64,000 bases of DNA from Chitinophaga pinensis (GTDB lineage Bacteria > Bacteroidota > Bacteroidia > Chitinophagales > Chitinophagaceae), in the NCBI GenBank assembly GCA_945862385.1, contig CAMAXV010000007.1, positions 1 through 64,000 on the forward strand, written 5' to 3'. This document shows, in pieces, positions 1-64,000 of this stretch. The notes beneath the pieces are model-generated. The model made no database searches and had not been told where the DNA came from. It saw only the letters and a list, made by a program, of their open reading frames with translations. Both the position numbers and the translations under genes were made by a program. Numbering within the stretch: the first letter of the stretch is position 1; every line of letters starts with the position of its first letter.

Positions 1-408
1 GGTTATCCGATTCTTGATCTTGAACGTTTTTTCACAGATATTGGTAAGTACTTGCGTTCCTTAGAAGATGTCATAATCCTGACGTTGGCTGATTATGGTT
101 TGAAAGGTGAACGGAGTCAGGGAGAAACAGGAGTTTGGCTGAATCCGGAGAGTAAGTTGAGGGCGAGAAAGATTTGTGCCATGGGCGTTCGATGCAGCAG
201 ATGGGTGACCATGCATGGTTTTGCGTTGAATGTCAATACTGACCTTGATTATTTTAACCTCATTATACCATGCGGGATTCAGGGGAAACAGGTCACATCT
301 ATGCAACGGGAGTTAGGATATGAAGTTCCTTTGGGTGAGGTGAAAGCCAGATTAAAAGTGCATTTTGAAACTGTTTTCAATTGCAGGCTTATTTCCCATC
401 AGGCTTGA
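1..408 (+). CDS. lipB: Octanoyltransferase LipB, 3' part
   Basis: The reading frame is open from the first base, so the N-terminus lies outside the window. LipB moves octanoyl groups from acyl carrier protein to lipoyl domains of enzymes such as pyruvate dehydrogenase, in the cytoplasm. The visible part has the family pattern ending in ARKICAMGVR, with the conserved lysine, and IIPCGIQGK, with the nucleophilic cysteine. The C-terminal tail has a usual length. Its last 20 bases overlap the 3' end of the convergent gene at 389-1237. Identification is firm; only the missing start is uncertain. Confidence 0.93.
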   Translation, partial: GYPILDLERFFTDIGKYLRSLEDVIILTLADYGLKGERSQGETGVWLNPESKLRARKICAMGVRCSRWVTMHGFALNVNTDLDYFNLIIPCGIQGKQVTSMQRELGYEVPLGEVKARLKVHFETVFNCRLISHQA

Positions 409-1237
409 TATAGAACAGGTTTTTCTCTCTGACTTTTTCTCCTTCTTTTAGCTCATATCGGAACCAGCCACTGTTGTGGAAATTGGATCGATCTATCAGC
501 AATTGATTTTCCCGTATATGTTTCATCTCAAAAAGGAGTGATTTGTCTTCCCTGAAAACGCGTAACGTAAACTTGTTTTTGGATACGTCAGGGAGCGACA
601 CGATAAGGTTTCCTTCGCCATTTGTGAAGATCATAGAAGAAAGCACAAAGGTGTCATCATTGAGTATGTTATCTGTTTTTGGCAAAATGGTGATAGTTCT
701 CCAGTTGTATTGACTTAGTCCAACCTGCTGATATGCTAGCTTTAATTGGCTAACGGCAGTATCTGGTTGTTTTTTTATGATTTCCTGAACCTCTTTCTTA
801 GTTATTGGAGGATTTGTGGTATCAGTTGCTGGAGCAGGGACTGTTATTGGCGGCTTTTTTATTTCTGGCTGAACAACTGGTGGAGGTATTTCTACTTTGG
901 GTTTTTTGGATTCAGTGAAAACGTACCTGCTACCTGGCATCACATAAAAAATGCGGTAAAAAAACAATTTACTGCCCGATTTCTTATCAACAAACCCATT
1001 GGTGGAGCTGGTAGGGTCTGGCATGGAAACGATGGATCTGAAACCTATAAGTGAGTCGGCTGATCGCTGAATGATAAGTTGTGTAAGTTCTTTGTTTTCG
1101 TTGTTCCAGCTGATGATATTTACGCCATTTCGCTGAATAACCTGAAAGTCCGGCAAGGTGGTTTGTCCGGATACCTTTATCATAAATGCTGAAAAAAACA
1201 GCATTAAAAGAGCACGAGGATGGCTTTTCAAAAACAT
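389..1237 (-). CDS. Hypothetical secreted protein
   Basis: A 282-residue protein I do not recognise by function. Residues 1-25 form a signal peptide (basic start, hydrophobic core, cleavage near VSGQ), so it is exported. Residues about 110-150 are rich in proline and charged residues (KKPKVEIPPPVVQPEIKKPP) and probably form a flexible linker. It joins an N-terminal part, which may be a fibronectin-like beta domain, to a C-terminal part that looks all-beta. No catalytic motif is visible. It faces lipB and overlaps its end; the gene upstream on the same strand is the PLP enzyme, 22 bases away, so both may be co-transcribed. Confidence 0.75.
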   Translation of the reverse strand: MFLKSHPRALLMLFFSAFMIKVSGQTTLPDFQVIQRNGVNIISWNNENKELTQLIIQRSADSLIGFRSIVSMPDPTSSTNGFVDKKSGSKLFFYRIFYVMPGSRYVFTESKKPKVEIPPPVVQPEIKKPPITVPAPATDTTNPPITKKEVQEIIKKQPDTAVSQLKLAYQQVGLSQYNWRTITILPKTDNILNDDTFVLSSMIFTNGEGNLIVSLPDVSKNKFTLRVFREDKSLLFEMKHIRENQLLIDRSNFHNSGWFRYELKEGEKVREKNLFYIKPDGK

Positions 1238-1259
1238 TACGCTAAGTTAATTACTTGTC

Positions 1260-2159
1260 TTAAAAAATCAGTTCTCCTTTTGTTAAAGACCTGTTCCCCT
1301 GCAGTCCACCGCTGTGAATGAGTAAAATTTTTTCGCCCTTTGAAAATGCTCCTCTTTTCAGCATATGGTAGAATGCTTGAACTAATTTTCCAGTATATAC
1401 AAAGTCGCTAGGCACGTTGTGTTTGCTGTAAAAAAGGTTCATCGAGTCAAACAGTTCAGTTGATTTTTTGGCATATCCACCCAGGTGGTATGAAAAGTCA
1501 ATTGTGGCCCTGACATCAGACAGGCTGTTTATATTTAAAAGGTTACAAATGTCTGTAGTTACACTGAAGTTGTTTTTCAAAACTGAAATCAGATTGCAGC
1601 GCTGGTGTTCCTTCTGTCCCAGGATGAGTCCGGCACCCATAGTCCCGGTTCCGCATGCAGCAAGAATCCTATCAAATTTTTCAACTCCCTGAATTGACAT
1701 GATTTCTGAAGCGCCCTTAATGCCCGGTTCGCCTTGCCCTCCCTGAGGTATGAAAAGGGCATCAGGGAAATTTTCTTTAATCCAAGAAGACTGCGTATGC
1801 TCATCCGTATTTTTTTCGATCCACCTGAGCTCCATGCCCATTTGAAGGCAATCTTCCAGTGTCACAGATAAGGAGGCCGGTTTACTGCCATATAACAAGC
1901 CAATGGCGGTTAATCCGTATTGCTTTGCTGCAAAGGCAGTGGCATGGAGGTGGTTGGAGTAGGGTCCGCCGAGGGTAACAATGTTTTTTTTGCCCTCTGC
2001 TATGGCTGACTCCAGGTAATATTTCAGTTTATAAATTTTATTACCTGATACTACAGGGTGAATTTTATCAAGCCTGAGTATGCCAACTTCAACACCAGAT
2101 TGCAAAAAAAAGTCTTCTTCCAATATTTCTATCATCTCAAGCGTTATTGATGGCAGCAA
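1260..2159 (-). CDS. PLP-dependent ACC deaminase / D-cysteine desulfhydrase family protein
   Basis: A 299-residue fold-type II pyridoxal phosphate enzyme. GNKIYKLKYYL near residues 38-48 carries the Schiff-base lysine, GGPYSNHLHATA is the substrate-binding loop, and GTGTMGAGL binds the cofactor phosphate. Family members deaminate 1-aminocyclopropane-1-carboxylate or desulfurate D-cysteine; the sequence alone does not tell which. In Bacteroidota a D-cysteine desulfhydrase or D-amino acid role is the more usual guess (inference). The gene is divergent from the nucleotidyltransferase at 2217, with 57 bases between them. Confidence 0.85.
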   Translation of the reverse strand: MLPSITLEMIEILEEDFFLQSGVEVGILRLDKIHPVVSGNKIYKLKYYLESAIAEGKKNIVTLGGPYSNHLHATAFAAKQYGLTAIGLLYGSKPASLSVTLEDCLQMGMELRWIEKNTDEHTQSSWIKENFPDALFIPQGGQGEPGIKGASEIMSIQGVEKFDRILAACGTGTMGAGLILGQKEHQRCNLISVLKNNFSVTTDICNLLNINSLSDVRATIDFSYHLGGYAKKSTELFDSMNLFYSKHNVPSDFVYTGKLVQAFYHMLKRGAFSKGEKILLIHSGGLQGNRSLTKGELIF

Positions 2160-2216
2160 AGTTCGTATTTTGAACCATTGCGATTATGGTATAATTTCGT
2201 TTACTAAACACTACAC

Positions 2217-3116
2217 ATGAAACCAACCCTTTTAATTCTGGCAGCAGGTATGGCCTCCCGTTATGGCGGTATGAAACAGATGGAATCCTTTGGTCCTGAC
2301 GGTGAAACAATCATGGATTATTCCATTTATGATGCTATCCGATCTGGATTTGGAAAGGTTGTTTTTGTTATTAGGGAAGATTTTGCAGATCAGTTCAAAG
2401 CTGTTTTTGAGCCTAAATTACAAGGAAGAGTAGAGGTTGCATATGTTTACCAGCACCTGGATGCACATTTGAATGGATATGAGCGAAAGCCGGAGCGAAA
2501 TAAGCCCTGGGGTACAGCCCATGCAGTTCTTTGTGCAAAGGATGTAATCAATGAGCCTTTTGCAGTTATCAATGCAGATGATTTCTATGGCTGTGATGCT
2601 TTTGTAAAAGCATACGATTTTCTGACCTCTCAATGTAGTGCCTCACATTATGCCATTGTTGGATACGAATTACAGCAGACCTTGTCTGATCACGGAACTG
2701 TAAACAGAGGGGTTTGCAGCATTAATAATCAGGGTGACCTGGTAGGTGTTACAGAGAGGTTGAATATAGCATCCGGAACGGACGTGATTACCTGTGGTGA
2801 TGGACTGGAGCCGGTTACATTGCAGCCAGACACCATGGTTTCCATGAATTTCTGGTGTTTTGATCCATCTGTATTTGATTATTCAGATAAACTGTTTGCC
2901 GCCTTTTTGGAAGAAAGGGGACATGAAGAGAAGTCTGAGTTTTTTATTCCGCTTGTGGCAGATAGTTTCATGCGCGATACAGGAGGCAGGGTTGAGGTGA
3001 TTCCCACAACGGCCTTGTGGTTTGGTGTAACGTATAAGGAGGATGCGCCTGCAGTCAAAGAAGGTATTACCAAACTCTTGGCATCTGGAGCATATCCTGC
3101 CGGATTATGGCGCTAA
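2217..3116 (+). CDS. Sugar-nucleotide pyrophosphorylase-like nucleotidyltransferase
   Basis: A 299-residue protein of the NTP_transferase family. It opens with LILAAGMASRYGGMKQ, the glycine-rich nucleotide-binding loop with its conserved arginine, and has NADDFYG near residue 120 for metal binding. Such enzymes join a nucleoside triphosphate to a sugar 1-phosphate to give NDP-sugars for cell-envelope glycans or salvage. The substrate cannot be read from the sequence, and no sugar-modifying genes flank it. It ends just before a strong bidirectional terminator. Confidence 0.85.
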   Translation: MKPTLLILAAGMASRYGGMKQMESFGPDGETIMDYSIYDAIRSGFGKVVFVIREDFADQFKAVFEPKLQGRVEVAYVYQHLDAHLNGYERKPERNKPWGTAHAVLCAKDVINEPFAVINADDFYGCDAFVKAYDFLTSQCSASHYAIVGYELQQTLSDHGTVNRGVCSINNQGDLVGVTERLNIASGTDVITCGDGLEPVTLQPDTMVSMNFWCFDPSVFDYSDKLFAAFLEERGHEEKSEFFIPLVADSFMRDTGGRVEVIPTTALWFGVTYKEDAPAVKEGITKLLASGAYPAGLWR

Positions 3117-3120
3117 CATA

Positions 3121-3155
3121 AAAAAAGGTGTTTCAGTTTCTGAAACACCTTTTTT
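3121..3155. terminator. Bidirectional intrinsic terminator
   Basis: A perfect 16-base-pair stem (5' arm 3121-3136, 3' arm 3140-3155) closed by TTT. A runs at one end and T runs at the other give a U-tract on both strands. It lies between the convergent nucleotidyltransferase and protease genes and can serve both. Confidence 0.9.
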
Positions 3156-3176
3156 GTAAATAAATTTTAGTGGTTA

Positions 3177-4280
3177 TTATCCCAGTACAACTTTAACCAT
3201 GTAAACATGTTCCTGAACCTTGTTTACCTGTTGTGACTTGCTTACGCCTTTGAGGCTTGAGGCATTTCTGAGTTTTATGTTAAGGTCTTTATCTGCGTCT
3301 TTAAGTTCACTGACAAGCTGATAAACCTGTTTGATTTTGGTTGCAAATACCACGCCATTGGCTGAAGTCTGACGGGCATTGAGGATACCTATGATTTCTC
3401 CGTTTTTGTTGATAACAGGTCCGCCACTGTTTCCCGGATTGGCACTGATACTGATCTGGCAAGACATGGTATCGCCACCCAAGCCTGTTTTCGCACTCAG
3501 ATATCCTTCATTGTAAACTATTTCATTTCTGGGGTAGCCGAGGGTATAAACAAACTCTGACAACCCTGTTTGAGATTGACTAAATCCGTATGGAAGCTGG
3601 CGGGGTACTTCAAAATCAGCATCGTTAATCCTGAGGATTGCGAGGTCTGCGTTTTGGTCCTGATGGACGATTTCAGCCAGAAGATCTTCCCCGGCAGGAC
3701 TTTGTACGTATATTTTTTTGGCGCCTTTGATAACATGGGCGCTGGTTATCAGATATCCTTTTGCATCAATCAGAAAACTTGTACCGCCGAATTTTACGTC
3801 AGTACCGGGTTCGATCTTGGTTTTGAAACGATTGAATTCTGCGCGCTGATTGCTGGACTGTTTTTCGAGGTTGCTCACTTTCCTCCGCAGTTCTTCGATA
3901 TCATCAAAAGGCGCTTTGGGTGTGAAAAGGGATAACATACCGCTGATAAATATCGCCGTGATACCTGCAATTGAGGCCGCCACCGCAACAACCCTGCGGT
4001 ATTTATTCCACATATTGATGATCCGCGCTTTTGTATCCAGCTGGAGTTCTTTTATTTCTCCGGATTCCTGAAGCGTGTGATGGGTATCGTAAAGATTGGA
4101 TTTAAACCTCCTTATTTCCCCGTACCGGTCCATCTCCTCCAGGAAATAATGGAACTCAACTACCATCTGATCCAGCTCAGGCTGGTTCATACGCATTTGT
4201 TCAAATGCCTGGCGTTCAGCTATGTCCATTTCCCCCTTGAGGTACCTTTCAACCAATTCAGCCAATTGTAACTGATCCAT
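3177..4280 (-). CDS. Membrane-anchored trypsin-like protease with anti-sigma-like N-terminus
   Basis: A 367-residue protein in three parts. Residues 1-90 are cytoplasmic and helical, and begin like Bacteroidota anti-sigma factors (LVERYLKGEMDIAERQAFEQ). Residues 97-118 form one membrane helix, followed by a coiled coil at about 124-155. Residues 160-310 are a chymotrypsin-fold protease of the HtrA/DegP type with all three catalytic residues: His182 (TSAHVI), Asp212 (NADLAI) and Ser285 (GNSGGP). There is no PDZ domain; a short basic tail ends the protein. The gene lies 13 bases downstream of an ECF sigma gene, so the N-terminus may hold the sigma factor while the protease senses the periplasm (inference). 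Confidence 0.85.
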   Translation of the reverse strand: MDQLQLAELVERYLKGEMDIAERQAFEQMRMNQPELDQMVVEFHYFLEEMDRYGEIRRFKSNLYDTHHTLQESGEIKELQLDTKARIINMWNKYRRVVAVAASIAGITAIFISGMLSLFTPKAPFDDIEELRRKVSNLEKQSSNQRAEFNRFKTKIEPGTDVKFGGTSFLIDAKGYLITSAHVIKGAKKIYVQSPAGEDLLAEIVHQDQNADLAILRINDADFEVPRQLPYGFSQSQTGLSEFVYTLGYPRNEIVYNEGYLSAKTGLGGDTMSCQISISANPGNSGGPVINKNGEIIGILNARQTSANGVVFATKIKQVYQLVSELKDADKDLNIKLRNASSLKGVSKSQQVNKVQEHVYMVKVVLG

Positions 4281-4293
4281 TTATTAATTTGCT

Positions 4294-4857
4294 TTAAGCG
4301 TTTTTATATTGGGCAAAGAAGAGCTTTTTCAACCTTACCAAACATTTATATTTCTGATTCTTAGCATTGTCAGCATTGGTGTATCCGAAATAGCCCGCTA
4401 TCTCCTGCATGTTTTTCCGGTGAACATAAAAGGCTTCAATCAGGCTTTTACAAGGTTCACCTATTTTACCCATGGCTGTTCTCATGATGAGATACTGTCC
4501 ATTAAGTTTTTCATGCTCCTCAATATCTTCTTCAACCGGCACTATTCTGTCAAAATTCTCAACCTGAGACTCAATTCTTCTGTTATGTTGCAATTTTTTC
4601 AACCACAATCGCCTGCAAACCGAATACAGGTAAGTTCTGATCTGGCAGGTTAATTCAAAATCTTCCTGTCGGGATTTTTCATACAACACCATCATAGCTT
4701 CCTGGAAAATATCCCGAGCATCGTCTTCTGAACCATTGTTGCTAACAACGAAATGTTGAATGAGTGCATAATTCTCTTTGTACACTGATTCGATTGCAGT
4801 CTTTTCGTTGTTGCCAACTGCCCTGAAAATCTCTAGTTCCTGTTCTGTAATTGCCAC
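4294..4857 (-). CDS. ECF-type RNA polymerase sigma factor
   Basis: A 187-residue sigma-70 family protein with only regions 2 and 4, the ECF layout. Region 2 is seen in DDARDIFQEAMMVLYEK and the following arginine-rich helix (residues about 40-90). The region 4 helix-turn-helix is in MQEIAGYFGYTNADNAKNQKYKCL near residues 148-175. No extra C-terminal domain is present. It is the first gene of a two-gene operon with the membrane protease. The promoter at 4870-4896 matches the one facing the small lipoprotein gene, which suggests autoregulation. The start ATG is about 12 bases from the -10 element, so the transcript leader is very short. Confidence 0.9.
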   Translation of the reverse strand: MAITEQELEIFRAVGNNEKTAIESVYKENYALIQHFVVSNNGSEDDARDIFQEAMMVLYEKSRQEDFELTCQIRTYLYSVCRRLWLKKLQHNRRIESQVENFDRIVPVEEDIEEHEKLNGQYLIMRTAMGKIGEPCKSLIEAFYVHRKNMQEIAGYFGYTNADNAKNQKYKCLVRLKKLFFAQYKNA

Positions 4858-4869
4858 AATACTTGTTTA

Positions 4870-4896
4870 AATACGAAAGGGAGGGAATAGTAACCC
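4870..4896 (-). promoter_or_regulatory. ECF-type promoter of the sigma/protease operon
   Basis: On the minus strand GGGTTAC (4890-4896) is followed after 14 bases by CGTATT (4870-4875). The same pair with the same 14-base spacer occurs on the plus strand at 4928-4954. The sequence does not resemble the TAnnTTTG housekeeping box of Bacteroidota. It is best explained as the target of the sigma factor encoded just downstream. Confidence 0.6.
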
Positions 4897-4927
4897 ACAA
4901 AAAAACAAAAATATTTTTTTAAAGAGC

Positions 4928-4954
4928 GGGTTACTTCCTTTTACTTTGCGTATT
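4928..4954 (+). promoter_or_regulatory. ECF-type promoter of the small lipoprotein gene
   Basis: GGGTTAC (4928-4934), 14-base spacer, CGTATT (4949-4954): the twin of the minus-strand promoter 32 bases away. It faces the small lipoprotein gene at 4998, with a leader of roughly 35 bases. Confidence 0.6.
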
Positions 4955-4997
4955 AATTCACAGTTATTCAATTTTAACTTTCAAAAAACCCAAAAGA

Positions 4998-5177
4998 ATG
5001 AAAAAGGTATTTGCAATTCTCGCTATCGCTGCTCTTGCATCATGTGGTGGATCTACTGAAGCTCCTGCTGCTGACACTACTGCTGTTGCTGTAGACACTG
5101 CTGTTGTTGTTGATACAACTGCTGTTGACACAACTGCTGCTGCACCTGCTGCTGATACTACTGCTGCTGCACACTAA
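4998..5177 (+). CDS. Small Ala/Thr/Asp/Val-rich lipoprotein
   Basis: A 59-residue gene that a length cutoff would miss. The protein starts MKKVFAILAIAALASCGGS: a short signal peptide ending in the lipobox LASC, so it should be lipidated on the cysteine at residue 16. The mature part (about 44 residues) is low complexity, built from imperfect units such as AADTTA and VDTTA, with no folded domain visible. The DNA shows the same repetition of GCTGCT and ACTACT-like triplets. It is divergent from the ECF sigma gene and shares its promoter sequence, so it is probably part of that regulon. It has its own terminator at 5207-5240. Function unknown; structural or sensing roles are only guesses. Confidence 0.75.
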   Translation: MKKVFAILAIAALASCGGSTEAPAADTTAVAVDTAVVVDTTAVDTTAAAPAADTTAAAH

Positions 5178-5206
5178 GAATTTTTTCATATGGCAAGCAA
5201 TCGTTG

Positions 5207-5240
5207 AAGTCGTCCCGTTTCTACGGGATGACTTTTTTTA
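5207..5240 (+). terminator. Intrinsic terminator after the small lipoprotein
   Basis: An 11-pair stem (5207-5217 with 5224-5234, one G-T pair) with the hairpin loop TTTCTA, followed by a T run. It ends transcription of the small lipoprotein gene and separates it from the helicase. Confidence 0.85.
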
Positions 5241-5296
5241 TCTTATTGATAATCAGTTTGTTGTCTTGTTTTTTCTCCCATCTGCCCGAATAGGGC

Positions 5297-5304
5297 TACC
5301 TTTG
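5297..5304 (+). promoter_or_regulatory. -7 promoter box for the helicase gene
   Basis: TACCTTTG fits the Bacteroidota -7 consensus TAnnTTTG exactly and lies 13 bases before the helicase ATG. No convincing -33 TTTG at normal spacing was found, so this is a partial match. Confidence 0.45.
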
Positions 5305-5317
5305 CAAAAAGATATTT

Positions 5318-7000
5318 ATGAGTTTTGAAGCGTTGGGTATTGAAGCGTCATTGTTGGAGGGTATTCAAGCCCTTGGGTTCACACAGCCCACTCCAATACA
5401 AGAGAAGGCTATCCCCATTTTATTAAGTGGTACAAAAGATTTTGTAGGACTGGCTCAGACCGGTACTGGTAAGACAGCTGCCTTCGGATTGCCGTTGTTA
5501 CAATTGGTTGATGCTGAGATGCGGCATCCACAGGCTTTGGTTGTTTGTCCAACCCGGGAATTGTGTATGCAGATCACCAAAGACCTTGCAAATTTTTCCA
5601 CACACAAGAAAGCTATTCGTTCAACCGCTGTTTATGGCGGTGCATCAATAGGAGAGCAGATCCGGGAGCTTAAAAGAGGCATTCACATTGTTGTGGCAAC
5701 ACCTGGCAGGCTGATAGATCTGATTGAAAGGAGAGCCATCAATTTAGAAAATATTAATTATATCGTCCTGGATGAGGCAGATGAAATGCTGAACATGGGT
5801 TTCCGGGAAGATATTGAATTCATATTGGGTAATACGCCCAACAGAAATAGCATTTGGTTGTTCAGTGCAACTATGCCTTCTGAGGTTAAGCAGGTGAGTA
5901 AGCGTTTCATGACTACGCCAGCTGAAGTCACCATTGGTAAAATGAATGCCGCCAATGTGAATATTGATCACCAGTATTATGTTACCTCAGGTGTAAACAG
6001 GTATCAGACTGTTAAGCGAATTATTGACTTTAATCCGGGTATCTATGGTATCATATTCACCCGCACTAAAGCGGATGCCCAACACATCACTGAATCACTT
6101 ATAAGAGAGGGGTATGATATAGAAGCATTGCATGGCGACCTTACCCAGGCGCAGCGCGACAAAGTCATGGCCAGGTTCAGGGAGAAGAGTCTGCAATTGC
6201 TGATTGCAACAGATGTGGCAGCCAGAGGTATTGACGTACAGGGTATCACACATGTCATCAACTATGAACTTCCTGACGACCCTGAAGTGTACACACACAG
6301 AAGCGGCAGAACCGGTAGGGCTGGAAACAGCGGTGTTTGTATCTCAATAGTCACGCAGCGGGAAGCTTATCGGTTGAGACAAATTGAGAAATTAATCAAT
6401 AACAGGTTTCACAAGCTGGATATTCCTTCCGGAAAAGATGTTTGCCGCAAGCAATTCTTCCACTTCATTGACAAATTGCTGAAGGCGGATATCAGCCATG
6501 GTGAATATGAGACCTATATTCCTCTGTTGCAGGAAAAGTTTGCAGCTATGTCCAAAGAAGAGATTCTTCAGCGTGTTGCAGCACTTGAATTTGACAGATT
6601 CCTGCAGTATTATGAAAATGCAGCTGATCTGAATGCCCGCGACGACAGGAGAGCTGAAAGAAGTCAGCCTTCAAGGGATGGTGCAGCAGGAGACAGGAGG
6701 AGTAGAGACAGGGATAGAAGTGCTGCCGGTAGTGGCGGTGGCAACTATAAAAAGTTGTTCATCAACTTGGGTATCAAGGATGGTTTCTACAAAGCTAGCT
6801 TTCTCCAGTTTATCCTTGATTTGAGTGACCTGAAGAAGGAAGTTCTTGGCAGGATTGACATGAAAGACATGAATAGCTGGGTTGAAGTGGATAATAGTGC
6901 AGCCCAGCAGATGATTCGTGCTATTGATGGCAAGAAATTCAAGGGCAGAAAAATTCGCATGAATGATGCGGATAGTGGTGGACCGAGAAACAGGTTTTAA
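5318..7000 (+). CDS. deaD: DEAD-box ATP-dependent RNA helicase (DeaD/CsdA type)
   Basis: A 560-residue RNA helicase with all the usual motifs: Q-motif (FTQPTPIQ), motif I AQTGTGKT at residues 46-53, PTREL, DEAD, SAT, ARGID and HRSGRTGRAG. A charged linker rich in Arg, Asp and Ser follows near 440-475. Residues about 480-555 form a DbpA-type RNA-binding domain (YKKLFINLGIKDGF onwards). Such proteins unwind structured RNA in ribosome assembly, mRNA decay and cold adaptation. The deaD symbol rests on domain layout and could equally be csdA or a dbpA-like paralogue. It has no obvious terminator and ends ten bases before the promoter of the aromatic operon. Confidence 0.9.
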   Translation: MSFEALGIEASLLEGIQALGFTQPTPIQEKAIPILLSGTKDFVGLAQTGTGKTAAFGLPLLQLVDAEMRHPQALVVCPTRELCMQITKDLANFSTHKKAIRSTAVYGGASIGEQIRELKRGIHIVVATPGRLIDLIERRAINLENINYIVLDEADEMLNMGFREDIEFILGNTPNRNSIWLFSATMPSEVKQVSKRFMTTPAEVTIGKMNAANVNIDHQYYVTSGVNRYQTVKRIIDFNPGIYGIIFTRTKADAQHITESLIREGYDIEALHGDLTQAQRDKVMARFREKSLQLLIATDVAARGIDVQGITHVINYELPDDPEVYTHRSGRTGRAGNSGVCISIVTQREAYRLRQIEKLINNRFHKLDIPSGKDVCRKQFFHFIDKLLKADISHGEYETYIPLLQEKFAAMSKEEILQRVAALEFDRFLQYYENAADLNARDDRRAERSQPSRDGAAGDRRSRDRDRSAAGSGGGNYKKLFINLGIKDGFYKASFLQFILDLSDLKKEVLGRIDMKDMNSWVEVDNSAAQQMIRAIDGKKFKGRKIRMNDADSGGPRNRF

Positions 7001-7009
7001 TTTTTTATT

Positions 7010-7039
7010 TTTGAAAATGTTTTAAGTTTCTTATATTTG
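7010..7039 (+). promoter_or_regulatory. Promoter of the aromatic amino acid operon
   Basis: TTTG (7010-7013), an 18-base spacer, then TATATTTG (7032-7039), an exact match to the Bacteroidota TAnnTTTG box. Transcription should start near the leader-peptide ATG at 7045, so the leader mRNA is leaderless or nearly so. Confidence 0.65.
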
Positions 7040-7044
7040 TCTTG

Positions 7045-7119
7045 ATGATATCAAACAGAACCCGTTACTTCTTTTATTTTTATTACTACTTTTCCAGTGG
7101 TACGGGAACTTTTTGTTGA
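7045..7119 (+). CDS. Phe/Tyr leader peptide of the aromatic operon
   Basis: A 24-codon frame (ATG to TGA) directly after the promoter. Residues 8-16 read YFFYFYYYF: nine aromatic codons in a row (five Tyr, four Phe). A further Phe is near the end and there is no Trp. The operon that follows makes Phe and Tyr but carries no trp genes, so the codons match the products. Such a run is very unlikely by chance and is the hallmark of ribosome-mediated attenuation: starved ribosomes stall in the aromatic run and alter folding of the RNA before pheA. The peptide itself probably has no other job. Confidence 0.85.
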   Translation: MISNRTRYFFYFYYYFSSGTGTFC

Positions 7120-7180
7120 AAAGAAATAAACAAAAACAACAACATAAAAGATCCCGGCTAACCACCGGGATTTTTTTTTA
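7061..7180 (+). promoter_or_regulatory. Attenuator: alternative RNA pairings in the aromatic operon leader
   Basis: Four segments give a classical attenuator. Segment 1, CCCGTTAC (7061-7068), can pair with segment 2, GTACGGG (7100-7106), with one bulge. Segment 2, CGGGA (7103-7107) plus GGT (7099-7101), can instead pair with segment 3, TCCCG (7152-7156) and ACC (7161-7163). Segment 3 otherwise forms the terminator with segment 4 (7165-7171). A ribosome stalled on the aromatic codons (7066-7092) covers segment 1, frees segment 2 and blocks the terminator. The pairings were found by eye; no energies were computed. Confidence 0.65.
7146..7180 (+). terminator. Terminator hairpin of the aromatic operon attenuator
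   Basis: ATCCCGG (7151-7157) pairs with CCGGGAT (7165-7171), extended by A-T pairs below, and is followed by a run of nine T. It lies 20 bases before pheA, in position to stop transcription before the structural genes. Confidence 0.85.
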
Positions 7181-7190
7181 ATTGTAGGTT

Positions 7191-8057
7191 ATGAATAAAG
7201 CGCATGCTTCAGGAGGCAGAGGACGAGAAACAAGTCTGCCTGTTGCCATACAGGGTTATGAAGGCAGTTTCCATCAGGTTGCTGCAAGAAGTTTTTTGGG
7301 TAAAAAAGTTGAAATTTTGCCATGTGCCACCTTTTCTGAAGTAATCAAATCAGCTTCAGACCCCGCCCTGACTAAGGGGGGTATAATGGCCATAGAAAAT
7401 TCACTTGCAGGAAGCATTATGCCAAACTATAACCTGCTGCAGAAATCAAATCTTTCTGTAATTGGTGAGGTCTACCTGCAAATCGATCAACACCTGATGG
7501 TGAATCCTGATGTTGAGCTTGATCAGATCAGGGAAGTCCATTCTCACCCCATGGCCTTGCAGCAATGCCTCGGTTACCTGAATCAATATCCCTGGAAACT
7601 CATTGAGTCTGAAGATACTGCACTGAGTGCAAAACAACTCATGCTGAAAAAAAGCAAACATACTGCTGCTATTGCAGGAAAGCTTGCGGCGGAGTTGTTT
7701 GGTCTAAAAATCATCACACCCAATATCCATGATGTTAAGCATAATTATACGAGATTTCTGGTCCTCAGCAGAACACCTGAAGTTGTTGATGGTGCCAACA
7801 AGGCATCACTGAACTTTCATACAGATCATGCCAAAGGTAGACTGGCTGAAGTGCTTACGCTGATTGCAGGTGAAGATATCAACCTGAGTAAGCTGCAATC
7901 ATTTCCCATTGCAGGGAGTCAGTTTAAATATGGGTTTCATGCCGACCTTGAATTTGATCACATAGAACAGTTCAATAACCTGTTAAAAAAGCTTGATAAA
8001 AGTACTGAGTACCTGAAAGTGTTGGGTATTTATAAAAAAGGTAAATACAAAAAATAA
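7191..8057 (+). CDS. pheA: Prephenate dehydratase
   Basis: A 288-residue monofunctional enzyme that turns prephenate into phenylpyruvate, the committed step to phenylalanine. Residues about 17-195 form the catalytic domain, opening with VAIQGYEGSFHQVAA and ending in NYTRF, whose Thr-Arg-Phe (187-189) is the conserved active-site motif. Residues about 205-285 form an ACT domain, the usual site of phenylalanine feedback inhibition. No chorismate mutase is fused here; it is on the DAHP synthase. First structural gene after the attenuator, 4 bases from the aminotransferase. Confidence 0.93.
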   Translation: MNKAHASGGRGRETSLPVAIQGYEGSFHQVAARSFLGKKVEILPCATFSEVIKSASDPALTKGGIMAIENSLAGSIMPNYNLLQKSNLSVIGEVYLQIDQHLMVNPDVELDQIREVHSHPMALQQCLGYLNQYPWKLIESEDTALSAKQLMLKKSKHTAAIAGKLAAELFGLKIITPNIHDVKHNYTRFLVLSRTPEVVDGANKASLNFHTDHAKGRLAEVLTLIAGEDINLSKLQSFPIAGSQFKYGFHADLEFDHIEQFNNLLKKLDKSTEYLKVLGIYKKGKYKK

Positions 8058-8061
8058 AGTC

Positions 8062-9252
8062 ATGATTGGGGTAGCTGACAGATTGAATGGTATTGGTGAG
8101 TATTATTTCTCCACCAAACTTCGGGAAATAGAAGCGCTTAATAAGGCTGGTCAACAGGTTATTAACCTGGGAATTGGTAGTCCGGATATGCCTCCCCATC
8201 CTGATGTGGTTCAGACACTCCACGATGAAGCGCTTAAGCCCAATACCCATGCATATCAGTCTTACAAAGGTTCTGCGGTTCTCCGTGATGCTGTTGCAGC
8301 GTTCTATAAGGAATGGTATAAAGTCTCTGTTGATCCGCAGACTGAAGTGCTTCCTCTTATTGGTAGCAAAGAAGGTATTATGCATATTTGCATGACTTAC
8401 TTGAATCAGGGAGACGCAGCCCTTATTCCGAACCCTGGCTATCCTACTTATTCCAGTGCAGTTAAAATTACTGGTGGCGCAGTATTATCATATGGTCTGG
8501 ATGAAGCACATGGATGGCATCCTGTGATCAGCGATTGGGAAAAACTGGTTCAGGATTACCGAAAATCCGGAAAAGGTCAGGTTAAATTGTTGTTCCTGAA
8601 TTACCCGCATATGCCAACCGGCCAACTGCCGGATAAATCATTGCTGGCAGACATCGTAGCATTTGCCAGGCAGGAACAGATTTTAATTATTCATGATAAT
8701 CCCTATAGTTTCATCCTGAATGATGAACCGATGAGCCTTTTTGAATTTGATCCTGAAAAGGAAGTTGTTGTTGAGCTGAATTCATTGAGCAAATCACACA
8801 ATATGGCAGGTTGGCGTGTAGGCATGATTGTGGCAGCGGCAGACCATATCAATGCTATCCTCCGGTTCAAAAGCAATATGGATTCAGGAATGTTTCTGCC
8901 TGTACAGGTAGCTGCAGCGAAAGCCTTGCAGCTCGACAGGAATTGGTTCAATCAGGTAAATGAAATTTACAGCCAAAGAAAACAACAGGCGCTCAGACTC
9001 CTTGATTTACTGGGATGCCGGTATGCTGAAGGTCAGGTTGGCATGTTCGTTTGGGCCCGTATTCCCGCGGAGTATGCATCTGGGTTTGAATTAAGTGACG
9101 CAGTCTTGCAAAAAGCCAGGGTGTTCATTACACCGGGAGGTATTTTTGGAGATGCAGGTAATAATTATGTACGTGTCAGTCTTTGTAGTAAGCAGCATGT
9201 GCTCGAAGAGGCCATTGAAAGGGTAGTTAGTGCAGGTAATCTGAATGTGTAA
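8062..9252 (+). CDS. Class I/II aminotransferase (aromatic operon)
   Basis: A 396-residue fold-type I PLP aminotransferase. The cofactor lysine is in SLSKSHNMAGWRVGM near residue 250, NYPHMPTG is the Asn-Pro region, and the C-terminal arginine that holds the substrate carboxylate is in NYVRVSL. It resembles LL-diaminopimelate and aspartate aminotransferases. Its place between prephenate dehydratase and dehydrogenase suggests that it aminates phenylpyruvate and 4-hydroxyphenylpyruvate, or prephenate, to finish Phe and Tyr (inference from context). A role in lysine or alanine metabolism cannot be excluded. Confidence 0.88.
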   Translation: MIGVADRLNGIGEYYFSTKLREIEALNKAGQQVINLGIGSPDMPPHPDVVQTLHDEALKPNTHAYQSYKGSAVLRDAVAAFYKEWYKVSVDPQTEVLPLIGSKEGIMHICMTYLNQGDAALIPNPGYPTYSSAVKITGGAVLSYGLDEAHGWHPVISDWEKLVQDYRKSGKGQVKLLFLNYPHMPTGQLPDKSLLADIVAFARQEQILIIHDNPYSFILNDEPMSLFEFDPEKEVVVELNSLSKSHNMAGWRVGMIVAAADHINAILRFKSNMDSGMFLPVQVAAAKALQLDRNWFNQVNEIYSQRKQQALRLLDLLGCRYAEGQVGMFVWARIPAEYASGFELSDAVLQKARVFITPGGIFGDAGNNYVRVSLCSKQHVLEEAIERVVSAGNLNV

Positions 9253-9276
9253 GCTAAAATAATCACCTGAGTTAAC

Positions 9277-10122
9277 ATGAAAAGAAATTTTGCCATTGTT
9301 GGAGTAGGTTTGATCGGAGGGTCTGTTGCACTCAAATGCAGGAACATCGGCATGACTGATCGGATTGTGGGGGTTGATAGCAACCTTGAGCACTGCCGGG
9401 AGGCTCTTGAGCTTGGACTTGTTGATGAAATTCTTCCACTTGACCAGGCAATAAAAAAATCAGATATTATTATTCTGGCAGTTCCTGTTGGTGCCCTTGC
9501 CAGCCTTTTGCCTGAAGTACTGAACCAGGTAGATATGCAGGTGGTCATAGATATGGGCTCAACCAAAAGTATGCTGGCTGCATTGGTGCATGATCACCCT
9601 AAGCGTGGACGCTTTGTTGCGGCACATCCAATGTGGGGTACAGAATACAGTGGCCCTTCTGCAGCTGTTGAGCATGCATTTGAACATAAAGCAGTTATCC
9701 TTTGTGATACCAATCAGAGCGATGCTGATGCAGTAGAAAAAGCGCATGAACTTTTTAGGGGCTTATCTATGCGTATCATAGAAATGGATGCAACTTCCCA
9801 TGATTTGCATGCAGCTTATGTAAGTCATATATCACATATTACATCCTTTGCACTGGCAAATACAGTGCTGGAAAAAGAACGGGAAGATGACGCTATTTTT
9901 GAGATGGCCAGTGCTGGTTTTGAAAGTACAGTAAGGCTTGCTAAAAGTAATCCGGATATGTGGACGCCCATACTGATGCAAAACAGGGAAAATGTGCTGG
10001 ATGTGCTAAATGAACATATTTCACAGTTAAGAAAATTTAAGTCATGTCTTGAAAAGGAAAACTGGGATTACCTCCATGAACTCATGACCAATGCCAATCA
10101 GATTCGCAGAATCATTCAATAA
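9277..10122 (+). CDS. tyrA: Prephenate dehydrogenase
   Basis: A 281-residue NAD(P)-dependent enzyme that oxidatively decarboxylates prephenate to 4-hydroxyphenylpyruvate for tyrosine. The Rossmann motif VGVGLIGGSVAL is at residues 8-19. The active-site HPMWGTEYSGP lies near 117, and a conserved helical dimer domain follows (SHISHITSFALA). Length fits the monofunctional family: no chorismate mutase and no C-terminal ACT domain, so feedback control may differ from the fused enzymes. Internal gene of the aromatic operon. Confidence 0.93.
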   Translation: MKRNFAIVGVGLIGGSVALKCRNIGMTDRIVGVDSNLEHCREALELGLVDEILPLDQAIKKSDIIILAVPVGALASLLPEVLNQVDMQVVIDMGSTKSMLAALVHDHPKRGRFVAAHPMWGTEYSGPSAAVEHAFEHKAVILCDTNQSDADAVEKAHELFRGLSMRIIEMDATSHDLHAAYVSHISHITSFALANTVLEKEREDDAIFEMASAGFESTVRLAKSNPDMWTPILMQNRENVLDVLNEHISQLRKFKSCLEKENWDYLHELMTNANQIRRIIQ

Positions 10123-10153
10123 AAAACAACCGCTTAATCGTTAATTTTACAAA

Positions 10154-11242
10154 ATGGAAACAGCTCAAACAACCCAACAGTCAGCAACTCAGTCAGCCTG
10201 GAATAAACGTCCGCTGATTATTTCAGGCCCTTGCAGTGCCGAAACAGAAGAACAGGTTATTGAAACTGCACAGCGTCTTGCCAAAACAGGAAAAGTTGAT
10301 ATGCTCAGGGCGGGCATCTGGAAGCCCCGCACAAAACCCGGCATGTTCGAAGGAATTGGCGCAAAGGGATTACCCTGGTTACAGCAGGCTAAAAAAATAA
10401 CCGGTTTACCAACAACTGTTGAAGTTGCAACTGGCAAACAGGTTGAAGATGCACTCACTTTTGATGTGGATGTACTTTGGATTGGCGCCCGCACAACAGT
10501 TAACCCCTTCAGTGTTCAGGAAGTGGCAGATGCACTGCGTGGTGTGGATGTGCCTGTATTGATTAAAAATCCGATTAACCCGGATCTTGAATTGTGGCAG
10601 GGAGCTGTTGAAAGGGTTAGCCGCGCTGGTATAAAACAAATCGGACTTATTCACCGTGGATTTTCTTCTTACGGGAATACTGAATTCAGGAATGCCCCAA
10701 TGTGGCACCTGGCTATTGAAATGAAAAGGAGGATGCCTGGTATGCCAATCATCAATGATCCTTCCCATATATGTGGCCGCAGAGATATTTTGCAGGCTAC
10801 CGCTCAGAAAGCGATTGACCTTGATTTCGATGGTCTGATGATTGAGAGTCATATTGATCCGGATAATGCCTGGAGTGATGCCAAGCAACAGATTACACCG
10901 GAGCGTCTTGCTGAAATGCTGGATGAAATCAGCTGGAGGAGCGAAGATGTTCCTTCCGAATCATTCCATGCTGCACTGGATAAGCTAAGAGAGCAAATCA
11001 ATCATGTGGATGATGAACTCATGCAACTGCTTGCACAGCGTATGAACATTGCTGAAAAAATTGGTGAATACAAGAAAAACAATAATGTTACCATCCTGCA
11101 GGCTGGTCGCTGGAACGAATTGCGTGATAAAGCAATCGGTAAAGCTGTAAGACTCAACCTGAGTGAAGATTTCATTGAAAAATATATGGATGCTGTACAT
11201 ATGGAAAGCATCAACAGGCAGAACAAGATTATGAATGCCTGA
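10154..11242 (+). CDS. Bifunctional DAHP synthase / chorismate mutase
   Basis: A 362-residue fusion. Residues about 18-265 form a type I-beta DAHP synthase (ISGPCSAETEEQ, RAGIWKPRTKPG, GLMIESHIDPDNAWSD), which condenses PEP and erythrose 4-phosphate in the first shikimate step. Residues about 275-360 form an AroQ chorismate mutase (LDKLREQINHVDDELMQLL, IGEYKK). The fusion joins the first step of the pathway to the branch leading to prephenate. In such fusions the mutase part often passes feedback from prephenate or chorismate to the synthase (known from related enzymes). The domain order is the usual one in Bacteroidota. Confidence 0.93.
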   Translation: METAQTTQQSATQSAWNKRPLIISGPCSAETEEQVIETAQRLAKTGKVDMLRAGIWKPRTKPGMFEGIGAKGLPWLQQAKKITGLPTTVEVATGKQVEDALTFDVDVLWIGARTTVNPFSVQEVADALRGVDVPVLIKNPINPDLELWQGAVERVSRAGIKQIGLIHRGFSSYGNTEFRNAPMWHLAIEMKRRMPGMPIINDPSHICGRRDILQATAQKAIDLDFDGLMIESHIDPDNAWSDAKQQITPERLAEMLDEISWRSEDVPSESFHAALDKLREQINHVDDELMQLLAQRMNIAEKIGEYKKNNNVTILQAGRWNELRDKAIGKAVRLNLSEDFIEKYMDAVHMESINRQNKIMNA

Positions 11243-11255
11243 TTAGTTATTCATT

Positions 11256-11684
11256 ATGATGCAGGTTTACCTATATGTGCATGTCATCTGGTCTACGGCA
11301 GAAAGATTGAGGGTCCTTGCCAAACCTGTTCGTGTAGTGCTTTTCACGCACTTACGTAAATATGGGGAAGAAAAGGGAATCAGGATTTTAAAGGCCGATG
11401 GAGCAGAAGAGCATGCACACCTGCTGCTGCAATTACATCCAGCGCAAAACCTGTCTCAGGTTTTGCGCCAGTTGAAATCTGAGTCAGAAGAATGGCTGAA
11501 TGGTGCTCAATTGCTTAAAACACAGTTCAGCTGGTCAGACGAATTGATTGCCTATTCAGTGAGCCCGGGCTCATTGCAGCAGGTTATCGGTTTCATAGAA
11601 AGGCAGGATGAATACCATCAAACGAGATCCTTTGAATCTGAAATCGAAGGATTCCTGAAAATGGATAAAGAGGGAAATACATGA
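11256..11684 (+). CDS. IS200-like (Y1 HUH) transposase-family protein lacking the catalytic Tyr
   Basis: A 142-residue protein with the single-domain fold of IS200/IS605 TnpA and REP-associated transposases. The metal-binding HUH pair is intact (EEHAHLLLQL, His53 and His55), as is the region SVSPGSLQQVIGFIERQDEYH. In active family members the nucleophile is the Tyr of a YxxxQ motif; here that position is Phe113, with the Gln (117) kept. DNA cleavage is therefore unlikely. The gene is 13 bases after the DAHP synthase gene and its stop overlaps the aroB start (ATGA), with no terminal repeats or disruption. It looks like a stable operon member, possibly a nucleic-acid hairpin binder. Function unknown. 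Confidence 0.82.
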   Translation: MMQVYLYVHVIWSTAERLRVLAKPVRVVLFTHLRKYGEEKGIRILKADGAEEHAHLLLQLHPAQNLSQVLRQLKSESEEWLNGAQLLKTQFSWSDELIAYSVSPGSLQQVIGFIERQDEYHQTRSFESEIEGFLKMDKEGNT

Positions 11685-12712
11685 CAAAAAGAACTTATCG
11701 CTTCTCGAGTGCACCTGTTGACGTTTACTTCGATGCCAATTTCCGGCAGCTTGAAAAGCTGGTAGATAAGAAGAAGGGGATTATCATTACCGACGAAAAT
11801 ATATTTTCAGCGCATCATAGCAAATTCAAAAACTGGAATGTAATCACCTTAAAGCCTGGGGAGCAGTTTAAGATTCAGGCTACGGCAGACAGTGTCATCG
11901 AACAATTGATTGCTCTGGAGGCAGACAGGCAATCTGTATTGATCGGTGTTGGTGGCGGAGTAGTAACAGACCTTACCGGTTATGTGGCTTCAATCTACAT
12001 GCGGGGCATTCGTTTTGGGTTTGTACCCACTTCCATGCTGGCCATGGTGGATGCCTCCATTGGCGGAAAGAATGGGATAGATGTGGGAGAATACAAAAAT
12101 ATGGTGGGCATCATCCGTCAACCTTCATTCCTGTTTTATGATTCTTCCCTACTGTCTACTTTGCCGGAAAAGGAATGGTCTAATGGGTTTGCAGAAATAA
12201 TAAAACATGCCTGTATACTTGACAGGCCCATGTTTAAATTACTTGAATCTACTTCGTTGGATAAACTGCGAAAGAAAAAATCACTGCTGGATGATATCAT
12301 CCGCCGCAATGTTCACCTGAAATCAGGTGTTGTTAAGCGTGATGAATTTGAACAGGGAGACAGGAAACTGCTCAACTTTGGTCATACACTGGGGCATGCA
12401 CTGGAAACGCAATATGAACTCACTCACGGACAGGCAGTAGCGCTGGGAATGATTTTTGCAGGCTGGCTATCAGCAAAATTACTTGGTTACAAGGATTTAA
12501 ACAGACTGGAAACAACAATTGCAACATACGGCCTTCCAACCCGTGCCTCATTTGACGTGGAAAAAGTATTCAACGTACTTAAAATGGATAAGAAAAGGGT
12601 AAGTAAAACCATGAACTATATTTTACTTAGTCGCACCGGCAAAGGTGAAATTGTCCAGATCCCTGTTGAAGACCTCAGGGGTTATTTAACTGAATTTAAT
12701 GCACTGAAATAA
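11681..12712 (+). CDS. aroB: 3-Dehydroquinate synthase
   Basis: A 343-residue NAD- and zinc-dependent enzyme that closes DAHP into 3-dehydroquinate. It shows the NAD-binding GVGGGVVTDLTGYVAS near residues 86-101, the active-site segment VPTSMLAMVDASIGGKNG, and zinc ligands in EIIKHACI and FGHTLGHALE plus the HGQAVALGM helix. The start codon overlaps the stop of the IS200-like gene by four bases, so translation is probably coupled. Length is normal. Confidence 0.95.
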   Translation: MTKRTYRFSSAPVDVYFDANFRQLEKLVDKKKGIIITDENIFSAHHSKFKNWNVITLKPGEQFKIQATADSVIEQLIALEADRQSVLIGVGGGVVTDLTGYVASIYMRGIRFGFVPTSMLAMVDASIGGKNGIDVGEYKNMVGIIRQPSFLFYDSSLLSTLPEKEWSNGFAEIIKHACILDRPMFKLLESTSLDKLRKKKSLLDDIIRRNVHLKSGVVKRDEFEQGDRKLLNFGHTLGHALETQYELTHGQAVALGMIFAGWLSAKLLGYKDLNRLETTIATYGLPTRASFDVEKVFNVLKMDKKRVSKTMNYILLSRTGKGEIVQIPVEDLRGYLTEFNALK

Positions 12713-12717
12713 TAAAA

Positions 12718-13995
12718 ATGATTGTAACAATAAGTCCATCCGCTGTTTCAGGCAATATCCGTGCACCAAGATCCAAAAGTGATATGCAAAGGGCCTGTGC
12801 AGCTGCCCTCTTGCATCATGGTGAAACCCGAATCACAGACCCGGGCCGTAGCAATGATGATAAAGCTGCCATGGATGTTATTGCCAAACTGGGGGCAACA
12901 GTTGAGGATCTGGGTCATGCTATTCTGGTTAAGAGCGATGGTGTTAATCCTTTGCATGAGATGATTCATTGTGGGGAAAGTGGACTGGGTATCAGGATGT
13001 TTACTCCTATCGCTGCATTAAGTGAAAAGCCACTTACTATCAGCGGAACAGGCTCACTGGTTACAAGGCCTATGGGTTTTTTTGACGAGATATTCCCTCA
13101 ACTCCATATCAGCATCAAATCACAGTCTGGTAAGCTCCCGCTCCATATACAGGGTCCGCTTCAGCCTGCAACAATTGAAGTAGATGGTAGTCTCAGTTCA
13201 CAATTCCTAACAGGATTGCTGATGGCCTATTCAGCCTCCGGTGCATCGGGTGTAACCATACAGGTAAAAGACCTGAAAAGTAAACCCTATATAGACCTAA
13301 CGCTTTCTGTGTTGAAGTCATTTGATATGAAGGTGCCTCAGGTGGTCAATTATGAATCCTTTGTTTTCGATGAAACACCACATTCACAGCCAACCGGAGA
13401 TTTCACCTATGAGGTTGAAGGCGATTGGAGTGGTGCCGCATTCCTCTTTGTTGCTGGAGCTATTGCAGGTGAAACCACCATTCAGGGAATGAAACATGAT
13501 TCTGTGCAGGCCGACAAAAAAATTCTGGAGGCAATCAGAGATGCCGGTGCTGGTCTTTCCTATGCCAATGGCAATTATACCGTTTCGCCATCACAGCTAC
13601 AGTCATTCGATTTTGATGCTACTGAATGCCCGGATCTGTTCCCCCCACTCGTTGCACTTGCTGCATACTGTAATGGTATTACCAGGATAAAAGGAGCAAG
13701 CAGGTTAACCCACAAGGAAAGCAACAGGGCGGTTACACTGCAGGATGTTTTTGGTAAAATGGGTATTACTATTGTTCTTGAAGAAGATATGATGCTGGTT
13801 TATGGGGGAACTGCCCTGCATGGTGCCGAAGTTTCTTCACACCACGACCATCGAATAGCCATGGCTGCAGCTGTAGCTGCACTTCGTGCAGCCGGTCCGG
13901 TAAGTATTAGTGACGCACAGGCAATAGACAAGTCATATCCTGATTTTTACCAGCACCTTGAGCTGCTTGGCACCACCATAAACTCAACCAAATAA
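12718..13995 (+). CDS. aroA: 3-Phosphoshikimate 1-carboxyvinyltransferase (EPSP synthase)
   Basis: A 425-residue enzyme that adds the enolpyruvyl group of PEP to shikimate 3-phosphate. Recognisable parts are the start (VSGNIRAPRSKSDMQRA, with the conserved Lys-Ser), CGESGLGIRMFTPIAAL, and the C-terminal DHRIAMAAAVAALRA. The first signature usually reads LPGSKS; here it is APRSKS, a modest change. Likewise SGLGIRM stands where many enzymes have SGT/AxxR; the arginine is kept. Fifth of the shikimate or chorismate genes in this operon, 5 bases after aroB. Confidence 0.93.
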   Translation: MIVTISPSAVSGNIRAPRSKSDMQRACAAALLHHGETRITDPGRSNDDKAAMDVIAKLGATVEDLGHAILVKSDGVNPLHEMIHCGESGLGIRMFTPIAALSEKPLTISGTGSLVTRPMGFFDEIFPQLHISIKSQSGKLPLHIQGPLQPATIEVDGSLSSQFLTGLLMAYSASGASGVTIQVKDLKSKPYIDLTLSVLKSFDMKVPQVVNYESFVFDETPHSQPTGDFTYEVEGDWSGAAFLFVAGAIAGETTIQGMKHDSVQADKKILEAIRDAGAGLSYANGNYTVSPSQLQSFDFDATECPDLFPPLVALAAYCNGITRIKGASRLTHKESNRAVTLQDVFGKMGITIVLEEDMMLVYGGTALHGAEVSSHHDHRIAMAAAVAALRAAGPVSISDAQAIDKSYPDFYQHLELLGTTINSTK

Positions 13996-14004
13996 AGCGT
14001 AATC

Positions 14005-15000
14005 ATGAATCATTTTGGAAACCTTTTTTCGGTAAGTATTTTCGGGGAATCGCATGGTGAAGGTTTGGGTATGGTGATAGATGGATGTCCCGCGGGGATG
14101 CCTTTATCCACAGAAGATTTTATAGAAGATACCACAAGAAGAAAGGGGGGTACTCAAAAAGGGGTAACACCCAGGCAGGAGGAAGATTTGCCTTTGTTCA
14201 AAAGTGGGCTATTCAATGGTAAAACAACAGGAGCACCACTTATGCTCCTGTTTGAAAATAAGAATACCAGATCTGGAGATTATGAAAAGCAAAGGGCTTT
14301 TCCGCGTCCCGGGCATGCTGACCTGGTTGCGCACCACAAGTATGGTGGGTTTGAGGATTTCAGGGGAGGCGGACATTTCAGTGGAAGATTAACATTGTGT
14401 CTGGTAGCTGCAGGTGTAGTTGCAAAAAAAATACTGAATGGTATTCAGGTAAATGCAAAGGTCATTTCCATCGGCGGTGATGCTGACCTGGAACGCGGTT
14501 TGCAAAGGGCTATAGACCAGAAAGATTCGGTAGGTGGGGTAGTGGAATGCAGGGTAACAGGACTTCCACTGGGGCTGGGTGAACCTTTTTTTGATTCTGT
14601 AGAATCTTTGCTATCCCATGCAGTATTTGCCATTCCGGCTGTCAGGGGAATTGAATTTGGAACCGGATTCAAAGCTGCAGAAATGTATGGTGTTGAGCAT
14701 AATGATCCCATTCAGGATATCCAGGGTACAACCACTACCAACCATGCAGGTGGTATTGTTGGGGGTATTACCAATGGGAATGAGCTAGTTTTCAGAATCG
14801 CCATCAAACCTACCTCTTCAACACCCAAAGATCAGTTTACCTACAATTGGGAAACAGATCAAATGGATACATTTGCGGTTCGTGGCAGACATGACCTTTG
14901 TATAGCATTACGTGTGCCACCTGTTTTGGAGGCATCAGCTGCAATTGTACTGGCAGACCTGATGTTGAGAGAACAAAAAATCAAAAGAGTATTGAATTAA
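14005..15000 (+). CDS. aroC: Chorismate synthase
   Basis: A 331-residue enzyme that removes phosphate from EPSP to give chorismate using reduced FMN. It has SIFGESHGEGLGMVIDGCPAG at the start, RPGHAD and GGGHFSGRLT in the middle, and NHAGGIVGGITNGNEL near the C-terminus. It is slightly shorter than typical 350-365-residue enzymes, by trimmed loops rather than lost motifs. It closes the aromatic operon. Genes for dehydroquinase, shikimate dehydrogenase and shikimate kinase are not in the window. No terminator was seen in the 38 bases before the convergent gene. Confidence 0.95.
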   Translation: MNHFGNLFSVSIFGESHGEGLGMVIDGCPAGMPLSTEDFIEDTTRRKGGTQKGVTPRQEEDLPLFKSGLFNGKTTGAPLMLLFENKNTRSGDYEKQRAFPRPGHADLVAHHKYGGFEDFRGGGHFSGRLTLCLVAAGVVAKKILNGIQVNAKVISIGGDADLERGLQRAIDQKDSVGGVVECRVTGLPLGLGEPFFDSVESLLSHAVFAIPAVRGIEFGTGFKAAEMYGVEHNDPIQDIQGTTTTNHAGGIVGGITNGNELVFRIAIKPTSSTPKDQFTYNWETDQMDTFAVRGRHDLCIALRVPPVLEASAAIVLADLMLREQKIKRVLN

Positions 15001-15038
15001 TTGGCTGAGATGGTAACCCAGGAACCTCATCCTGACCC

Positions 15039-15899
15039 TCACTGATTGGTTATCCCCAGTTCTGTACCACTGCATTTTCCTCCCAATCCTAATACAAGAT
15101 AGGATTGTCCTGCTGCTTTTGCAATGGTCATGAACTCATTGATATCTGCAGTATTGAATGCGAATAAGTCGTAATGGCATGGTATAATCAAAGGTATCAC
15201 GCATGATTTTGCCAGCTGCACTGCTTCATCAGCATTGAGATTTCCTGCAACCTTTCTGGATGGAAGATTTCCGTTAATTGGTAATAGTGCAAGGTGGGGG
15301 GCGAATTCGCTGATTAGCGAAGCCATCCCTTCATATAATAAGGTATCACCGCTGTGGTAAATTCTATACGGACCAGCACTTATAAAATATCCAAGATAAC
15401 GGCACTGCCCTTTTTCATTTCTGTCAATGGTGTTGTGGGCAGCTGGAATTGCTGTAATCCTGAAAGTTTCATCTGCATAGGATAAACCATCGTTTAGGCC
15501 TATAGGCAACGATGGGTCAAACTTTAAGCGGTCCGCAACGAAATCCCGGTTGGCTTCAGGAATTATCAATTTACAATCGGGAAATTTTGAAAGTATTGGA
15601 TTCAATGTTTCTGCATCCAGGTGATCTGTATGGTTATGACTTGAAGTAACGATGTCTATCCTTGGAAGGGATGAAGGATCTGCAACAAGTTCGCTAATTC
15701 TGACATGTGGCTTGTCTGTCAGCGCATACTTTTTTGACAGAGAGTCTGACAAATAAGGGTCGAGGAGCAATCTCTTCCCATTAAACTGAATCAGGAATCC
15801 ACTTTGCCCCAGCCACCAAATGTATAAACCAACCGAAGTTTCATGGCTCAGAATGTCATCAATCAGTGCCTGGTCTTTTCTTTGGGCTTTTATCATCAT
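15039..15899 (-). CDS. MBL-fold metallo-hydrolase (UlaG-like)
   Basis: A 286-residue metallo-beta-lactamase-fold protein. The metal site is seen in SHNHTDHLD (HxHxDH) near residues 84-92, with later ligands in HSGDT and CHYD. It resembles the UlaG / L-ascorbate-6-phosphate lactonase branch and related metal-dependent hydrolases, which open lactones or phosphate esters. No signal peptide, so cytoplasmic. Its start overlaps the stop of the upstream MetE-like gene (TAATG), which indicates translational coupling in a five-gene operon. The substrate is not known. Confidence 0.85.
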   Translation of the reverse strand: MMIKAQRKDQALIDDILSHETSVGLYIWWLGQSGFLIQFNGKRLLLDPYLSDSLSKKYALTDKPHVRISELVADPSSLPRIDIVTSSHNHTDHLDAETLNPILSKFPDCKLIIPEANRDFVADRLKFDPSLPIGLNDGLSYADETFRITAIPAAHNTIDRNEKGQCRYLGYFISAGPYRIYHSGDTLLYEGMASLISEFAPHLALLPINGNLPSRKVAGNLNADEAVQLAKSCVIPLIIPCHYDLFAFNTADINEFMTIAKAAGQSYLVLGLGGKCSGTELGITNQ

Positions 15900-16918
15900 T
15901 ATCTCATTTGTCTTGCCCCTTCAACCATATTGATCAGTTTCTTTTTGGCTGCCCAGCGTGCGGTCTGACTTAATCCGCAATCCGGCGCAACAGAAAGTTT
16001 GTCTGCCGGAACATACTGAAGGCATTTGGCAATGCGCTCTTTTACATCATCTACTGTTTCGATATAATAGTTTTTTACATCAATGATACCCACAGAAACG
16101 TCCATCTTTTCTGCAAACTGAGCCAGAAGTTCAATTTCTGAAAACTCCCTGTTTGCCATTTCAATATGCATCTCGTCTACATCAAGATCCAAAAAATCAG
16201 GTAGCATGGGTTTAAGACTTCTGTAACCAACAGGTCTGCCTTTGAAATTTCCAAAACACAGGTGAGTAGATAGCCTGCATTTTCCTTTTATGGCTGATAC
16301 GGTTTCATTGAAAATGGAAACAAATCTCCGCGTATCTTCCTTGTATGCATAGCAGCTCATGGAAGGTTCATCCAGGGTTATTTCTGTGCATCCTGCTGCA
16401 ACAAGCGCTTCAAGCTCTCTGCTGATGATTGGGGTAAGTGCTGCGGTGATTTCCCAGCGGTCTTTGTACTGTGCATTGGGTAAAAGACGTCCACTCAGGG
16501 TATATGGTCCTGGTAAGCTGCATTTCAATATAGGACCTGCAGGAGCAAGTTTTTGCAGTCTTCTGAATTCAGTTATGGAACCCAATCCCTCCGGCGCCTT
16601 TAATTCGCCGGTTATGCTGTGTTTACCTCTCTGATCATGTGCAGGCGGACCAAACCTTCTGGTTTCAGTGTGGTTGGGCTGGATGCCTTTTATAAAACCA
16701 TAAAAGGAAAGGTTGAAGTCAAATCTTGTTTGCTCACCATCTGTAATCACATCCAGGCCTGCCTGCATCTGATCATGAATTGCTGCGATGACTGCATCTT
16801 CTGCCATTTCTTCAATGTCGGCAGCTCCAAATGCTGCTAAATTACCGGTAGCGTATTCAAGCCAGCCAGGGAAAGGGTAACTTCCTACTACTGTTGTTCT
16901 GATGGGAATGGGTTGCAT
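15899..16918 (-). CDS. MetE C-terminal-like cobalamin-independent methyltransferase
   Basis: A 339-residue protein equal to the catalytic C-terminal half of cobalamin-independent methionine synthase, without the N-terminal half. It opens with TTVVGSYPFPGW. Zinc ligands are seen as the His and Cys of STHLCFGN, the Glu of DEMHIEMANREF, and the Cys of VAPDCGL. Family members transfer methyl groups to homocysteine or another thiol; the donor is unclear. I chose the ATG at 16918, 10 bases after the upstream gene; a start at 17032 would add 38 unlikely residues overlapping that gene. Its neighbours are not methionine genes, so a salvage role is possible (inference). Confidence 0.82.
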   Translation of the reverse strand: MQPIPIRTTVVGSYPFPGWLEYATGNLAAFGAADIEEMAEDAVIAAIHDQMQAGLDVITDGEQTRFDFNLSFYGFIKGIQPNHTETRRFGPPAHDQRGKHSITGELKAPEGLGSITEFRRLQKLAPAGPILKCSLPGPYTLSGRLLPNAQYKDRWEITAALTPIISRELEALVAAGCTEITLDEPSMSCYAYKEDTRRFVSIFNETVSAIKGKCRLSTHLCFGNFKGRPVGYRSLKPMLPDFLDLDVDEMHIEMANREFSEIELLAQFAEKMDVSVGIIDVKNYYIETVDDVKERIAKCLQYVPADKLSVAPDCGLSQTARWAAKKKLINMVEGARQMR

Positions 16919-16928
16919 ATTATTTTTT

Positions 16929-17705
16929 TCAGGGATTAAATTGATAGAGTCTGGTAAGTCTGACTGCATGTTCATCATAGGCTTTTTCAAAAAGCCTGAT
17001 GGCTTCTTCAGCACCAACAACATTGGCTGCACTTAAAACCGTAGGTGGTTGTCCGGCTGCTGTTAGTAATGCGGCTACCCTGGCTTTGATACAATTGATC
17101 AGCAAAACACCTCCAAGTGTAGAGCCAGGGGAAACAGGTGTATGGAGATTTTCAATCTTGATCATGGCGTCTCCAGCAGGAGCTCCGGTATCCAGGATAA
17201 GGTCGGAAACATCGCTAAGTTTCAACCCATCTGAGCGTTTACTCGCACTGGCAGAACTGTGTTTTTGAGAGATGATGCTGACAACTTTTATGTTTTTCTT
17301 CCTGAAATTTTCAGCCATTTCAATGGGCACAACGTTGGTGCCACCTGATGAAATGATTAAGGCTGTATCATCAGCGGACAGTGTAAAGTTTCTCAGGATT
17401 CTTTCCGCCAGTCCGCTCACATTTTCCAGAAACATCGCCTGTCGCTGTCCGTTTGCACCCACAACAAGGTTGTGGAAAGTAAGTGAGAGCTCTACTATGG
17501 GGTTGAAGCCTGAAAAGGAGCCGTATCTTGGCCACATTTCTTCAACCATGATTCTGCTGTGCCCTGATCCGAATACATGAACCATTCTGCCTTTCAGAAT
17601 CGTATCGCTGAACCATCCGGCGGCAGTTTCAATGGCATCCTGCTGGGCAGCAATGGTATCACAAATCTGCCGGCTTTTTTCAAGATATTGTTCTATTTCA
17701 TTCAT
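16929..17705 (-). CDS. SIS-domain sugar-phosphate isomerase-like protein (UPF0309 type)
   Basis: A 258-residue cytoplasmic protein with a single sugar isomerase (SIS) domain. VHVFGSGHSRIMVEEM near residues 42-57 and IISSGGTNVVPIEMA near 115-129 form the sugar-phosphate-binding loops. It belongs to the poorly characterised UPF0309 group rather than to GlmS or MurQ. MurNAc-6-phosphate etherases also use a SIS fold, which is interesting because a VanX-like dipeptidase shares the operon, but the MurQ signatures are not present. It overlaps the upstream SDR gene by 8 bases. Confidence 0.8.
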   Translation of the reverse strand: MNEIEQYLEKSRQICDTIAAQQDAIETAAGWFSDTILKGRMVHVFGSGHSRIMVEEMWPRYGSFSGFNPIVELSLTFHNLVVGANGQRQAMFLENVSGLAERILRNFTLSADDTALIISSGGTNVVPIEMAENFRKKNIKVVSIISQKHSSASASKRSDGLKLSDVSDLILDTGAPAGDAMIKIENLHTPVSPGSTLGGVLLINCIKARVAALLTAAGQPPTVLSAANVVGAEEAIRLFEKAYDEHAVRLTRLYQFNP

Positions 17706-18474
17706 AATTTTTCATTTCTGTTACTGACCATCCACCATCTATCCGGATATTTTGTCCGGTTATAAAACTACCAGCATCCGACAATAAAAGTGCAGCCAAA
17801 GGAACGATGTCTGCTGGGAGTACTGCTCTTCCCCCGTCGAGCTGTTGTTTGCCTTTTACGCGGTTCATGATATTTTCATCAGACAATGCACGTTTTGCCA
17901 TCGGCGTATCTGTTAGTCCCGGGGAAATAACATTGATACTGATATTGTTGGGGGCATACATGGCAGCTGCAGCAAGCGAAAGACCTTCAACTGCTGCTTT
18001 TGCTGCTGTATATGCATGTGTTCCAAAAAATTCAGGATAAGGTCTGTTGGTGAGTGCCGATGAGAGATTAACAATGGCACCTCTTTGCTTGTGCTCAAGG
18101 CAGTTCCTAATAAAGGCTTTATTGGAAAGCATAACAGTGCCTGCATTCAGGCTAATTGTTTTTTCCCATCCCTCAATGGTCATCTCATGCAGGGGGCCAT
18201 CGCCGAATGATCTGCCACTTCCTCCAGCCACATGAAACAATCCGTAAATAACCCCAAATTTTTCCGTTCCCAGTTTTATGCCTTGTTGAATGATATTTTC
18301 TTCCCTTAAATCTCCTGTAATCAAGCAAAGGTCTTCAGTTTGTGGTATTTCCATTGACGATTCTTTGCCTATGGCTACAACTTTTGCACCCTGAAGCAGA
18401 AAGTAATGAACTGCTTCCAGTCCAATGCCTGATGTGCCCCCCGCCACTATGATGCATTTTCCTGAAAGTATCAT
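17698..18474 (-). CDS. SDR-family oxidoreductase
   Basis: A 258-residue short-chain dehydrogenase. It shows the cofactor loop IVAGGTSGIGLEAVHYF, the catalytic Ser in NLSSALTN, and the catalytic YTAAK. The C-terminal SFITGQNIRIDGGWSV is typical of the classical subfamily. It reduces or oxidises an unknown carbonyl or alcohol with NAD(P). It overlaps both neighbours (4 bases with the dipeptidase, 8 with the SIS gene), so the operon is very tightly coupled. The substrate is unknown. Confidence 0.88.
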   Translation of the reverse strand: MILSGKCIIVAGGTSGIGLEAVHYFLLQGAKVVAIGKESSMEIPQTEDLCLITGDLREENIIQQGIKLGTEKFGVIYGLFHVAGGSGRSFGDGPLHEMTIEGWEKTISLNAGTVMLSNKAFIRNCLEHKQRGAIVNLSSALTNRPYPEFFGTHAYTAAKAAVEGLSLAAAAMYAPNNISINVISPGLTDTPMAKRALSDENIMNRVKGKQQLDGGRAVLPADIVPLAALLLSDAGSFITGQNIRIDGGWSVTEMKNYE

Positions 18475-19163
18475 TGAAGCATTTTGAGTTTGTTGAAAGG
18501 GATATCCAGCACATCATATTTATCTGAATCAGGCCAGTAGTAATGCCACCATTCAGTTTCAAACTTTTTGAAGCCATATTTTAACATAAGCGACAAAAGC
18601 AATTCCCTGTTCCTGATCTGCTCCTCATTAAGCTGAGCATAGCCATGGTGGGCTTTTTCGGAAAAGTTGTCAAAGCCCGTTGGCATCGAAAGTGCTTTAC
18701 CATCGGATATATTATAAAGAGAGAGGTCAACTGCAATTCCCCGGTTATGACCACTGCCTTTTGATGGTTTAGCCACATAACGCTCATCGTGTATAAGTTT
18801 CCAGAAGCGAACTGTAACGCTATACGGACGGTAAGCATCCCATATCAGCAAACCCAGTCCATGTTGTTCAAGTTCTTTAGACAGCGCTATCAGCGCTTTT
18901 GCAGGTTCAACCCGTAAAAAAGTAGTTTTGGTATCTGAAGGGTACATCCTTTTGCCCGTAAAGTTTTCGTTGCCGGCGTAGTGAAGTTCAAACCTGATAT
19001 TGGGGATATGAAGCCCTAGGTTGACCAAACCCATCGCAGTATCTGATGTGATTTGGTCATTCAGCTGATGGTATTTTGTAATGATGTGCATGCCAATGGC
19101 TTTTTGTGCATCAGCAGCCTGGGTTAATAGGCAAAAAAGTAGCAAAATCAGCGTTTTCATCAT
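18471..19163 (-). CDS. VanX-like D-Ala-D-Ala dipeptidase (M15D), exported
   Basis: A 230-residue zinc peptidase. It has the substrate-arginine region IWDAYRPYSV, zinc ligands in GSGHNRGIAVDL (SxHxxGxAxD) and the catalytic Glu-His of ETEWWHYYW. A signal peptide (MMKTLILLLFCLLTQAADA) directs it to the periplasm. VanX-type enzymes cut D-Ala-D-Ala or related dipeptides from cell-wall turnover; no vancomycin resistance genes are nearby, so a recycling role is more likely. The start at 19163 gives a clean signal peptide; an in-frame ATG at 19181 would add six residues. First gene of the five-gene operon. Confidence 0.85.
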   Translation of the reverse strand: MMKTLILLLFCLLTQAADAQKAIGMHIITKYHQLNDQITSDTAMGLVNLGLHIPNIRFELHYAGNENFTGKRMYPSDTKTTFLRVEPAKALIALSKELEQHGLGLLIWDAYRPYSVTVRFWKLIHDERYVAKPSKGSGHNRGIAVDLSLYNISDGKALSMPTGFDNFSEKAHHGYAQLNEEQIRNRELLLSLMLKYGFKKFETEWWHYYWPDSDKYDVLDIPFNKLKMLQ

Positions 19164-19265
19164 ATCGTAAGTGGTATTCACTTGTCAAAAAGATACTAAG
19201 TTAATGCCTTTAAGAAAAAAAAAGGTCTTTTATTAGAACACTGACTTACATTTACTTAAATTGAT

Positions 19266-19697
19266 TTGTTGTTGAAGCCTCAAAAATCATATTTTTTTTG
19301 TTTCCTGTTGATTTTGCTGTCGCAAGAAATGCTTGCGCAAAAAAAGATGAATTACAGGAAAGTTCCGGTTGTGGATTCAGCAATCGGATATGCTAGTTAT
19401 TATTCCGACCGATTTATTGGAAAGAGAACTGCAAACGGGGAAGTATTCAGTCAAAAGAAATTGACCTGTGCCCACAACACATTGCCAATGGGTACAATAG
19501 TAAGGGTATCGGAACTGAAAACCGGAAAATATGTGGATGTGAGGGTCAATGATCGGTTGCATAAGCATAATCCCCGCTTGGTAGACTTATCTAAAGCGGC
19601 TGCTGCCCAAATTGGTTTCATTAAAAAAGGAATTATCAAAGTAAATGTAGTGGTCTTAAAGGATGAAAATGTCGAAAAAAAGGTAATAGAGGAATAA
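19266..19697 (+). CDS. RlpA-like double-psi beta-barrel protein
   Basis: A 143-residue exported protein. Residues 1-25 form a signal peptide ending near LAQ. The rest is a double-psi beta-barrel of the RlpA type, seen in ASYYSDRFIGKRTANGE, LPMGTIVRVSELKTGK and VNDRLHKHNPRLVDLS. RlpA proteins cleave or bind naked glycan strands at division septa. There is no SPOR domain, so binding to denuded septal peptidoglycan is not indicated. No ATG gives the signal peptide; one of three TTG codons at 19266-19274 must be the start, which is unusual. Confidence 0.8.
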   Translation: MLLKPQKSYFFCFLLILLSQEMLAQKKMNYRKVPVVDSAIGYASYYSDRFIGKRTANGEVFSQKKLTCAHNTLPMGTIVRVSELKTGKYVDVRVNDRLHKHNPRLVDLSKAAAAQIGFIKKGIIKVNVVVLKDENVEKKVIEE

Positions 19698-19724
19698 TTA
19701 TTTCTCTTTTCAACACTACCTCGC

Positions 19725-19732
19725 TATTTTTG
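19725..19732 (+). promoter_or_regulatory. -7 promoter box before the beta-barrel gene
   Basis: TATTTTTG, an exact fit to TAnnTTTG, 23 bases before the ATG at 19756. No clear -33 box is seen. Confidence 0.4.
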
Positions 19733-19755
19733 TTATACCCAAAATAAAACTGTTT

Positions 19756-20343
19756 ATGAAAAGGATTTTATTCTTCGCTGTTTTAGCCCTGTCGGTTTCA
19801 GCAACTCAAGCACAAAGTGGAAAGATAAAAGGTAAAAATCTTGGACTTCAATTTACTTTGCACGATCATAAGACAGCTTCTGAACTGGACAATAAAGGAA
19901 CGAGTTTTGTTCTTGGAGGTACAGACTGGAAAAAGCTGAGCAGGATGCGTCCGGGACTGGCTGTGACTTATACAGAGGGTCTTAATGATCATTTCGACTT
20001 TAATGCCAGACTCGGATTTTCTTACCTTGAGTATACTCTGTCTAATAAACCCTTTGCCCCAAGTACTGGGTCAAAAGCATATTTTGAAGCTGATGCCAAC
20101 ATTCTCATGAAATTGACAACAGACGATTACTGGGTTTCTCCCTTTTTATCCCTGGGCGCAGGAGCATCTAACTGGAATGGTTATTACGGAGCTTATATTC
20201 CTGCTGGTGCTGGCTTGCAGGTTAATTTATTCGATATTTCTTATTTCGTTATCCAAGCGCAATACAGAAGCCCTGTTACAGCAAACGTTTCAGGTAATTT
20301 ATTTTACAGTTTCGGCATTGCTGCCAATATTGGAAAGAAGTAG
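19756..20343 (+). CDS. Outer membrane beta-barrel protein, hypothetical
   Basis: A 195-residue protein with a signal peptide cut near ATQAQ. The remainder alternates short glycine-rich turns and amphipathic strands (for example RPGLAVTYTEGLNDHFDFNA, SPFLSLGAGASNWNGYYG), ending in strand-like SFGIAANIGKK. This is the pattern of small outer membrane barrels of the OmpA or OprF transmembrane type. The final residue is Lys rather than the aromatic residue common in barrels, so the class is probable, not certain. Function unknown. It ends before a bidirectional terminator shared with the PBP1A gene. Confidence 0.65.
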   Translation: MKRILFFAVLALSVSATQAQSGKIKGKNLGLQFTLHDHKTASELDNKGTSFVLGGTDWKKLSRMRPGLAVTYTEGLNDHFDFNARLGFSYLEYTLSNKPFAPSTGSKAYFEADANILMKLTTDDYWVSPFLSLGAGASNWNGYYGAYIPAGAGLQVNLFDISYFVIQAQYRSPVTANVSGNLFYSFGIAANIGKK

Positions 20344-20366
20344 TTTGTTTTCAGTGAAATATTCTC

Positions 20367-20395
20367 AAAAGGACTAACCCCTGGTTAGTCCTTTT
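20367..20395. terminator. Bidirectional intrinsic terminator
   Basis: A 13-pair perfect stem (20367-20379 with 20383-20395) with a 3-base loop, AAAA at one end and TTTT at the other. It lies between the convergent beta-barrel and PBP1A genes; its right arm overlaps the last codons of the PBP1A gene. Confidence 0.85.
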
Positions 20396-22748
20396 GATTT
20401 CCACCAAATACCCTGTTTATTCCGCCTTTTCTTCTGTTAATTGTATCTTTCCCCTTAGGTAAAGTAGTTTTTTCATCAAATCGCTGTGATTCAGTTACTA
20501 CTTTTTCCTTGCCATCACTGATGGGGATTTCTATATACTCATTGCCGGGGATTTGCTCATCACCTTCAATTGGCATGATTTCAGACTGTTCTTCGGCAGG
20601 GGAGTAATCAAAGATGACTTCATTTTGCATGTTAGCGGGAGGTATAAATGTAGCTCCCGGGTCAATGTTCAGGCTTTTATCGTTGAAAACCTGCTGGTAA
20701 TAATAGGCCCAAGCAGGCATTGCCATCTGAGACCCTCCTGAAGTGTACAACATCCTCAGGAAAGGATCGTCACAGCCTACCCAAACGCCAGATAAAAGTT
20801 GGGGACTAAATCCTATAAACCATCCATCAGCATTGTCATTTGTCGTTCCTGTTTTTCCTGCAACCTGAGCGGTTAATCCATAAGCACCGTGCAAGGCTCT
20901 TGCTGTTCCAAAATCTGCCACGCCCTGTAACATTTTAGTCATGATAAAGGCTTCACTTTCGCTGATAACTTCTTTGGTTTCGGCTCTGAATGAAGCCAGG
21001 ACATTGCCGTTTCTGTCTTCAATGCGGCTGATAAAAATTGGTTTTACATTGAAGCCGCGCCCAGGGAACATGCTGAATACTTGAACCATTTCAAACAAAG
21101 ATAAATCAGCAGATCCAAGTGCGATAGAAGCATATGGAGGTATTTTACTGACAACGCCACATTGTTTTGCAAAATCAATCGTACGTTGAATGCCTAATTC
21201 ATTGATCAGGTGAACGGCAGGAGGGTTTTTTGAAAAAGCCAGTGCGATGGCCATCGCACCACCATCTCCATCAATCATTTTTCCTCCCATATCAATAGGG
21301 CCACCCGGAAGTGGCGTCTCTGGTCTGTAGCCATTCATTACACCCAATGTATAAAGTATGGGTTTGAATGTTGACCCTACCTGCCTTTTGGTGTTTACAT
21401 TGACGTGGTCGTACTTGAATCTTTTAAAGTTACTTCCGCCTACCCATGCTTTTACTTCACCAGAAAAAGGATCCATTGAAAGTAAACCAATTTGCATGAT
21501 TTGCTTGTGGTATTTAATGGAATCACGAGGACTCAGCAAGGTATCAGTCTCGCGTTTTTCATTCCAGGCAAAAACTTTCATGTTGACAGGCTTAGTGAAA
21601 GACTCCATAATTTCATCCTCCGTTAATCCGTCTTCTTTCAGGTTTCGCCAGCGTTCTGATTGTTTAATGGCATTTTCGAGTACAGTTTTACCTTCTTTGG
21701 ATTTCCAGACAGATCCATTTTTGATGTTGGGCTGACTATGAAATACTTTCTGCAGGTTTTGCATATGCCGGTAAACAGCTATTTCCGCATATTCCTGCAT
21801 TCGCGGATTGATTGTTGTAAATATTTTTAAGCCATCTTTATAAATATCGTAAGGTTCTCCGGTTTTGGGATTTTCATGTTCCTTGCACCAGGTCTTGATT
21901 TCATCTCTTAAAACTTCCCGCAGGTAAGGCGAAATCCCAGAATTTTCATCAAGCCTGAGATATTTAAGCTTGATTGGTGCAATTTTTAATGCCCTGGCTG
22001 CTTCTTTGTCGAGGTAGTTATTCCTAACCATCTGATCAATCACAATATTCCTTCTGGCCATTGAATATTTTGGATTGCGGCGCGGATTATAGCGGGTGCT
22101 TCCCTTCAGTAAACCTACCAGTACTGCTGCTTCTTCAATTTCAAGTTGACCTGGTTCTTTCTGGAAATAGGTTTTTGCAGCATTACGGATACCATATATC
22201 TCATCTCCGTATGTAACCATATTCAGGTAAAGGGTCACTATTTCTTCTTTTGTAAGGTTCCTTTCCAGTTTGATGGCTACTATCCATTCCTTGAACTTTT
22301 CTATAACCCTGCCAACACTTTTACGGCTTTCCTGACCAAGCAGTGCCTTTGCTGTTTGTTGCGTGATTGTGCTTGCTCCGCCTTCTCGACCTAAAAATAC
22401 AATTGCGCGTACAAGACTTTTGATGTCTATGCCGGAATGGTCATAAAAACGTTCATCTTCCGTTGCAATCAATGCGTTAATGACATTGGGAGAAATATCC
22501 TGATACTTGACATTGATTCTGTCTTTCTGGTAATATTTTCCCATCAGGGTTCCGTCATCGGCATAGATCTCCGAGGAAGACATCATGGAAGGATTTTCCA
22601 GTTCATCAATGGAGGGTAATTTTCCGAAAACTCCCAAATAGATCAAGACAATTAATAAAAAAAACGCACCCCATCCATAGAGAAAAATTTTCCAGAATGT
22701 GCTTACTGACTTGCTTATTGCCTGTGGCTTAGTTGCTTTACCTGACAT
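20385..22748 (-). CDS. mrcA: Penicillin-binding protein 1A (bifunctional)
   Basis: A 787-residue class A PBP that polymerises and crosslinks peptidoglycan in the periplasm. An N-terminal membrane helix (about 18-45) is followed by the GT51 transglycosylase domain (ATEDERFYDHSGID, GGASTITQQTAK). The transpeptidase domain has catalytic STFK (GSTFKPILYT), SKN (AFSKNPPAV) and KTGT (AGKTGTTND). A low-complexity acidic and basic tail follows. The gene symbol reflects family; ponA is the alternative name. It lies 45 bases downstream of the SprE-like gene on the same strand. Confidence 0.93.
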   Translation of the reverse strand: MSGKATKPQAISKSVSTFWKIFLYGWGAFFLLIVLIYLGVFGKLPSIDELENPSMMSSSEIYADDGTLMGKYYQKDRINVKYQDISPNVINALIATEDERFYDHSGIDIKSLVRAIVFLGREGGASTITQQTAKALLGQESRKSVGRVIEKFKEWIVAIKLERNLTKEEIVTLYLNMVTYGDEIYGIRNAAKTYFQKEPGQLEIEEAAVLVGLLKGSTRYNPRRNPKYSMARRNIVIDQMVRNNYLDKEAARALKIAPIKLKYLRLDENSGISPYLREVLRDEIKTWCKEHENPKTGEPYDIYKDGLKIFTTINPRMQEYAEIAVYRHMQNLQKVFHSQPNIKNGSVWKSKEGKTVLENAIKQSERWRNLKEDGLTEDEIMESFTKPVNMKVFAWNEKRETDTLLSPRDSIKYHKQIMQIGLLSMDPFSGEVKAWVGGSNFKRFKYDHVNVNTKRQVGSTFKPILYTLGVMNGYRPETPLPGGPIDMGGKMIDGDGGAMAIALAFSKNPPAVHLINELGIQRTIDFAKQCGVVSKIPPYASIALGSADLSLFEMVQVFSMFPGRGFNVKPIFISRIEDRNGNVLASFRAETKEVISESEAFIMTKMLQGVADFGTARALHGAYGLTAQVAGKTGTTNDNADGWFIGFSPQLLSGVWVGCDDPFLRMLYTSGGSQMAMPAWAYYYQQVFNDKSLNIDPGATFIPPANMQNEVIFDYSPAEEQSEIMPIEGDEQIPGNEYIEIPISDGKEKVVTESQRFDEKTTLPKGKDTINRRKGGINRVFGGNQKD

Positions 22749-22793
22749 GAGGTAAAACTAATCAAAAGACATGTCTTTCATGAAAAGGAATCC

Positions 22794-25778
22794 TTAAAAT
22801 TTTCCAGGAAACTGTGTCTTGATGAATTTGATGAAGTTGTCTGTTTTTTCTTCTCCCATCATCGTTTTAAGATGATCCGGGGAAAGAATATACAGTTTGT
22901 ATTTATCAGCCGGGAGCCATGGGAAAATTTCCTTTGAAGCAATAGGCGCCGTCTGGTCGTAATAACTTACAGCTTCTGCGGCATTCTGAAAAAAACTTAC
23001 GATTATAAAGGGCGTATTGCCAATCTTGTCATTATTTACAGTAAACTCCTTTTCGGGATATTTAATGCTGTTATAGCGGGTGAGTGCCCGCTTTGCTTCA
23101 TTGATGTACACTATGTCTACATTATTCATGAGCATGATTACTGCATGTGGGGCATTGGCATTAAATGTATACAACTCATTTTGAACAGGTGCAGGGAGCA
23201 CAGTGGGTTCAGGCACTTTTAATTTTGAACTATCTTTAGCTGGAGTTGTAATTGATGCTACCTGATTATTGACAGGAGGTTCAACGGGTTTGACTGTTTT
23301 TTCAGATTGTTCAATTTTTTTAAGTAATGTGCTGTTGTCGGCTAAGCTTGTACTGTCTTCTTTTACCCTTACAACTACCATGCTTGTCAGCTCTCTTTCA
23401 ATTTCATTTCGTCTCCTTACTACATCTGCAAGCTGAACAGCTTTGGGTGCCAGTGGGGATGACGGGAAGAGCTGGCTGATCATTTTCAAAGTAGTAATCG
23501 CAATACTGTCTTCTCTTGATTTGACATAGTATACTGCTTCTATGTACATCAGTTGAGGTGTCCATGCAGTTTGTCCGTAAACTGAGTCTGCATTTTTTTT
23601 CGCTGCAACAGCGGCAGTGAAATCACCAGCCAGAAACTGGTCATAAATTTTTTGGTAGGTTTCTGTTGCCGCAGAAGATTTTTCATTAATCTTTTTGGCA
23701 GACAATTCAGGGTTGGTTAATTTCAGCAGCAGTTCTCCTGATGGGTTAACCTGTTCAAGCTGTGCTGTATAACGTTTACCCTTGTCGCCAAGTCCGGCTT
23801 CCTTGCAGCAAATGACAAGGTCAAAGAGCACAAGTTCAAGTTCCGGATGATTGCTGTTGGATTGAAGCAGGGTTTCATGCCATTGTACAGATGACGCACA
23901 ATCACCCAGCTTGTTTTTATAGATGAGGGCTAATTGTCTTGCGGCATTTGCTTTTCTGGCATTTGACTCCTGAAGGCTTTTAGCTGTTAAAGGAAGGTCT
24001 TTTGCGAGTTTCTCAACTGATGGCGTATCGTCTTCCTCTACAGCCTGTTGTTGAACTATTCTTGATCTGGATGCGATGGGTCTGGCTGTAGCTGCGCCAG
24101 ATCCACTTCTTCTCCAATTGTCTTCATTCGGCCTGTTTCCCCATTTCAACTGAAAAGCCTGTGTACCCTGGGCCTTCAGTGAAGCATTATTGAAATACCA
24201 TTCGCCCTTTTGTTGTCCGGCTGGGAAAAGCGAACCAGTGAGGTCTTCCTGAAACCTTGTCCTTTGTCCTGCCTGTCCTATATTTTTTCGTTCAGGAAGC
24301 AGTCCGGATTTCTCTTTTTCTATTTTCTTTAGCAATTCAGCAAGGAGTAAATTTCTTTCACGTTCAGTGAGTCTGGCAATCTTTTGTAAACTGTCTTCAT
24401 GCGCAACTTCGTTCAGGTATTTAACCAAATCTGTTACAACAGATTTCTTGATATTCATTTGTTCTTCCCTGATATGACCTGTAATATTTGAGCTGTCAAA
24501 ATATCGTTTGGCCAGTGGATAATCTTTTGACTCAAATGCCAATTCTGCAATTGCGATGCTGTTGGTGTTTTTGGCATTGACATCATTGACCAGTTCTTCA
24601 TTGCTTTTAATGAGTAAACTTATGGCTTCAGGATTTCGGTTTCTGCTTTTTTCCATCTCCGCTGCAGCTGCATAAATAATGCCACGGTAAGCAGTATACT
24701 TTTCTTTTTTTGCCATTGCCATCAGGGCATCAATATTTTCACTGATGCGCGTCTCTTTATCTTTACCTGCTGATGCCAGTCCAATCTGACTAATCTTGGC
24801 ATAAGCATCCATAACAGGATTGGTAGTCAGGGATAAAGCTTTTTCAAAAGAAGAATCAGCTGCTTCGTTTTGGCCTGCCAGAACGAGGAGCTGCGCAATC
24901 AGGTAAAATCTTCTAGATTTCTCTCCGTTATTGTCAAGACCCGAAATCGATTTTTTCAAATAAGATGCCGCTGAGTCATATTGTTTAATCCTGTAAAACC
25001 AGTCGCCCCTGGTTTCAGACAATTCACTATAAAGCCTGCCTGGGAAAAGCTTATCCCGAGAAAGGGTTTCAAGCATGCCCCTTGCTTCATCAGTCTGCCC
25101 CTGTTCCAGCAGTGTTCTGGCGATCCAGAGTAATGCATCATTTCTTACGGATTGGTGTGGACTGATTTTTTTTTCTTTTGAAGAAACAGTGTAAACGTTG
25201 CCACTGTTATTCAGGTTTGAGCCAATGGATTTCTCCATGCCTACTTCGTCTTTTTCTCTGGGCTGGAAATTATAGTTTATGTATTGAAATACATCATACG
25301 CGGAGTCAAATTTCTTTTGATAGAAATAGGATTTACCCATGAGCAGATACAGGTCATCTACCCAATCGTTTCTCAGGTCATGTAACAGGATACCATTGTT
25401 GCACTTTAATATAACAGAATCCAGTTCCATTTGCTGCTGAGCAATGTTGTCTAAACTGAAATTGAAAACCGTTAACAGTTGTGTAAAGGTGTCCTGATGA
25501 GCGGTTTTGGCATTTCTGATAACCTTTTCAAGCTTGTTATTCGCATTGAAATGAAAATTATAGTGCGTAACAATATTCTGTTTTGCTCTTTTAAGCGGAT
25601 TGATTTTCTTTTCCGGCGTAAGTTCTGAAGCAAGCTTCCTGTTTTCAAAAGCCTTGGGTTTCTTAAGGTCATAAGTTGGATTGACCTGTGCACTGGTGTC
25701 GAATGCCAGTAAGAAAAAAAGTACAATGAGCCCCCATCTTCCAAGTATGTGAAGCTTATATGGTGAGTGGTTATTCAA
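22794..25778 (-). CDS. TPR-rich envelope protein, probable SprE/PorW-like T9SS component
   Basis: A 994-residue exported protein. The signal sequence ends near TSAQ; there is no lipobox cysteine at the usual place. The region KQNIVTHYNFHFNANNKLE resembles the conserved N-terminus of SprE/PorW, proteins needed for type IX secretion and gliding. Many helix pairs of the tetratricopeptide type follow to about residue 800 (for example DDLYLLMGKSYFYQKKFDSA). A Pro/Val-rich linker comes next, then a C-terminal domain ending in HLKTMMGEEKTDNFIKFI. Assignment to SprE rests on remembered sequence resemblance and layout, and is moderate. Confidence 0.6.
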   Translation of the reverse strand: MNNHSPYKLHILGRWGLIVLFFLLAFDTSAQVNPTYDLKKPKAFENRKLASELTPEKKINPLKRAKQNIVTHYNFHFNANNKLEKVIRNAKTAHQDTFTQLLTVFNFSLDNIAQQQMELDSVILKCNNGILLHDLRNDWVDDLYLLMGKSYFYQKKFDSAYDVFQYINYNFQPREKDEVGMEKSIGSNLNNSGNVYTVSSKEKKISPHQSVRNDALLWIARTLLEQGQTDEARGMLETLSRDKLFPGRLYSELSETRGDWFYRIKQYDSAASYLKKSISGLDNNGEKSRRFYLIAQLLVLAGQNEAADSSFEKALSLTTNPVMDAYAKISQIGLASAGKDKETRISENIDALMAMAKKEKYTAYRGIIYAAAAEMEKSRNRNPEAISLLIKSNEELVNDVNAKNTNSIAIAELAFESKDYPLAKRYFDSSNITGHIREEQMNIKKSVVTDLVKYLNEVAHEDSLQKIARLTERERNLLLAELLKKIEKEKSGLLPERKNIGQAGQRTRFQEDLTGSLFPAGQQKGEWYFNNASLKAQGTQAFQLKWGNRPNEDNWRRSGSGAATARPIASRSRIVQQQAVEEDDTPSVEKLAKDLPLTAKSLQESNARKANAARQLALIYKNKLGDCASSVQWHETLLQSNSNHPELELVLFDLVICCKEAGLGDKGKRYTAQLEQVNPSGELLLKLTNPELSAKKINEKSSAATETYQKIYDQFLAGDFTAAVAAKKNADSVYGQTAWTPQLMYIEAVYYVKSREDSIAITTLKMISQLFPSSPLAPKAVQLADVVRRRNEIERELTSMVVVRVKEDSTSLADNSTLLKKIEQSEKTVKPVEPPVNNQVASITTPAKDSSKLKVPEPTVLPAPVQNELYTFNANAPHAVIMLMNNVDIVYINEAKRALTRYNSIKYPEKEFTVNNDKIGNTPFIIVSFFQNAAEAVSYYDQTAPIASKEIFPWLPADKYKLYILSPDHLKTMMGEEKTDNFIKFIKTQFPGKF

Positions 25779-25872
25779 GTATTGTAAAATTACGGCTTAT
25801 CCTTTGATTTTAAATGGGTCAGATTCCTGATTTAACTGTAACTTTAACCCCGGTTTTGCAATTTAAATAAGT

Positions 25873-26271
25873 ATGTCGGAAGCCAACATCAAACAAAGCA
25901 GGTTTAAGCGTCTCACTAACAGGTATCGTATGGTTATCATGAACGACCATACTTATGAGGAAGTCGTGACTTTCAAGCTGACCAGGCTCGCTGTATATAT
26001 TGTATCTTGTTTTCTTTTCGTTTTATTGGTGGGATTGACAACGGCGTTGATTGTTTTTACGCCATTGAAATATTATATACCCGGGTATGGAAATCAGGCA
26101 GAGCGAAGAGAGTTGACAAGGTTGAAGCTTCGGGCTGATGAAATGGAGCAGATGATGCAGCATAGGGAAGCCTACTGGGAAAATGTAAGAAATGTATTGT
26201 CTGGTAAGGCAGAGTTGATTCTTGACACAGCTATTATTTCTCTCCCTGAGCTGGAAGAGTCCACTGATTGA
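25873..26271 (+). CDS. Single-pass membrane protein, resembles the N-terminus of Bacteroidota M23 peptidases
   Basis: A 132-residue protein. Residues 15-40 (NRYRMVIMNDHTYEEVVTFK) lead into one membrane helix at about 42-65. After FTPLKYYIPGY, a short coiled coil follows (residues about 73-100). The same beginning is found in membrane-anchored LytM/M23 peptidases of this phylum, but the peptidase domain is absent here and there is no nearby fragment of it. It heads a four-gene run, one base before the AtpZ-like gene. Confidence 0.65.
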   Translation: MSEANIKQSRFKRLTNRYRMVIMNDHTYEEVVTFKLTRLAVYIVSCFLFVLLVGLTTALIVFTPLKYYIPGYGNQAERRELTRLKLRADEMEQMMQHREAYWENVRNVLSGKAELILDTAIISLPELEESTD

Positions 26272-26272
26272 T

Positions 26273-26479
26273 ATGTCTGATTCCAAAAATAGCCTGTCGA
26301 AATATGCCGGTTTAGGATCCCAGCTGTTTTTAACCATACTGATAGCTTTGTTTGCAGGTATGAAGACAGACAGTTGGATGGGGTTCAAAAAGCCTTTACT
26401 TATCTGGATTTTACCACTTTTGGTCATTCTTGGTGCACTTACAAAAATCATTATTGAAACCAATAAAAAGAAGCCATGA
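26273..26479 (+). CDS. AtpZ/AtpI-like small membrane protein
   Basis: A 68-residue protein with two membrane helices (LGSQLFLTILIALFAGMKTD and PLLIWILPLLVILGALTKII). The pattern GLGSQLFLTIL...GMKTDSW matches AtpZ-like proteins encoded before the F1Fo ATP synthase genes in Bacteroidota. These help assemble the c-ring or import magnesium (known for AtpI/AtpZ; role here inferred). The ATG at 26273 gives the family N-terminus; a start at 26222 would overlap the previous gene by 50 bases. Its end overlaps the next start by four bases (ATGA). Confidence 0.8.
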   Translation: MSDSKNSLSKYAGLGSQLFLTILIALFAGMKTDSWMGFKKPLLIWILPLLVILGALTKIIIETNKKKP

Positions 26480-26862
26480 GTTTAAGTAAAGCATTGAGGC
26501 CTATTTTAATCCTTTTTGTAGCAGTTAATTTGCTCGGTATAACCTTTTATACCAATCTTGCTTCAATTGGGATAGACGCAGATGTCTTCCTTGTTGGCAA
26601 TCTTTTTGTTTGCGCAATCACGGTTTTGTCATTCTGGATGTTGCTTCGTGGAATGAAAGCCAAAACTACTTCAGGTTTTCTTTCCTCCGTGTACAGTTCA
26701 TTCCTGATCAAGCTCGTTATTTCCGGATTGCTTGTTGTTGCTTATGCCAAGCTGAAAGGTGCAGCCATGAATTCGCCGGCCATATTTTCAAGTCTTTTTC
26801 TTTATCTCCTGTACACATTTCTGGAAGTAAGAGGATTACTTGCTTTGATCAGCAAAGATTAA
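26476..26862 (+). CDS. Four-helix membrane protein of the ATP synthase accessory type
   Basis: A 128-residue protein with four predicted membrane helices (about 8-30, 38-58, 70-92, 100-120). A similar unnamed membrane protein sits between atpZ and atpB in many Bacteroidota, and its position directly after the AtpZ-like gene (ATGA overlap) fits that role. No catalytic motif is present. Function is inferred from position only. The expected atpB does not follow; a SprT-like gene does. Confidence 0.65.
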   Translation: MSLSKALRPILILFVAVNLLGITFYTNLASIGIDADVFLVGNLFVCAITVLSFWMLLRGMKAKTTSGFLSSVYSSFLIKLVISGLLVVAYAKLKGAAMNSPAIFSSLFLYLLYTFLEVRGLLALISKD

Positions 26863-26864
26863 GC

Positions 26865-27494
26865 ATGTCTAAAAAAGAGTCACCACTGGGTTCACTGGCA
26901 GACTTCCTTCCCAAAGGGGCTTTTCCCCTGGTTGAACCTTTCCTTGTGCAATATAAGGTACATCTTACAATCACCCGAAACAGGGCTTCTGTGTTGGGAG
27001 ACTACCGCAATGCGGTTGCTGGAAAGGCTCACAGGATTTCCGTTAATGGAAACCTGAATCCCTATGCCTTCCTCATCACGTTGTTACATGAGTTGGCACA
27101 TCTGATAACGTTTATCAAATTTGGACACAGGGTATCTGCACATGGTCGGGAGTGGCAAATGGAATTTGCGTTACTGCTCAAGCAGTTTTTACAGTCGGGT
27201 TTTTTCCCTCAAGATATTGGTCAACAATTGCAGAAATCTTTAAAAAGTCCGGCTGCAAGCTCCTGCGCAGATACAGGACTGATGCGTGTGCTGAGGAATT
27301 ATGACCCGGTAAAGGATGGCCATTGTCTGGTAGAGGAACTACAACCCGGGGAACTATTTGAGATCACAAAGGGAAGGGTTTTCAGGATGGAAGGTCAACA
27401 ACGCAAGCGATTCAAGGCATTGGAGTTGTCTACGAAACGGTTGTATCTGTTTAGCCCTGTTTATGAAGTGAAGAAAGTATTGTTTTCAGAGTGA
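26865..27494 (+). CDS. SprT-like zinc metalloprotease domain protein
   Basis: A 209-residue cytoplasmic protein. The zincin motif HELAHLITFIKFGHR, with the third ligand in SAHGREWQME, matches the SprT-like family, related to SPRTN proteases that digest DNA-protein crosslinks. The C-terminal half has an SprT-like beta region (CLVEELQPGELFEITKGRVF). A zinc ribbon is not evident, as only one cysteine pair remains. The ATG at 26865 is 2 bases after the previous gene and gives the family-typical N-terminus. Its stop overlaps the convergent GNAT gene by nine bases. Confidence 0.8.
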   Translation: MSKKESPLGSLADFLPKGAFPLVEPFLVQYKVHLTITRNRASVLGDYRNAVAGKAHRISVNGNLNPYAFLITLLHELAHLITFIKFGHRVSAHGREWQMEFALLLKQFLQSGFFPQDIGQQLQKSLKSPAASSCADTGLMRVLRNYDPVKDGHCLVEELQPGELFEITKGRVFRMEGQQRKRFKALELSTKRLYLFSPVYEVKKVLFSE

Positions 27495-27974
27495 TTTCAT
27501 CATCCAGATGTCACAGCCGAAATGTCCTGTATTCCCAAGCGGGGCATCAAGATGAGTAAAGCCAAACTGTTCATAAAGTCCGACCGCCTTATTTAATTCC
27601 GGCATGGATTCGAGGTAAATTGATTTATATCCCATCTCCCTTGCAGCCGATATGCATCTTTTCATCAATGCTGCTCCCAGCCCCATACCCCTGGAGTCTG
27701 GTAGAAGATAAAGCTTTACAAGTTCACATGTGCCTGCTGGCAATCCCTGGCTTGGGAAAATACCGCCTCCACCCAAAAGTCTGTTTTCTTCAGCTGCAAT
27801 AAAATAGATAGAACCTGGCTCACGGAATAGTTCAAAAAGATGGTCAGTTGTGGGGTCAAAATAAACTGTGCCGGGTTTGTTTGCTCCAAATTCTGCAAGG
27901 CATGAACGAATAATGGCAGCAATTTCAAAATTGTCTGTTGGGATAATTTCCCTGATGGCAATTACAACATCCAT
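27486..27974 (-). CDS. GNAT-family N-acetyltransferase
   Basis: A 162-residue protein with the GNAT fold. The acetyl-CoA pyrophosphate loop is in LLPDSRGMGLGAALMKRC near residues 92-109, and the last strand and helix pair (YLESMPELNKAVGLYEQFGFTH) is well kept. Acceptor unknown; small molecules such as amino acids or amines are typical of this length. It overlaps the SprT-like gene at the 3' end and is 42 bases from the blh gene. Confidence 0.88.
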   Translation of the reverse strand: MDVVIAIREIIPTDNFEIAAIIRSCLAEFGANKPGTVYFDPTTDHLFELFREPGSIYFIAAEENRLLGGGGIFPSQGLPAGTCELVKLYLLPDSRGMGLGAALMKRCISAAREMGYKSIYLESMPELNKAVGLYEQFGFTHLDAPLGNTGHFGCDIWMMKSL

Positions 27975-28016
27975 GGGGCAAAGTTAACGTTCCACAATTT
28001 AATTTCAGGACGTCTT

Positions 28017-28964
28017 TTAACGGTTGTCTTTGCTATTGATTAACTTATCCATGACGTCTAGATGAGGCAGGGTAATGACCGAAAGGAAAATGAAAATGAA
28101 GGGTAACGGATCCATGTTAAGTCCGGTGCCTTTCCAGATGAATGCCATAAATACAAATCCTACCGCAGCAAGAAAAGTCATGGGTATCGCATTTTTCCAC
28201 ATGATTGCGGGTGTTGGGGCAGCCTCATGATTTTGCTTGTTCAAAAACTTAAAGATGATTTCAAAGGAGCGGATGGCATGCCAACCACCGAAATACAATG
28301 CGAATGCAGGTAAAAGGGGAAGGTATGCCGTCAGGATTATAATAATAAGGAGGTTGGCAACATGGCCTAATTTGAATTCCCAGTTGCTTTGCCGGTGAGC
28401 CATCAGGATATTTATTGCACAAAGCAGGAAAATAGAAACAGCAACTACAACACCATATTGCTTGAAGAATGAGAGTATGGTAATGGCATTAGCCGACTGA
28501 TTTGTTATGCGTAATACCAGTAATGCAGTTTCCTCAGCATGTGTGAGTAGCATAATTAATAAAACCAGGGTTCCCCAAAGAAAACGGCTCATCGTCCAAA
28601 GCCAGGTATTTTTTGCAGCATGCAAGTCGGTTTCACCAAAATGCCAGGCAGAAATCAATAAAAATATAATCAGACTAATCCCGGGTAGTGTTATCCAACA
28701 AAAGGAATAAAAGATGATGACAGCCACATAACGTAACAAGAAACCTGGGATGGTAAACTTTTTTTTAGCAAATGCCGCACTGGCCCGAGCCACGTGATGA
28801 TCCAATGCACCATGTGGTATGCCGGCAGATCCTATCATCAACACAAAATAAAATACCTGCCATCCCATGGGAATGTTGCCTGCTATCAATTGCCAGCAAA
28901 GCAAAATAATTCCAGCAACAGCATTAATCCATGTTATTTTGTCGAAAATCGGGATGGTTCGCAT
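28017..28964 (-). CDS. blh: Brp/Blh-family beta-carotene 15,15'-dioxygenase
   Basis: A 315-residue polytopic membrane enzyme with about eight helices. The histidines that bind iron in this family are seen in GIPHGALDHHVA, SAWHFGETD and FGGWHAIRSF, with a further PHLDVMD near the C-terminus. Blh cleaves beta-carotene into two retinal molecules. It is encoded directly downstream of the rhodopsin on the same strand, so its product is the chromophore supply. A strong terminator lies between the two genes, so expression may be reduced or separately driven. Carotenoid synthesis genes are not in the window. Confidence 0.92.
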   Translation of the reverse strand: MRTIPIFDKITWINAVAGIILLCWQLIAGNIPMGWQVFYFVLMIGSAGIPHGALDHHVARASAAFAKKKFTIPGFLLRYVAVIIFYSFCWITLPGISLIIFLLISAWHFGETDLHAAKNTWLWTMSRFLWGTLVLLIMLLTHAEETALLVLRITNQSANAITILSFFKQYGVVVAVSIFLLCAINILMAHRQSNWEFKLGHVANLLIIIILTAYLPLLPAFALYFGGWHAIRSFEIIFKFLNKQNHEAAPTPAIMWKNAIPMTFLAAVGFVFMAFIWKGTGLNMDPLPFIFIFLSVITLPHLDVMDKLINSKDNR

Positions 28965-28983
28965 ATTTAATCATTTCAGGGCT

Positions 28984-29014
28984 AAAAAAAGGGCCTATGT
29001 AAAAACATAGGCCC
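28984..29014 (-). terminator. Intrinsic terminator between rhodopsin and blh
   Basis: GGGCCTATG (28991-28999) pairs with CATAGGCCC (29006-29014), nine perfect pairs. On the minus strand it is followed by a run of seven T (28984-28990). It lies 21 bases after the rhodopsin stop and before the blh start. Confidence 0.9.
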
Positions 29015-29035
29015 GGATATTCTTGCGTGTTTCCC

Positions 29036-29773
29036 TTATTTAGATGCAGAACGGCTGAGTGCATAAATTACCAGACCAAAGCCGATTTTGTTCACAGCAT
29101 CACCAATGTTGTAGATGATGTCCATGTTCAATCCGCCAATTCCCAATGATTCAGCAGACATACCGAAAAGACCACCTGGAGTACCTACAATGTAACCAAG
29201 TGGATAGATAGCCCATCCAACCAGTACAAACCAGCCCAATGTTTTGTTTGCCTTTGCAACTGCAGGAGATGCTGCTGTAGCCAATTTAGCTACTTCACCA
29301 AACCATACCAGATAAACAATGTAGAAGTAAGCAGCGCCGCTGATTACACCCCACAATACGCTCTGGTCTCTGTAGATTGTTTCTCCGAAATAACCTGTAA
29401 CAAGCATTACAACAGAAGCAAGGATAAGCTTCCAAAGCAGGCCTACAGTTCCGCCAGACTTCTTAGTGATGAGATAGAACTCAACGCACATCAAAGGTAC
29501 AGTAAGCAACCAGTCAACATAACGGAAGAAGGTCGGAGAACCACCACCTGTTTCCAGATTGTAACCTCTCATGTAATAATAGTGCACAGCAGCAATGAAA
29601 GTAATCAATCCAGATACCAGAACAGATGTCCTCCATTCTTTATCTGTATTGTTCAATTCAAAGAAGAAAAATACCGAAGCAGCCATCATGGCCATGGTGC
29701 CAATGAAGAATGTAAAGGCTACATAGTTGTCTGCTGCAATGGCAGCTGAAGCATCGAGAAAAAATGGACTCAT
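29036..29773 (-). CDS. Proton-pumping proteorhodopsin-like protein
   Basis: A 245-residue seven-helix rhodopsin. The helix C motif is RYVDWLLTVPLMCVE, giving Asp87 (proton acceptor), Thr91 and Glu98 (proton donor), the DTE signature of outward proton pumps. His64 pairs with the acceptor as in proteorhodopsin, and Lys229 in helix G carries retinal. Met95 occupies the position that tunes colour (105 in the first proteorhodopsin); Met or Leu there predicts green absorption. This is not a sodium pump (NDQ) or chloride pump (NTQ). With Blh it forms a light-driven proton pump. Confidence 0.95.
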   Translation of the reverse strand: MSPFFLDASAAIAADNYVAFTFFIGTMAMMAASVFFFFELNNTDKEWRTSVLVSGLITFIAAVHYYYMRGYNLETGGGSPTFFRYVDWLLTVPLMCVEFYLITKKSGGTVGLLWKLILASVVMLVTGYFGETIYRDQSVLWGVISGAAYFYIVYLVWFGEVAKLATAASPAVAKANKTLGWFVLVGWAIYPLGYIVGTPGGLFGMSAESLGIGGLNMDIIYNIGDAVNKIGFGLVIYALSRSASK

Positions 29774-29799
29774 TGTGTATAGTTTTGGTTAAGAAATGA

Positions 29800-29829
29800 C
29801 AAGGTTAATTCTACACACTTTATCAGCAA
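29800..29829 (-). promoter_or_regulatory. Candidate promoter of the rhodopsin gene
   Basis: On the minus strand TTG (29827-29829), 19 bases, then TAACCTTG (29800-29807), one mismatch from TAnnTTTG. The ATG follows about 26 bases later. The spacing fits but the match is imperfect. Confidence 0.4.
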
Positions 29830-29939
29830 TCGCAAGTTAAGTTAACACGTTTTTTTATAAATTGTTTAATATTTTTTTAAAAAAGTTTAAACTTTTTGAA
29901 AATTATCGTGTATTCTGAACACTAACTACTTGATGAAAT

Positions 29940-31241
29940 CTATTTTTTAAGTGTTGCAATTTTATCTCGAAGTATTTGATAATCAGGACTTATAAGCTCT
30001 GCGTATTTAACTTTTTGCATGATGCTAAACAGCGCTTCCGGCGGGGTAATTTTTTTTTGAATTTCTTCTTCTACCACATCCGGAAACTTGACAGGGTGAG
30101 CTGTTCCCAGTATAATTCCGGGTTTTTTGCCATTTTTAGTTTTCCATTCCTCCACGGCTGCATAGGCTACTGCAGTATGGGGGTCTATGACATAATCAAG
30201 CTCATCTGCAGCCATTCGAATGGTTTTCCTGGTTAACGTATCGCTGATTGAGAAACTGCTTATATTTTCTTTTAATTCAGCCTCGCGTCCTTTAAAAAGT
30301 TCTTTTATCCGGGTGAAATTACTTGGATCTCCCACGTCCATAGCATTAGATATAGTAGAAACTGATGAAACTGGCAGGTATTGGCCACTTTCAAGGTAGT
30401 TTGTAAATACCCTGTTGGCATTACAGGCAGCAATAAAATGTTGAACAGGTAATCCGGATTTTTTGGCAACAAGTCCGGCGCAAAGATTTCCAAAATTTCC
30501 ACTGGGTACCGCAATAACTGGCTTGTCTGCTTCACGCCATTGCGACATACCTATGGCATAATAGATTTGTTGCGAAAGCCACCTGGAAATATTGATGGAA
30601 TTTGAAGAAGTCAGGAGTATGCCTTTTTTGAGTTCTTCATCTTTGAAAGCTTCTTTGACCAGCCGCTGACAGTCGTCAAAGTCACCTTGAACCTCAAGCG
30701 CATGGATATTGCCGCCATGGGTTGTGAGTTGTTTTTCCTGCACGGGACTAACCTTGCCTGAGGGGTATAAGATGACGACTTCAGTACCGGCCACACCATG
30801 GAATGCATCTGCCACAGCCCCTCCTGTATCACCACTGGTAGCTACGAGTACAATGATTTTTTGTCCACCTGCAGCAGCGAATTCCCCCATAACCCTGCTA
30901 AGAAACCGGGCACCAAGATCTTTGAATGCAAGGGTTGGGCCGTGGTATAATTCAAGACACCAGTTTTCGGCATCAATTTTTCGGAGAGGGAACTCAAATG
31001 CAAGCACTTCTTCCACGATATCAAACAAGGCAGCATCAGTCAGACTCTCTCCCACAAAGGGTTGCATGATTCTGAAACCAATTTCTGCTTTAGACAGCGT
31101 GGGTAATGAGTCTACAAACTCTTTTTCCCATTTTGGAATTTGTGACGGAAAATAAAGTCCACCGCCGCGAGGCTGTCCTTCCAGTGTCGCAGCCCTGAAG
31201 TCTGCCTTTTCTGCAGGATTGCTGATGTTGTAGTATATCAT
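29940..31241 (-). CDS. thrC: Threonine synthase
   Basis: A 433-residue PLP enzyme that converts O-phosphohomoserine to threonine. It shows YHGPTLAFKDLGARF with the cofactor lysine, ATSGDTGGAVADAFHG, and VAVPSGNFGNLCAG, which binds the PLP phosphate. This is the bacterial class with about 430 residues rather than the plant-like one. It overlaps the end of thrB by four bases and closes the thrABC operon. Confidence 0.95.
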   Translation of the reverse strand: MIYYNISNPAEKADFRAATLEGQPRGGGLYFPSQIPKWEKEFVDSLPTLSKAEIGFRIMQPFVGESLTDAALFDIVEEVLAFEFPLRKIDAENWCLELYHGPTLAFKDLGARFLSRVMGEFAAAGGQKIIVLVATSGDTGGAVADAFHGVAGTEVVILYPSGKVSPVQEKQLTTHGGNIHALEVQGDFDDCQRLVKEAFKDEELKKGILLTSSNSINISRWLSQQIYYAIGMSQWREADKPVIAVPSGNFGNLCAGLVAKKSGLPVQHFIAACNANRVFTNYLESGQYLPVSSVSTISNAMDVGDPSNFTRIKELFKGREAELKENISSFSISDTLTRKTIRMAADELDYVIDPHTAVAYAAVEEWKTKNGKKPGIILGTAHPVKFPDVVEEEIQKKITPPEALFSIMQKVKYAELISPDYQILRDKIATLKK

Positions 31242-32167
31242 GATAACGTTGCTGTTATGGTGATGCCTTTTTTATTCAAGCTGGTTACGTAAGTCCTGAA
31301 ATCAATTCCGATATTCCTGTAAATCTCCTGCATAACCTGTTCCACTTCCAATGCAGTCTGGTGGCTTTTACTCAGCATGAAAATCGATGGTCCGCTTCCT
31401 GAAATGCCTCCTCCAAGTGCACCCGCTTCCATACAGGCTTTTTTTACCTGATCGAAGCCGGGAATCAAAATGCTTCTGGCGGGCTCAATGATAACATCTT
31501 CCAGTGATCTGCCTATGAGCTCATGGTCTCCCTGCATCAAGCCGGCAACAAGGGCTGCAATGTTGCCCCATTGTTTGATGGCAAGTTTAAGGGGTACTTC
31601 CTTTTTCAGGATTTGTCTGGCATCCGAAGTGCGTACTTCTATTTGTGGATGAACAACGGTGATGAACATGGCCGGTGCATCAAGACTTACTACATCCAGG
31701 GGAAGGATAGAACGGATGAGCGAAACACCACCCAGCAAGCAGGGTGTGATGTTGTCTGCATGTTTCACTCCGCTGGCTACTTTTTCACCATACATGGCAA
31801 AGCGTATCAGGTCGTTGGTGCTGAAGTTTTTACCAAGCAGCTGATTGGCTGCAAATACAGCTCCTGCTGCGCTTGCAGCACTTGAGCCGAGTCCGCTTCC
31901 TGGCATTATTCTTTTATCGATAGTCAGTTTCATTCCCGGCGCGTCTGAAACTTGTTCCAACATGGCGAGCAGTGCTGCCCCTGCCACATTTTCTTCGGGT
32001 ATGGTTGGCAGTCCGAACCCATCGGCATGCTCAATCCTCAATCCCGGCTGATCCTGCAATTCAAGTGTCATCAAATCATAGGGTGCCTCCAGTGCCAGTC
32101 CGAGTACATCAAATCCGCATACCAGATTGGCAATGGTTGCAGGCGATTTTATGGTGATTTTTTTCAT
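31238..32167 (-). CDS. thrB: Homoserine kinase
   Basis: A 309-residue GHMP-family kinase that phosphorylates homoserine. The N-terminal SPATIANLVCGFDVLGLAL and the phosphate loop PGSGLGSSAASAAGAVFA near residues 87-104 are typical, and GGGISGSGPSIFML is the third GHMP motif. It lies 3 bases after the thrA-like gene and overlaps thrC by four bases (ATGA), so the three are co-translated. Confidence 0.95.
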   Translation of the reverse strand: MKKITIKSPATIANLVCGFDVLGLALEAPYDLMTLELQDQPGLRIEHADGFGLPTIPEENVAGAALLAMLEQVSDAPGMKLTIDKRIMPGSGLGSSAASAAGAVFAANQLLGKNFSTNDLIRFAMYGEKVASGVKHADNITPCLLGGVSLIRSILPLDVVSLDAPAMFITVVHPQIEVRTSDARQILKKEVPLKLAIKQWGNIAALVAGLMQGDHELIGRSLEDVIIEPARSILIPGFDQVKKACMEAGALGGGISGSGPSIFMLSKSHQTALEVEQVMQEIYRNIGIDFRTYVTSLNKKGITITATLS

Positions 32168-32170
32168 GGA

Positions 32171-34483
32171 TTACCTGTTTATTGTTCTGAGGATATCAGC
32201 AAATACACCACTTGCTGTTACTGCTGCGCCGGCTCCGGCTCCTTTAACCACAAGTGGCTGCGAAGGGTACCTTTCCGTGTAGAAAAGTACAATATTATCT
32301 TTGCCATATAGGTGATACATTTCACTTGATGGCTGAATGTGCTGGAGTCCAACACTTGCTTTGCCTCCAGCTAATGTTGCCACAAATTTCAGTTTGGCAT
32401 TTTCTTTTTCAGCCCCCTGAAGCAGGCTGCGAAAATCTGCTTCGTGTTTTTCCAGGGAAACATAAAAATCAGCAACAGAGCCTTCCAAGCAGGCTGAAGG
32501 CATAAATGCCTGGCATGCAATATCTTCCATCTCCATTACCAGCCCCGCTTCTCTTGCAAGAATCATGATTTTGCGCATCACGTCTGTACCACTCAGGTCA
32601 AGCCTGGGATCCGGTTCTGTATACCCTTCATCCTGTGCGGCTTTTACAACAGATGCAAAACTTTTTTTGCCATTATAGTTATTGAACACAAAATTCAATG
32701 TGCCACTCAAGACAGCTTCTATGCGCAGAACCTGGTCTCCGCTTTTTATGAGGTCATTCAGCGTGCCAATAACCGGAAGAGCCGCTCCAACATTGGTTTC
32801 AAAAAGAAACCTGCAATTGTATGCCAGTGCCAGCTGTTTCAACTCCCGGTATTTTTCATAACTGTCTGATGCTGCAATTTTATTGCAGGCTACCACAGAC
32901 ATTGATTTTTTCAGTAATCCGGCGTAGAGGTCAGGGATTTCTTTATTGGCTGTAACATCAACCAGAACAGAGTTGCGCAGGTTAAGCCTGATCATCTCGT
33001 TGGCAAACAAAGCAGCGTTTGCTTTTTCTCCGTTATTAAGCAGTTCTTCCCATCGCATTGGATCGATTCCTGCGGAATCAATACACATCTTCCTGCTGTT
33101 GGCGACGCCTGCAAGCACAATGCGGATATGTTGCCTTTCTGCCAGCATCTGGATCTGACTGGTGAGTTGCTCCATTAATTTTTTTCCTACGTTACCGGTA
33201 CCTGCAATGAAGAGGTTCACTTCTCTGAAAGTATGTTCAAAGAAAGCCTCGTGCAGTACATTTAAAGCCTTGGTGCGGTCAGTCTCCCGCACAACAGCTG
33301 AAATATTTCTTTCGTTGGATCCCTGTGCAATGGCTAGGATGTTGATACCGTTATTTCCCAGGGCTCCAAACATCCTGCCACTGATGCCCGGATGGTTGCG
33401 CATGTTTTCACCAATCAACTCAATTAAGGCAACTGGCGATTGATGCTGTATCGGTTTAATCACTCCCTTGCTGATCTCTGTTTCAAATGCTGCTGTCAGT
33501 GTTTCAGCTGCATTGTCACATTGGTCTTCTTGTACTGCAATACAAATCGCATGTTCAGATGCTCCTTGTGAGATGAGGCTGATATTTATTTGCCTGCTGA
33601 AGAGCGCAGCAAATACACGCTGGGCAAATCCGGCAACACCTATCATGCCGCTTCCTTCTATGCTGATGAGTGCATAACCTGAAACGGCAGTAATTCCAGT
33701 AACCATCCCTCTTTCCGGAATGCCTGAATTACCTGTTATGCTGGTCTGATATTCATCACGGGCTTTGACAGTTATATCAAGCTGATTTTTCCTCGCCCAG
33801 GCAATCAGGTCTGCTGAAATGCTGTTTGCTGTATGCCTTGATAATTCAATGGCTTCGTCGTGCGTGAGGAAGCCGATGTGTTTGGCATGTTTAACTGAAG
33901 TAGAATCTGCTGTCACAAAAGGTAATTCCTCTACCATGCAGGTAATCCGGGTCACTTTACCTGCGAGTTCATGGAAGGCGGGATGAAAATTATTCCGGTT
34001 GTCTGCCAGAATAATCAGTGTTGAAGCAGGTGTCCCTGAATTAAGTTCAGTGGTTGACGGAATTTCCAACGCCCTGCAGGCAGCATGGCAAAGCTGAACC
34101 ATGATCATCGCGGGTATTGAACTGATAAGCTGAAGTGTTTTAGCAGGACATTCACCCAGGAGCTGAATGCCTTTGCAGAGGTCATCAACATCATTGAATT
34201 GCTTTCGTATGTAGCTGAGGGTTGTTCCCTGATGGATGACTGGAACAATCTCACGGGCAAGCTGAAGGTATCCTGTTTCCAGGTCGGTGAGTAATGCCGA
34301 AAAATCAATATCTGCCTCAGCAGCACTTTGTGCAATAGCTGCCAACTTGTTTTCAGTTGAAAGCCTGCCTGTTATCAACAAAAGGCATCTGCTTTCCTGA
34401 AGCCGGATTGCTGATTGTTGTAAAAGCGTCATCATGCCTTTTGCATCTCCAAGCAATTCTCCTTTGATGTGGACTATATGCAT
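32171..34483 (-). CDS. thrA: ThrA-like protein: decayed aspartokinase domain fused to homoserine dehydrogenase
   Basis: A 770-residue protein, about 50 shorter than bifunctional ThrA. The homoserine dehydrogenase half is complete (LFIAGTGNVGKKLMEQL at about 424-440, NVGAALPVI, DPRLDLSGTDVMRKI). Two ACT-type regulatory segments (about 262-415) are also well kept. The kinase part is not: the ATP/aspartate motif KFGGTSV is replaced by HIKGELL. The GRGGSD region is missing and the segment corresponding to E. coli residues 180-260 is largely deleted. Only flanking landmarks such as LLGECPAK and LTHDEAIELS remain. It should work as a homoserine dehydrogenase with an allosteric pseudokinase; another aspartokinase must exist. 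Confidence 0.88.
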   Translation of the reverse strand: MHIVHIKGELLGDAKGMMTLLQQSAIRLQESRCLLLITGRLSTENKLAAIAQSAAEADIDFSALLTDLETGYLQLAREIVPVIHQGTTLSYIRKQFNDVDDLCKGIQLLGECPAKTLQLISSIPAMIMVQLCHAACRALEIPSTTELNSGTPASTLIILADNRNNFHPAFHELAGKVTRITCMVEELPFVTADSTSVKHAKHIGFLTHDEAIELSRHTANSISADLIAWARKNQLDITVKARDEYQTSITGNSGIPERGMVTGITAVSGYALISIEGSGMIGVAGFAQRVFAALFSRQINISLISQGASEHAICIAVQEDQCDNAAETLTAAFETEISKGVIKPIQHQSPVALIELIGENMRNHPGISGRMFGALGNNGINILAIAQGSNERNISAVVRETDRTKALNVLHEAFFEHTFREVNLFIAGTGNVGKKLMEQLTSQIQMLAERQHIRIVLAGVANSRKMCIDSAGIDPMRWEELLNNGEKANAALFANEMIRLNLRNSVLVDVTANKEIPDLYAGLLKKSMSVVACNKIAASDSYEKYRELKQLALAYNCRFLFETNVGAALPVIGTLNDLIKSGDQVLRIEAVLSGTLNFVFNNYNGKKSFASVVKAAQDEGYTEPDPRLDLSGTDVMRKIMILAREAGLVMEMEDIACQAFMPSACLEGSVADFYVSLEKHEADFRSLLQGAEKENAKLKFVATLAGGKASVGLQHIQPSSEMYHLYGKDNIVLFYTERYPSQPLVVKGAGAGAAVTASGVFADILRTINR

Positions 34484-34575
34484 AAAAAAAGTATAAGAAA
34501 AGTAATATGATTGTGATGAGCATTATTTTCTCTTTGCTGCTCAAAGCCGAAGCCCTTGGGTAATATGATGAAGTT

Positions 34576-34592
34576 CAACCCTTAACGGGTTG
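34576..34592 (-). promoter_or_regulatory. Leader hairpin at the stop codon of the thr leader peptide
   Basis: On the minus strand CAACCC pairs with GGGTTG across a 5-base loop that holds the leader stop codon. A ribosome stalled on the Thr codons would cover its 5' arm. GGGT can alternatively pair with ACCC 15 bases further on. A GC-rich terminator was not found, only ACTTTTTTT right before the thrA ATG. The mechanism is therefore open. Confidence 0.4.
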
Positions 34593-34662
34593 TTGTGCAG
34601 GTAGCAGTCGTTGCCTGTGTGAACAGGTTGGAATTTAAATGATATGTATGGACTGCGCTCAT
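34582..34662 (-). CDS. Thr-rich leader peptide of the thr operon
   Basis: A 26-residue frame located 98 bases before the thrA ATG. It starts MSAVHTYHLN and ends TQATTATCTTTR, with eight threonines, seven of them in the last twelve residues. This parallels E. coli thrL, where Thr and Ile codons control attenuation. Here there are no isoleucines, which fits an operon that reports only threonine supply. A TAATTTTG promoter box lies 15 bases upstream. The frame ends at a small hairpin. It is well supported by content and position, but the downstream RNA switch is not resolved. Confidence 0.75.
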   Translation of the reverse strand: MSAVHTYHLNSNLFTQATTATCTTTR

Positions 34663-34677
34663 TGATTTGTTAGAATA

Positions 34678-34685
34678 CAAAATTA
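34678..34685 (-). promoter_or_regulatory. -7 promoter box of the thr operon
   Basis: TAATTTTG on the minus strand matches TAnnTTTG exactly, 15 bases before the leader peptide ATG. No -33 TTTG at the normal distance was found. Confidence 0.5.
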
Positions 34686-34761
34686 AGCATTATTCTGTAA
34701 TTGTTGATTTTTATTTAATTTTACGTCAGGATTGCCGCCTTTTCCCTAATTAATTTCACAC

Positions 34762-37335
34762 ATGAGTACAAATTTATCAACTGAACTTTCGAGGTTCAAC
34801 AGTGAGGTTGGCATTCGTTACCAGCTGTATAACAGCCTATTTACTTCACTTCCATTTCACCGGATTGAGAAAACGGGTATCCTTTTATCACTTTTACTTT
34901 CAAATTGTGAGGAAGGATATAAAAGGAAAATGAGTCCCGATGAAATCCTGAAAGATTTTTTCAGCAGGCACACCGCATATACTTCAGAGCAACAGCAGCT
35001 TGATTTGCTGTTTCGCTTTGTGCAATATACGGAGCGTCAGGTGGTTCTTTTTGATGCCCTTGAAGATGCCGCTTTTCCGCGTTTGAATGATATGAAAGGT
35101 GCAGGTACACTTAAGCATTTGGAGACAGAAGTGACGCAGCATGGTAAAGAAAAGCAGCTCGAAAAAAAATTAAAAGATTTTTCTGTCCGCATGGTGCTTA
35201 CAGCTCATCCTACCCAGTTTTACCCTGGTTCAGTGTTGGGAATCATCAACGATATGGCAAGGGCTATTGCTGAGAATAACCTAAACCAGATTAATATTTT
35301 CCTGCAACAGCTGGGTAAAACACCTTTTTTCAAAAAACAAAAACCTACTCCTTATGATGAGGCAGTGAGCCTGATCTGGTACCTTGAGAATGTTTTTTAT
35401 CAGTCAAGCGGCCGGATTGTCAATACCCTTGTTTCCCAGTTCAGAGATTCATATAATGAGGAGAATCCGGTTATCCGAATGGGATTTTGGCCAGGTGGAG
35501 ACAGGGATGGGAACCCTTTTGTAACAGCAGATATAACTTTGAAAGTTGCAGAAGCATTGCGAGGTAGTATCATCAAATGTTATTACCTGGATATCCGTAA
35601 ATTAAGACGCAGACTCACTTTTGACGGGGTTGAAGTCCGCTTGCAAGAGCTGGAAAAAAAGCTATACGACAATATTTTTATTCCAGGATACCATGCAGAT
35701 CTTAAAGTATCCTACATCCTCGATCAGCTTAATGCTATCAGGGAGATTATAATCCACAGCCACAACGGACTTTTTCTGAACATGCTTGAATCACTGATTC
35801 ATAAAGTTCACCTGTTCGGACTTCATTTTGCCACACTTGACATCCGCCAGGATAGTTCAGTTCATGAGCGTGTCATTGGTGCTATCTGCCGGTGGCAGGG
35901 GAAGGGTAATTATGCAGCGCTTTCCACACCTGAAAAAATGGAGTGGCTTTCCTCGCTTGCTGAATCAGTTGATATACCGGAGGATGCTGATTTTATTGAA
36001 AAGGATACCATTGAAACAATCCGGGCAATACGTGCCATTCAGGACAGAAATGGTAGGCCGGGTTGCGACAGGTACATCATCAGTCAGTGTAACAGTGCGG
36101 TTGACATCCTTGAGGTATTCGGACTTTTTGTTGCTGCGGGTTGTAGGCGTGATGCCATTGCGGTAGATATCATTCCATTGTTTGAAACCATCGATGACCT
36201 TCGGAATGCCACAGATGTGATGCAGGAGTTGTATGCCTTTCCTGTTTACAGAGACCACCTGAAACGCAGGGGCAACAAGCAGACTGTCATGCTTGGGTTT
36301 AGTGATGGCACAAAGGATGGGGGTTACCTGATGGCCAACTACAGTATTTTCAAAGCGAAGAAAGAGTTATCAGCTATATCGGCCAAGTATGGACTTGAAG
36401 TAGTCTTTTTCGACGGACGTGGCGGACCGCCTGCAAGGGGTGGTGGTAAAACGCATAAGTTTTACGCTTCCATGGGAAGTGATATTGCCAACAAAGAAAT
36501 AGAACTTACCGTTCAGGGACAAACAGTCAGTTCTAACTTCGGTACAATCGATGCCGCTCAATTTAATATCGAGCAATTGATTCATGCGGGTTTGGGTAGT
36601 GAACTTTTTGGTACCGGAGCCAGTACTTTCAGTGCTCAGGAAGAAGAGTTACTCCAGGCTCTTGCTGAAGAAAGTCTGAAAGCATATGAGGCGCTGAAAA
36701 ATAATCCTTCATTCATGGAATACCTCACCCATGTGAGTCCGCTTCGGTTCTATGCCGCAACAAACATTGGCAGTCGCCCTGCTAAAAGAGGTGCCCAGGG
36801 TAAACTTACGCTGTCTGATCTCCGGGCTATTCCATTTGTAGGGGCATGGAGTCAACTAAAACAAAATGTAACCGGTTATTATGGCGTTGGCACTGCCTTG
36901 AGAACACTGGAGTCTCAGGGTATGATGCCTGAATTGCGTGCCTTATATGCCAGGTCTGCTTTCTTCAGAACATTGATGGACAACTGTGAAATGGCGATGA
37001 AAAAATGCTTTTTCCCGCTAACAGCATTTCTTAGGGATCATCCGCTGTATGGTGAGTTGTGGCGGGATATACAAGAGGAATACGCGCTTTCAAAGCGATA
37101 TGTGATGATGTTATCCGGAAAAACTGAATTGATGGAAAATTATCCGATAGACCAGCTTTCTATTCAGATGCGGGAGAAGATTGTTTTACCGCTACTCACC
37201 ATTCAACAGTTTGCAATTTCTAGAGTCAGGGAGATGGAGGAAAAAAATCTGCCTGAAACACTGCGCAATAGTTATGAGAAACTGGTGATGCGCTGCTCTT
37301 TTGGTATTATCAACGCAGGACGAAATTCAGCCTGA
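34762..37335 (+). CDS. ppc: Phosphoenolpyruvate carboxylase
   Basis: An 857-residue enzyme that carboxylates PEP to oxaloacetate, refilling the TCA cycle and feeding aspartate-family synthesis. It has the catalytic LTAHPT, GFWPGGDRDGNPFV, the arginine-rich loop FDGRGGPPARGGGKTHKF, and SNFGTIDAAQFNIEQL. The C-terminus ends NAGRNSA, where many family members end in RNTG; the conserved Arg-Asn is present, so PEP and inhibitor binding are probably kept. Length is near normal (E. coli 883). It is divergent from the threonine operon, 99 bases from the leader peptide start. A terminator follows. Confidence 0.95.
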   Translation: MSTNLSTELSRFNSEVGIRYQLYNSLFTSLPFHRIEKTGILLSLLLSNCEEGYKRKMSPDEILKDFFSRHTAYTSEQQQLDLLFRFVQYTERQVVLFDALEDAAFPRLNDMKGAGTLKHLETEVTQHGKEKQLEKKLKDFSVRMVLTAHPTQFYPGSVLGIINDMARAIAENNLNQINIFLQQLGKTPFFKKQKPTPYDEAVSLIWYLENVFYQSSGRIVNTLVSQFRDSYNEENPVIRMGFWPGGDRDGNPFVTADITLKVAEALRGSIIKCYYLDIRKLRRRLTFDGVEVRLQELEKKLYDNIFIPGYHADLKVSYILDQLNAIREIIIHSHNGLFLNMLESLIHKVHLFGLHFATLDIRQDSSVHERVIGAICRWQGKGNYAALSTPEKMEWLSSLAESVDIPEDADFIEKDTIETIRAIRAIQDRNGRPGCDRYIISQCNSAVDILEVFGLFVAAGCRRDAIAVDIIPLFETIDDLRNATDVMQELYAFPVYRDHLKRRGNKQTVMLGFSDGTKDGGYLMANYSIFKAKKELSAISAKYGLEVVFFDGRGGPPARGGGKTHKFYASMGSDIANKEIELTVQGQTVSSNFGTIDAAQFNIEQLIHAGLGSELFGTGASTFSAQEEELLQALAEESLKAYEALKNNPSFMEYLTHVSPLRFYAATNIGSRPAKRGAQGKLTLSDLRAIPFVGAWSQLKQNVTGYYGVGTALRTLESQGMMPELRALYARSAFFRTLMDNCEMAMKKCFFPLTAFLRDHPLYGELWRDIQEEYALSKRYVMMLSGKTELMENYPIDQLSIQMREKIVLPLLTIQQFAISRVREMEEKNLPETLRNSYEKLVMRCSFGIINAGRNSA

Positions 37336-37360
37336 TCAGGCTTTACAAAGCATTTATATC

Positions 37361-37396
37361 AACCATCTTCCCAGAATCAGGAAGATGGTTTTTTTA
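37361..37396 (+). terminator. Intrinsic terminator after ppc
   Basis: AACCATCTTCC (37361-37371) pairs perfectly with GGAAGATGGTT (37380-37390) and is followed by a T run. Its last bases touch the 3' end of the convergent DUF2165 gene. Confidence 0.9.
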
Positions 37397-37888
37397 TTCT
37401 GAAATCAATAATGAGAGATACGTCAGCATAAAAAATGTGATGATGCGGTCAGCACTGCCCAAGCCGTTCCACGACTGACTCTGCCACATGCTGAACCATT
37501 CCCCTCCAATGACCATAAATCCGATAAACCAAAGTAAAATGCCAATAGAAATACCTGTGTATGCATTTTTCTTAGCTACCTGAAACGTATCAGACTCCGA
37601 TTTGATAGCTCTGATAAGCGCATATGCTCCGCTGAGAAGAAAGAAAGCCATGATTGCTTCAGTGGCAATGATGGCGATGTAAGCGATGTGATGAATCAGG
37701 GGATGATGCATTGACCTGTATGTTGCCGTGCTGTTTGGGAATAAGGTATCCATCATCAGCACATGTCTCACAAACTCAAAGTTGGTGCCATAGTCAGTCA
37801 TGTTTCCAAATGCTATCACCAGGCTAAGGAGTCCGCAACCTGTTGTGGCAAGGGTTACACCCAAACGGGCTTGAAAGGATTTTTTCAT
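37394..37888 (-). CDS. DUF2165-family small integral membrane protein
   Basis: A 164-residue protein with four predicted membrane helices. The conserved family segment between helices 1 and 2 reads NMTDYGTNFEFVRHVLMMDT. Further histidines are in SMHHPLIHHIAY, and the C-terminal GGEWFSMWQSQSWNG is also typical of the DUF2165 family. Its function is not known. It lies 27 bases downstream of the MgtC-like gene on the same strand, so they may share a transcript. Confidence 0.82.
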   Translation of the reverse strand: MKKSFQARLGVTLATTGCGLLSLVIAFGNMTDYGTNFEFVRHVLMMDTLFPNSTATYRSMHHPLIHHIAYIAIIATEAIMAFFLLSGAYALIRAIKSESDTFQVAKKNAYTGISIGILLWFIGFMVIGGEWFSMWQSQSWNGLGSADRIITFFMLTYLSLLISE

Positions 37889-37915
37889 GTATTTTATTTT
37901 GCGGATGAAATGAAC

Positions 37916-38374
37916 TCAATCATGGCAATGGTCTCGGTGTAATCTGTCTTCAAACTTTTCAAACAACCAGGTTATAAAAACAAGGAAAAGGGTTACAATA
38001 ACCGGAATCAAATACATATTGCTGCCAATGAGTATACTGATACCGCTCATGGCCCAGATGAATGCCGCGGTAGTTACGCCAGTAACCTTTTGATCTGATT
38101 TTACTATTGCACCTGCTCCTAAAAAGCCTATCCCTGTTGCAATCTGTCCGATAATCCGGGTTGGATCGATATTGGGCATTTTTTCTGAAATATAGAATCC
38201 GATTGAGCTATACAAGGTGCAACCCACGCAAATCAGTATAAGCGTTCTTATGCCAGCAGGCTTATGCCTTTTCTCCCTGCCATATCCAACAATCCCACCA
38301 CAAATTGTTGCAGTCAGCATTTGAGGTAACAACCTGTTGAACATGAAATCGTATTCGTTCGTGAAAATTTCCAT
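37916..38374 (-). CDS. MgtC/SapB-family membrane protein
   Basis: A 152-residue protein with about four membrane helices in the first 120 residues. The family core is complete: GGIVGYGREKRHKPAGIRTLI, RIIGQIATGIGFLGAGAIVKS, and VTGVTTAAFIWAMSGISI. It lacks the C-terminal regulatory domain of long MgtC proteins and ends in a charged tail rich in His and Asp. Such proteins affect magnesium or phosphate homeostasis; the exact role here is unknown. Confidence 0.88.
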   Translation of the reverse strand: MEIFTNEYDFMFNRLLPQMLTATICGGIVGYGREKRHKPAGIRTLILICVGCTLYSSIGFYISEKMPNIDPTRIIGQIATGIGFLGAGAIVKSDQKVTGVTTAAFIWAMSGISILIGSNMYLIPVIVTLFLVFITWLFEKFEDRLHRDHCHD

Positions 38375-38478
38375 TTAGCAGTTTTTCGTTTATCCTAAAG
38401 TAAAAATATGAAGTTAGTGATTTACAAGTACTGCCTAGAGTCCACAAATGTCTTTATCTTTATTAAAATTTTGTTTTT

Positions 38479-38814
38479 ATGAATATTTTTGTCGCCGGAC
38501 TTCCTTACGATCTTGATGATGCTGAACTCATGGAGATCTTTGAAAAGTTTGGACAGGTGAAAACTGCCAAAGTGGCCATGGATAAGGAAACAGGAAAAAG
38601 CAGGGGCTTCGGTTTCGTTGATATGCCTGTTCGCGAAGAAGCCATGGACGCCATTGAAAATCTCAATGATATTAACCTGGGAAAAAAGCCACTTGTAGTA
38701 AAGGCTGCAGAAGACAGGCCACCAAGTGGTGGTGGTGGAAACCGCAGGCCACCCGGAGGTGGTTATGGCGGCGGCAGTGGTGGTTACAGCGGCGGCGGCG
38801 GATATCGGAGGTAA
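38479..38814 (+). CDS. Single-RRM RNA-binding protein with Gly-rich tail
   Basis: A 111-residue protein. Residues 1-75 form one RNA recognition motif with RNP2 (IFVAGL) and RNP1 (KSRGFGFVDM), so it binds single-stranded RNA. Residues 82-111 are a tail of Gly, Arg, Pro, Ser and Tyr, as in cold-shock type RRM proteins of Cyanobacteria and Bacteroidota. The tail DNA is GC-rich compared with its surroundings because of glycine codons. Probable roles are cold adaptation and RNA chaperoning (inference from family). It stands alone between divergent and unrelated genes. Confidence 0.92.
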   Translation: MNIFVAGLPYDLDDAELMEIFEKFGQVKTAKVAMDKETGKSRGFGFVDMPVREEAMDAIENLNDINLGKKPLVVKAAEDRPPSGGGGNRRPPGGGYGGGSGGYSGGGGYRR

Positions 38815-38864
38815 ACGCATTCAGTTTTTCCTTAAAAATTTTCAGTTGTTTCAACTGATTACAA

Positions 38865-40308
38865 ATGCTTGTATTCTCGTTTCTGATAACCCAGTTATTT
38901 TACCTGATTCCTGGGTTTCGGGAGATGCAGGATTCAGATAAACAGGTACAGGTCAAATTAAAGCCAAATATCATCCTGCTAATGAGTGATGATCAGGGTT
39001 ATGGTGAAGTTGGATATTATGGCCACCCAGTACTTAAAACTCCACATCTTGACGAGCTGTCTAGGTCAGGACTCAGATTAGACAGATTTTATGCAGGCGC
39101 TCCGGTATGTTCGCCAACCAGAAGTAGTGTGCTAACTGGCAGGACAAACGACCGGTCTGCAGTTTACTCGGTTGGGTATCCTATGAGATTGCAGGAGAAG
39201 ACCATTGCGCAAGTACTTCAAAAGAATGGATACCGTACGGCACATTTTGGAAAATGGCACCTTGACGGTTTAAAAGGTCCAGGTAGGTGCTCCTGTTCTT
39301 ACGACTGATAAACGGAATCCAGGAATTTTTGGCTTTGAATACTGGCTTTCTTCAACCAACTATTTTGATGCCAATCCATTGTTAAGCAGGAATGGCATTT
39401 TTGAGTCTTTTGCCGGAAATACCTCTGATTTGCTTGTTAGTGAAGCACTAAACCATTTAGAGTCAGAAAACAAGAACGATAAACCTGTATTTCTGGTAAT
39501 CTGGCTTAGCAGTCCACACAGTCCATGGCAGGCTGATAACAAATACTTTAAAGAATTTAAGACGCTTGATTCGTCTACAGCCAATCATTATGGTGAAATT
39601 GTAGAAGTAGATCATGCCATAGGAAAACTGCGAAGCGGGTTAAGGAAACTTGGAATTGCTGATAATACTATCCTATGGTTTAATGGAGACAATGGTGGCG
39701 TCAAAGACTTTGGGAGCGCTGCAGTAGGCGGATTAAGGGGCTTTAAGGGGGATGTTTACGAGGGTGGTATCAGGGTGCCATGTATTATTGAATGGCCCGG
39801 AAAGATTATTCCCCGAATTTCATCATTTCCATCAGTCACGATGGATATTTATCCCACTATCCTGGATATTCTGGATCTGCCTCAGGAATCTGAGGATTAT
39901 CCAATGGACGGCATAAGTCTAAAAGGTTTATTTACGGGGGATGTACCTCAAAGGCTGAAGCCCATAGGCTTCAGGTACCAAGGGAAAGCCGCATTTATTG
40001 ATGGACATATGAAGCTGGTGAAAGCTAAAGCCAGAAACAATGCTTTTGAAATGTTTGATCTTGTCACTGATCCACTTGAAACAAAAAATCTTTTTGCAAG
40101 TCATCCTGAAATCTCAGCCAGGCTTGTTACAGCATTTGAGCAATGGAACATATCTGTAGAACGCAGTATTAAGGGTAATGACTAGAAAGGAGGATTAGCA
40201 AGTCCTGACCCGGCTCCGGCATTCTGGAAAGATGCCGAAGCATACAAGCCGTTCATGCCTTTCTTGTTATCAAGACCTGAATATAAAAGGGAGAATGCAG
40301 AGAATTGA
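38865..40308 (+). pseudogene. Sulfatase (S1 family), disrupted by a frameshift and an in-frame stop
   Basis: A formylglycine sulfatase with two lesions. The first part (38865-39308) has a signal-like N-terminus, [16 protein letters not shown] and the CSPTR active-site motif (Cys82), and stops after [12 protein letters not shown]. The frame then shifts by one extra base near 39285 (ggtAggt) and continues as [20 protein letters not shown]. It runs to a TAG at 40183-40185 in the second frame. The same frame continues past it with KGGLASPDPAPAFWKDAEAY to a TGA at 40306-40308, which looks like the normal C-terminus. Two independent breaks make a pseudogene more likely than sequencing error. First member of the sulfatase locus. 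Confidence 0.8.
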
Positions 40309-40350
40309 ATTGTAAGTGTAAGGTATATTGAGATAAGCATGTTTTGCTAT

Positions 40351-40368
40351 TTCGAAATCGATTTCGAA
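40351..40368. promoter_or_regulatory. 18-base perfect palindrome, probable operator
   Basis: TTCGAAATCGATTTCGAA is identical to its reverse complement. A central CG with AAAT/ATTT flanks is typical of LacI-family operators that control sugar-use genes. It lies 82 bases before the heparinase-like gene. No regulator gene is seen nearby. Confidence 0.5.
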
Positions 40369-40449
40369 GTTTTAATCGTAACTAAAAGCTTTTAAATTTA
40401 AATTACTATTGATTCTACGGAAGATTAATCAACGATCAAACAGAGGTGT

Positions 40450-43032
40450 ATGAAATTTCATGTTTTCATGGAAGGCAGGTGTCCACCTTTTCAAAACAGG
40501 TTGAATCATCTGTTGTTACTGCCAAATACAATCCTCAAAACGGTTTTGTTGTCTTTTTTTGTCCTGACTATAGTTAGCAATGCAGGATATTCTCAAAACA
40601 AACATGCAGTTTACACCACTTTTTTAAAACAAACTATTCCTGAAAATGGAGCAACAGTAACGTTTAATTCACCAATACTCAGGTGGCCGCATCAAAAAGG
40701 AAAGATTGTCAGTTATGATGTTCAGCTGTCTCAGGATTCTTTGTTTGCTGAAGATGTTACCATTTACGCTGCTGGCCTCGGATCAGCTTTGTTCAATCCG
40801 CATCAGTACTTATCTGCAGGTATTTGGTACTGGCGTTTCAGGATTAGCGGAAAAACATGGTCTGCAGTCAACTGGTTTGCAATTTCCGAAAAATCAATTT
40901 CCATGATTTCTCCTCCTCCGGGAATTTTTTTAAAAAACATCCCCGAAGGTCATCCCAGATTGCTAGTATACGACCCTGCAGAAGATCTCAGGAGTCTTCA
41001 TACAATGCGTGATGCGGTGGCCATTATAGCTGATGCTGATGCAGCCATGATACACCCGGTTCTTACTGAAGCTGATGGACTACCAAGTATTAGGAGTGGA
41101 GATGCAAGACAGCAGAAGAAAATCCGCCAGGATGCAGTAGTTGCACTGGGTAATCGCATCAACAACCTTATTGTTGCACTTTCTCAGGGATATTTGCTTA
41201 CGGGTAAGGAACAATATGCAAAGTCAGCTATCCTGATGGCTGTTGAAATGGCTGGATGGGATCCTGAAGGTATTTCAGCATCAAGTGACTTTACTGATGG
41301 TGTTACTATGTATAATATGGCCCTGGTTTTTGATACTTTTTACCCGTTGCTTACCGATGGTGTGAAATCAAAGCTGCTGCACGCCATTACTTTCAGGGCA
41401 GAAAACTTTTTCCAGTCGTGGCAAAATAACATCGAGTCCAAAGTATTGAGTGGTCACGTCTGGCAGTTGCTTTTGAATGAGCTTTTCAAATCTGCCATTG
41501 CAGTATATCATCATGATCCACGGGCAGGCAAGTGGCTTGAATATCTTTATGAATTATTTCTGGCCAGGTCTCCTGTTCTGGGTGGAACAGATGGTGGCTG
41601 GGCTGAAGGAGCCTACTACCTGCAGCTTAATATGGAGATGTTACTGGAGATTCCTGACCGTATCAGGGTTTATACGGGATTTGATTTTATCCAATCACAT
41701 CCCTGGTACCACAACCAGGCCAACTGGATGATTTATCATTTTCCTCCAGGTTCATCAAATGACGGGTTTGGTGACAATGCGGAAGATTATTTCTCTCCGC
41801 CCGCCAGTTATGCCGCATTTGCTACTGAATTAGCGCGTCTGACCAGAAATGAAAAGTACATGTGGTATGTCAATCAGCTTCAGCAATCTGCTCAGTACGA
41901 TCTTGCAACGGAGAAGATGCTTCGCTGGTTCAGGCTAACACATGCTGCAAAGCAGGGTTTGCCTGATTTTTCTGCTAATATTGAGTTTCCGCTTGCATAT
42001 CGTTCGCTGGAAACAGGTGTTGCAGCCTTGCATACATCTCCCGGAAATACATCTTCTGATGTGATGGTTGCCTTCCGATCAAGTCCGTTTGGAGCATACG
42101 GACATATTCTTGCAGATCAGAATACATTTAATATTCTGGCCGGTGGAAAGCGGCTTTTTTATCGAACAGGCTATAAGGTGGCCATGGATGATCCGCACCG
42201 TTTGGGGTGGAGCAAACATACAAGGAGTATGAATGGCATTTTGGCGGATGGAGAGGGGCAGCCGTACAGCATAGAATCCTATGGTTTGTTGAAGCGTTTT
42301 ATAAGTGGCAATAATCTTTCTTATGTGATGGGTGATGCATCAAAAGCATACCAAAGTTCAGAAACAAATCAGGATCTTGGTATAAAACAATATTTTAGGC
42401 ATATCCTGTTGTTGAAGCCGGGTATTGTAGTTGTTTATGATGAGTTACAGGCCGATACGGTCCGAAGCTGGTCATGGCTGATTCATGCACTTGAAAAAAC
42501 CTACCTGGATAGTACTTCAGGTACTTTTCAGTCTCAGGTGGATAATTTCCGGGGAATTGGTCGATTGTGGGGATCAACGCCTTTATCATGGCAGATCGCT
42601 GATACGTTTGAAATACCGGCAGTTGATTTCAGGGATTACCCTGGTAAGGTCACCAAAACCTACAACAATAACCAATGGCATGTGAAGGCTACCAGTCCAA
42701 AAACAAATTCAATCAGGTTTTTAAGTATTATCAGAATTGATAGTGCTGGTGCAGCAATTCAAGAGATAAAAAACAGTTCATCTGAAAATGGAATTGTCAA
42801 TGTTCAGCTGGATGACTGGGATATCAAAGCCGTTTTATCAGTTTCAAAATCTCCCGTGTTGGAAGTCAGGTCTCGAAGCAGGGAAACATTTTTTTCCGCA
42901 AACAAAAAAGAAGGTAAGTCTGAAATGAAGCGCAATTCAGCTTCTCGTGGACCATCCATTTTAATCGAAAATGTCAGGGGTGTGAAAAAGGTTACTGAGG
43001 TGTCCGATGAGTCATCAGGGGTTATAAGGTAA
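40450..43032 (+). CDS. Heparinase II/III-type polysaccharide lyase with DUF4962-like N-terminus
   Basis: An 860-residue exported enzyme. A signal helix near residues 25-45 (cut near AGYSQ) follows an unusual 25-residue extension. Residues about 60-140 resemble a beta-sandwich of the DUF4962 type. A helical toroid follows, with GGTDGGWAEGAYY and DGFGDNAEDYFSP. The C-terminal beta-sandwich contains GHILADQNTFNILAGG, similar to the heparinase II active-site His-Ala-Asp-Gln strand. Lyases of this family break uronic acid polymers such as heparin, heparan sulfate, hyaluronan or alginate by elimination. With three sulfatases and an unsaturated uronyl hydrolase alongside, a sulfated uronan is the probable substrate. 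The exact PL family is not settled. Confidence 0.82.
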   Translation: MKFHVFMEGRCPPFQNRLNHLLLLPNTILKTVLLSFFVLTIVSNAGYSQNKHAVYTTFLKQTIPENGATVTFNSPILRWPHQKGKIVSYDVQLSQDSLFAEDVTIYAAGLGSALFNPHQYLSAGIWYWRFRISGKTWSAVNWFAISEKSISMISPPPGIFLKNIPEGHPRLLVYDPAEDLRSLHTMRDAVAIIADADAAMIHPVLTEADGLPSIRSGDARQQKKIRQDAVVALGNRINNLIVALSQGYLLTGKEQYAKSAILMAVEMAGWDPEGISASSDFTDGVTMYNMALVFDTFYPLLTDGVKSKLLHAITFRAENFFQSWQNNIESKVLSGHVWQLLLNELFKSAIAVYHHDPRAGKWLEYLYELFLARSPVLGGTDGGWAEGAYYLQLNMEMLLEIPDRIRVYTGFDFIQSHPWYHNQANWMIYHFPPGSSNDGFGDNAEDYFSPPASYAAFATELARLTRNEKYMWYVNQLQQSAQYDLATEKMLRWFRLTHAAKQGLPDFSANIEFPLAYRSLETGVAALHTSPGNTSSDVMVAFRSSPFGAYGHILADQNTFNILAGGKRLFYRTGYKVAMDDPHRLGWSKHTRSMNGILADGEGQPYSIESYGLLKRFISGNNLSYVMGDASKAYQSSETNQDLGIKQYFRHILLLKPGIVVVYDELQADTVRSWSWLIHALEKTYLDSTSGTFQSQVDNFRGIGRLWGSTPLSWQIADTFEIPAVDFRDYPGKVTKTYNNNQWHVKATSPKTNSIRFLSIIRIDSAGAAIQEIKNSSSENGIVNVQLDDWDIKAVLSVSKSPVLEVRSRSRETFFSANKKEGKSEMKRNSASRGPSILIENVRGVKKVTEVSDESSGVIR

Positions 43033-43048
43033 AAATTCAATCGTTTCC

Positions 43049-44632
43049 ATGAAGTACATTTTTATTGTTTTGTTAGCTGCCTTATTTTTTTCTTTTTCCG
43101 ATAAAAAACAATCTGGCCGTCAGGTTAGTTCAGCGAAGCGGAAACCAAATTTTCTGTTTGCTATAGCGGATGATCAGTCGTACCCACATGCATCTGCCTA
43201 TCAGTCTTCGGTATATAAAACGCCAGTTTTTGATAGCATTTCAAGTAAAGGGCTACTGTTTTTAAATGCATTCGCAGCTGCCCCGCAATGCAGTCCTTGT
43301 CGGGCCGCCATTTTAACCGGCAGAAATATCTGGCAGCTAGAAGAGGCAGGAACACACTCCAGTTTGTTTCCATCAAAATTTCCTGTCTTTACGCAATCTC
43401 TCGAACAAGATGGCTATTTTGTAGGATTTACAGGCAAGCCATGGTCTCCGGGAAATTTTAAAGCATCAGGATGGAAACAAAACCCTGTTGGTCGTGAATA
43501 TAACGAACGAAAACTTAATCGGGTGCCAGCTACCGGAATAAGTAACAATGACTACGCCCTGAATTTTGAAGATTTTTTGAAAGAAAAACCTGCGGATAAG
43601 CCATTTTTCTTCTGGTTTGGGTCATTTGAACCTCACAGGGATTATGAACAGGGTTCAGGTGCAGCATCAGGTCTCCGAAAATCTGATTTGCGTGTTCCAT
43701 CCTTTTTGCCGGATAATGATATTGTGCAAAATGACTTGCTGGATTATGCATTAGAAATTAATTGGTTTGACAAGCAGCTGGGTGAGATCATTCGTGTATT
43801 GCGTGCTTCAGGTGAGCTCGAAAATACATACGTAGTCATTACTGCGGATAATGGCATGCCGTTTCCATCGGCAAAAGCTAATCTCCAGGAATATGGTATA
43901 CATGTGCCTTTGGCTTTAGCCGGACCAGGAATTGTTAAGCCTGGACGGAAGATAGTGGATCTTATCAGTTTAATTGATCTGGCTCCTACTTTTCTTGATT
44001 TGGCAGGTGTAGATCATTTTCCGGGAATTACCGGGGAAAGCATGATGGATTTGCTTGTAAATGACAGGAAAAATAACAACAAATCTAATCGTCAGTTTGT
44101 ACTTACAGGGAGGGAAAGGCATACACATGCCAGACCTGATAATCTCGGATATCCGGCAAGAGCAATCCGCACAAAAGAATTCCTGTACATACATAACTAT
44201 GAGCCAGGCAGATGGCCTGTGGGGGATCCTGCTTTGGATAATCAGCCAGATGTTGCCAAATCAAAGGATCTGAAGCCCATAGTTTATGGGTATGAAGATG
44301 TGGATGACTCCCCTACAAAAACAATGCTGATTCAGCAAGCAGATCAGTTCAGGTTTTGGACAAACCTGAGCTTAGCCAAACGAGATGAGGATGAGTTGTA
44401 TGCAATTGAAAAGGATCCGGAATGTTTAAATAATTTGGCTAAAGACCTTTCCTATAAAAAAAACCTGCTGGAAATGAAATTGCTTCTACAATCAAATCTG
44501 GCTAAGCAGGGAGATCCCCGGGAATTAGGAAATGGAAATATTTTTGAAAGCTACCCCAGATTTGGTTTGATGAGGCCTTTTCCTGGATTCAGGGAACGTG
44601 GAACCTATAATAAAGCATATGGGAACAAATAA
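43049..44632 (+). CDS. Sulfatase resembling heparan N-sulfatase
   Basis: A 527-residue S1-family sulfatase with a short signal sequence. The catalytic motif is CSPCR (Cys81, to become formylglycine) within AAPQCSPCRAAILTGRNIWQ, preceded by the metal-binding ADDQSYPHASAY. The segments LEEAGTHSSLFPSKFPVF and FTGKPWSPGNF match heparan N-sulfatase (N-sulfoglucosamine sulfohydrolase) more than arylsulfatases. Metal ligands recur in TADNGMP. The likely reaction is removal of sulfate from glucosamine or uronic acid in oligosaccharides made by the lyase. Located 16 bases after the lyase gene. Confidence 0.88.
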   Translation: MKYIFIVLLAALFFSFSDKKQSGRQVSSAKRKPNFLFAIADDQSYPHASAYQSSVYKTPVFDSISSKGLLFLNAFAAAPQCSPCRAAILTGRNIWQLEEAGTHSSLFPSKFPVFTQSLEQDGYFVGFTGKPWSPGNFKASGWKQNPVGREYNERKLNRVPATGISNNDYALNFEDFLKEKPADKPFFFWFGSFEPHRDYEQGSGAASGLRKSDLRVPSFLPDNDIVQNDLLDYALEINWFDKQLGEIIRVLRASGELENTYVVITADNGMPFPSAKANLQEYGIHVPLALAGPGIVKPGRKIVDLISLIDLAPTFLDLAGVDHFPGITGESMMDLLVNDRKNNNKSNRQFVLTGRERHTHARPDNLGYPARAIRTKEFLYIHNYEPGRWPVGDPALDNQPDVAKSKDLKPIVYGYEDVDDSPTKTMLIQQADQFRFWTNLSLAKRDEDELYAIEKDPECLNNLAKDLSYKKNLLEMKLLLQSNLAKQGDPRELGNGNIFESYPRFGLMRPFPGFRERGTYNKAYGNK

Positions 44633-44642
44633 AAAAATAAGG

Positions 44643-46073
44643 ATGCCTAAACTAAATAGCGGAAAGGGTTGCATCTCAGGATACTCTGTACGTAATGCTA
44701 TCCTGATTACGGGTATAGTCTTTTTTCTACTGCCAGTTAGTCTAATTGCACAGCAGGCAAAACGGCCGAATTTTATTTTTATTCTGGCTGATGATCTGGG
44801 ATGGAGTTCATTGGCGACATCCATGGATCAGCAGTTGACCAATGCTAAAAGTGATTTTCATGAAACGCCGAATCTGGACAGATTGGTAAAAAGGGGATTG
44901 CGGTTTTCAAGAGGGTATGCGCCGGATCCTATTTGTACCCCAACGAGGCGAAGTATTCAGTTTGGTCAGTCTTCTGTGAGGCAGGGGGATGATTCGTTCT
45001 CTGAAAAAATTAAAAATCCGGAATTTGTTGGTGCTTCATTGGTTCACCAGCTCAAAAGAACAGATTCTCACTACAGGGCTGCTCATTTTGGGAAATGGGA
45101 TCTCAGGACAGGGGTAACTCCAAAACAACTGGGATATGATGAAAGTGATGGGGATACTGGTAATAAGGATGGGGATATGGTCAGCAATAAGGAGGTTAAG
45201 TGGTCTCAGGTGTATGTTTCAGAAAATCCAAAGCAGGCAGACAGTATCACGGCACGCGCAGTCAGATTTATGCAACATGCTGTTGCTGATGAACAGCCTT
45301 TTTATCTTCAGGTTTCGCACTATGCTACCCATGTAAATTTTGAGACGAAACAAAAGTCTCTGGATTATTTTAATAACAAAGAAAAAGGTAAAATACATGA
45401 GAATGCAGCTTGGGCAGGTATGTTGAAAGATCTGGATGCAGGTATCGGACAACTGCTTGGCATGCTTGACAGCCTTAACATAACTGAAAATACTTTTATA
45501 TTTTTTATGGCTGATAATGGGGGTGTAGAGTTCATTCCACCGGTCAGTAATAGATTGGATCATCCAACTAAATTTAAAAGTCCGATGCGGAATTATCCAT
45601 TGCGTGGTGGAAAGTGGACATTGTACGAAGGAGGCATTCGTGTTCCGTTTGTTGTAGCTGGCCCTGGAATATTACCGGATAGTCATACTGATATTCCTGT
45701 TTCGGGACTGGATATATTACCAACGATCATCCAATTGGCTAGAGGTTTACCTGATGTTAAGTCAGCACTTGATGGGAAAAATATTGCTGATCTACTTTTC
45801 AACCGCGATGTTCATCATTCCGAGAAATGGAACAGGAATATTTATTTTCACCGGTATAACAACACGTATCCTCATTCTGCCATAATTTCCGGAAATTTTA
45901 AGCTTATACAATTTTGGAAATCGAATGAAGTGGAATTGTATGACTTACGCAAGGACGCAGGAGAATTGAATAATATAGCGTTGCAAAATGTAACAAGAGT
46001 GCGGTCTATGCAGAAAGAATTAAAAGAATATGCTTTGAAAGTGAATTCGGAAATTATCAAATGGTTTAGGTAA
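44643..46073 (+). CDS. Sulfatase (S1 family)
   Basis: A 476-residue sulfatase. A signal peptide (LITGIVFFLLPVSLIAQQ) precedes FIFILADDLGWSSLATS, the first metal ligands. The active-site motif is CTPTR (Cys98) in DPICTPTRRSIQ. Later motifs are FGKWDLR, FFMADNGG and LRGGKWTLYEGGIRVPF, typical of arylsulfatase A and related S1 subfamilies. The preferred sulfate ester is not predictable. I chose the ATG at 44643, 10 bases after the previous stop; ATGs at 44598 and 44619 would overlap that gene. Third intact catalytic gene of the locus. Confidence 0.87.
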   Translation: MPKLNSGKGCISGYSVRNAILITGIVFFLLPVSLIAQQAKRPNFIFILADDLGWSSLATSMDQQLTNAKSDFHETPNLDRLVKRGLRFSRGYAPDPICTPTRRSIQFGQSSVRQGDDSFSEKIKNPEFVGASLVHQLKRTDSHYRAAHFGKWDLRTGVTPKQLGYDESDGDTGNKDGDMVSNKEVKWSQVYVSENPKQADSITARAVRFMQHAVADEQPFYLQVSHYATHVNFETKQKSLDYFNNKEKGKIHENAAWAGMLKDLDAGIGQLLGMLDSLNITENTFIFFMADNGGVEFIPPVSNRLDHPTKFKSPMRNYPLRGGKWTLYEGGIRVPFVVAGPGILPDSHTDIPVSGLDILPTIIQLARGLPDVKSALDGKNIADLLFNRDVHHSEKWNRNIYFHRYNNTYPHSAIISGNFKLIQFWKSNEVELYDLRKDAGELNNIALQNVTRVRSMQKELKEYALKVNSEIIKWFR

Positions 46074-46098
46074 GTCATGTCACAGTTAAATTAACTCC

Positions 46099-47643
46099 AT
46101 GAACTTTTCTTATAAATTTTTTACACTTTTATTCGGCCTTGTGAATTGTCTGACTTCCATTGCCCAGAAATCCGAAAAAATTCCTGTCATTATTATCATG
46201 GCTGACCAACTCAGGTCAGATGCCATTGGTGTATTTACGCCAAACATAAATAACTTAAAAAACGATGGTATAGCATTCAACAGAGCATATGTTTCAGTGC
46301 CTCTATGTGCACCATCACGGTCTTCTTTTTTTACCGGACTGTATGCCAACAGAACAGGGTCACTGATAAACCCTTTTGAAAAGGTAGATAAAGTTTATGG
46401 AATCACAAGAGCCGGTATTCCAAACATGTATGGTTTAATGCAGGAACAATGGGATAGTTACCATATTGGCAAGCAGCATTTTTATACAGAAGAAAACATA
46501 GATAAAAAAAATAACGGCTTAACGAAATGGATTACTCAGGAAAGTTACAATAGCTGGTTAAAAGAGCAGAAAAAAACCAAACCCGGCGGCAAGGATTATA
46601 AAGCCACTGTTCCTGAGCTTCTTTCAGCTTCAGTCACTCAATTAGGTAGTAATTCAACACCTGAGTATGGAATTTACAAGGAGGGTGCTGATTATTATTT
46701 TGATCATTTTATAGCTTCTGAAGCTTTGAAAGTGATTAATCAGAAATCGACTGGGAAACCATTGTTGTTAAATCTGATGTTCCTTGCTCCACATCCTCCT
46801 TTCAGTATCCCCGAACCATATTTTTCGTTAGTCAGCCCAAATGAAATAACAGTACCACAAAATGTTGGACAATGGTATGATGGCCAGTCGCCTTTGCAGT
46901 TGTATAACATCACTGGTTTTTTAGGCTCGAGATACAATAGAAAAGAGTGGATTGACATATGGACAAAATATATGGGTCTTGTTAAATTACTTGATGACGA
47001 AGTTGGCAGAGTCATTGAAGGATTAAAAGCTGCCGGATTGTATGATAAGGCATTGATTCTATTTACAGCTGATCATGGTGAAATGCTAGGCAGTCACTCA
47101 CTTTGGCAAAAAATGTGCATGTATGAAGAATCAGTGAGGGTGCCATTTATTTTAAAATTGCCATCTGGGTTCAAAAAGCAGATTGACTCATCAGATGCCG
47201 TGGTCAGTCTGGTAGATTTCTTACCCACTTTGTTGGATTTGAACGGGATGCAGGCATTGCCAGTAACTGATGGAAAATCTTTATTGCCTTTAATCAGGGG
47301 GCAAAAAGTGGACCGGGAATCTGTTTTTATTCAATATGATGGCAACGGATCTCTTGGAGGAAAGCAACGCTGTGTGGTAAAAGGAAATTATAAATTGATT
47401 GTGGATATGTTTAAGGATGAGACGTATATTGAACTGTATGATGTTGTTAAAGATCCCCAGGAAACAGTTAATTTAATTTTCCACAAAGAACATGCTGGCA
47501 TTGCAGATGAACTCATGTTTGACTTACAAACACAAATGGAAAATACAGTTGACCGCATCCAGCTTTCCAAAGATTTAATTAAAACATTTTTAAATAAACA
47601 TCCTTTAGAAGTCGCACCATTTGATTCATCCCAAAACCAATAA
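46099..47643 (+). CDS. Sulfatase (S1 family)
   Basis: A 514-residue exported sulfatase: signal peptide cut near TSIAQ, then IIIMADQLRSDAIGVF with the first metal ligands. The active-site motif is CAPSR (Cys70) in VPLCAPSRSSFFTGLYANR. FTADHGEMLGSHSLWQK completes the metal site. This motif set fits the iduronate-2-sulfatase/choline sulfatase side of the S1 family rather than arylsulfatase A, so it may act on 2-sulfated uronic acid (inference). Its C-terminus has no sorting domain. It lies 25 bases after the previous sulfatase. Confidence 0.87.
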   Translation: MNFSYKFFTLLFGLVNCLTSIAQKSEKIPVIIIMADQLRSDAIGVFTPNINNLKNDGIAFNRAYVSVPLCAPSRSSFFTGLYANRTGSLINPFEKVDKVYGITRAGIPNMYGLMQEQWDSYHIGKQHFYTEENIDKKNNGLTKWITQESYNSWLKEQKKTKPGGKDYKATVPELLSASVTQLGSNSTPEYGIYKEGADYYFDHFIASEALKVINQKSTGKPLLLNLMFLAPHPPFSIPEPYFSLVSPNEITVPQNVGQWYDGQSPLQLYNITGFLGSRYNRKEWIDIWTKYMGLVKLLDDEVGRVIEGLKAAGLYDKALILFTADHGEMLGSHSLWQKMCMYEESVRVPFILKLPSGFKKQIDSSDAVVSLVDFLPTLLDLNGMQALPVTDGKSLLPLIRGQKVDRESVFIQYDGNGSLGGKQRCVVKGNYKLIVDMFKDETYIELYDVVKDPQETVNLIFHKEHAGIADELMFDLQTQMENTVDRIQLSKDLIKTFLNKHPLEVAPFDSSQNQ

Positions 47644-47645
47644 TT

Positions 47646-48755
47646 ATGAGGGTTAAAAAAATAGTATTTTTTCTTTTTGCAGGTATATTTTTTATTTCAC
47701 AGTCACTGTTGGCTCAGTCGGAGGATTTGTTCAGTAAGCATGAAATAAATAGCAGAATGCTAAAAGTTTCAGACTGGCAAATGAGGCATTTTAATAACAA
47801 ACCTTTGAATACCTGGACGAATGCCGCATTCTATACAGGTGTTTTTTCTGCTTACGAAGTTTCAAAGAATCCAATTCTACTTGATTCTTTAAGAGCTATT
47901 TGTGTAAGGAACAACTGGGCTCCAGGCAAAAGATTTGATCATGCAGATGATATAGCTATTACACAGACTTATGTTGATTTATATCGCATAGAAAAACAAT
48001 CAGAAATGATTCGTTCTTCTGTTGATTCCATAAAAAAGATGATGCGAATTCCCGGTGAACAACAGGCCAGGAAAGGCATTACTTGGTGGTGGTGTGATGC
48101 GCTCTTTATGGCTCCTCCTGCCATGGCAAAACTCTCAAAGACCTTGAATGATCCTGAGTTCCTCATAGTGAGTGATACGCTGTACAGACAATGTTTTCGT
48201 TTGTTGTACAACCAGGATGAAAAACTTTTTGCAAGGGATGCCTCATATCTTTGGGATGCAGATGGGAATGGAAAAAAAGAAGCCAATGGAAATAAGATTT
48301 TTTGGGGCAGGGGGAATGGATGGGTTATTGCAGGTCTGGCGCGGTTATTGTCTGAAATGCCTTCAAACTATTCAGGTCGTGGTTTTTACGTAGGGCTGTT
48401 TCAGGAAATGTCTAACCGGTTGTTGACGCTTCAGCAGCCCGATGGTCTTTGGAGAACAAGTTTACTCGATCCTGGAGCTTACCCTGGGGGGGAGGGAAGT
48501 GCATCTGGCTTTATTGGTTATGCTTTAGCCTGGGGTATCAATAATAAGTATCTGGATAAAAAAATATTTTTACCGGCAGTAAAAAAATGCTGGATAGGGA
48601 TGAATACCTTGCTGGATGATAATGGCCGTTACGGTTGGGTACAACCAATAGGGGCGGATCCAAGGAAAAATTTCAATGCAGAAAGCTGGGAAAGTTATGG
48701 TTCTGGTGCATACCTGCTTGCAGCTTCGGAAATATTGAAAGGAAAGATTAAGTAG
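47646..48755 (+). CDS. GH88/GH105-type unsaturated uronyl hydrolase
   Basis: A 369-residue exported protein with a signal peptide (cut near LLAQ) and an alpha/alpha toroid. Motifs fitting GH105/GH88 are TWTNAAFYTGVFSAY, RFDHADDIAITQTYV with catalytic Asp residues, GITWWWCDALFMAPPAMAKL and WGRGNGWVIAGLARLL. Such enzymes remove the unsaturated uronic acid that a lyase leaves at the oligosaccharide end. This makes it the natural partner of the heparinase-type lyase in the same run. GH105 is slightly favoured over GH88 on WGRGNGW. It ends before the tRNA terminator. Confidence 0.88.
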   Translation: MRVKKIVFFLFAGIFFISQSLLAQSEDLFSKHEINSRMLKVSDWQMRHFNNKPLNTWTNAAFYTGVFSAYEVSKNPILLDSLRAICVRNNWAPGKRFDHADDIAITQTYVDLYRIEKQSEMIRSSVDSIKKMMRIPGEQQARKGITWWWCDALFMAPPAMAKLSKTLNDPEFLIVSDTLYRQCFRLLYNQDEKLFARDASYLWDADGNGKKEANGNKIFWGRGNGWVIAGLARLLSEMPSNYSGRGFYVGLFQEMSNRLLTLQQPDGLWRTSLLDPGAYPGGEGSASGFIGYALAWGINNKYLDKKIFLPAVKKCWIGMNTLLDDNGRYGWVQPIGADPRKNFNAESWESYGSGAYLLAASEILKGKIK

Positions 48756-48770
48756 GTTACAGTTAAAAAA

Positions 48771-48800
48771 TAAAAAAGCCATGACTTGTGGAGTCACAGC
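48771..48800 (-). terminator. Terminator of the tRNA-Ala gene
   Basis: On the minus strand a nine-pair stem (48792-48800 with 48778-48786, two wobble pairs) is followed by a TTTTTTATTTTTT tract. It begins 4 bases after the tRNA end. It also lies between the tRNA and the convergent hydrolase gene. Confidence 0.75.
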
Positions 48801-48803
48801 TTG

Positions 48804-48876
<73 letters not shown>

Positions 48877-48980
48877 TTCATACTTTTATATACAACTAGA
48901 CGGGTTGCAAATATATGAAAAAACAGTTTCAAAAAATACTTTGAATGATTAGGTTATCTGAAGCGTGAATTTTCTATTCG

Positions 48981-49502
48981 TCAGCCAATAACAACTTCCC
49001 GCAGTCGACTGGCAACCGCTTGCCCAAAGGCCCTTGAACTTTCAGCTCCATTACCGGTGATGATGTTGCCATCAACAGTTACAGCTTCTCCGGTGTAAAG
49101 TGCACCATATTGTTTGAGTGTATATTCATGGTCTGGATACACTGTTGCTTTCCTGTCTTTTAGCAATCCGGCTTTGGCCAGAATCACAGGTGCTGCGCAA
49201 ATAGCACTGACAACTTTTCCGTCCGCATACATTTCCCATGCTAGATCGTGTGCGCCGGGGTGTTCAAAATAAACCTGACTGCCCATGCCACCCACAAAAA
49301 CAAGGGCCTGATAGCCTGAAGGTCTGACCTCCTCTAAACTGATTACAGCTTCGGCCTGTCCACCGAGCTTTCCCGTACAGGTTCCTTTCGCCGTACTGGC
49401 AATTACAGTCTCGAATCCTGCTTTCTCCAGCTCTTCACGGGTCTCAAAAAGTTCCTCATCGCGAAAAACCTGCGGAGCAATAACAAGCAACACCTTATCC
49501 AT
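48981..49502 (-). CDS. DJ-1/PfpI-family protein
   Basis: A 173-residue cytoplasmic protein. The nucleophile elbow AICAAPVIL carries the conserved cysteine, and GGMGSQVYFEHP and GNGAESSRAFG complete the family pattern. Members act as glyoxalases, deglycases, chaperones or stress proteins; the exact activity is unclear. I chose the ATG at 49502, which gives the family-typical MDKVLLVIAPQVF. A start at 49565 would add 21 residues across the divergent promoter region. A 12-base palindrome lies just before this start. Confidence 0.88.
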   Translation of the reverse strand: MDKVLLVIAPQVFRDEELFETREELEKAGFETVIASTAKGTCTGKLGGQAEAVISLEEVRPSGYQALVFVGGMGSQVYFEHPGAHDLAWEMYADGKVVSAICAAPVILAKAGLLKDRKATVYPDHEYTLKQYGALYTGEAVTVDGNIITGNGAESSRAFGQAVASRLREVVIG

Positions 49503-49507
49503 ATCCT

Positions 49508-49519
49508 TTTTCGCGAAAA
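49508..49519. promoter_or_regulatory. 12-base palindrome between divergent genes
   Basis: TTTTCGCGAAAA, perfectly self-complementary, lies 6 bases before the DJ-1-like ATG and 53 before the GMC oxidoreductase ATG. Position suits an operator, but short palindromes also arise by chance. Confidence 0.25.
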
Positions 49520-49572
49520 GTACGTCAAAATGGAAGAAGTCGTAACTTGTAGCTGGGTTAAACATTTAAAAA

Positions 49573-51294
49573 ATGCGAAAAGATTCAGCTCAGGTCAATA
49601 TTCAGGGGAAAGGGAAATTGTCTCATACCTACGATGCCATAGTTATTGGATCAGGTATCAGTGGAGGCTGGGCTGCTAAAGAATTGTGTGAGAAGGGACT
49701 GAAAACACTACTCCTGGAAAGAGGTAAGGATGTCGTGCACCTGAAAGACTATCCAACTGCAACCAAGGCCCCCTGGGAGTTTCCGCATCACCTGAAAATG
49801 TCTCATGCAGACAAAACTGAAAATCCGGTTGTGTCTCGCTGTTATGCGTACAATGAATCCACAGAACATTTTTTTGTAAAGGATAACGATCATCCCTACA
49901 TCCAGGAAAAGCCGTTCGACTGGATACGGGGTTATCAGATTGGTGGAAAATCCTTGCTTTGGGCAAGACAAACTCAGCGTTGGAGCAAATATGATTTTGA
50001 AGGTCCTGCACGCGATGGCTTTGCCGTTGACTGGCCCATCCGTTATGCAGACCTGGAACCCTGGTATGCTCATGTGGAGGATTTTGCAGGAATTTCGGGC
50101 AACCGAGACGGTCTGGATACACTTCCTGATGGTGATTACCTGCAGGCCTGGGAAATGAATTGTGTAGAGAAGGATATCGCCCAAAGAATCATGTCCTCAT
50201 TCAAAGACCGTCATGTTGTGCAAGGTCGCTGCGCGCATCTCACAAAACCCCGGCCCATTCATATCGAGCAGGGTAGAGGTCAATGTCAGGCTCGTAGTCT
50301 ATGTGAGCGGGGATGCCCTTTCGGAGGGTATTTCAATGCCAACTCCACTACCATACCCTGGGCTGCAAGAACAGGAAACCTGACACTCCGTCCGCAATCC
50401 GTGGTTGAATCCATTATCTATGATGAAGCAGCAGGTAAGGCAACTGGTGTTCGGGTGATCGACACACTTACAGGGGAGGCAACCGAGTTTTTTGCTAAAA
50501 TCATTTTTGTCAATGCCGCCTGTTTCAATACCAACCTGATTCTGCTGAACTCAACATCATCAAGGTTCCCCAATGGTTTAGGGAATGATAACGGACTACT
50601 CGGACAGTACATTGCTTTTCACAATTACAGGGGTACAGTTTCGGCGGATATTGATGGACCGGAAGACAAGTACTACTATGGACGCAGACCTACGCAGCCG
50701 ATGATGCCAAATTTCAGGAACGTCTACAAGCAGGAAACAGATTTTTTAAGGGGATACATGGTCTTTTTTGGCGCCGACAGGGGTAGGGGGTATTCTGATG
50801 AAATTGGAGCCGGATTAAAAGAGGCTGTCTCAGAGGCTGGTCCATGGTCTGTTTCGATGATGATGCAGGGTGAAACCATTCCCAAAGCAGCCAACAGGGT
50901 TACCCTCAGCAGGGATAAAAAGGATAAGTGGGGAGTGCCACTGCTTAATTTTTCAATTGATTACGATGACAACGATGTAAAGTCGATGCAGGATTTCCTT
51001 CAGGTGGGGTCAGAAATGCTGGAGAAAGCAGGCTGTACAAATATCCGACAGCACGATAGCAAACAAGCTCCGGGTCTGGATATCCACGAAATGGGCGGTG
51101 TCAGGATGGGGCATGATCCCGCTACTTCAATGCTTGACAAATGGAATGCATTGCATCATTGTAAAAACGTTTTTGTCACTGATGGGGCATGTATGACTTC
51201 TACCAGTACTCAGAATCCATCACTCACCTTCATGGCCATCACAGCCCGGGCTGCAAACCACGCCGCAGAGGAACTCAAGAAAGGAAATCTTTGA
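49573..51294 (+). CDS. GMC-family FAD-dependent oxidoreductase with Cys cluster
   Basis: A 573-residue flavoenzyme. The FAD-binding GSGISGGWAAKELCEKG is near residues 23-39, and the C-terminal VFVTDGACMTSTSTQNPSLT holds the second GMC motif with an active-site Asn. Between them, GQCQARSLCERGCPFGGYF near 236-254 has three closely spaced cysteines. This recalls bacterial FAD glucose or gluconate dehydrogenases, where such cysteines hold a 3Fe-4S cluster. The substrate is probably a sugar or sugar acid (inference). No signal peptide, and no small or cytochrome subunit beside it. It ends immediately next to the convergent DUF1501 gene. Confidence 0.87.
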   Translation: MRKDSAQVNIQGKGKLSHTYDAIVIGSGISGGWAAKELCEKGLKTLLLERGKDVVHLKDYPTATKAPWEFPHHLKMSHADKTENPVVSRCYAYNESTEHFFVKDNDHPYIQEKPFDWIRGYQIGGKSLLWARQTQRWSKYDFEGPARDGFAVDWPIRYADLEPWYAHVEDFAGISGNRDGLDTLPDGDYLQAWEMNCVEKDIAQRIMSSFKDRHVVQGRCAHLTKPRPIHIEQGRGQCQARSLCERGCPFGGYFNANSTTIPWAARTGNLTLRPQSVVESIIYDEAAGKATGVRVIDTLTGEATEFFAKIIFVNAACFNTNLILLNSTSSRFPNGLGNDNGLLGQYIAFHNYRGTVSADIDGPEDKYYYGRRPTQPMMPNFRNVYKQETDFLRGYMVFFGADRGRGYSDEIGAGLKEAVSEAGPWSVSMMMQGETIPKAANRVTLSRDKKDKWGVPLLNFSIDYDDNDVKSMQDFLQVGSEMLEKAGCTNIRQHDSKQAPGLDIHEMGGVRMGHDPATSMLDKWNALHHCKNVFVTDGACMTSTSTQNPSLTFMAITARAANHAAEELKKGNL

Positions 51295-52776
51295 TCAGGA
51301 AAGAATCCCTTTGACGAGTTTTCCATGCACATCTGTCAGCCTGAATCTTCTACCCTGCACTTTGTAGGTAAGTTGTTCATGGTCGATGCCCATCAGGTGT
51401 AAAAGTGTGGCATGGAAATCATGGACATGCACGGGGTCTTTCACTATGTTGTAACTGAATTCATCCGTTTGTCCGAAAGTGATGCCTTTCTTTACTCCTG
51501 CTCCGGCCATCCACATGGTAAAACACCTGGGATGATGATCTCGTCCATAGTCAGTTTTTGAAACTTTGCCCTGGGAATATACTGTTCTTCCAAATTCGCC
51601 ACCCCAAATTACAAGTGTGTCTTCCAGCATGCCTCTTCGCTTCAGATCGGTGATCAAGGCTGCCGTAGGTTGGTCGATTTGTTTGCACTGGTATTTGATG
51701 TTACTGGGGAGTCCTCCATGATTATCCCATCCCTGGTGGTATAACTGAACAAATCGAACATCTTTTTCGAGCAACTTTCTGGCCAGGATGCAGTTGGCTG
51801 CATAACTGCCCTTATCCCTGCTGGATGGTCCGTATAGGTTAAATACTTCATCAGACTCCTTGGTGGTATCCATGATTTCAGGCACGGCTGTTTGCATCCT
51901 GAAAGCCATTTCATACTGTGAGATGCGGGCATTGATTTCAGGATCGCCCCAACTTTCCTGTTGCAGTTCATTCAGCTGTTTCAGGTGATCAAGCATCTCT
52001 CTTCTGTCATTCCCATCATAACCCTCCGGGTTTTGTAAAAACAATACCGGATCGTTACCAGACCGGAACTGAACGCCCTGATGCTCTGAGGGTAAAAAGC
52101 CATTGCCCCAGAGCCTGGAATACAAGGGCTGATCCTTGGATGCATCCTTGGAGACTAGGACGATAAATGCGGGAAGATTTTTATTCTCTGATCCAAGTCC
52201 ATAACTAAGCCAGGATCCGATAGATGGTCTGCCGGGAAGCTGGTGGCCGGTCTGAAAAAACGTGATGGCCGGATCATGGTTGATCTGTTCGGTGAACATA
52301 GACGGAATCACACATAATTCATCTACTACCTGTGCTGTGTAAGGCAGGATTTCACTTACCCAGGTTCCACTTTTTCCATGTCTTTTGAATTCATAGAGGG
52401 AAGGAACTACTGGTAAGGCAGACTGATTGGCGCTCATGCCTGTCAGACGCTGACCTTTTCTGATTGAATCCGGGAGATTGGTGGAATAAAGTTCCCTGAG
52501 CTTGGGTTTATAATCAAAAGTTTCAAACTGTGATGGTCCACCTGCCATGAAGAGGTACAATACCTTTTTGGCCTTTGGGGCAATGGCTGGTAGTGCATTC
52601 AGGATTGTTTCTTCCAGGGATTGTGCCTGCGTATGCAAGGGGGAGAGTAATTGCTGTAAAGCTATCGCCCCCATGCCCATGGCAGTCTTATTGAGGAAGT
52701 TTCTCCTGTCCATTGCATGGTACAAATGCGTAAAATCCCCATGTAAAATTCTTTTTTCAGGTTGATGTGCTCCCAT
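51295..52776 (-). CDS. DUF1501-family exported protein
   Basis: A 493-residue protein of the alkaline phosphatase/sulfatase-like DUF1501 family, common in Planctomycetes and some Bacteroidota. The N-terminus contains MDRRNFLNKTAMGMGAIAL, a twin-arginine-like signal in a short extended form (Arg-Arg, hydrophobic stretch). It is followed by KVLYLFMAGGPSQFETFDYK and DTLVIWGGEFGRTVYSQGK, which hold likely metal ligands. Its biochemical role is not established. It lies 2 bases after the PSD1 gene, as is usual for this pair. Confidence 0.88.
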   Translation of the reverse strand: MGAHQPEKRILHGDFTHLYHAMDRRNFLNKTAMGMGAIALQQLLSPLHTQAQSLEETILNALPAIAPKAKKVLYLFMAGGPSQFETFDYKPKLRELYSTNLPDSIRKGQRLTGMSANQSALPVVPSLYEFKRHGKSGTWVSEILPYTAQVVDELCVIPSMFTEQINHDPAITFFQTGHQLPGRPSIGSWLSYGLGSENKNLPAFIVLVSKDASKDQPLYSRLWGNGFLPSEHQGVQFRSGNDPVLFLQNPEGYDGNDRREMLDHLKQLNELQQESWGDPEINARISQYEMAFRMQTAVPEIMDTTKESDEVFNLYGPSSRDKGSYAANCILARKLLEKDVRFVQLYHQGWDNHGGLPSNIKYQCKQIDQPTAALITDLKRRGMLEDTLVIWGGEFGRTVYSQGKVSKTDYGRDHHPRCFTMWMAGAGVKKGITFGQTDEFSYNIVKDPVHVHDFHATLLHLMGIDHEQLTYKVQGRRFRLTDVHGKLVKGILS

Positions 52777-52778
52777 GG

Positions 52779-55700
52779 TTATCGTTTGGTTATTGAGGCG
52801 TCTGAATTCATTATTGTGCTTGCCAAAACTGTATTTGCTGCAAGCAACGCAGCATTTTCATTACCCGTTTTGAAAATTCCTGTTTTGTTCCAGCCTTTCA
52901 TTTTTTCAGGGTTGTTGTTGAATTTCTGTGATTCACTGTTGTGCAGTTTTTTGAGAATTAACAACTCCCGCTCCGTAGGATATCGTGCTGTTAGTTTTCG
53001 GAACATCGACTGTATCATCAACGTTGTGTCTTTTAATGAGGCGGAATGTGCTCCGAGTGCTCTGGCAGCTTCCACATAAGCCGGATCATTAAGTGTTACG
53101 AGTGCCTGTATGGGTGTGTTTGTTTGTTGTCTTCTGGAAAGGCATGAGCTTCTTTCTGAAGCATCAAATGCTGCAAGGGTAGGGAATGGGACTGATCTCT
53201 TTACCACCACATAAACACTTCTCCTGTACATGGCTTCGGAACTGTCTGCACGGTACTGCATGCTGTTTATTTCCCAAAGGCCGGCAGGCTGGTAGGGCTT
53301 AACACTCTCTCCTCCGGTTTTTCTGTTTATGAGTCCGCTTGCTGCCAGTGCCTGGTCTCGCAGCATTTCTGCAGTAAGGCGTTTGGATGGTCCCCGTGCA
53401 AGCAGCCTGTTTTCGGGATCCTGCTCACGCAAGGCCTGACTGGCAAAGGCATCCTGCTGATAGGTTTTCGAGGTTACGATAAGTTGTATCATTTTTTTGA
53501 TATCCCATCCCGATTCCATGAAATGAACTGCAAGCCAGTCTAATAATTCAGGGTGACTGGGCATCTCACCCTGGTTGCCAAAATCTTCGCTTGTTTTAAC
53601 CAGTCCGGTTCCAAAAAACTGTTGCCACAGCCTGTTTACTGCAACTCTTGCTGTAAGGGGGTGACCTAGATCAGTAAGCCACCGCGCCAGTCCCAGCCTG
53701 TTTTTGGGGAATGATGTGGGGTACGGTAAAATGGAAGATGGTGTTCCCGGATAAACTTTTTCACCTTTGAGGTCGTATTGTCCGCGTTGTAACAGGTGGG
53801 TTTGTTTTATTCCTGGTGTTTCTTCCATCACCATAACCTGTCTTACATCTTTAACTGCAGCATACCATTCGGCTTTGGTTTGAAGCAGTTTTCGCCTGAT
53901 GCTAGCAACAAGGCTATCTTCCTGATGTACATAATATGCCTTTTTAAAGTCAGAAGCAGCAATGCTATTGGCATTGGTTGATGAAAATGCCTGAGTGCCA
54001 TTCATTTTTGTACCAGAAACTAGTCCAATTTCAAAAGGCTCGAGTTTTCTGTTATAGATGACAATATCATCCACCTTGCCACCTGTAAAACCGGTGCCCC
54101 GCCACCATCCGCCAATTTGCAATCCGGGTTCTTCTTTCCTGTAAAAGATGATGTCTTTGTAAAGTTTGTCAATGATGGTTTCCATCGGCACTTCTTCACC
54201 ATCCTGAAACAGCTGAAAACCACCTGCTTTTCCCATACCGTCATAAGCGAGGCTTACATGCAGCCATTGGTTACGCGGAACATCTTTGAGTGCTCTTTTG
54301 ATGATAGCATTGGACGGCGCGGCATGTGCCATGGTAATTTCCAGGCGTTTGTTTTTCAGCGAAACATTAAATCCCTTAAAGTTATAGAGTCTTTCCCCAT
54401 CACTCTTGTGAAAGATTACGCCATCCTGAAGTGTTTGTGGAATCCAGAGCCACATGCCCACCGTGAAAGGCTGGGCTGCATTGAAAATACCAGCAGGACT
54501 CAAATCGAGGTAAACATCACCATCGAGTTGGAGCACCTGTTCGCTTCTGTCTTTGACAAATAGTGGTTTGTCGCCTGTGGCCCCGGCATCATGTTTCATC
54601 ACGCCCCGCATGCTGGTATCGAGCTCATTTTGGAGTGTATTGTTGAGTTTATAAAAGGCTATCAGTCCTTTCCGTGGCCTGTTACCCCCAAATAATGCTG
54701 CGTCTGATGTGTTTTTCAGCCATGCTGTTGCCCGCGTGGCTGCAGTTTTTTGTTCCTCTTCAAGTAATTGTTCCTGGAGGGCTATCTGTCTCTTCAGTGA
54801 ATCCATTCTTTTTTCCTGCTCCTGATTAGGCAAAAGCAGGGTTGGTGTTGGCATATCGTTGTTCCAGGAAATTTGTCCTGCCTCCAACACGTTGTTAAAG
54901 AACGCCGACATCTGATAATAACTCTTTTGAGAAATCGGGTCATACTTATGATCATGACAGCGGGAGCAGCTAACAGACATGGCCATAAATGCTTCTCCGA
55001 ATGTATTGGTCCTGTCCAGCACATATTCTGTCTGAAATTCTTCCTCAACAATACCGCCTTCCATATTCAGCTGGTGAAGCCTGTTGAAAGCTGTAGCAAC
55101 AAGCATGTCTTTTGTTGGGTTTGGCATCAAATCGCCGGCCAGTTGCTCATGGATGAACCGGTCATAGGATTTATTGCTGTTGTATGCATTGATCACCCAG
55201 TCGCGGTAGGGCGACATATCCCTGTACCTGTCAACAGAATACCCGTAAGTATCGGCAAACCTTGCCAGGTCTAACCAGTCTGCTGCCATACGTTCTCCGT
55301 AGTGAACAGACTGTAAGAGGCGCTCAACCTGCTTTTCATAAGCATCAGGTGTATTGTCTTGTAAAAAGCGATCCAGCTCTTCAGTTGAAGGAGGTAATCC
55401 GGTTATGTCAAAGCTGAGTCTCCTGAGTAGTAATTCTTTTGATGCACGGGGTGAAGGTTTGAGGTTTTTAGATTGTAACCGGGCAATCACAAACAGGTCA
55501 ATGGGGTTGTCTGAATAAGCTGTGTTTTGTAAGACAGGAACACTCTTTTTAATAGGTTTAACGAAAGCCCAATGCGGCTGATAAACTGCACCCAACTCAA
55601 TCCATTTTACTAACAATGCTTTTTCAGCAGCGTTCAAACTCAGGTGGGAAGCGGGGGTGGGCATGATAAATTCCGGATCTTTCGAGATGATGCGGTAAAC

Positions 55701-56006
55701 AAGTTCACTCTTCCAGATATTACCGGGTTTAATAGCTGTTTTGCCCGGACTTTCCGGTAACGGGGCATAAGCTGCAGTTGATTCATCAAGGCGGAGTCCT
55801 GCTTTTTGTTTGGCTTTATCCGGACCATGGCAGGCAAAGCATTTGTCTGACAGGATGGGTTTTATATGCTGGTTGTAGTCAGGCTCAAAATTGATTTTAG
55901 ACAGCGCCTCTGCTACATCAGGGGGCAATGAAGGAGGTGCAGAAAGGATTGCAGCACTGAGCATGATTATCATGATAAAAGCTGATATGGTTTTAAACAG
56001 GTTCAT
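52779..56006 (-). CDS. PSD1 / DUF1549-DUF1553 protein with cytochrome c and LamG-like domains
   Basis: A 1,075-residue exported protein. After the signal peptide comes a Planctomycete cytochrome c-like domain with one heme motif (KCFACH, residues about 52-57). The DUF1549 region (YGERMAADWLDLARFADTYGYSVD) and a LamG/concanavalin-like domain (about 470-660) follow. DUF1553 is C-terminal (LTARVAVNRLWQQFFGTGLV, NRLLARGPSKRLTAEMLRDQALAASG). Such proteins are thought to act with DUF1501 partners in polysaccharide or redox processes at the envelope; function is unproven. The ATG at 56006 gives a good signal peptide; a start at 56054 would overlap the previous gene. Confidence 0.87.
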   Translation of the reverse strand: MNLFKTISAFIMIIMLSAAILSAPPSLPPDVAEALSKINFEPDYNQHIKPILSDKCFACHGPDKAKQKAGLRLDESTAAYAPLPESPGKTAIKPGNIWKSELVYRIISKDPEFIMPTPASHLSLNAAEKALLVKWIELGAVYQPHWAFVKPIKKSVPVLQNTAYSDNPIDLFVIARLQSKNLKPSPRASKELLLRRLSFDITGLPPSTEELDRFLQDNTPDAYEKQVERLLQSVHYGERMAADWLDLARFADTYGYSVDRYRDMSPYRDWVINAYNSNKSYDRFIHEQLAGDLMPNPTKDMLVATAFNRLHQLNMEGGIVEEEFQTEYVLDRTNTFGEAFMAMSVSCSRCHDHKYDPISQKSYYQMSAFFNNVLEAGQISWNNDMPTPTLLLPNQEQEKRMDSLKRQIALQEQLLEEEQKTAATRATAWLKNTSDAALFGGNRPRKGLIAFYKLNNTLQNELDTSMRGVMKHDAGATGDKPLFVKDRSEQVLQLDGDVYLDLSPAGIFNAAQPFTVGMWLWIPQTLQDGVIFHKSDGERLYNFKGFNVSLKNKRLEITMAHAAPSNAIIKRALKDVPRNQWLHVSLAYDGMGKAGGFQLFQDGEEVPMETIIDKLYKDIIFYRKEEPGLQIGGWWRGTGFTGGKVDDIVIYNRKLEPFEIGLVSGTKMNGTQAFSSTNANSIAASDFKKAYYVHQEDSLVASIRRKLLQTKAEWYAAVKDVRQVMVMEETPGIKQTHLLQRGQYDLKGEKVYPGTPSSILPYPTSFPKNRLGLARWLTDLGHPLTARVAVNRLWQQFFGTGLVKTSEDFGNQGEMPSHPELLDWLAVHFMESGWDIKKMIQLIVTSKTYQQDAFASQALREQDPENRLLARGPSKRLTAEMLRDQALAASGLINRKTGGESVKPYQPAGLWEINSMQYRADSSEAMYRRSVYVVVKRSVPFPTLAAFDASERSSCLSRRQQTNTPIQALVTLNDPAYVEAARALGAHSASLKDTTLMIQSMFRKLTARYPTERELLILKKLHNSESQKFNNNPEKMKGWNKTGIFKTGNENAALLAANTVLASTIMNSDASITKR

Positions 56007-56007
56007 G

Positions 56008-57441
56008 CTATTGCTTTTGCAGTGAATCATTTTTGTGTAGTGTAAGCTCCCCAAATTCCAGTATAATCTCCGGATGTTGTTTGCTGAATTGTCTTATTGC
56101 AGCATCGCTCATGCGCGTATTCCACAGGTTTACTGTCCTGATATTTTTTAATCGTCTGATTACCTCAAGTGATTTGTCTGTAACCTCTGTGCCATAGAGA
56201 TTCAGTTGCTGCAAGTCAGGAAGATCTGTTAAATGCATCAATCCGGCATCTGTTAAACTCGTTCTGGAAAGCTGCAGTGTTGTTAAATGTCTGAGTTCCG
56301 ATAAAAACTGTATTTCGTTTGATTCCAGTTTGATTTCATTCAGCTTCAGGGCTACAACCTGTTCTTTTAATCCGGATAAGCTTTGAATGATTTCGGGTGT
56401 GATTTTTTTGATGTTAACCAGATTGATGTACAGGCCATTGGGTCGGTTGGCATCCTGACGAACGACGGCTTCCAGACTGATCAGTGATTGAATCAGCCCT
56501 GAATCGGCCTGAGGAAGTGGTAAATATTTTAATGGAACCTGATGGCTGTTTTTTTCCTGCTCTGTTTCAGGCACTGAAACTATTGCTAATGCTGGTTGTT
56601 GAACGATATCTTCTACTATATTTCGGGTAATTTCTCCAAATGGAGCCCCCATCTGGATCCATTGAAAAATGGCATTGATGTCTCCTGGATTCAATTGGTT
56701 TTTGCCCTTTGGTGGCATGTGTTTTTCATCATCAAGTGGTAACCTGAGGTGTGTATAGAGTAAGCTCTTTCCTGGGTTGCCATGGACCAGGATTAAGCCG
56801 TTTTTACCTCCGACCTTTATCCATTGTTCGGTATCAAGTCGTAATCCACCCTTTTTTTTCTGTGAAGAATGACACGAATAACAGTTTGTCTTCAGGATAG
56901 GTGCTATAGTAGTCTGATAGGGTGAAATTTTTTCAGTTTTATTTGCCGTTTCCGCAAGATTAACAGCGGAGTCTGCCGGCCTTTGCATTTCAGTTTCCTG
57001 TTGTATTTCAGCAGTTTTAACTGTACCCCAAATTTTATTCAGGTATCCAGATCCATGCGTTAATTCACCTCCCCAGTGTCCGGTTATGGTCAATGATATG
57101 GCAGTGATCCAGATTAATTGTCGCTGGAATTTCTTGATAAATAATGCAATTAAAGAAAGTATTGCGGTTATGATGCCCCCCCACTGATGTAGTGCGATGG
57201 CTGTTGTGTCATAATCTCCTGACCTGGATAACAGATAGCCGGTGATAGCTGCGAGAATGGCTGATACAGATGCTGTAAGCAATGCAATTGATGTTGCTTG
57301 CTGCAAGCTGTTCCGCAACGTTTGCGGCATGAGGGATATAAGAAGGACGAAGTAAACTATTCCTATCGGAAAGTGAACAATCAGGGGGTGCAAAAGCCCT
57401 GTTTGCAAGGGTTCTGTAGATAGCAATAAGAATGGCTGCAT
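56008..57441 (-). CDS. Membrane-bound cytochrome c-like protein with LRR tail
   Basis: A 477-residue fusion. Residues about 15-135 form four membrane helices of the DUF2231 type (LLHPLIVHFPIGIVYFVLL, LLSRSGDYDTTAIALHQWGG). Residues about 175-280 are a cytochrome domain with one heme motif (NCYSCH), the distal Met probably in DEKHMPPKGK. Residues about 345-465 are leucine-rich repeats of the LTDAGLMHL type. The domain set is typical of Planctomycete-like envelope proteins. The ATG at 57441 avoids overlap with the SufT-like gene and gives the membrane helix family start; an ATG at 57519 is possible. Confidence 0.8.
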   Translation of the reverse strand: MQPFLLLSTEPLQTGLLHPLIVHFPIGIVYFVLLISLMPQTLRNSLQQATSIALLTASVSAILAAITGYLLSRSGDYDTTAIALHQWGGIITAILSLIALFIKKFQRQLIWITAISLTITGHWGGELTHGSGYLNKIWGTVKTAEIQQETEMQRPADSAVNLAETANKTEKISPYQTTIAPILKTNCYSCHSSQKKKGGLRLDTEQWIKVGGKNGLILVHGNPGKSLLYTHLRLPLDDEKHMPPKGKNQLNPGDINAIFQWIQMGAPFGEITRNIVEDIVQQPALAIVSVPETEQEKNSHQVPLKYLPLPQADSGLIQSLISLEAVVRQDANRPNGLYINLVNIKKITPEIIQSLSGLKEQVVALKLNEIKLESNEIQFLSELRHLTTLQLSRTSLTDAGLMHLTDLPDLQQLNLYGTEVTDKSLEVIRRLKNIRTVNLWNTRMSDAAIRQFSKQHPEIILEFGELTLHKNDSLQKQ

Positions 57442-57484
57442 TTGAATACAAGTTACGCCTTTCTTATTTTTTTTTAAAAATGAA

Positions 57485-57799
57485 TCACAAAAATCCAAGT
57501 TCGAGTTTGGCCTCTTCACTCATGCGGTCTTTGGTCCATGCTGGAGTCCAGGTAATTTCCACAAAAACATCATTGAGTCCTTCAATTTCTCTGATTTTTT
57601 GATCAACATCATGAGGGAGTGTTTGAGCGGCCGGACAATTAGGCGCAGTCAATGTCATGATTACCTGAACATTTTTAATGGGCACAATATTCACTTCATA
57701 TATCAGGCCGAGCTCCCAGATGTTAACAGGTAACTCTGGATCAAAAATTGTCTTGAGTTTTTCAATTACCTGCTCTTTGATTGTTTCTTCAGTCATCAT
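57485..57799 (-). CDS. sufT: SufT-like MIP18/DUF59 Fe-S assembly protein
   Basis: A 104-residue protein of the MIP18 (DUF59) family. It shows IFDPELPVNIWELGLIYEV, the DPE motif, and LTAPNCPAAQTLP with the conserved cysteine. These help Fe-S cluster maturation or delivery; a separate branch (PaaD) acts in phenylacetate oxidation. Its place in the SUF run points to SufT. It is separated from sufE by the heptaheme cytochrome gene, which is unusual. Confidence 0.85.
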   Translation of the reverse strand: MMTEETIKEQVIEKLKTIFDPELPVNIWELGLIYEVNIVPIKNVQVIMTLTAPNCPAAQTLPHDVDQKIREIEGLNDVFVEITWTPAWTKDRMSEEAKLELGFL

Positions 57800-57817
57800 G
57801 TGTTCTAAAAAACAAAA

Positions 57818-59053
57818 TTACTTTAAGTTTGTTCTTTCCAGGATTTTTTTCGTTTGTTCCCGGTATATCGATATAAAATGTGTCCGGATGCTATCAGATT
57901 GTACTTTTTTTATGGCTGCAGTGCTGAGTTGTATTTTCCGGGATGGTAGAACGGGCATATGACAGTCTATGCAGTTCTCTGCAAGATTGATTTGATCTGT
58001 TTCTAGCGTGCAAAAGTTTTTTTTCTCCGTATTATGACAGGTCATACATCTTGCAGAGAACAAAGCAGGATCGTTTACCTCCTCGCGGTGTACATTGTGG
58101 CAGCTTGAACAATCCATTACAGCAGATGATTTATAACATTCACTTGCAGCAAGGAGTCCATATTGGTTGCCATGTACATCAAGCGTATCAGGTTTATTGC
58201 TGACTGGTAAACCTACTGAGTGGTCTTTAAGTGACATGCCAGGTTTGAAACTGAATGGGGGCCTTTTGTGTTGCCTGATACCGGAATGGCAAACAGCGCA
58301 AACATCCATTCTGATTTCCCTGTTTGCAAGGCTGGCAGGATTTACAATAAACTTACCTTCCTTTTCGCCGGGGTTAAGCAAGTGGTGATCTATATGTTCT
58401 TTAGTTGGACCATGGCAACGTTCGCAGTTAATTGAAAGCATGACCGAAGCTTTATCATATGCATTAACAGCATCACCTGAAGTGACTTTCCTGGCTGCAC
58501 TGCTGTGGCATTCAAGACAGTTCAATGGAACCGGCCGCTCGAAATAGGGGTAAGAAGGGAAACCCGGACTATTGGTCCAGCTGTTTGTTGCAGTAAAATA
58601 GGATATTGGGAGTTGAAACAACTGATTTCCCTTCCAGTATAAAAAGGATTGTCCTTTTCTTCCGGATCCTATTACGATATCGAAATACTGCTTTTGCATT
58701 TCTTCCTGGTTAAAACGGGCAGACTGAGCAAACCGATTCCCTTCCTTTAACATGGAAACCTGCATGAAAAGGTTGAATGAGTAAAGATTACTGTCAGGAT
58801 GAAAGCTTCCTCTGATTCCGGAAGCAGATGCAGGTCTGGAATCCAGATAGTGTGCTGTTTTCAGGTAGGAGTTGTAAATATCCTGGTGGCAAGACTGGCA
58901 TTGTGCTGCAGATGAACTTACCTTGTTTTTATTCGTATCCTGTGTGCCTGTTGTTGGTTTGAAAAACAGGTTAGGTATCACAATGAATGTGATTAGTCCA
59001 GCCAGGGTGAGGAGCTTGTTTTTTTTCCAATATTTGAAAGGGCGAACATGCAT
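57818..59053 (-). CDS. Seven-heme c-type cytochrome
   Basis: A 411-residue exported protein with an N-terminal membrane helix (about 14-30). There are seven CxxCH heme motifs: CQSCH, CLECH, CERCH, CAVCH, CSSCH, CMTCH and CIDCH. The layout resembles cytochrome c554 and related multiheme proteins (pairs of CxxCH with distant His ligands). It is probably periplasmic and membrane-anchored, and could move electrons to or from an envelope enzyme. It sits between sufE and sufT on the same strand, 27 bases after sufE, so it shares the SUF transcript. Its partner is not known. Confidence 0.88.
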   Translation of the reverse strand: MHVRPFKYWKKNKLLTLAGLITFIVIPNLFFKPTTGTQDTNKNKVSSSAAQCQSCHQDIYNSYLKTAHYLDSRPASASGIRGSFHPDSNLYSFNLFMQVSMLKEGNRFAQSARFNQEEMQKQYFDIVIGSGRKGQSFLYWKGNQLFQLPISYFTATNSWTNSPGFPSYPYFERPVPLNCLECHSSAARKVTSGDAVNAYDKASVMLSINCERCHGPTKEHIDHHLLNPGEKEGKFIVNPASLANREIRMDVCAVCHSGIRQHKRPPFSFKPGMSLKDHSVGLPVSNKPDTLDVHGNQYGLLAASECYKSSAVMDCSSCHNVHREEVNDPALFSARCMTCHNTEKKNFCTLETDQINLAENCIDCHMPVLPSRKIQLSTAAIKKVQSDSIRTHFISIYREQTKKILERTNLK

Positions 59054-59080
59054 AATTCAAATATCAGTTTTTTTTTGGTA

Positions 59081-59518
59081 CTATTGGGGGGAGGAAGCGC
59101 CGTAAACAGAAGCGTCAAGCTTCATTTGTTTAATCATGGCCCTCAAGCCATTTGAGCGTGTTTGTGCAAGGTGTGAACTTAATCCAGTGTTCTCGATGAC
59201 AGATAACGGAGCCTGAACAATATCAGCTGGTTTTTGTCCGCTCAATACCTGTATCATCAGGCTTACCAGACCTTTAACAATCATGGCATCACTGTCTCCT
59301 TCAAAATAAACCAGTCCATCTTTGTGATAGGAATGTATCCATACACTAGACTGACAACCTTTTATCTTATAGTCATCTGTTTTAAATGAAGCATCCAGCA
59401 TGGGTAATTTTCTGCCCAGGTCTATCAGGTATTCATACTTTTCTTCCCATGTTTCAAACATGGCAAAGTCTTCTGTCAGTTCCTGTTCTATTGCTGCTAT
59501 GGATCTTGTTTCCTGCAT
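59081..59518 (-). CDS. sufE: Cysteine desulfurase activator SufE
   Basis: A 145-residue protein that accepts persulfide sulfur from SufS and passes it to the SufBCD scaffold. The sulfur-carrying cysteine lies in YKIKGCQSSVWIHSY near residue 54. The N-terminal WEEKYEYLIDLGRKLP and the C-terminal STGL-like region (SVIENTGLSSHLAQTRSNGL) are typical. The gene starts directly after the sufS stop, with no gap. Confidence 0.93.
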   Translation of the reverse strand: MQETRSIAAIEQELTEDFAMFETWEEKYEYLIDLGRKLPMLDASFKTDDYKIKGCQSSVWIHSYHKDGLVYFEGDSDAMIVKGLVSLMIQVLSGQKPADIVQAPLSVIENTGLSSHLAQTRSNGLRAMIKQMKLDASVYGASSPQ

Positions 59519-60757
59519 TTATTTGAGCATCTTGATTGACTTGTTCAATGCTTGTGCAAAGATATCGATTTCTTCAAATGTATTGTATGCGGCAAACGAA
59601 GCTCTGGTAGTGCCCACAATACCAAGTCTTTTCATGAGTGGTTGCGCGCAATGATGACCTGTTCTTACTGCAATACCCTGATTGTCTAACAGAATAGCAA
59701 GGTCTTGCGGATGGATGTCGTCAATGGTAAAAGATACAACACTCACTTTATTGGCAACATTACCCCTTATATGAAGGCCGTCAATTGTTTCAAGTTTTTC
59801 GGTGGCATAACGCAACAGGGCGTCTTCATGTGCATGAATATTTTTTTTGCCTATATCCTGTATGAAATCCACAGCCGGTTTAAGTGCAATGAAGTCTGCA
59901 ATGTTTGGCGTACCTGCCTCGAATTTGAAGGGCAATTCGTTGTAAGTGGTTTTTTCAAAAGTAACTTCCTTGATCATCTCTCCTCCGCCCTGGTAAGGTG
60001 GAAGCATTTCAAGTAATGCCTTTTTCCCATAAAGTATCCCTGTTCCTGTAGGACCATAAATTTTATGTCCCGAAAAAACAAGAAAGTCACAGTCCAACTG
60101 CTGCACATCCAGTTCAAGATGCACACTTGACTGTGCCGCATCAACCAGTACGAGTGCATCAAATTTATGTGCGAGTGTAATGATATCTTCTACAGGATTA
60201 ATAACACCAAGTGCATTGGATGCATGAACGATTGAAACAAACCTGGTTTTTTCATTCAGCATATTTTGGAATGCTTCCATGTCGAGGACACCGTTGTCGT
60301 CAATTGGAATGACCCTTAATTGGGCACCCCTTGCTTCAGCTACCATCTGCCAGGGTACAATGTTGGCATGATGTTCAAGGCTGGAGATGATGATTTCATC
60401 GCCTTTTTGAAGATGCGTATTCCCCCATGCAGAAGCAACCAGGTTGATACTTTCTGTAGTGCCTTTTGTAAAAATTATTTCCTCTGGAACTGCTGCTCCA
60501 ATGAAATGCTGAATGCTGTGTCTGGTCGCTTCAAATGCTGCTGTAGCCTCATCTGCAAGCGTGTGCAAGCCCCTGTGGATGTTGGCATTGTAATGGCTGT
60601 AATAATGCGTGAGGGCCTCAATAACCTGGATTGGTTTCTGAGCGGTTGCCGCATTATCAAAATAAATCAGATCTCTGCCTTTTACCTTTCTGTTCAGGAT
60701 TGGGAAAAGGTTCCTGATAGTTTCGACGTTATATCCGGATTGTGATTCTGCCATCAT
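59519..60757 (-). CDS. sufS: Cysteine desulfurase SufS
   Basis: A 412-residue group II cysteine desulfurase that takes sulfur from cysteine using PLP. The PLP lysine is in VFSGHKIYGPTG (near residue 235) and the catalytic cysteine in RTGHHCAQPLMKRLG near 370. The N-terminal YFDNAATAQKP is typical. It overlaps the sufD stop by four bases and abuts sufE, consistent with a SUF operon in the order B-C-D-S-E. Confidence 0.95.
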   Translation of the reverse strand: MMAESQSGYNVETIRNLFPILNRKVKGRDLIYFDNAATAQKPIQVIEALTHYYSHYNANIHRGLHTLADEATAAFEATRHSIQHFIGAAVPEEIIFTKGTTESINLVASAWGNTHLQKGDEIIISSLEHHANIVPWQMVAEARGAQLRVIPIDDNGVLDMEAFQNMLNEKTRFVSIVHASNALGVINPVEDIITLAHKFDALVLVDAAQSSVHLELDVQQLDCDFLVFSGHKIYGPTGTGILYGKKALLEMLPPYQGGGEMIKEVTFEKTTYNELPFKFEAGTPNIADFIALKPAVDFIQDIGKKNIHAHEDALLRYATEKLETIDGLHIRGNVANKVSVVSFTIDDIHPQDLAILLDNQGIAVRTGHHCAQPLMKRLGIVGTTRASFAAYNTFEEIDIFAQALNKSIKMLK

Positions 60758-62052
60758 ATGGTAAATGATAATCTATTGGAAATAAGCTTGTCTGCAAATG
60801 TCCTTACATGTTCATCTTTAATCTGGTCGAGGATATCCATTGCAAAGGCATGCAGTAAGAGTGCCTGAGCATTTTCTATGCTGATTCCTCTTGCCCTTAG
60901 GTAGAACAAAGCATCTTCATCCAGTTTGCCAATGGTGCATCCGTGTGAACATTTGACATCGTCGGCGAAAATTTCCAGCTGTGGTTTGGTATTGGCAGCA
61001 GAATTACTTCCTATAAGAATATTTTTGTTCGACTGATAAGCGTTTGTTTTTTGTGCGTCTTTACGTACAAAAATTTTACCATTGAATACGCCGGTAGAAT
61101 GACCATCCATGATGCCTTTGTACAGTTCGTTACTGTAACAATGCGGCATTGCATTGTCAACAATGGTATGATTATCTGCAAGCGTTTCACCCTCTAGCAG
61201 GTATAAACCGTACATATGGCTTTCACCATGTTCTGCTTCCATCACCATGTTGAGGTTATTCCGAACTACATTACCACTTAAGGTAATGGTTACAGCATGG
61301 GTGAGTGATTTGGCAAGCTGACGGATATGTGTTGTTCCTGTATGGCTGGAAGCATTTCCTTCATCCTGAATCTTGATGTAATTGAGTACAGCATCCTGAG
61401 AGGTACAAATTTCTAATACTTCATTGGTCAGTGTATCTCCCGAACCCCAATTGATATAGTGTTCAACAACGGTAGCCTGAGCACCTGTTTCAATGTTGAC
61501 AAGAACCCTGGGTTGGGAAAAACGGAGTCCGTTTGATGAATCTGAAAAATGATATATGGCTACAGGTGCTGTTAGTGATTTACCTTTTTTAACACGCATG
61601 TAAACACCACCTGCAGCAAATGCACCATTGAGTGCATTGATGCCGTCTGTGTGGTAACGCGCGCTGTGGCCAAGGTTTTGCTTGACAAATAATGCATCCT
61701 CATCATTAGATGCTGTTTCTAATGATTTTACGATAAGGCTGGACTCATCATCCTGAATATGACTTAATTCATGTACAAAGTATCCATTTACAAAAATGAT
61801 GCTGTTCGCACTTTCCAATCCGGGCAGCATGAAGCTGCTGATGGTTTCTTTTGCAGGTAATTGATGTTGTCCTGCAATGAGCTTATCTGAAAACAAATTC
61901 CTGATACGGGTATATCTCCACTCTTCATGTTTCAGTGCTGGCAGTCCCCAGTTTGAAAAATTAGTCCAGTTTTCCTGCTGGAATGCAGACAATCCTGATT
62001 GTGCAGATGATGATGCCGTATATGTATCCTGTAAAATTGTTTTTACGTCCAT
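60754..62052 (-). CDS. sufD: Fe-S assembly scaffold subunit SufD
   Basis: A 432-residue right-handed beta-helix protein that partners SufB on the SufBCD scaffold. The C-terminal SHGCTIGKLDEDALFYLRARGIS carries the His-Gly-Cys signature shared with SufB, and the N-terminal helical part starts FSNWGLPALKHEEWRYT. It lies 1 base after sufC and overlaps sufS by four. It is required for iron entry in the E. coli complex (established for the family). Confidence 0.93.
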   Translation of the reverse strand: MDVKTILQDTYTASSSAQSGLSAFQQENWTNFSNWGLPALKHEEWRYTRIRNLFSDKLIAGQHQLPAKETISSFMLPGLESANSIIFVNGYFVHELSHIQDDESSLIVKSLETASNDEDALFVKQNLGHSARYHTDGINALNGAFAAGGVYMRVKKGKSLTAPVAIYHFSDSSNGLRFSQPRVLVNIETGAQATVVEHYINWGSGDTLTNEVLEICTSQDAVLNYIKIQDEGNASSHTGTTHIRQLAKSLTHAVTITLSGNVVRNNLNMVMEAEHGESHMYGLYLLEGETLADNHTIVDNAMPHCYSNELYKGIMDGHSTGVFNGKIFVRKDAQKTNAYQSNKNILIGSNSAANTKPQLEIFADDVKCSHGCTIGKLDEDALFYLRARGISIENAQALLLHAFAMDILDQIKDEHVRTFADKLISNRLSFTI

Positions 62053-62053
62053 G

Positions 62054-62815
62054 TTACACAGTTTCCTTTTCTACTTCTGCCTTGATGAAATCATATCCCT
62101 TTTCTTCCAGTTCGAGCGCCAGTTCTTTGGTTCCGGAGCGGACAATCCTACCGTTATAAAGTACATGAACAAAATCTGGTACAATATAGTCTAGCAAGCG
62201 CTGGTAGTGTGTTACAACCAGGAAGGAATTGTTGGATGACCGTAATTCGTTTACGCCATTGGCAACAATCCTGAGTGCATCAATGTCAAGTCCTGAATCT
62301 GTTTCATCCAGTATGGCCAGTTTGGGTTCAAGCATGGCCATCTGAAATATTTCATTTCTTTTCTTTTCACCACCTGAAAATCCTTCATTAAGCGACCTGG
62401 AGAGAAGCGACTGGTCTATCTGAACCAGTTTCATTTTTTCCTTCATCGTCCTGAGGAACTGGGCAGCGTCAAGTGGGTCAAGGCCCTGATATTTTCTTTT
62501 TTCGTTCACTGCAGTTTTGATGAAATTGGTGGTACTCACACCAGGGATTTCAACCGGATACTGAAAGGCCAGGAATAATCCTTCCTTTGCACGGTCTTCA
62601 GGTGAAAGTTCGAGTAGGTCCTTGCCCAGGAAATCTATTGAGCCGCCAGTAACTTCATAATCTTCCCTTCCTGCAAGCACCGATGCTAATGTACTTTTAC
62701 CGGAACCGTTTGGTCCCATTATAGCATGCACCTCTCCTGGTTTTATTTCCAGATTGATACCTTTCAATATTTCCTTTTCTTCAATTCTTGCCTGCAGATT
62801 TTCGATCTTTAACAT
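62054..62815 (-). CDS. sufC: Fe-S assembly ATPase SufC
   Basis: A 253-residue ABC-type ATPase that drives conformational change in SufBCD; no membrane partner. Walker A is GPNGSGKST, and the signature reads LNEGFSGGEKKRNEIFQMAML, with Walker B LAILDETDSGLDID following. The switch histidine is in VVTHYQRLL. Strong identity with the family; 28 bases from sufB. Confidence 0.96.
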   Translation of the reverse strand: MLKIENLQARIEEKEILKGINLEIKPGEVHAIMGPNGSGKSTLASVLAGREDYEVTGGSIDFLGKDLLELSPEDRAKEGLFLAFQYPVEIPGVSTTNFIKTAVNEKRKYQGLDPLDAAQFLRTMKEKMKLVQIDQSLLSRSLNEGFSGGEKKRNEIFQMAMLEPKLAILDETDSGLDIDALRIVANGVNELRSSNNSFLVVTHYQRLLDYIVPDFVHVLYNGRIVRSGTKELALELEEKGYDFIKAEVEKETV

Positions 62816-62843
62816 ATTGCTATTTTGTCGTTTTACAGTTTTA

Positions 62844-64000
62844 TTATCCTACACTGCCTTCAAGGCTTATTGCCAGCAGTTTTTGGGCTTCTACCGCAAA
62901 TTCCATTGGTAGCTGGTTCATAACCTCTTTGGCAAAGCCGTTGATGATCAGTGCTACAGCGGTTTCTGTATCTATTCCGCGCTGGTTGCAGTAAAATATT
63001 TGATCTTCTCCAATTTTAGAGGTGGTCGCTTCATGTTCCACCATGGCAGTGTTGTTTTTTACCTCTATATAAGGGAAAGTATGCGCGCCGCACTTATCGC
63101 CCAGCAAAAGTGAATCGCACTGGGAGAAATTACGTGCATCGCTGGCATTTTTAGCTACGCTAACCAATCCCCGGTAAGAGTTCTGACTCTTACCGGCAGA
63201 AATTCCTTTTGATACGATTCGGCTTCTGGTGTTTTTACCGAGATGCACCATCTTGGTGCCCGTGTCAGCCTGCTGAAAATTATTCGTTACAGCAACAGAG
63301 TAAAATTCACCGATGCTGTAATCTCCTTTGAGGATTACACTGGGGTATTTCCAGGTGATGCTTGATCCCGTTTCAACCTGCGTCCAGGAAATTTTTGAAT
63401 GGTTCCCGGCACAGATTCCTCTTTTGGTTACAAAATTGTAAATACCTCCTTTACCTTCTTTGTCGCCAGGATACCAGTTCTGTACAGTAGAATACTTTAC
63501 CTCAGCTTTTTCCATCGCTACAATTTCCACAACAGCAGCGTGCAGCTGATTTTCATCCCGCATGGGAGCTGTACAGCCCTCGAGGTAGCTTACATAACTG
63601 CCTTCTTCCGCAACAATAAGGGTTCTTTCAAACTGACCAGTATTGGCTGCATTGATCCTGAAATAAGTTGACAGTTCCATCGGGCACCTTACGCCTTTGG
63701 GAATATAACAGAAAGATCCGTCGCTGAATACAGCGGCGTTCAATGCTGTAAAGTAATTGTCCGTTGCAGGAACAACAGAACCAAGGTGTTTTTTAATCAG
63801 ATCAGGGTGTTCCTGAATGGCATCACTCATGGAACAAAAGATAACGCCAACTTTGGAGAGTTCCTCTCTGAAAGTGGTGGCAACGGATACGCTATCAATA
63901 ACAGCGTCAACAGCAATGCCTGAAATACGCTTTTGCTCGTCCAGTGAAATACCCAGTTTTTCAAATGTTTTTCTGAGTTCCGGATCAATTTCATCCAGGC
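62844..64000 (-). CDS. sufB: Fe-S assembly scaffold subunit SufB, N-terminus outside the window
   Basis: The frame stays open to the window edge: translation continues upstream of the internal Met at 63830 as [18 protein letters not shown], a normal SufB sequence. SufB is the scaffold that builds the cluster; the catalytic region has [23 protein letters not shown] and HFGxx-like strands. The C-terminal cysteine is in [19 protein letters not shown]. About 80-90 N-terminal residues are missing. It is the first visible gene of the SUF operon on this strand. Confidence 0.95.

Follow-up and report, generated by a model that had tools for sequence, protein, structure and literature searches.

The closest described relatives of the protein reported here belong to the TnpA Y1 family. 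Those passages of the survey by Quentin et al. (2018; PMC6006769) that concern its subclass 1.2 describe an IS200-like Y---Q core, low copy number, a general lack of typical IS200 ends and an occurrence in Bacteroidetes, and the passages of the same survey on core motifs place the Gln together with the HUH histidines in the metal site, retain those proteins that carry the HuH as well as the Y motif, which are held most likely to function, and consider copies lacking core motifs probably non-functional. Domestication of a Y1 protein has a precedent in TnpAREP/RAYT, which the portion of PMC8266576 that deals with it portrays as closer to a housekeeping gene than to a transposase; for three TnpAREP proteins, the same portion describes Tyr-to-Phe mutants that lacked either the cleavage product or the strand-transfer amplification. 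A corresponding laboratory mutant of ISDra2 TnpA, Y132F, was solved with DNA (2xo6).

Here we describe a member of this family, protein X, which is encoded in the aromatic amino acid operon of the window (the whole stretch of DNA that was analysed, 64,000 nucleotides from Chitinophaga pinensis). With the IS200/IS605 TnpA proteins of IS608 and ISDra2 (subclass 1.1) it shares the predicted fold, the HUH pair, the metal-binding Gln and a Trp, but unlike them the window copy has neither the nucleophilic Tyr nor hairpin ends and occupies a fixed place. Its likeness to subclass 1.2 lies in the two Y1_Tnp genes of its genome, the lack of a shared flank repeat and the Chitinophagaceae hosts. Unlike that subclass, whose Y---Q--HH signature is carried by the free-standing relatives in our alignment, the X clade is fixed between aroG and aroB, often has Phe for Tyr, usually has YH for HH, and has a fixed Pro104. 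Like TnpAREP, X is a domesticated Y1 protein, but it has a Gln117 of the YxxxQ type and no REP link was found for it in the one palindrome family that was followed, whereas TnpAREP is of class 2 (Y---NP), is associated with REPs and has been shown to cleave. Finally, X carries the same Tyr-to-Phe change as 2xo6, with the difference that in the X clade it arose in nature and more than once. From subclass 1.2, the closest described group, the X clade is set apart by its operon place, its Tyr/Phe exchange and its altered HH motif. The passages of PMC6006769 that describe subclass 1.2 contain no X-like operon group, and none of the papers found by searching the open-access literature treats, by its title or abstract, the arrangement aroG-X-aroB.

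Identity of X and its place in the operon

The operon runs on the forward strand from prephenate dehydratase through an aminotransferase, prephenate dehydrogenase, aroG, X, aroB and aroA to aroC (Table 1), the identities of the neighbouring genes being confirmed by Pfam and NCBIfam. The spacing described by the sequence-only reading was verified in the window itself: X starts 13 nt past the stop of the DAHP synthase/chorismate mutase gene aroG (11242), and its TGA overlaps the ATG of aroB (11681) as ATGA.

Table 1. Coordinates of the operon, of its leader and of the motifs of X in the window, with one free-standing relative
Feature	Position	Strand	Remarks
Attenuator leader peptide MISNRTRYFFYFYYYFSSGTGTFC, with RYFFYFYYYF	7045..7119	+	same operon, not specific to X
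Attenuator intrinsic terminator	7146..7181	+	
Prephenate dehydratase	7191..8057	+	
Class I/II aminotransferase	8062..9252	+	
Prephenate dehydrogenase	9277..10122	+	
aroG, DAHP synthase/chorismate mutase fusion	10154..11242	+	upstream of X wherever the stretch reaches
X, operon-resident Y1_Tnp-derived protein, 142 aa, Phe113 replacing the nucleophilic Tyr	11256..11684	+	ORF, Pfam, alignments
HUH motif of X, codons 53-55 (His-Ala-His)	11412..11420	+	both His in 60/60 distinct orthologues
Codon 113 of X, TTC (Phe)	11592..11594	+	aligns to Tyr132 of ISDra2 TnpA; 43 Tyr / 17 Phe among 60 orthologues
Codon 117 of X, CAG (Gln of YxxxQ)	11604..11606	+	60/60 orthologues
aroB, 3-dehydroquinate synthase	11681..12712	+	downstream of X wherever the stretch reaches
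aroA (EPSP synthase)	12718..13995	+	
aroC (chorismate synthase)	14005..15000	+	
L200, free-standing relative	about 1504-1908 of L200	-	

X matches the Pfam model Y1_Tnp (PF01797) with an E value of 7.7e-18 and 65.2 bits (cut-off 23), falls slightly under the cut-off of the NCBIfam IS200/IS605 equivalog NF033573 (51.4 bits, cut-off 55), and is a poor match to the NCBIfam model REP_Tyr_transpos (19.8 bits, cut-off 80). When X is aligned with IS200-type TnpA proteins of known structure, its segment FIERQ corresponds to YIESQ of ISDra2 TnpA, to YIENQ of IS608 TnpA and to FIESQ of 2xo6, which identifies Phe113 as the nucleophile position of X and confirms the earlier claim that the HUH pair (His53/His55) and the Gln are kept while Phe113 stands at the place of the Tyr. 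The structure of X predicted from 24 sequences (mean pLDDT 89.4, pTM 0.82) appears closest, by its best Foldseek matches in the PDB, to ISDra2 and IS608 TnpA, mostly in DNA complexes and with 2xo6 among them. Besides X, the genome of the window holds one other Y1_Tnp gene, which is unlinked and carries the Tyr.

The order aroG-X-aroB was found in 67 of 71 operon loci, the other four, L058 among them, reaching one neighbour only. These 71 loci include some genomes that were fetched twice and yield 60 distinct orthologues, with identical proteins and L058 (cut by a contig end) left out; L061 (in-frame stop codon) was also dropped from the counts. At L024 / L058, X is truncated at a contig end and its tail has diverged after about residue 80, which may reflect either the edge of the assembly or a true disruption of the gene.

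Distribution, descent and flanking sequences

Of the 394 genomes in the Chitinophagaceae sample 44 carry X, which occurs in 13 of the 101 genera; within the window's genus it is present in 21 of 41 genomes, to which one truncated copy can be added. Its hosts are metagenome-assembled genomes (MAGs) of Chitinophagaceae and other Bacteroidetes, Pollutibacter soli, two Pseudoflavitalea and one Niastella MAG. When a profile of the orthologues was run on 396 genomes of the order, the best 15 matches (162.9-235 bits) all lay between aroG and aroB and were separated by a clear score gap from the next 15 matches fetched (134 bits or less), none of which lay there. Among 395 genomes of the phylum, nothing outside the family scored above 136 bits, and the five best matches from outside it (L200-L204) do not lie beside aro genes. 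The earlier reading had allowed for a gene restricted to the window's strain and flanked by mobile-element ends; instead, 60 orthologues share the same operon place.

The arrangement that lacks X was followed in 30 aroB stretches from 29 genomes, picked since most of them were X-less: all 24 stretches that contain both aroG and aroB have no X between the two. In 14 genomes of the window's genus aroG directly adjoins aroB, and gaps of up to about 190 nt occur elsewhere in the family. As about half of the genus does without X, the gene must be dispensable in some settings.

In a tree with ten free-standing relatives the 60 distinct operon proteins form one clade with 100/100 support, the same result as in an earlier tree of 36 operon proteins and 27 free-standing rows (26 distinct; again 100/100), and a single origin of the operon clade is well supported. 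A tree of aroB, built by a quick method from 58 of the 60 X loci and 22 X-less ones (two X loci and some X-less ones being dropped for incomplete aroB), shows broadly the same groups as the X tree. Mapped onto it, the presence and absence of X require at least nine changes, of which starred branches alone force four; many inner branches of this tree are weak, which makes the count of losses uncertain and leaves room for some transfer. Inheritance that was mainly vertical, with repeated loss, is indicated.

The flanks of X differ from those of its free-standing relatives. A repeat of at least 16 nt common to both flanks was found at 16 of the 29 free-standing loci (15 of 28 once L021 and L078, the same gene fetched twice, are counted as one) and at 0 of 67 operon loci, in a comparison from which loci with less than 150 nt of flank were dropped, in which the operon count includes same-genome duplicates, and in which shared repeats are less likely at operon loci because their flanks are coding. 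The X gene of the window has no such repeat, in keeping with the earlier remark that X bears no sign of recent insertion, and the broader proposal of a domesticated protein resident in the operon is upheld by the single clade, the fixed place, the lack of shared flank repeats and the purifying selection described below.

Several of the repeats that flank free-standing relatives contain a hairpin. We considered whether these relatives are REPtrons and rejected the idea on the example of L091 and L085, where the genome contains exactly two copies of the flanking hairpin, both beside the gene, an arrangement that resembles element ends. By their sequence the free-standing relatives look like small hairpin-ended elements, and X does not. 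At L022, L030, L085, L089, L091 and others the same flank sequence stands on both sides of the gene, despite the general lack of IS200 ends described for subclass 1.2; free-standing relatives with repeated flanks may be unrecognised single-copy elements.

Position 113 and selection on the active site

Across the 60 distinct orthologues, residue 113 is Tyr (TAT/TAC) in 43 and Phe (TTT/TTC) in 17, with no other residue in any. The description of X as lacking its nucleophile therefore fits the window copy and the 16 further distinct orthologues with Phe and fails for the group, most of which keeps the Tyr; the check proposed earlier, whether Phe replaces Tyr throughout the homologues beside aroB, gave a negative answer. 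Tyr and Phe have exchanged at least six times on an X tree computed with column 113 omitted, where starred branches force four of the changes, and six times on the aroB tree; some of these changes may be reversals. Among the free-standing relatives, which serve as outgroup, the nucleophile position is Tyr in 27 of 27 rows (26 distinct), so that Tyr113 is taken as ancestral. Of five further free-standing relatives four have Tyr and one, L200, has His (KHIDNQEEHH), and the excess of non-Tyr residues in the operon proteins (17 of 60, vs 1 of 32 free-standing rows) gives P = 0.005 with relatedness ignored. None of the single-base neighbours of Tyr counted (His, Asn, Asp, Ser, Cys) occurs at position 113 in the 60 proteins, which suggests that the aromatic ring is needed and the hydroxyl is not.

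Around this position the site is frozen. His9, Gly49, His53, His55, Trp93, Pro104, Gln117, His121 and Glu129 are invariant in all 60 orthologues, the C-terminal Glu129 being common to X and its free-standing relatives, and the other conserved active-site residues are kept in all 17 Phe113 proteins. Residue 120 is His in 13 of the 60; the window has F---Q--YH. Estimates of dN/dS range from 0.026 to 0.141 in pairs of Phe copies (n=9) and from 0.041 to 0.102 in pairs of Tyr copies (n=6), as obtained by a simple counting method from pairs that overlap and are not independent, with three pairs of saturated dS left out. Purifying selection is similar on Phe113 and Tyr113 copies, and the protein evolves faster than aroG and, in several pairs, faster than aroB. 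Because selection maintains X also in lineages whose cutting residue has been replaced, it probably has a different job.

The explanation that we consider best, held as a whole with a confidence somewhat short of even, is that X is a long-domesticated IS200-like protein of single origin whose function depends on the HUH site, is independent of cleavage and is predicted to consist in nucleic-acid binding. One IS200-like (TnpA Y1) gene would have lost its mobile ends and settled in the aromatic amino acid operon of an ancestor of several Chitinophagaceae genera, to descend from there mainly vertically and with repeated loss. The conserved function would reside in the metal-binding HUH/Gln site and the aromatic ring at position 113 rather than in the DNA-attacking hydroxyl of a Tyr, which is indicated to be unnecessary because Tyr and Phe exchanged repeatedly while the rest of the site stayed fixed. 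X would then be a metal-dependent protein that holds small single-stranded or hairpin nucleic acids, acting by binding and not by cutting and rejoining; as a putative general property, hairpin or single-strand binding is plausible. Against this explanation, cleavage may still matter in the Tyr113 orthologues, since 43 of 60 keep the Tyr. Also counted against it are the Tyr at 100 or 120 in every Phe113 protein, the faster protein evolution of X relative to aroG and, in several pairs, to aroB, its absence from about half of the genus, and the failure of the candidate targets considered below.

The same majority of Tyr speaks for a serious though unlikely alternative, according to which X is an active single-strand DNA nickase/ligase wherever Tyr113 is kept, while the Phe lineages show partial degeneration and are in the course of losing the gene. 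Several genomes without X do stand beside or within the window's Phe clade on the aroB tree, as if loss of the Tyr preceded loss of the gene. This alternative is nevertheless weakened by purifying selection that acts alike on Phe and Tyr copies, by the retention of the other conserved active-site residues in 17 of 17 Phe copies, by Phe as the sole replacement of Tyr among 60 proteins, and by the absence of a repeat common to both flanks at all 67 operon loci tested.

A fold recruited for contacts with protein is a distinctly less probable reading: the ferredoxin-like domain would pair with AroG or AroB or regulate one of them, and the HUH residues would hold a structural metal or a ligand. It would account for the unbroken linkage to aroG and aroB over 13 genera and for the failure of the candidates considered below to provide a nucleic-acid target. 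The conserved residues, however, are largely those of the nucleic-acid active site of the parent family and outline no new surface; by the thresholds used, Pro62 and Pro104 are the only positions conserved in the operon proteins but not in their relatives.

We consider it improbable that another Tyr has become the nucleophile in the Phe lineages, a possibility that the sequence-only reading had raised for residues 100 and 120. Tyr120 is present in 16 and Tyr100 in 14 of the 17 Phe113 proteins, and each of the 17 keeps at least one of them, as this reading would demand; neither, however, is universal, since Tyr100 is replaced by Leu in L050, L065 and L134 and Tyr120 by His in L139. Both residues are also found in Tyr113 proteins (26 of 43 each, by subtraction) and therefore did not arise with the loss of Tyr113.

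There is very little to recommend X as a spacer, as a translational coupler of aroB or as a hitch-hiking remnant without protein function. The short distances in the window, 13 nt and then the ATGA overlap, would suit such a role, and coupling of aroB translation had been proposed earlier; but X overlaps aroB in just 8 of 60 distinct orthologues, with gaps that reach 244 nt, so that coupling alone is not supported. In each of the 15 pairs with a finite estimate dN/dS lies below 0.15, which together with the invariance of the active-site residues speaks for a functional protein, and genomes without X manage with aroG directly followed by aroB.

Candidate nucleic-acid targets and the role of X

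If X binds nucleic acid, the leader of its own operon is an obvious candidate, and had been named as such from the sequence. This leader has the layout of a Phe/Tyr-type transcription attenuator, with a leader peptide, alternative pairings and a terminator, and it matches the Rfam family Phe_leader (RF01859) over its full length with 39.6 bits (E 5.9e-4), a score below the gathering score of 55, for which reason automatic annotation may overlook it. The leader peptide is present in all X-bearing loci with the upstream stretch available; a strict terminator search gave no hit in L047 and L198, and in L197 and L199 its hits were confined to stems that lie upstream of the leader. In nine of the nine X-less members of the genus that were checked (L181-L189), the dehydratase gene is likewise preceded by a comparable leader peptide and a terminator. 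The attenuator is therefore independent of X, and its role as the target of X is not supported. X is presumably expressed under this attenuator, and would in that case be made in step with the demand for aromatic amino acids.

A second candidate was a dispersed hairpin, CCCCTCCT, of the palindromic element CCCCTCCTGNNCAGGAGGGG, the one palindrome family that was followed, which had come to light in 455 kb sampled from the genome. The window's genome contains 64 copies of it, many of them paired 155 nt apart; there is no match in the window, an example site being positions 4972-5146 of contig C1 of that genome, G000 (L178). Elsewhere in the genus the palindrome occurs 50 times in G027, 1-16 times in six other genomes and not at all in the remaining 33 of 41. 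It was rejected as a target of X, since it occurs in 4 of the 21 X-bearing members of the genus and in 4 of the 20 others (P = 1.0), where G034, which has a truncated copy of X at a contig end and no CCCCTCCT hairpin, was counted as X-less. That X is a RAYT-like protein which spreads or binds dispersed palindromes (REPs), a reading to which the TnpAREP precedent (in the pertinent parts of PMC6006769 and PMC8266576) and the 64 hairpin copies might lead, is accordingly most improbable, given this even distribution, a motif of the type YxxxQ and not YxxxNP, and a score far under the cut-off of the REP model.

Closer to the gene, long hairpins are found in the aroG-X gaps of L141-L144, L146-L149 and L160 and in the X-aroB gap of L155. 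Several consist of 7-nt periodic repeats, and hairpins with periods of 7 and 8 nt also occur elsewhere in the loci of these genomes; as a whole, the long gap hairpins come from a single genus plus a few further loci. A conserved RNA element in the gaps was rejected by inspection and the hairpins were taken as background, because similar ones lie elsewhere in the loci and many gaps are shorter than 40 nt. Profiles of synonymous sites, examined for an RNA embedded in the coding sequence of X, showed no clear peak and were slightly higher at the gene ends in two groups. Thus, no nucleic-acid target of X was found among the attenuator, the CCCCTCCT hairpin, the gap hairpins and an embedded RNA.

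Within the favoured explanation of a binding protein that does not cleave, a more specific version would make X a putative dedicated regulator, tied to aromatic supply, whose lineages repeatedly discard the nucleophile; we regard this version as doubtful, though worth entertaining. For the family at large, members of which get named transposases by domain models, the at least six Tyr/Phe changes, the frozen site, the purifying selection and the fixed place make the case that an HUH protein without its Tyr can be a working protein of the cell. The natural Tyr and Phe orthologues constitute a comparison set for HUH function without strand cleavage, with Pollutibacter soli (Tyr) and Pseudoflavitalea (Phe) as entry points for the laboratory. 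If the more specific version, that of a dedicated regulator, is true, X would show how an enzyme that cuts was turned in nature, and repeatedly, into a protein that binds.
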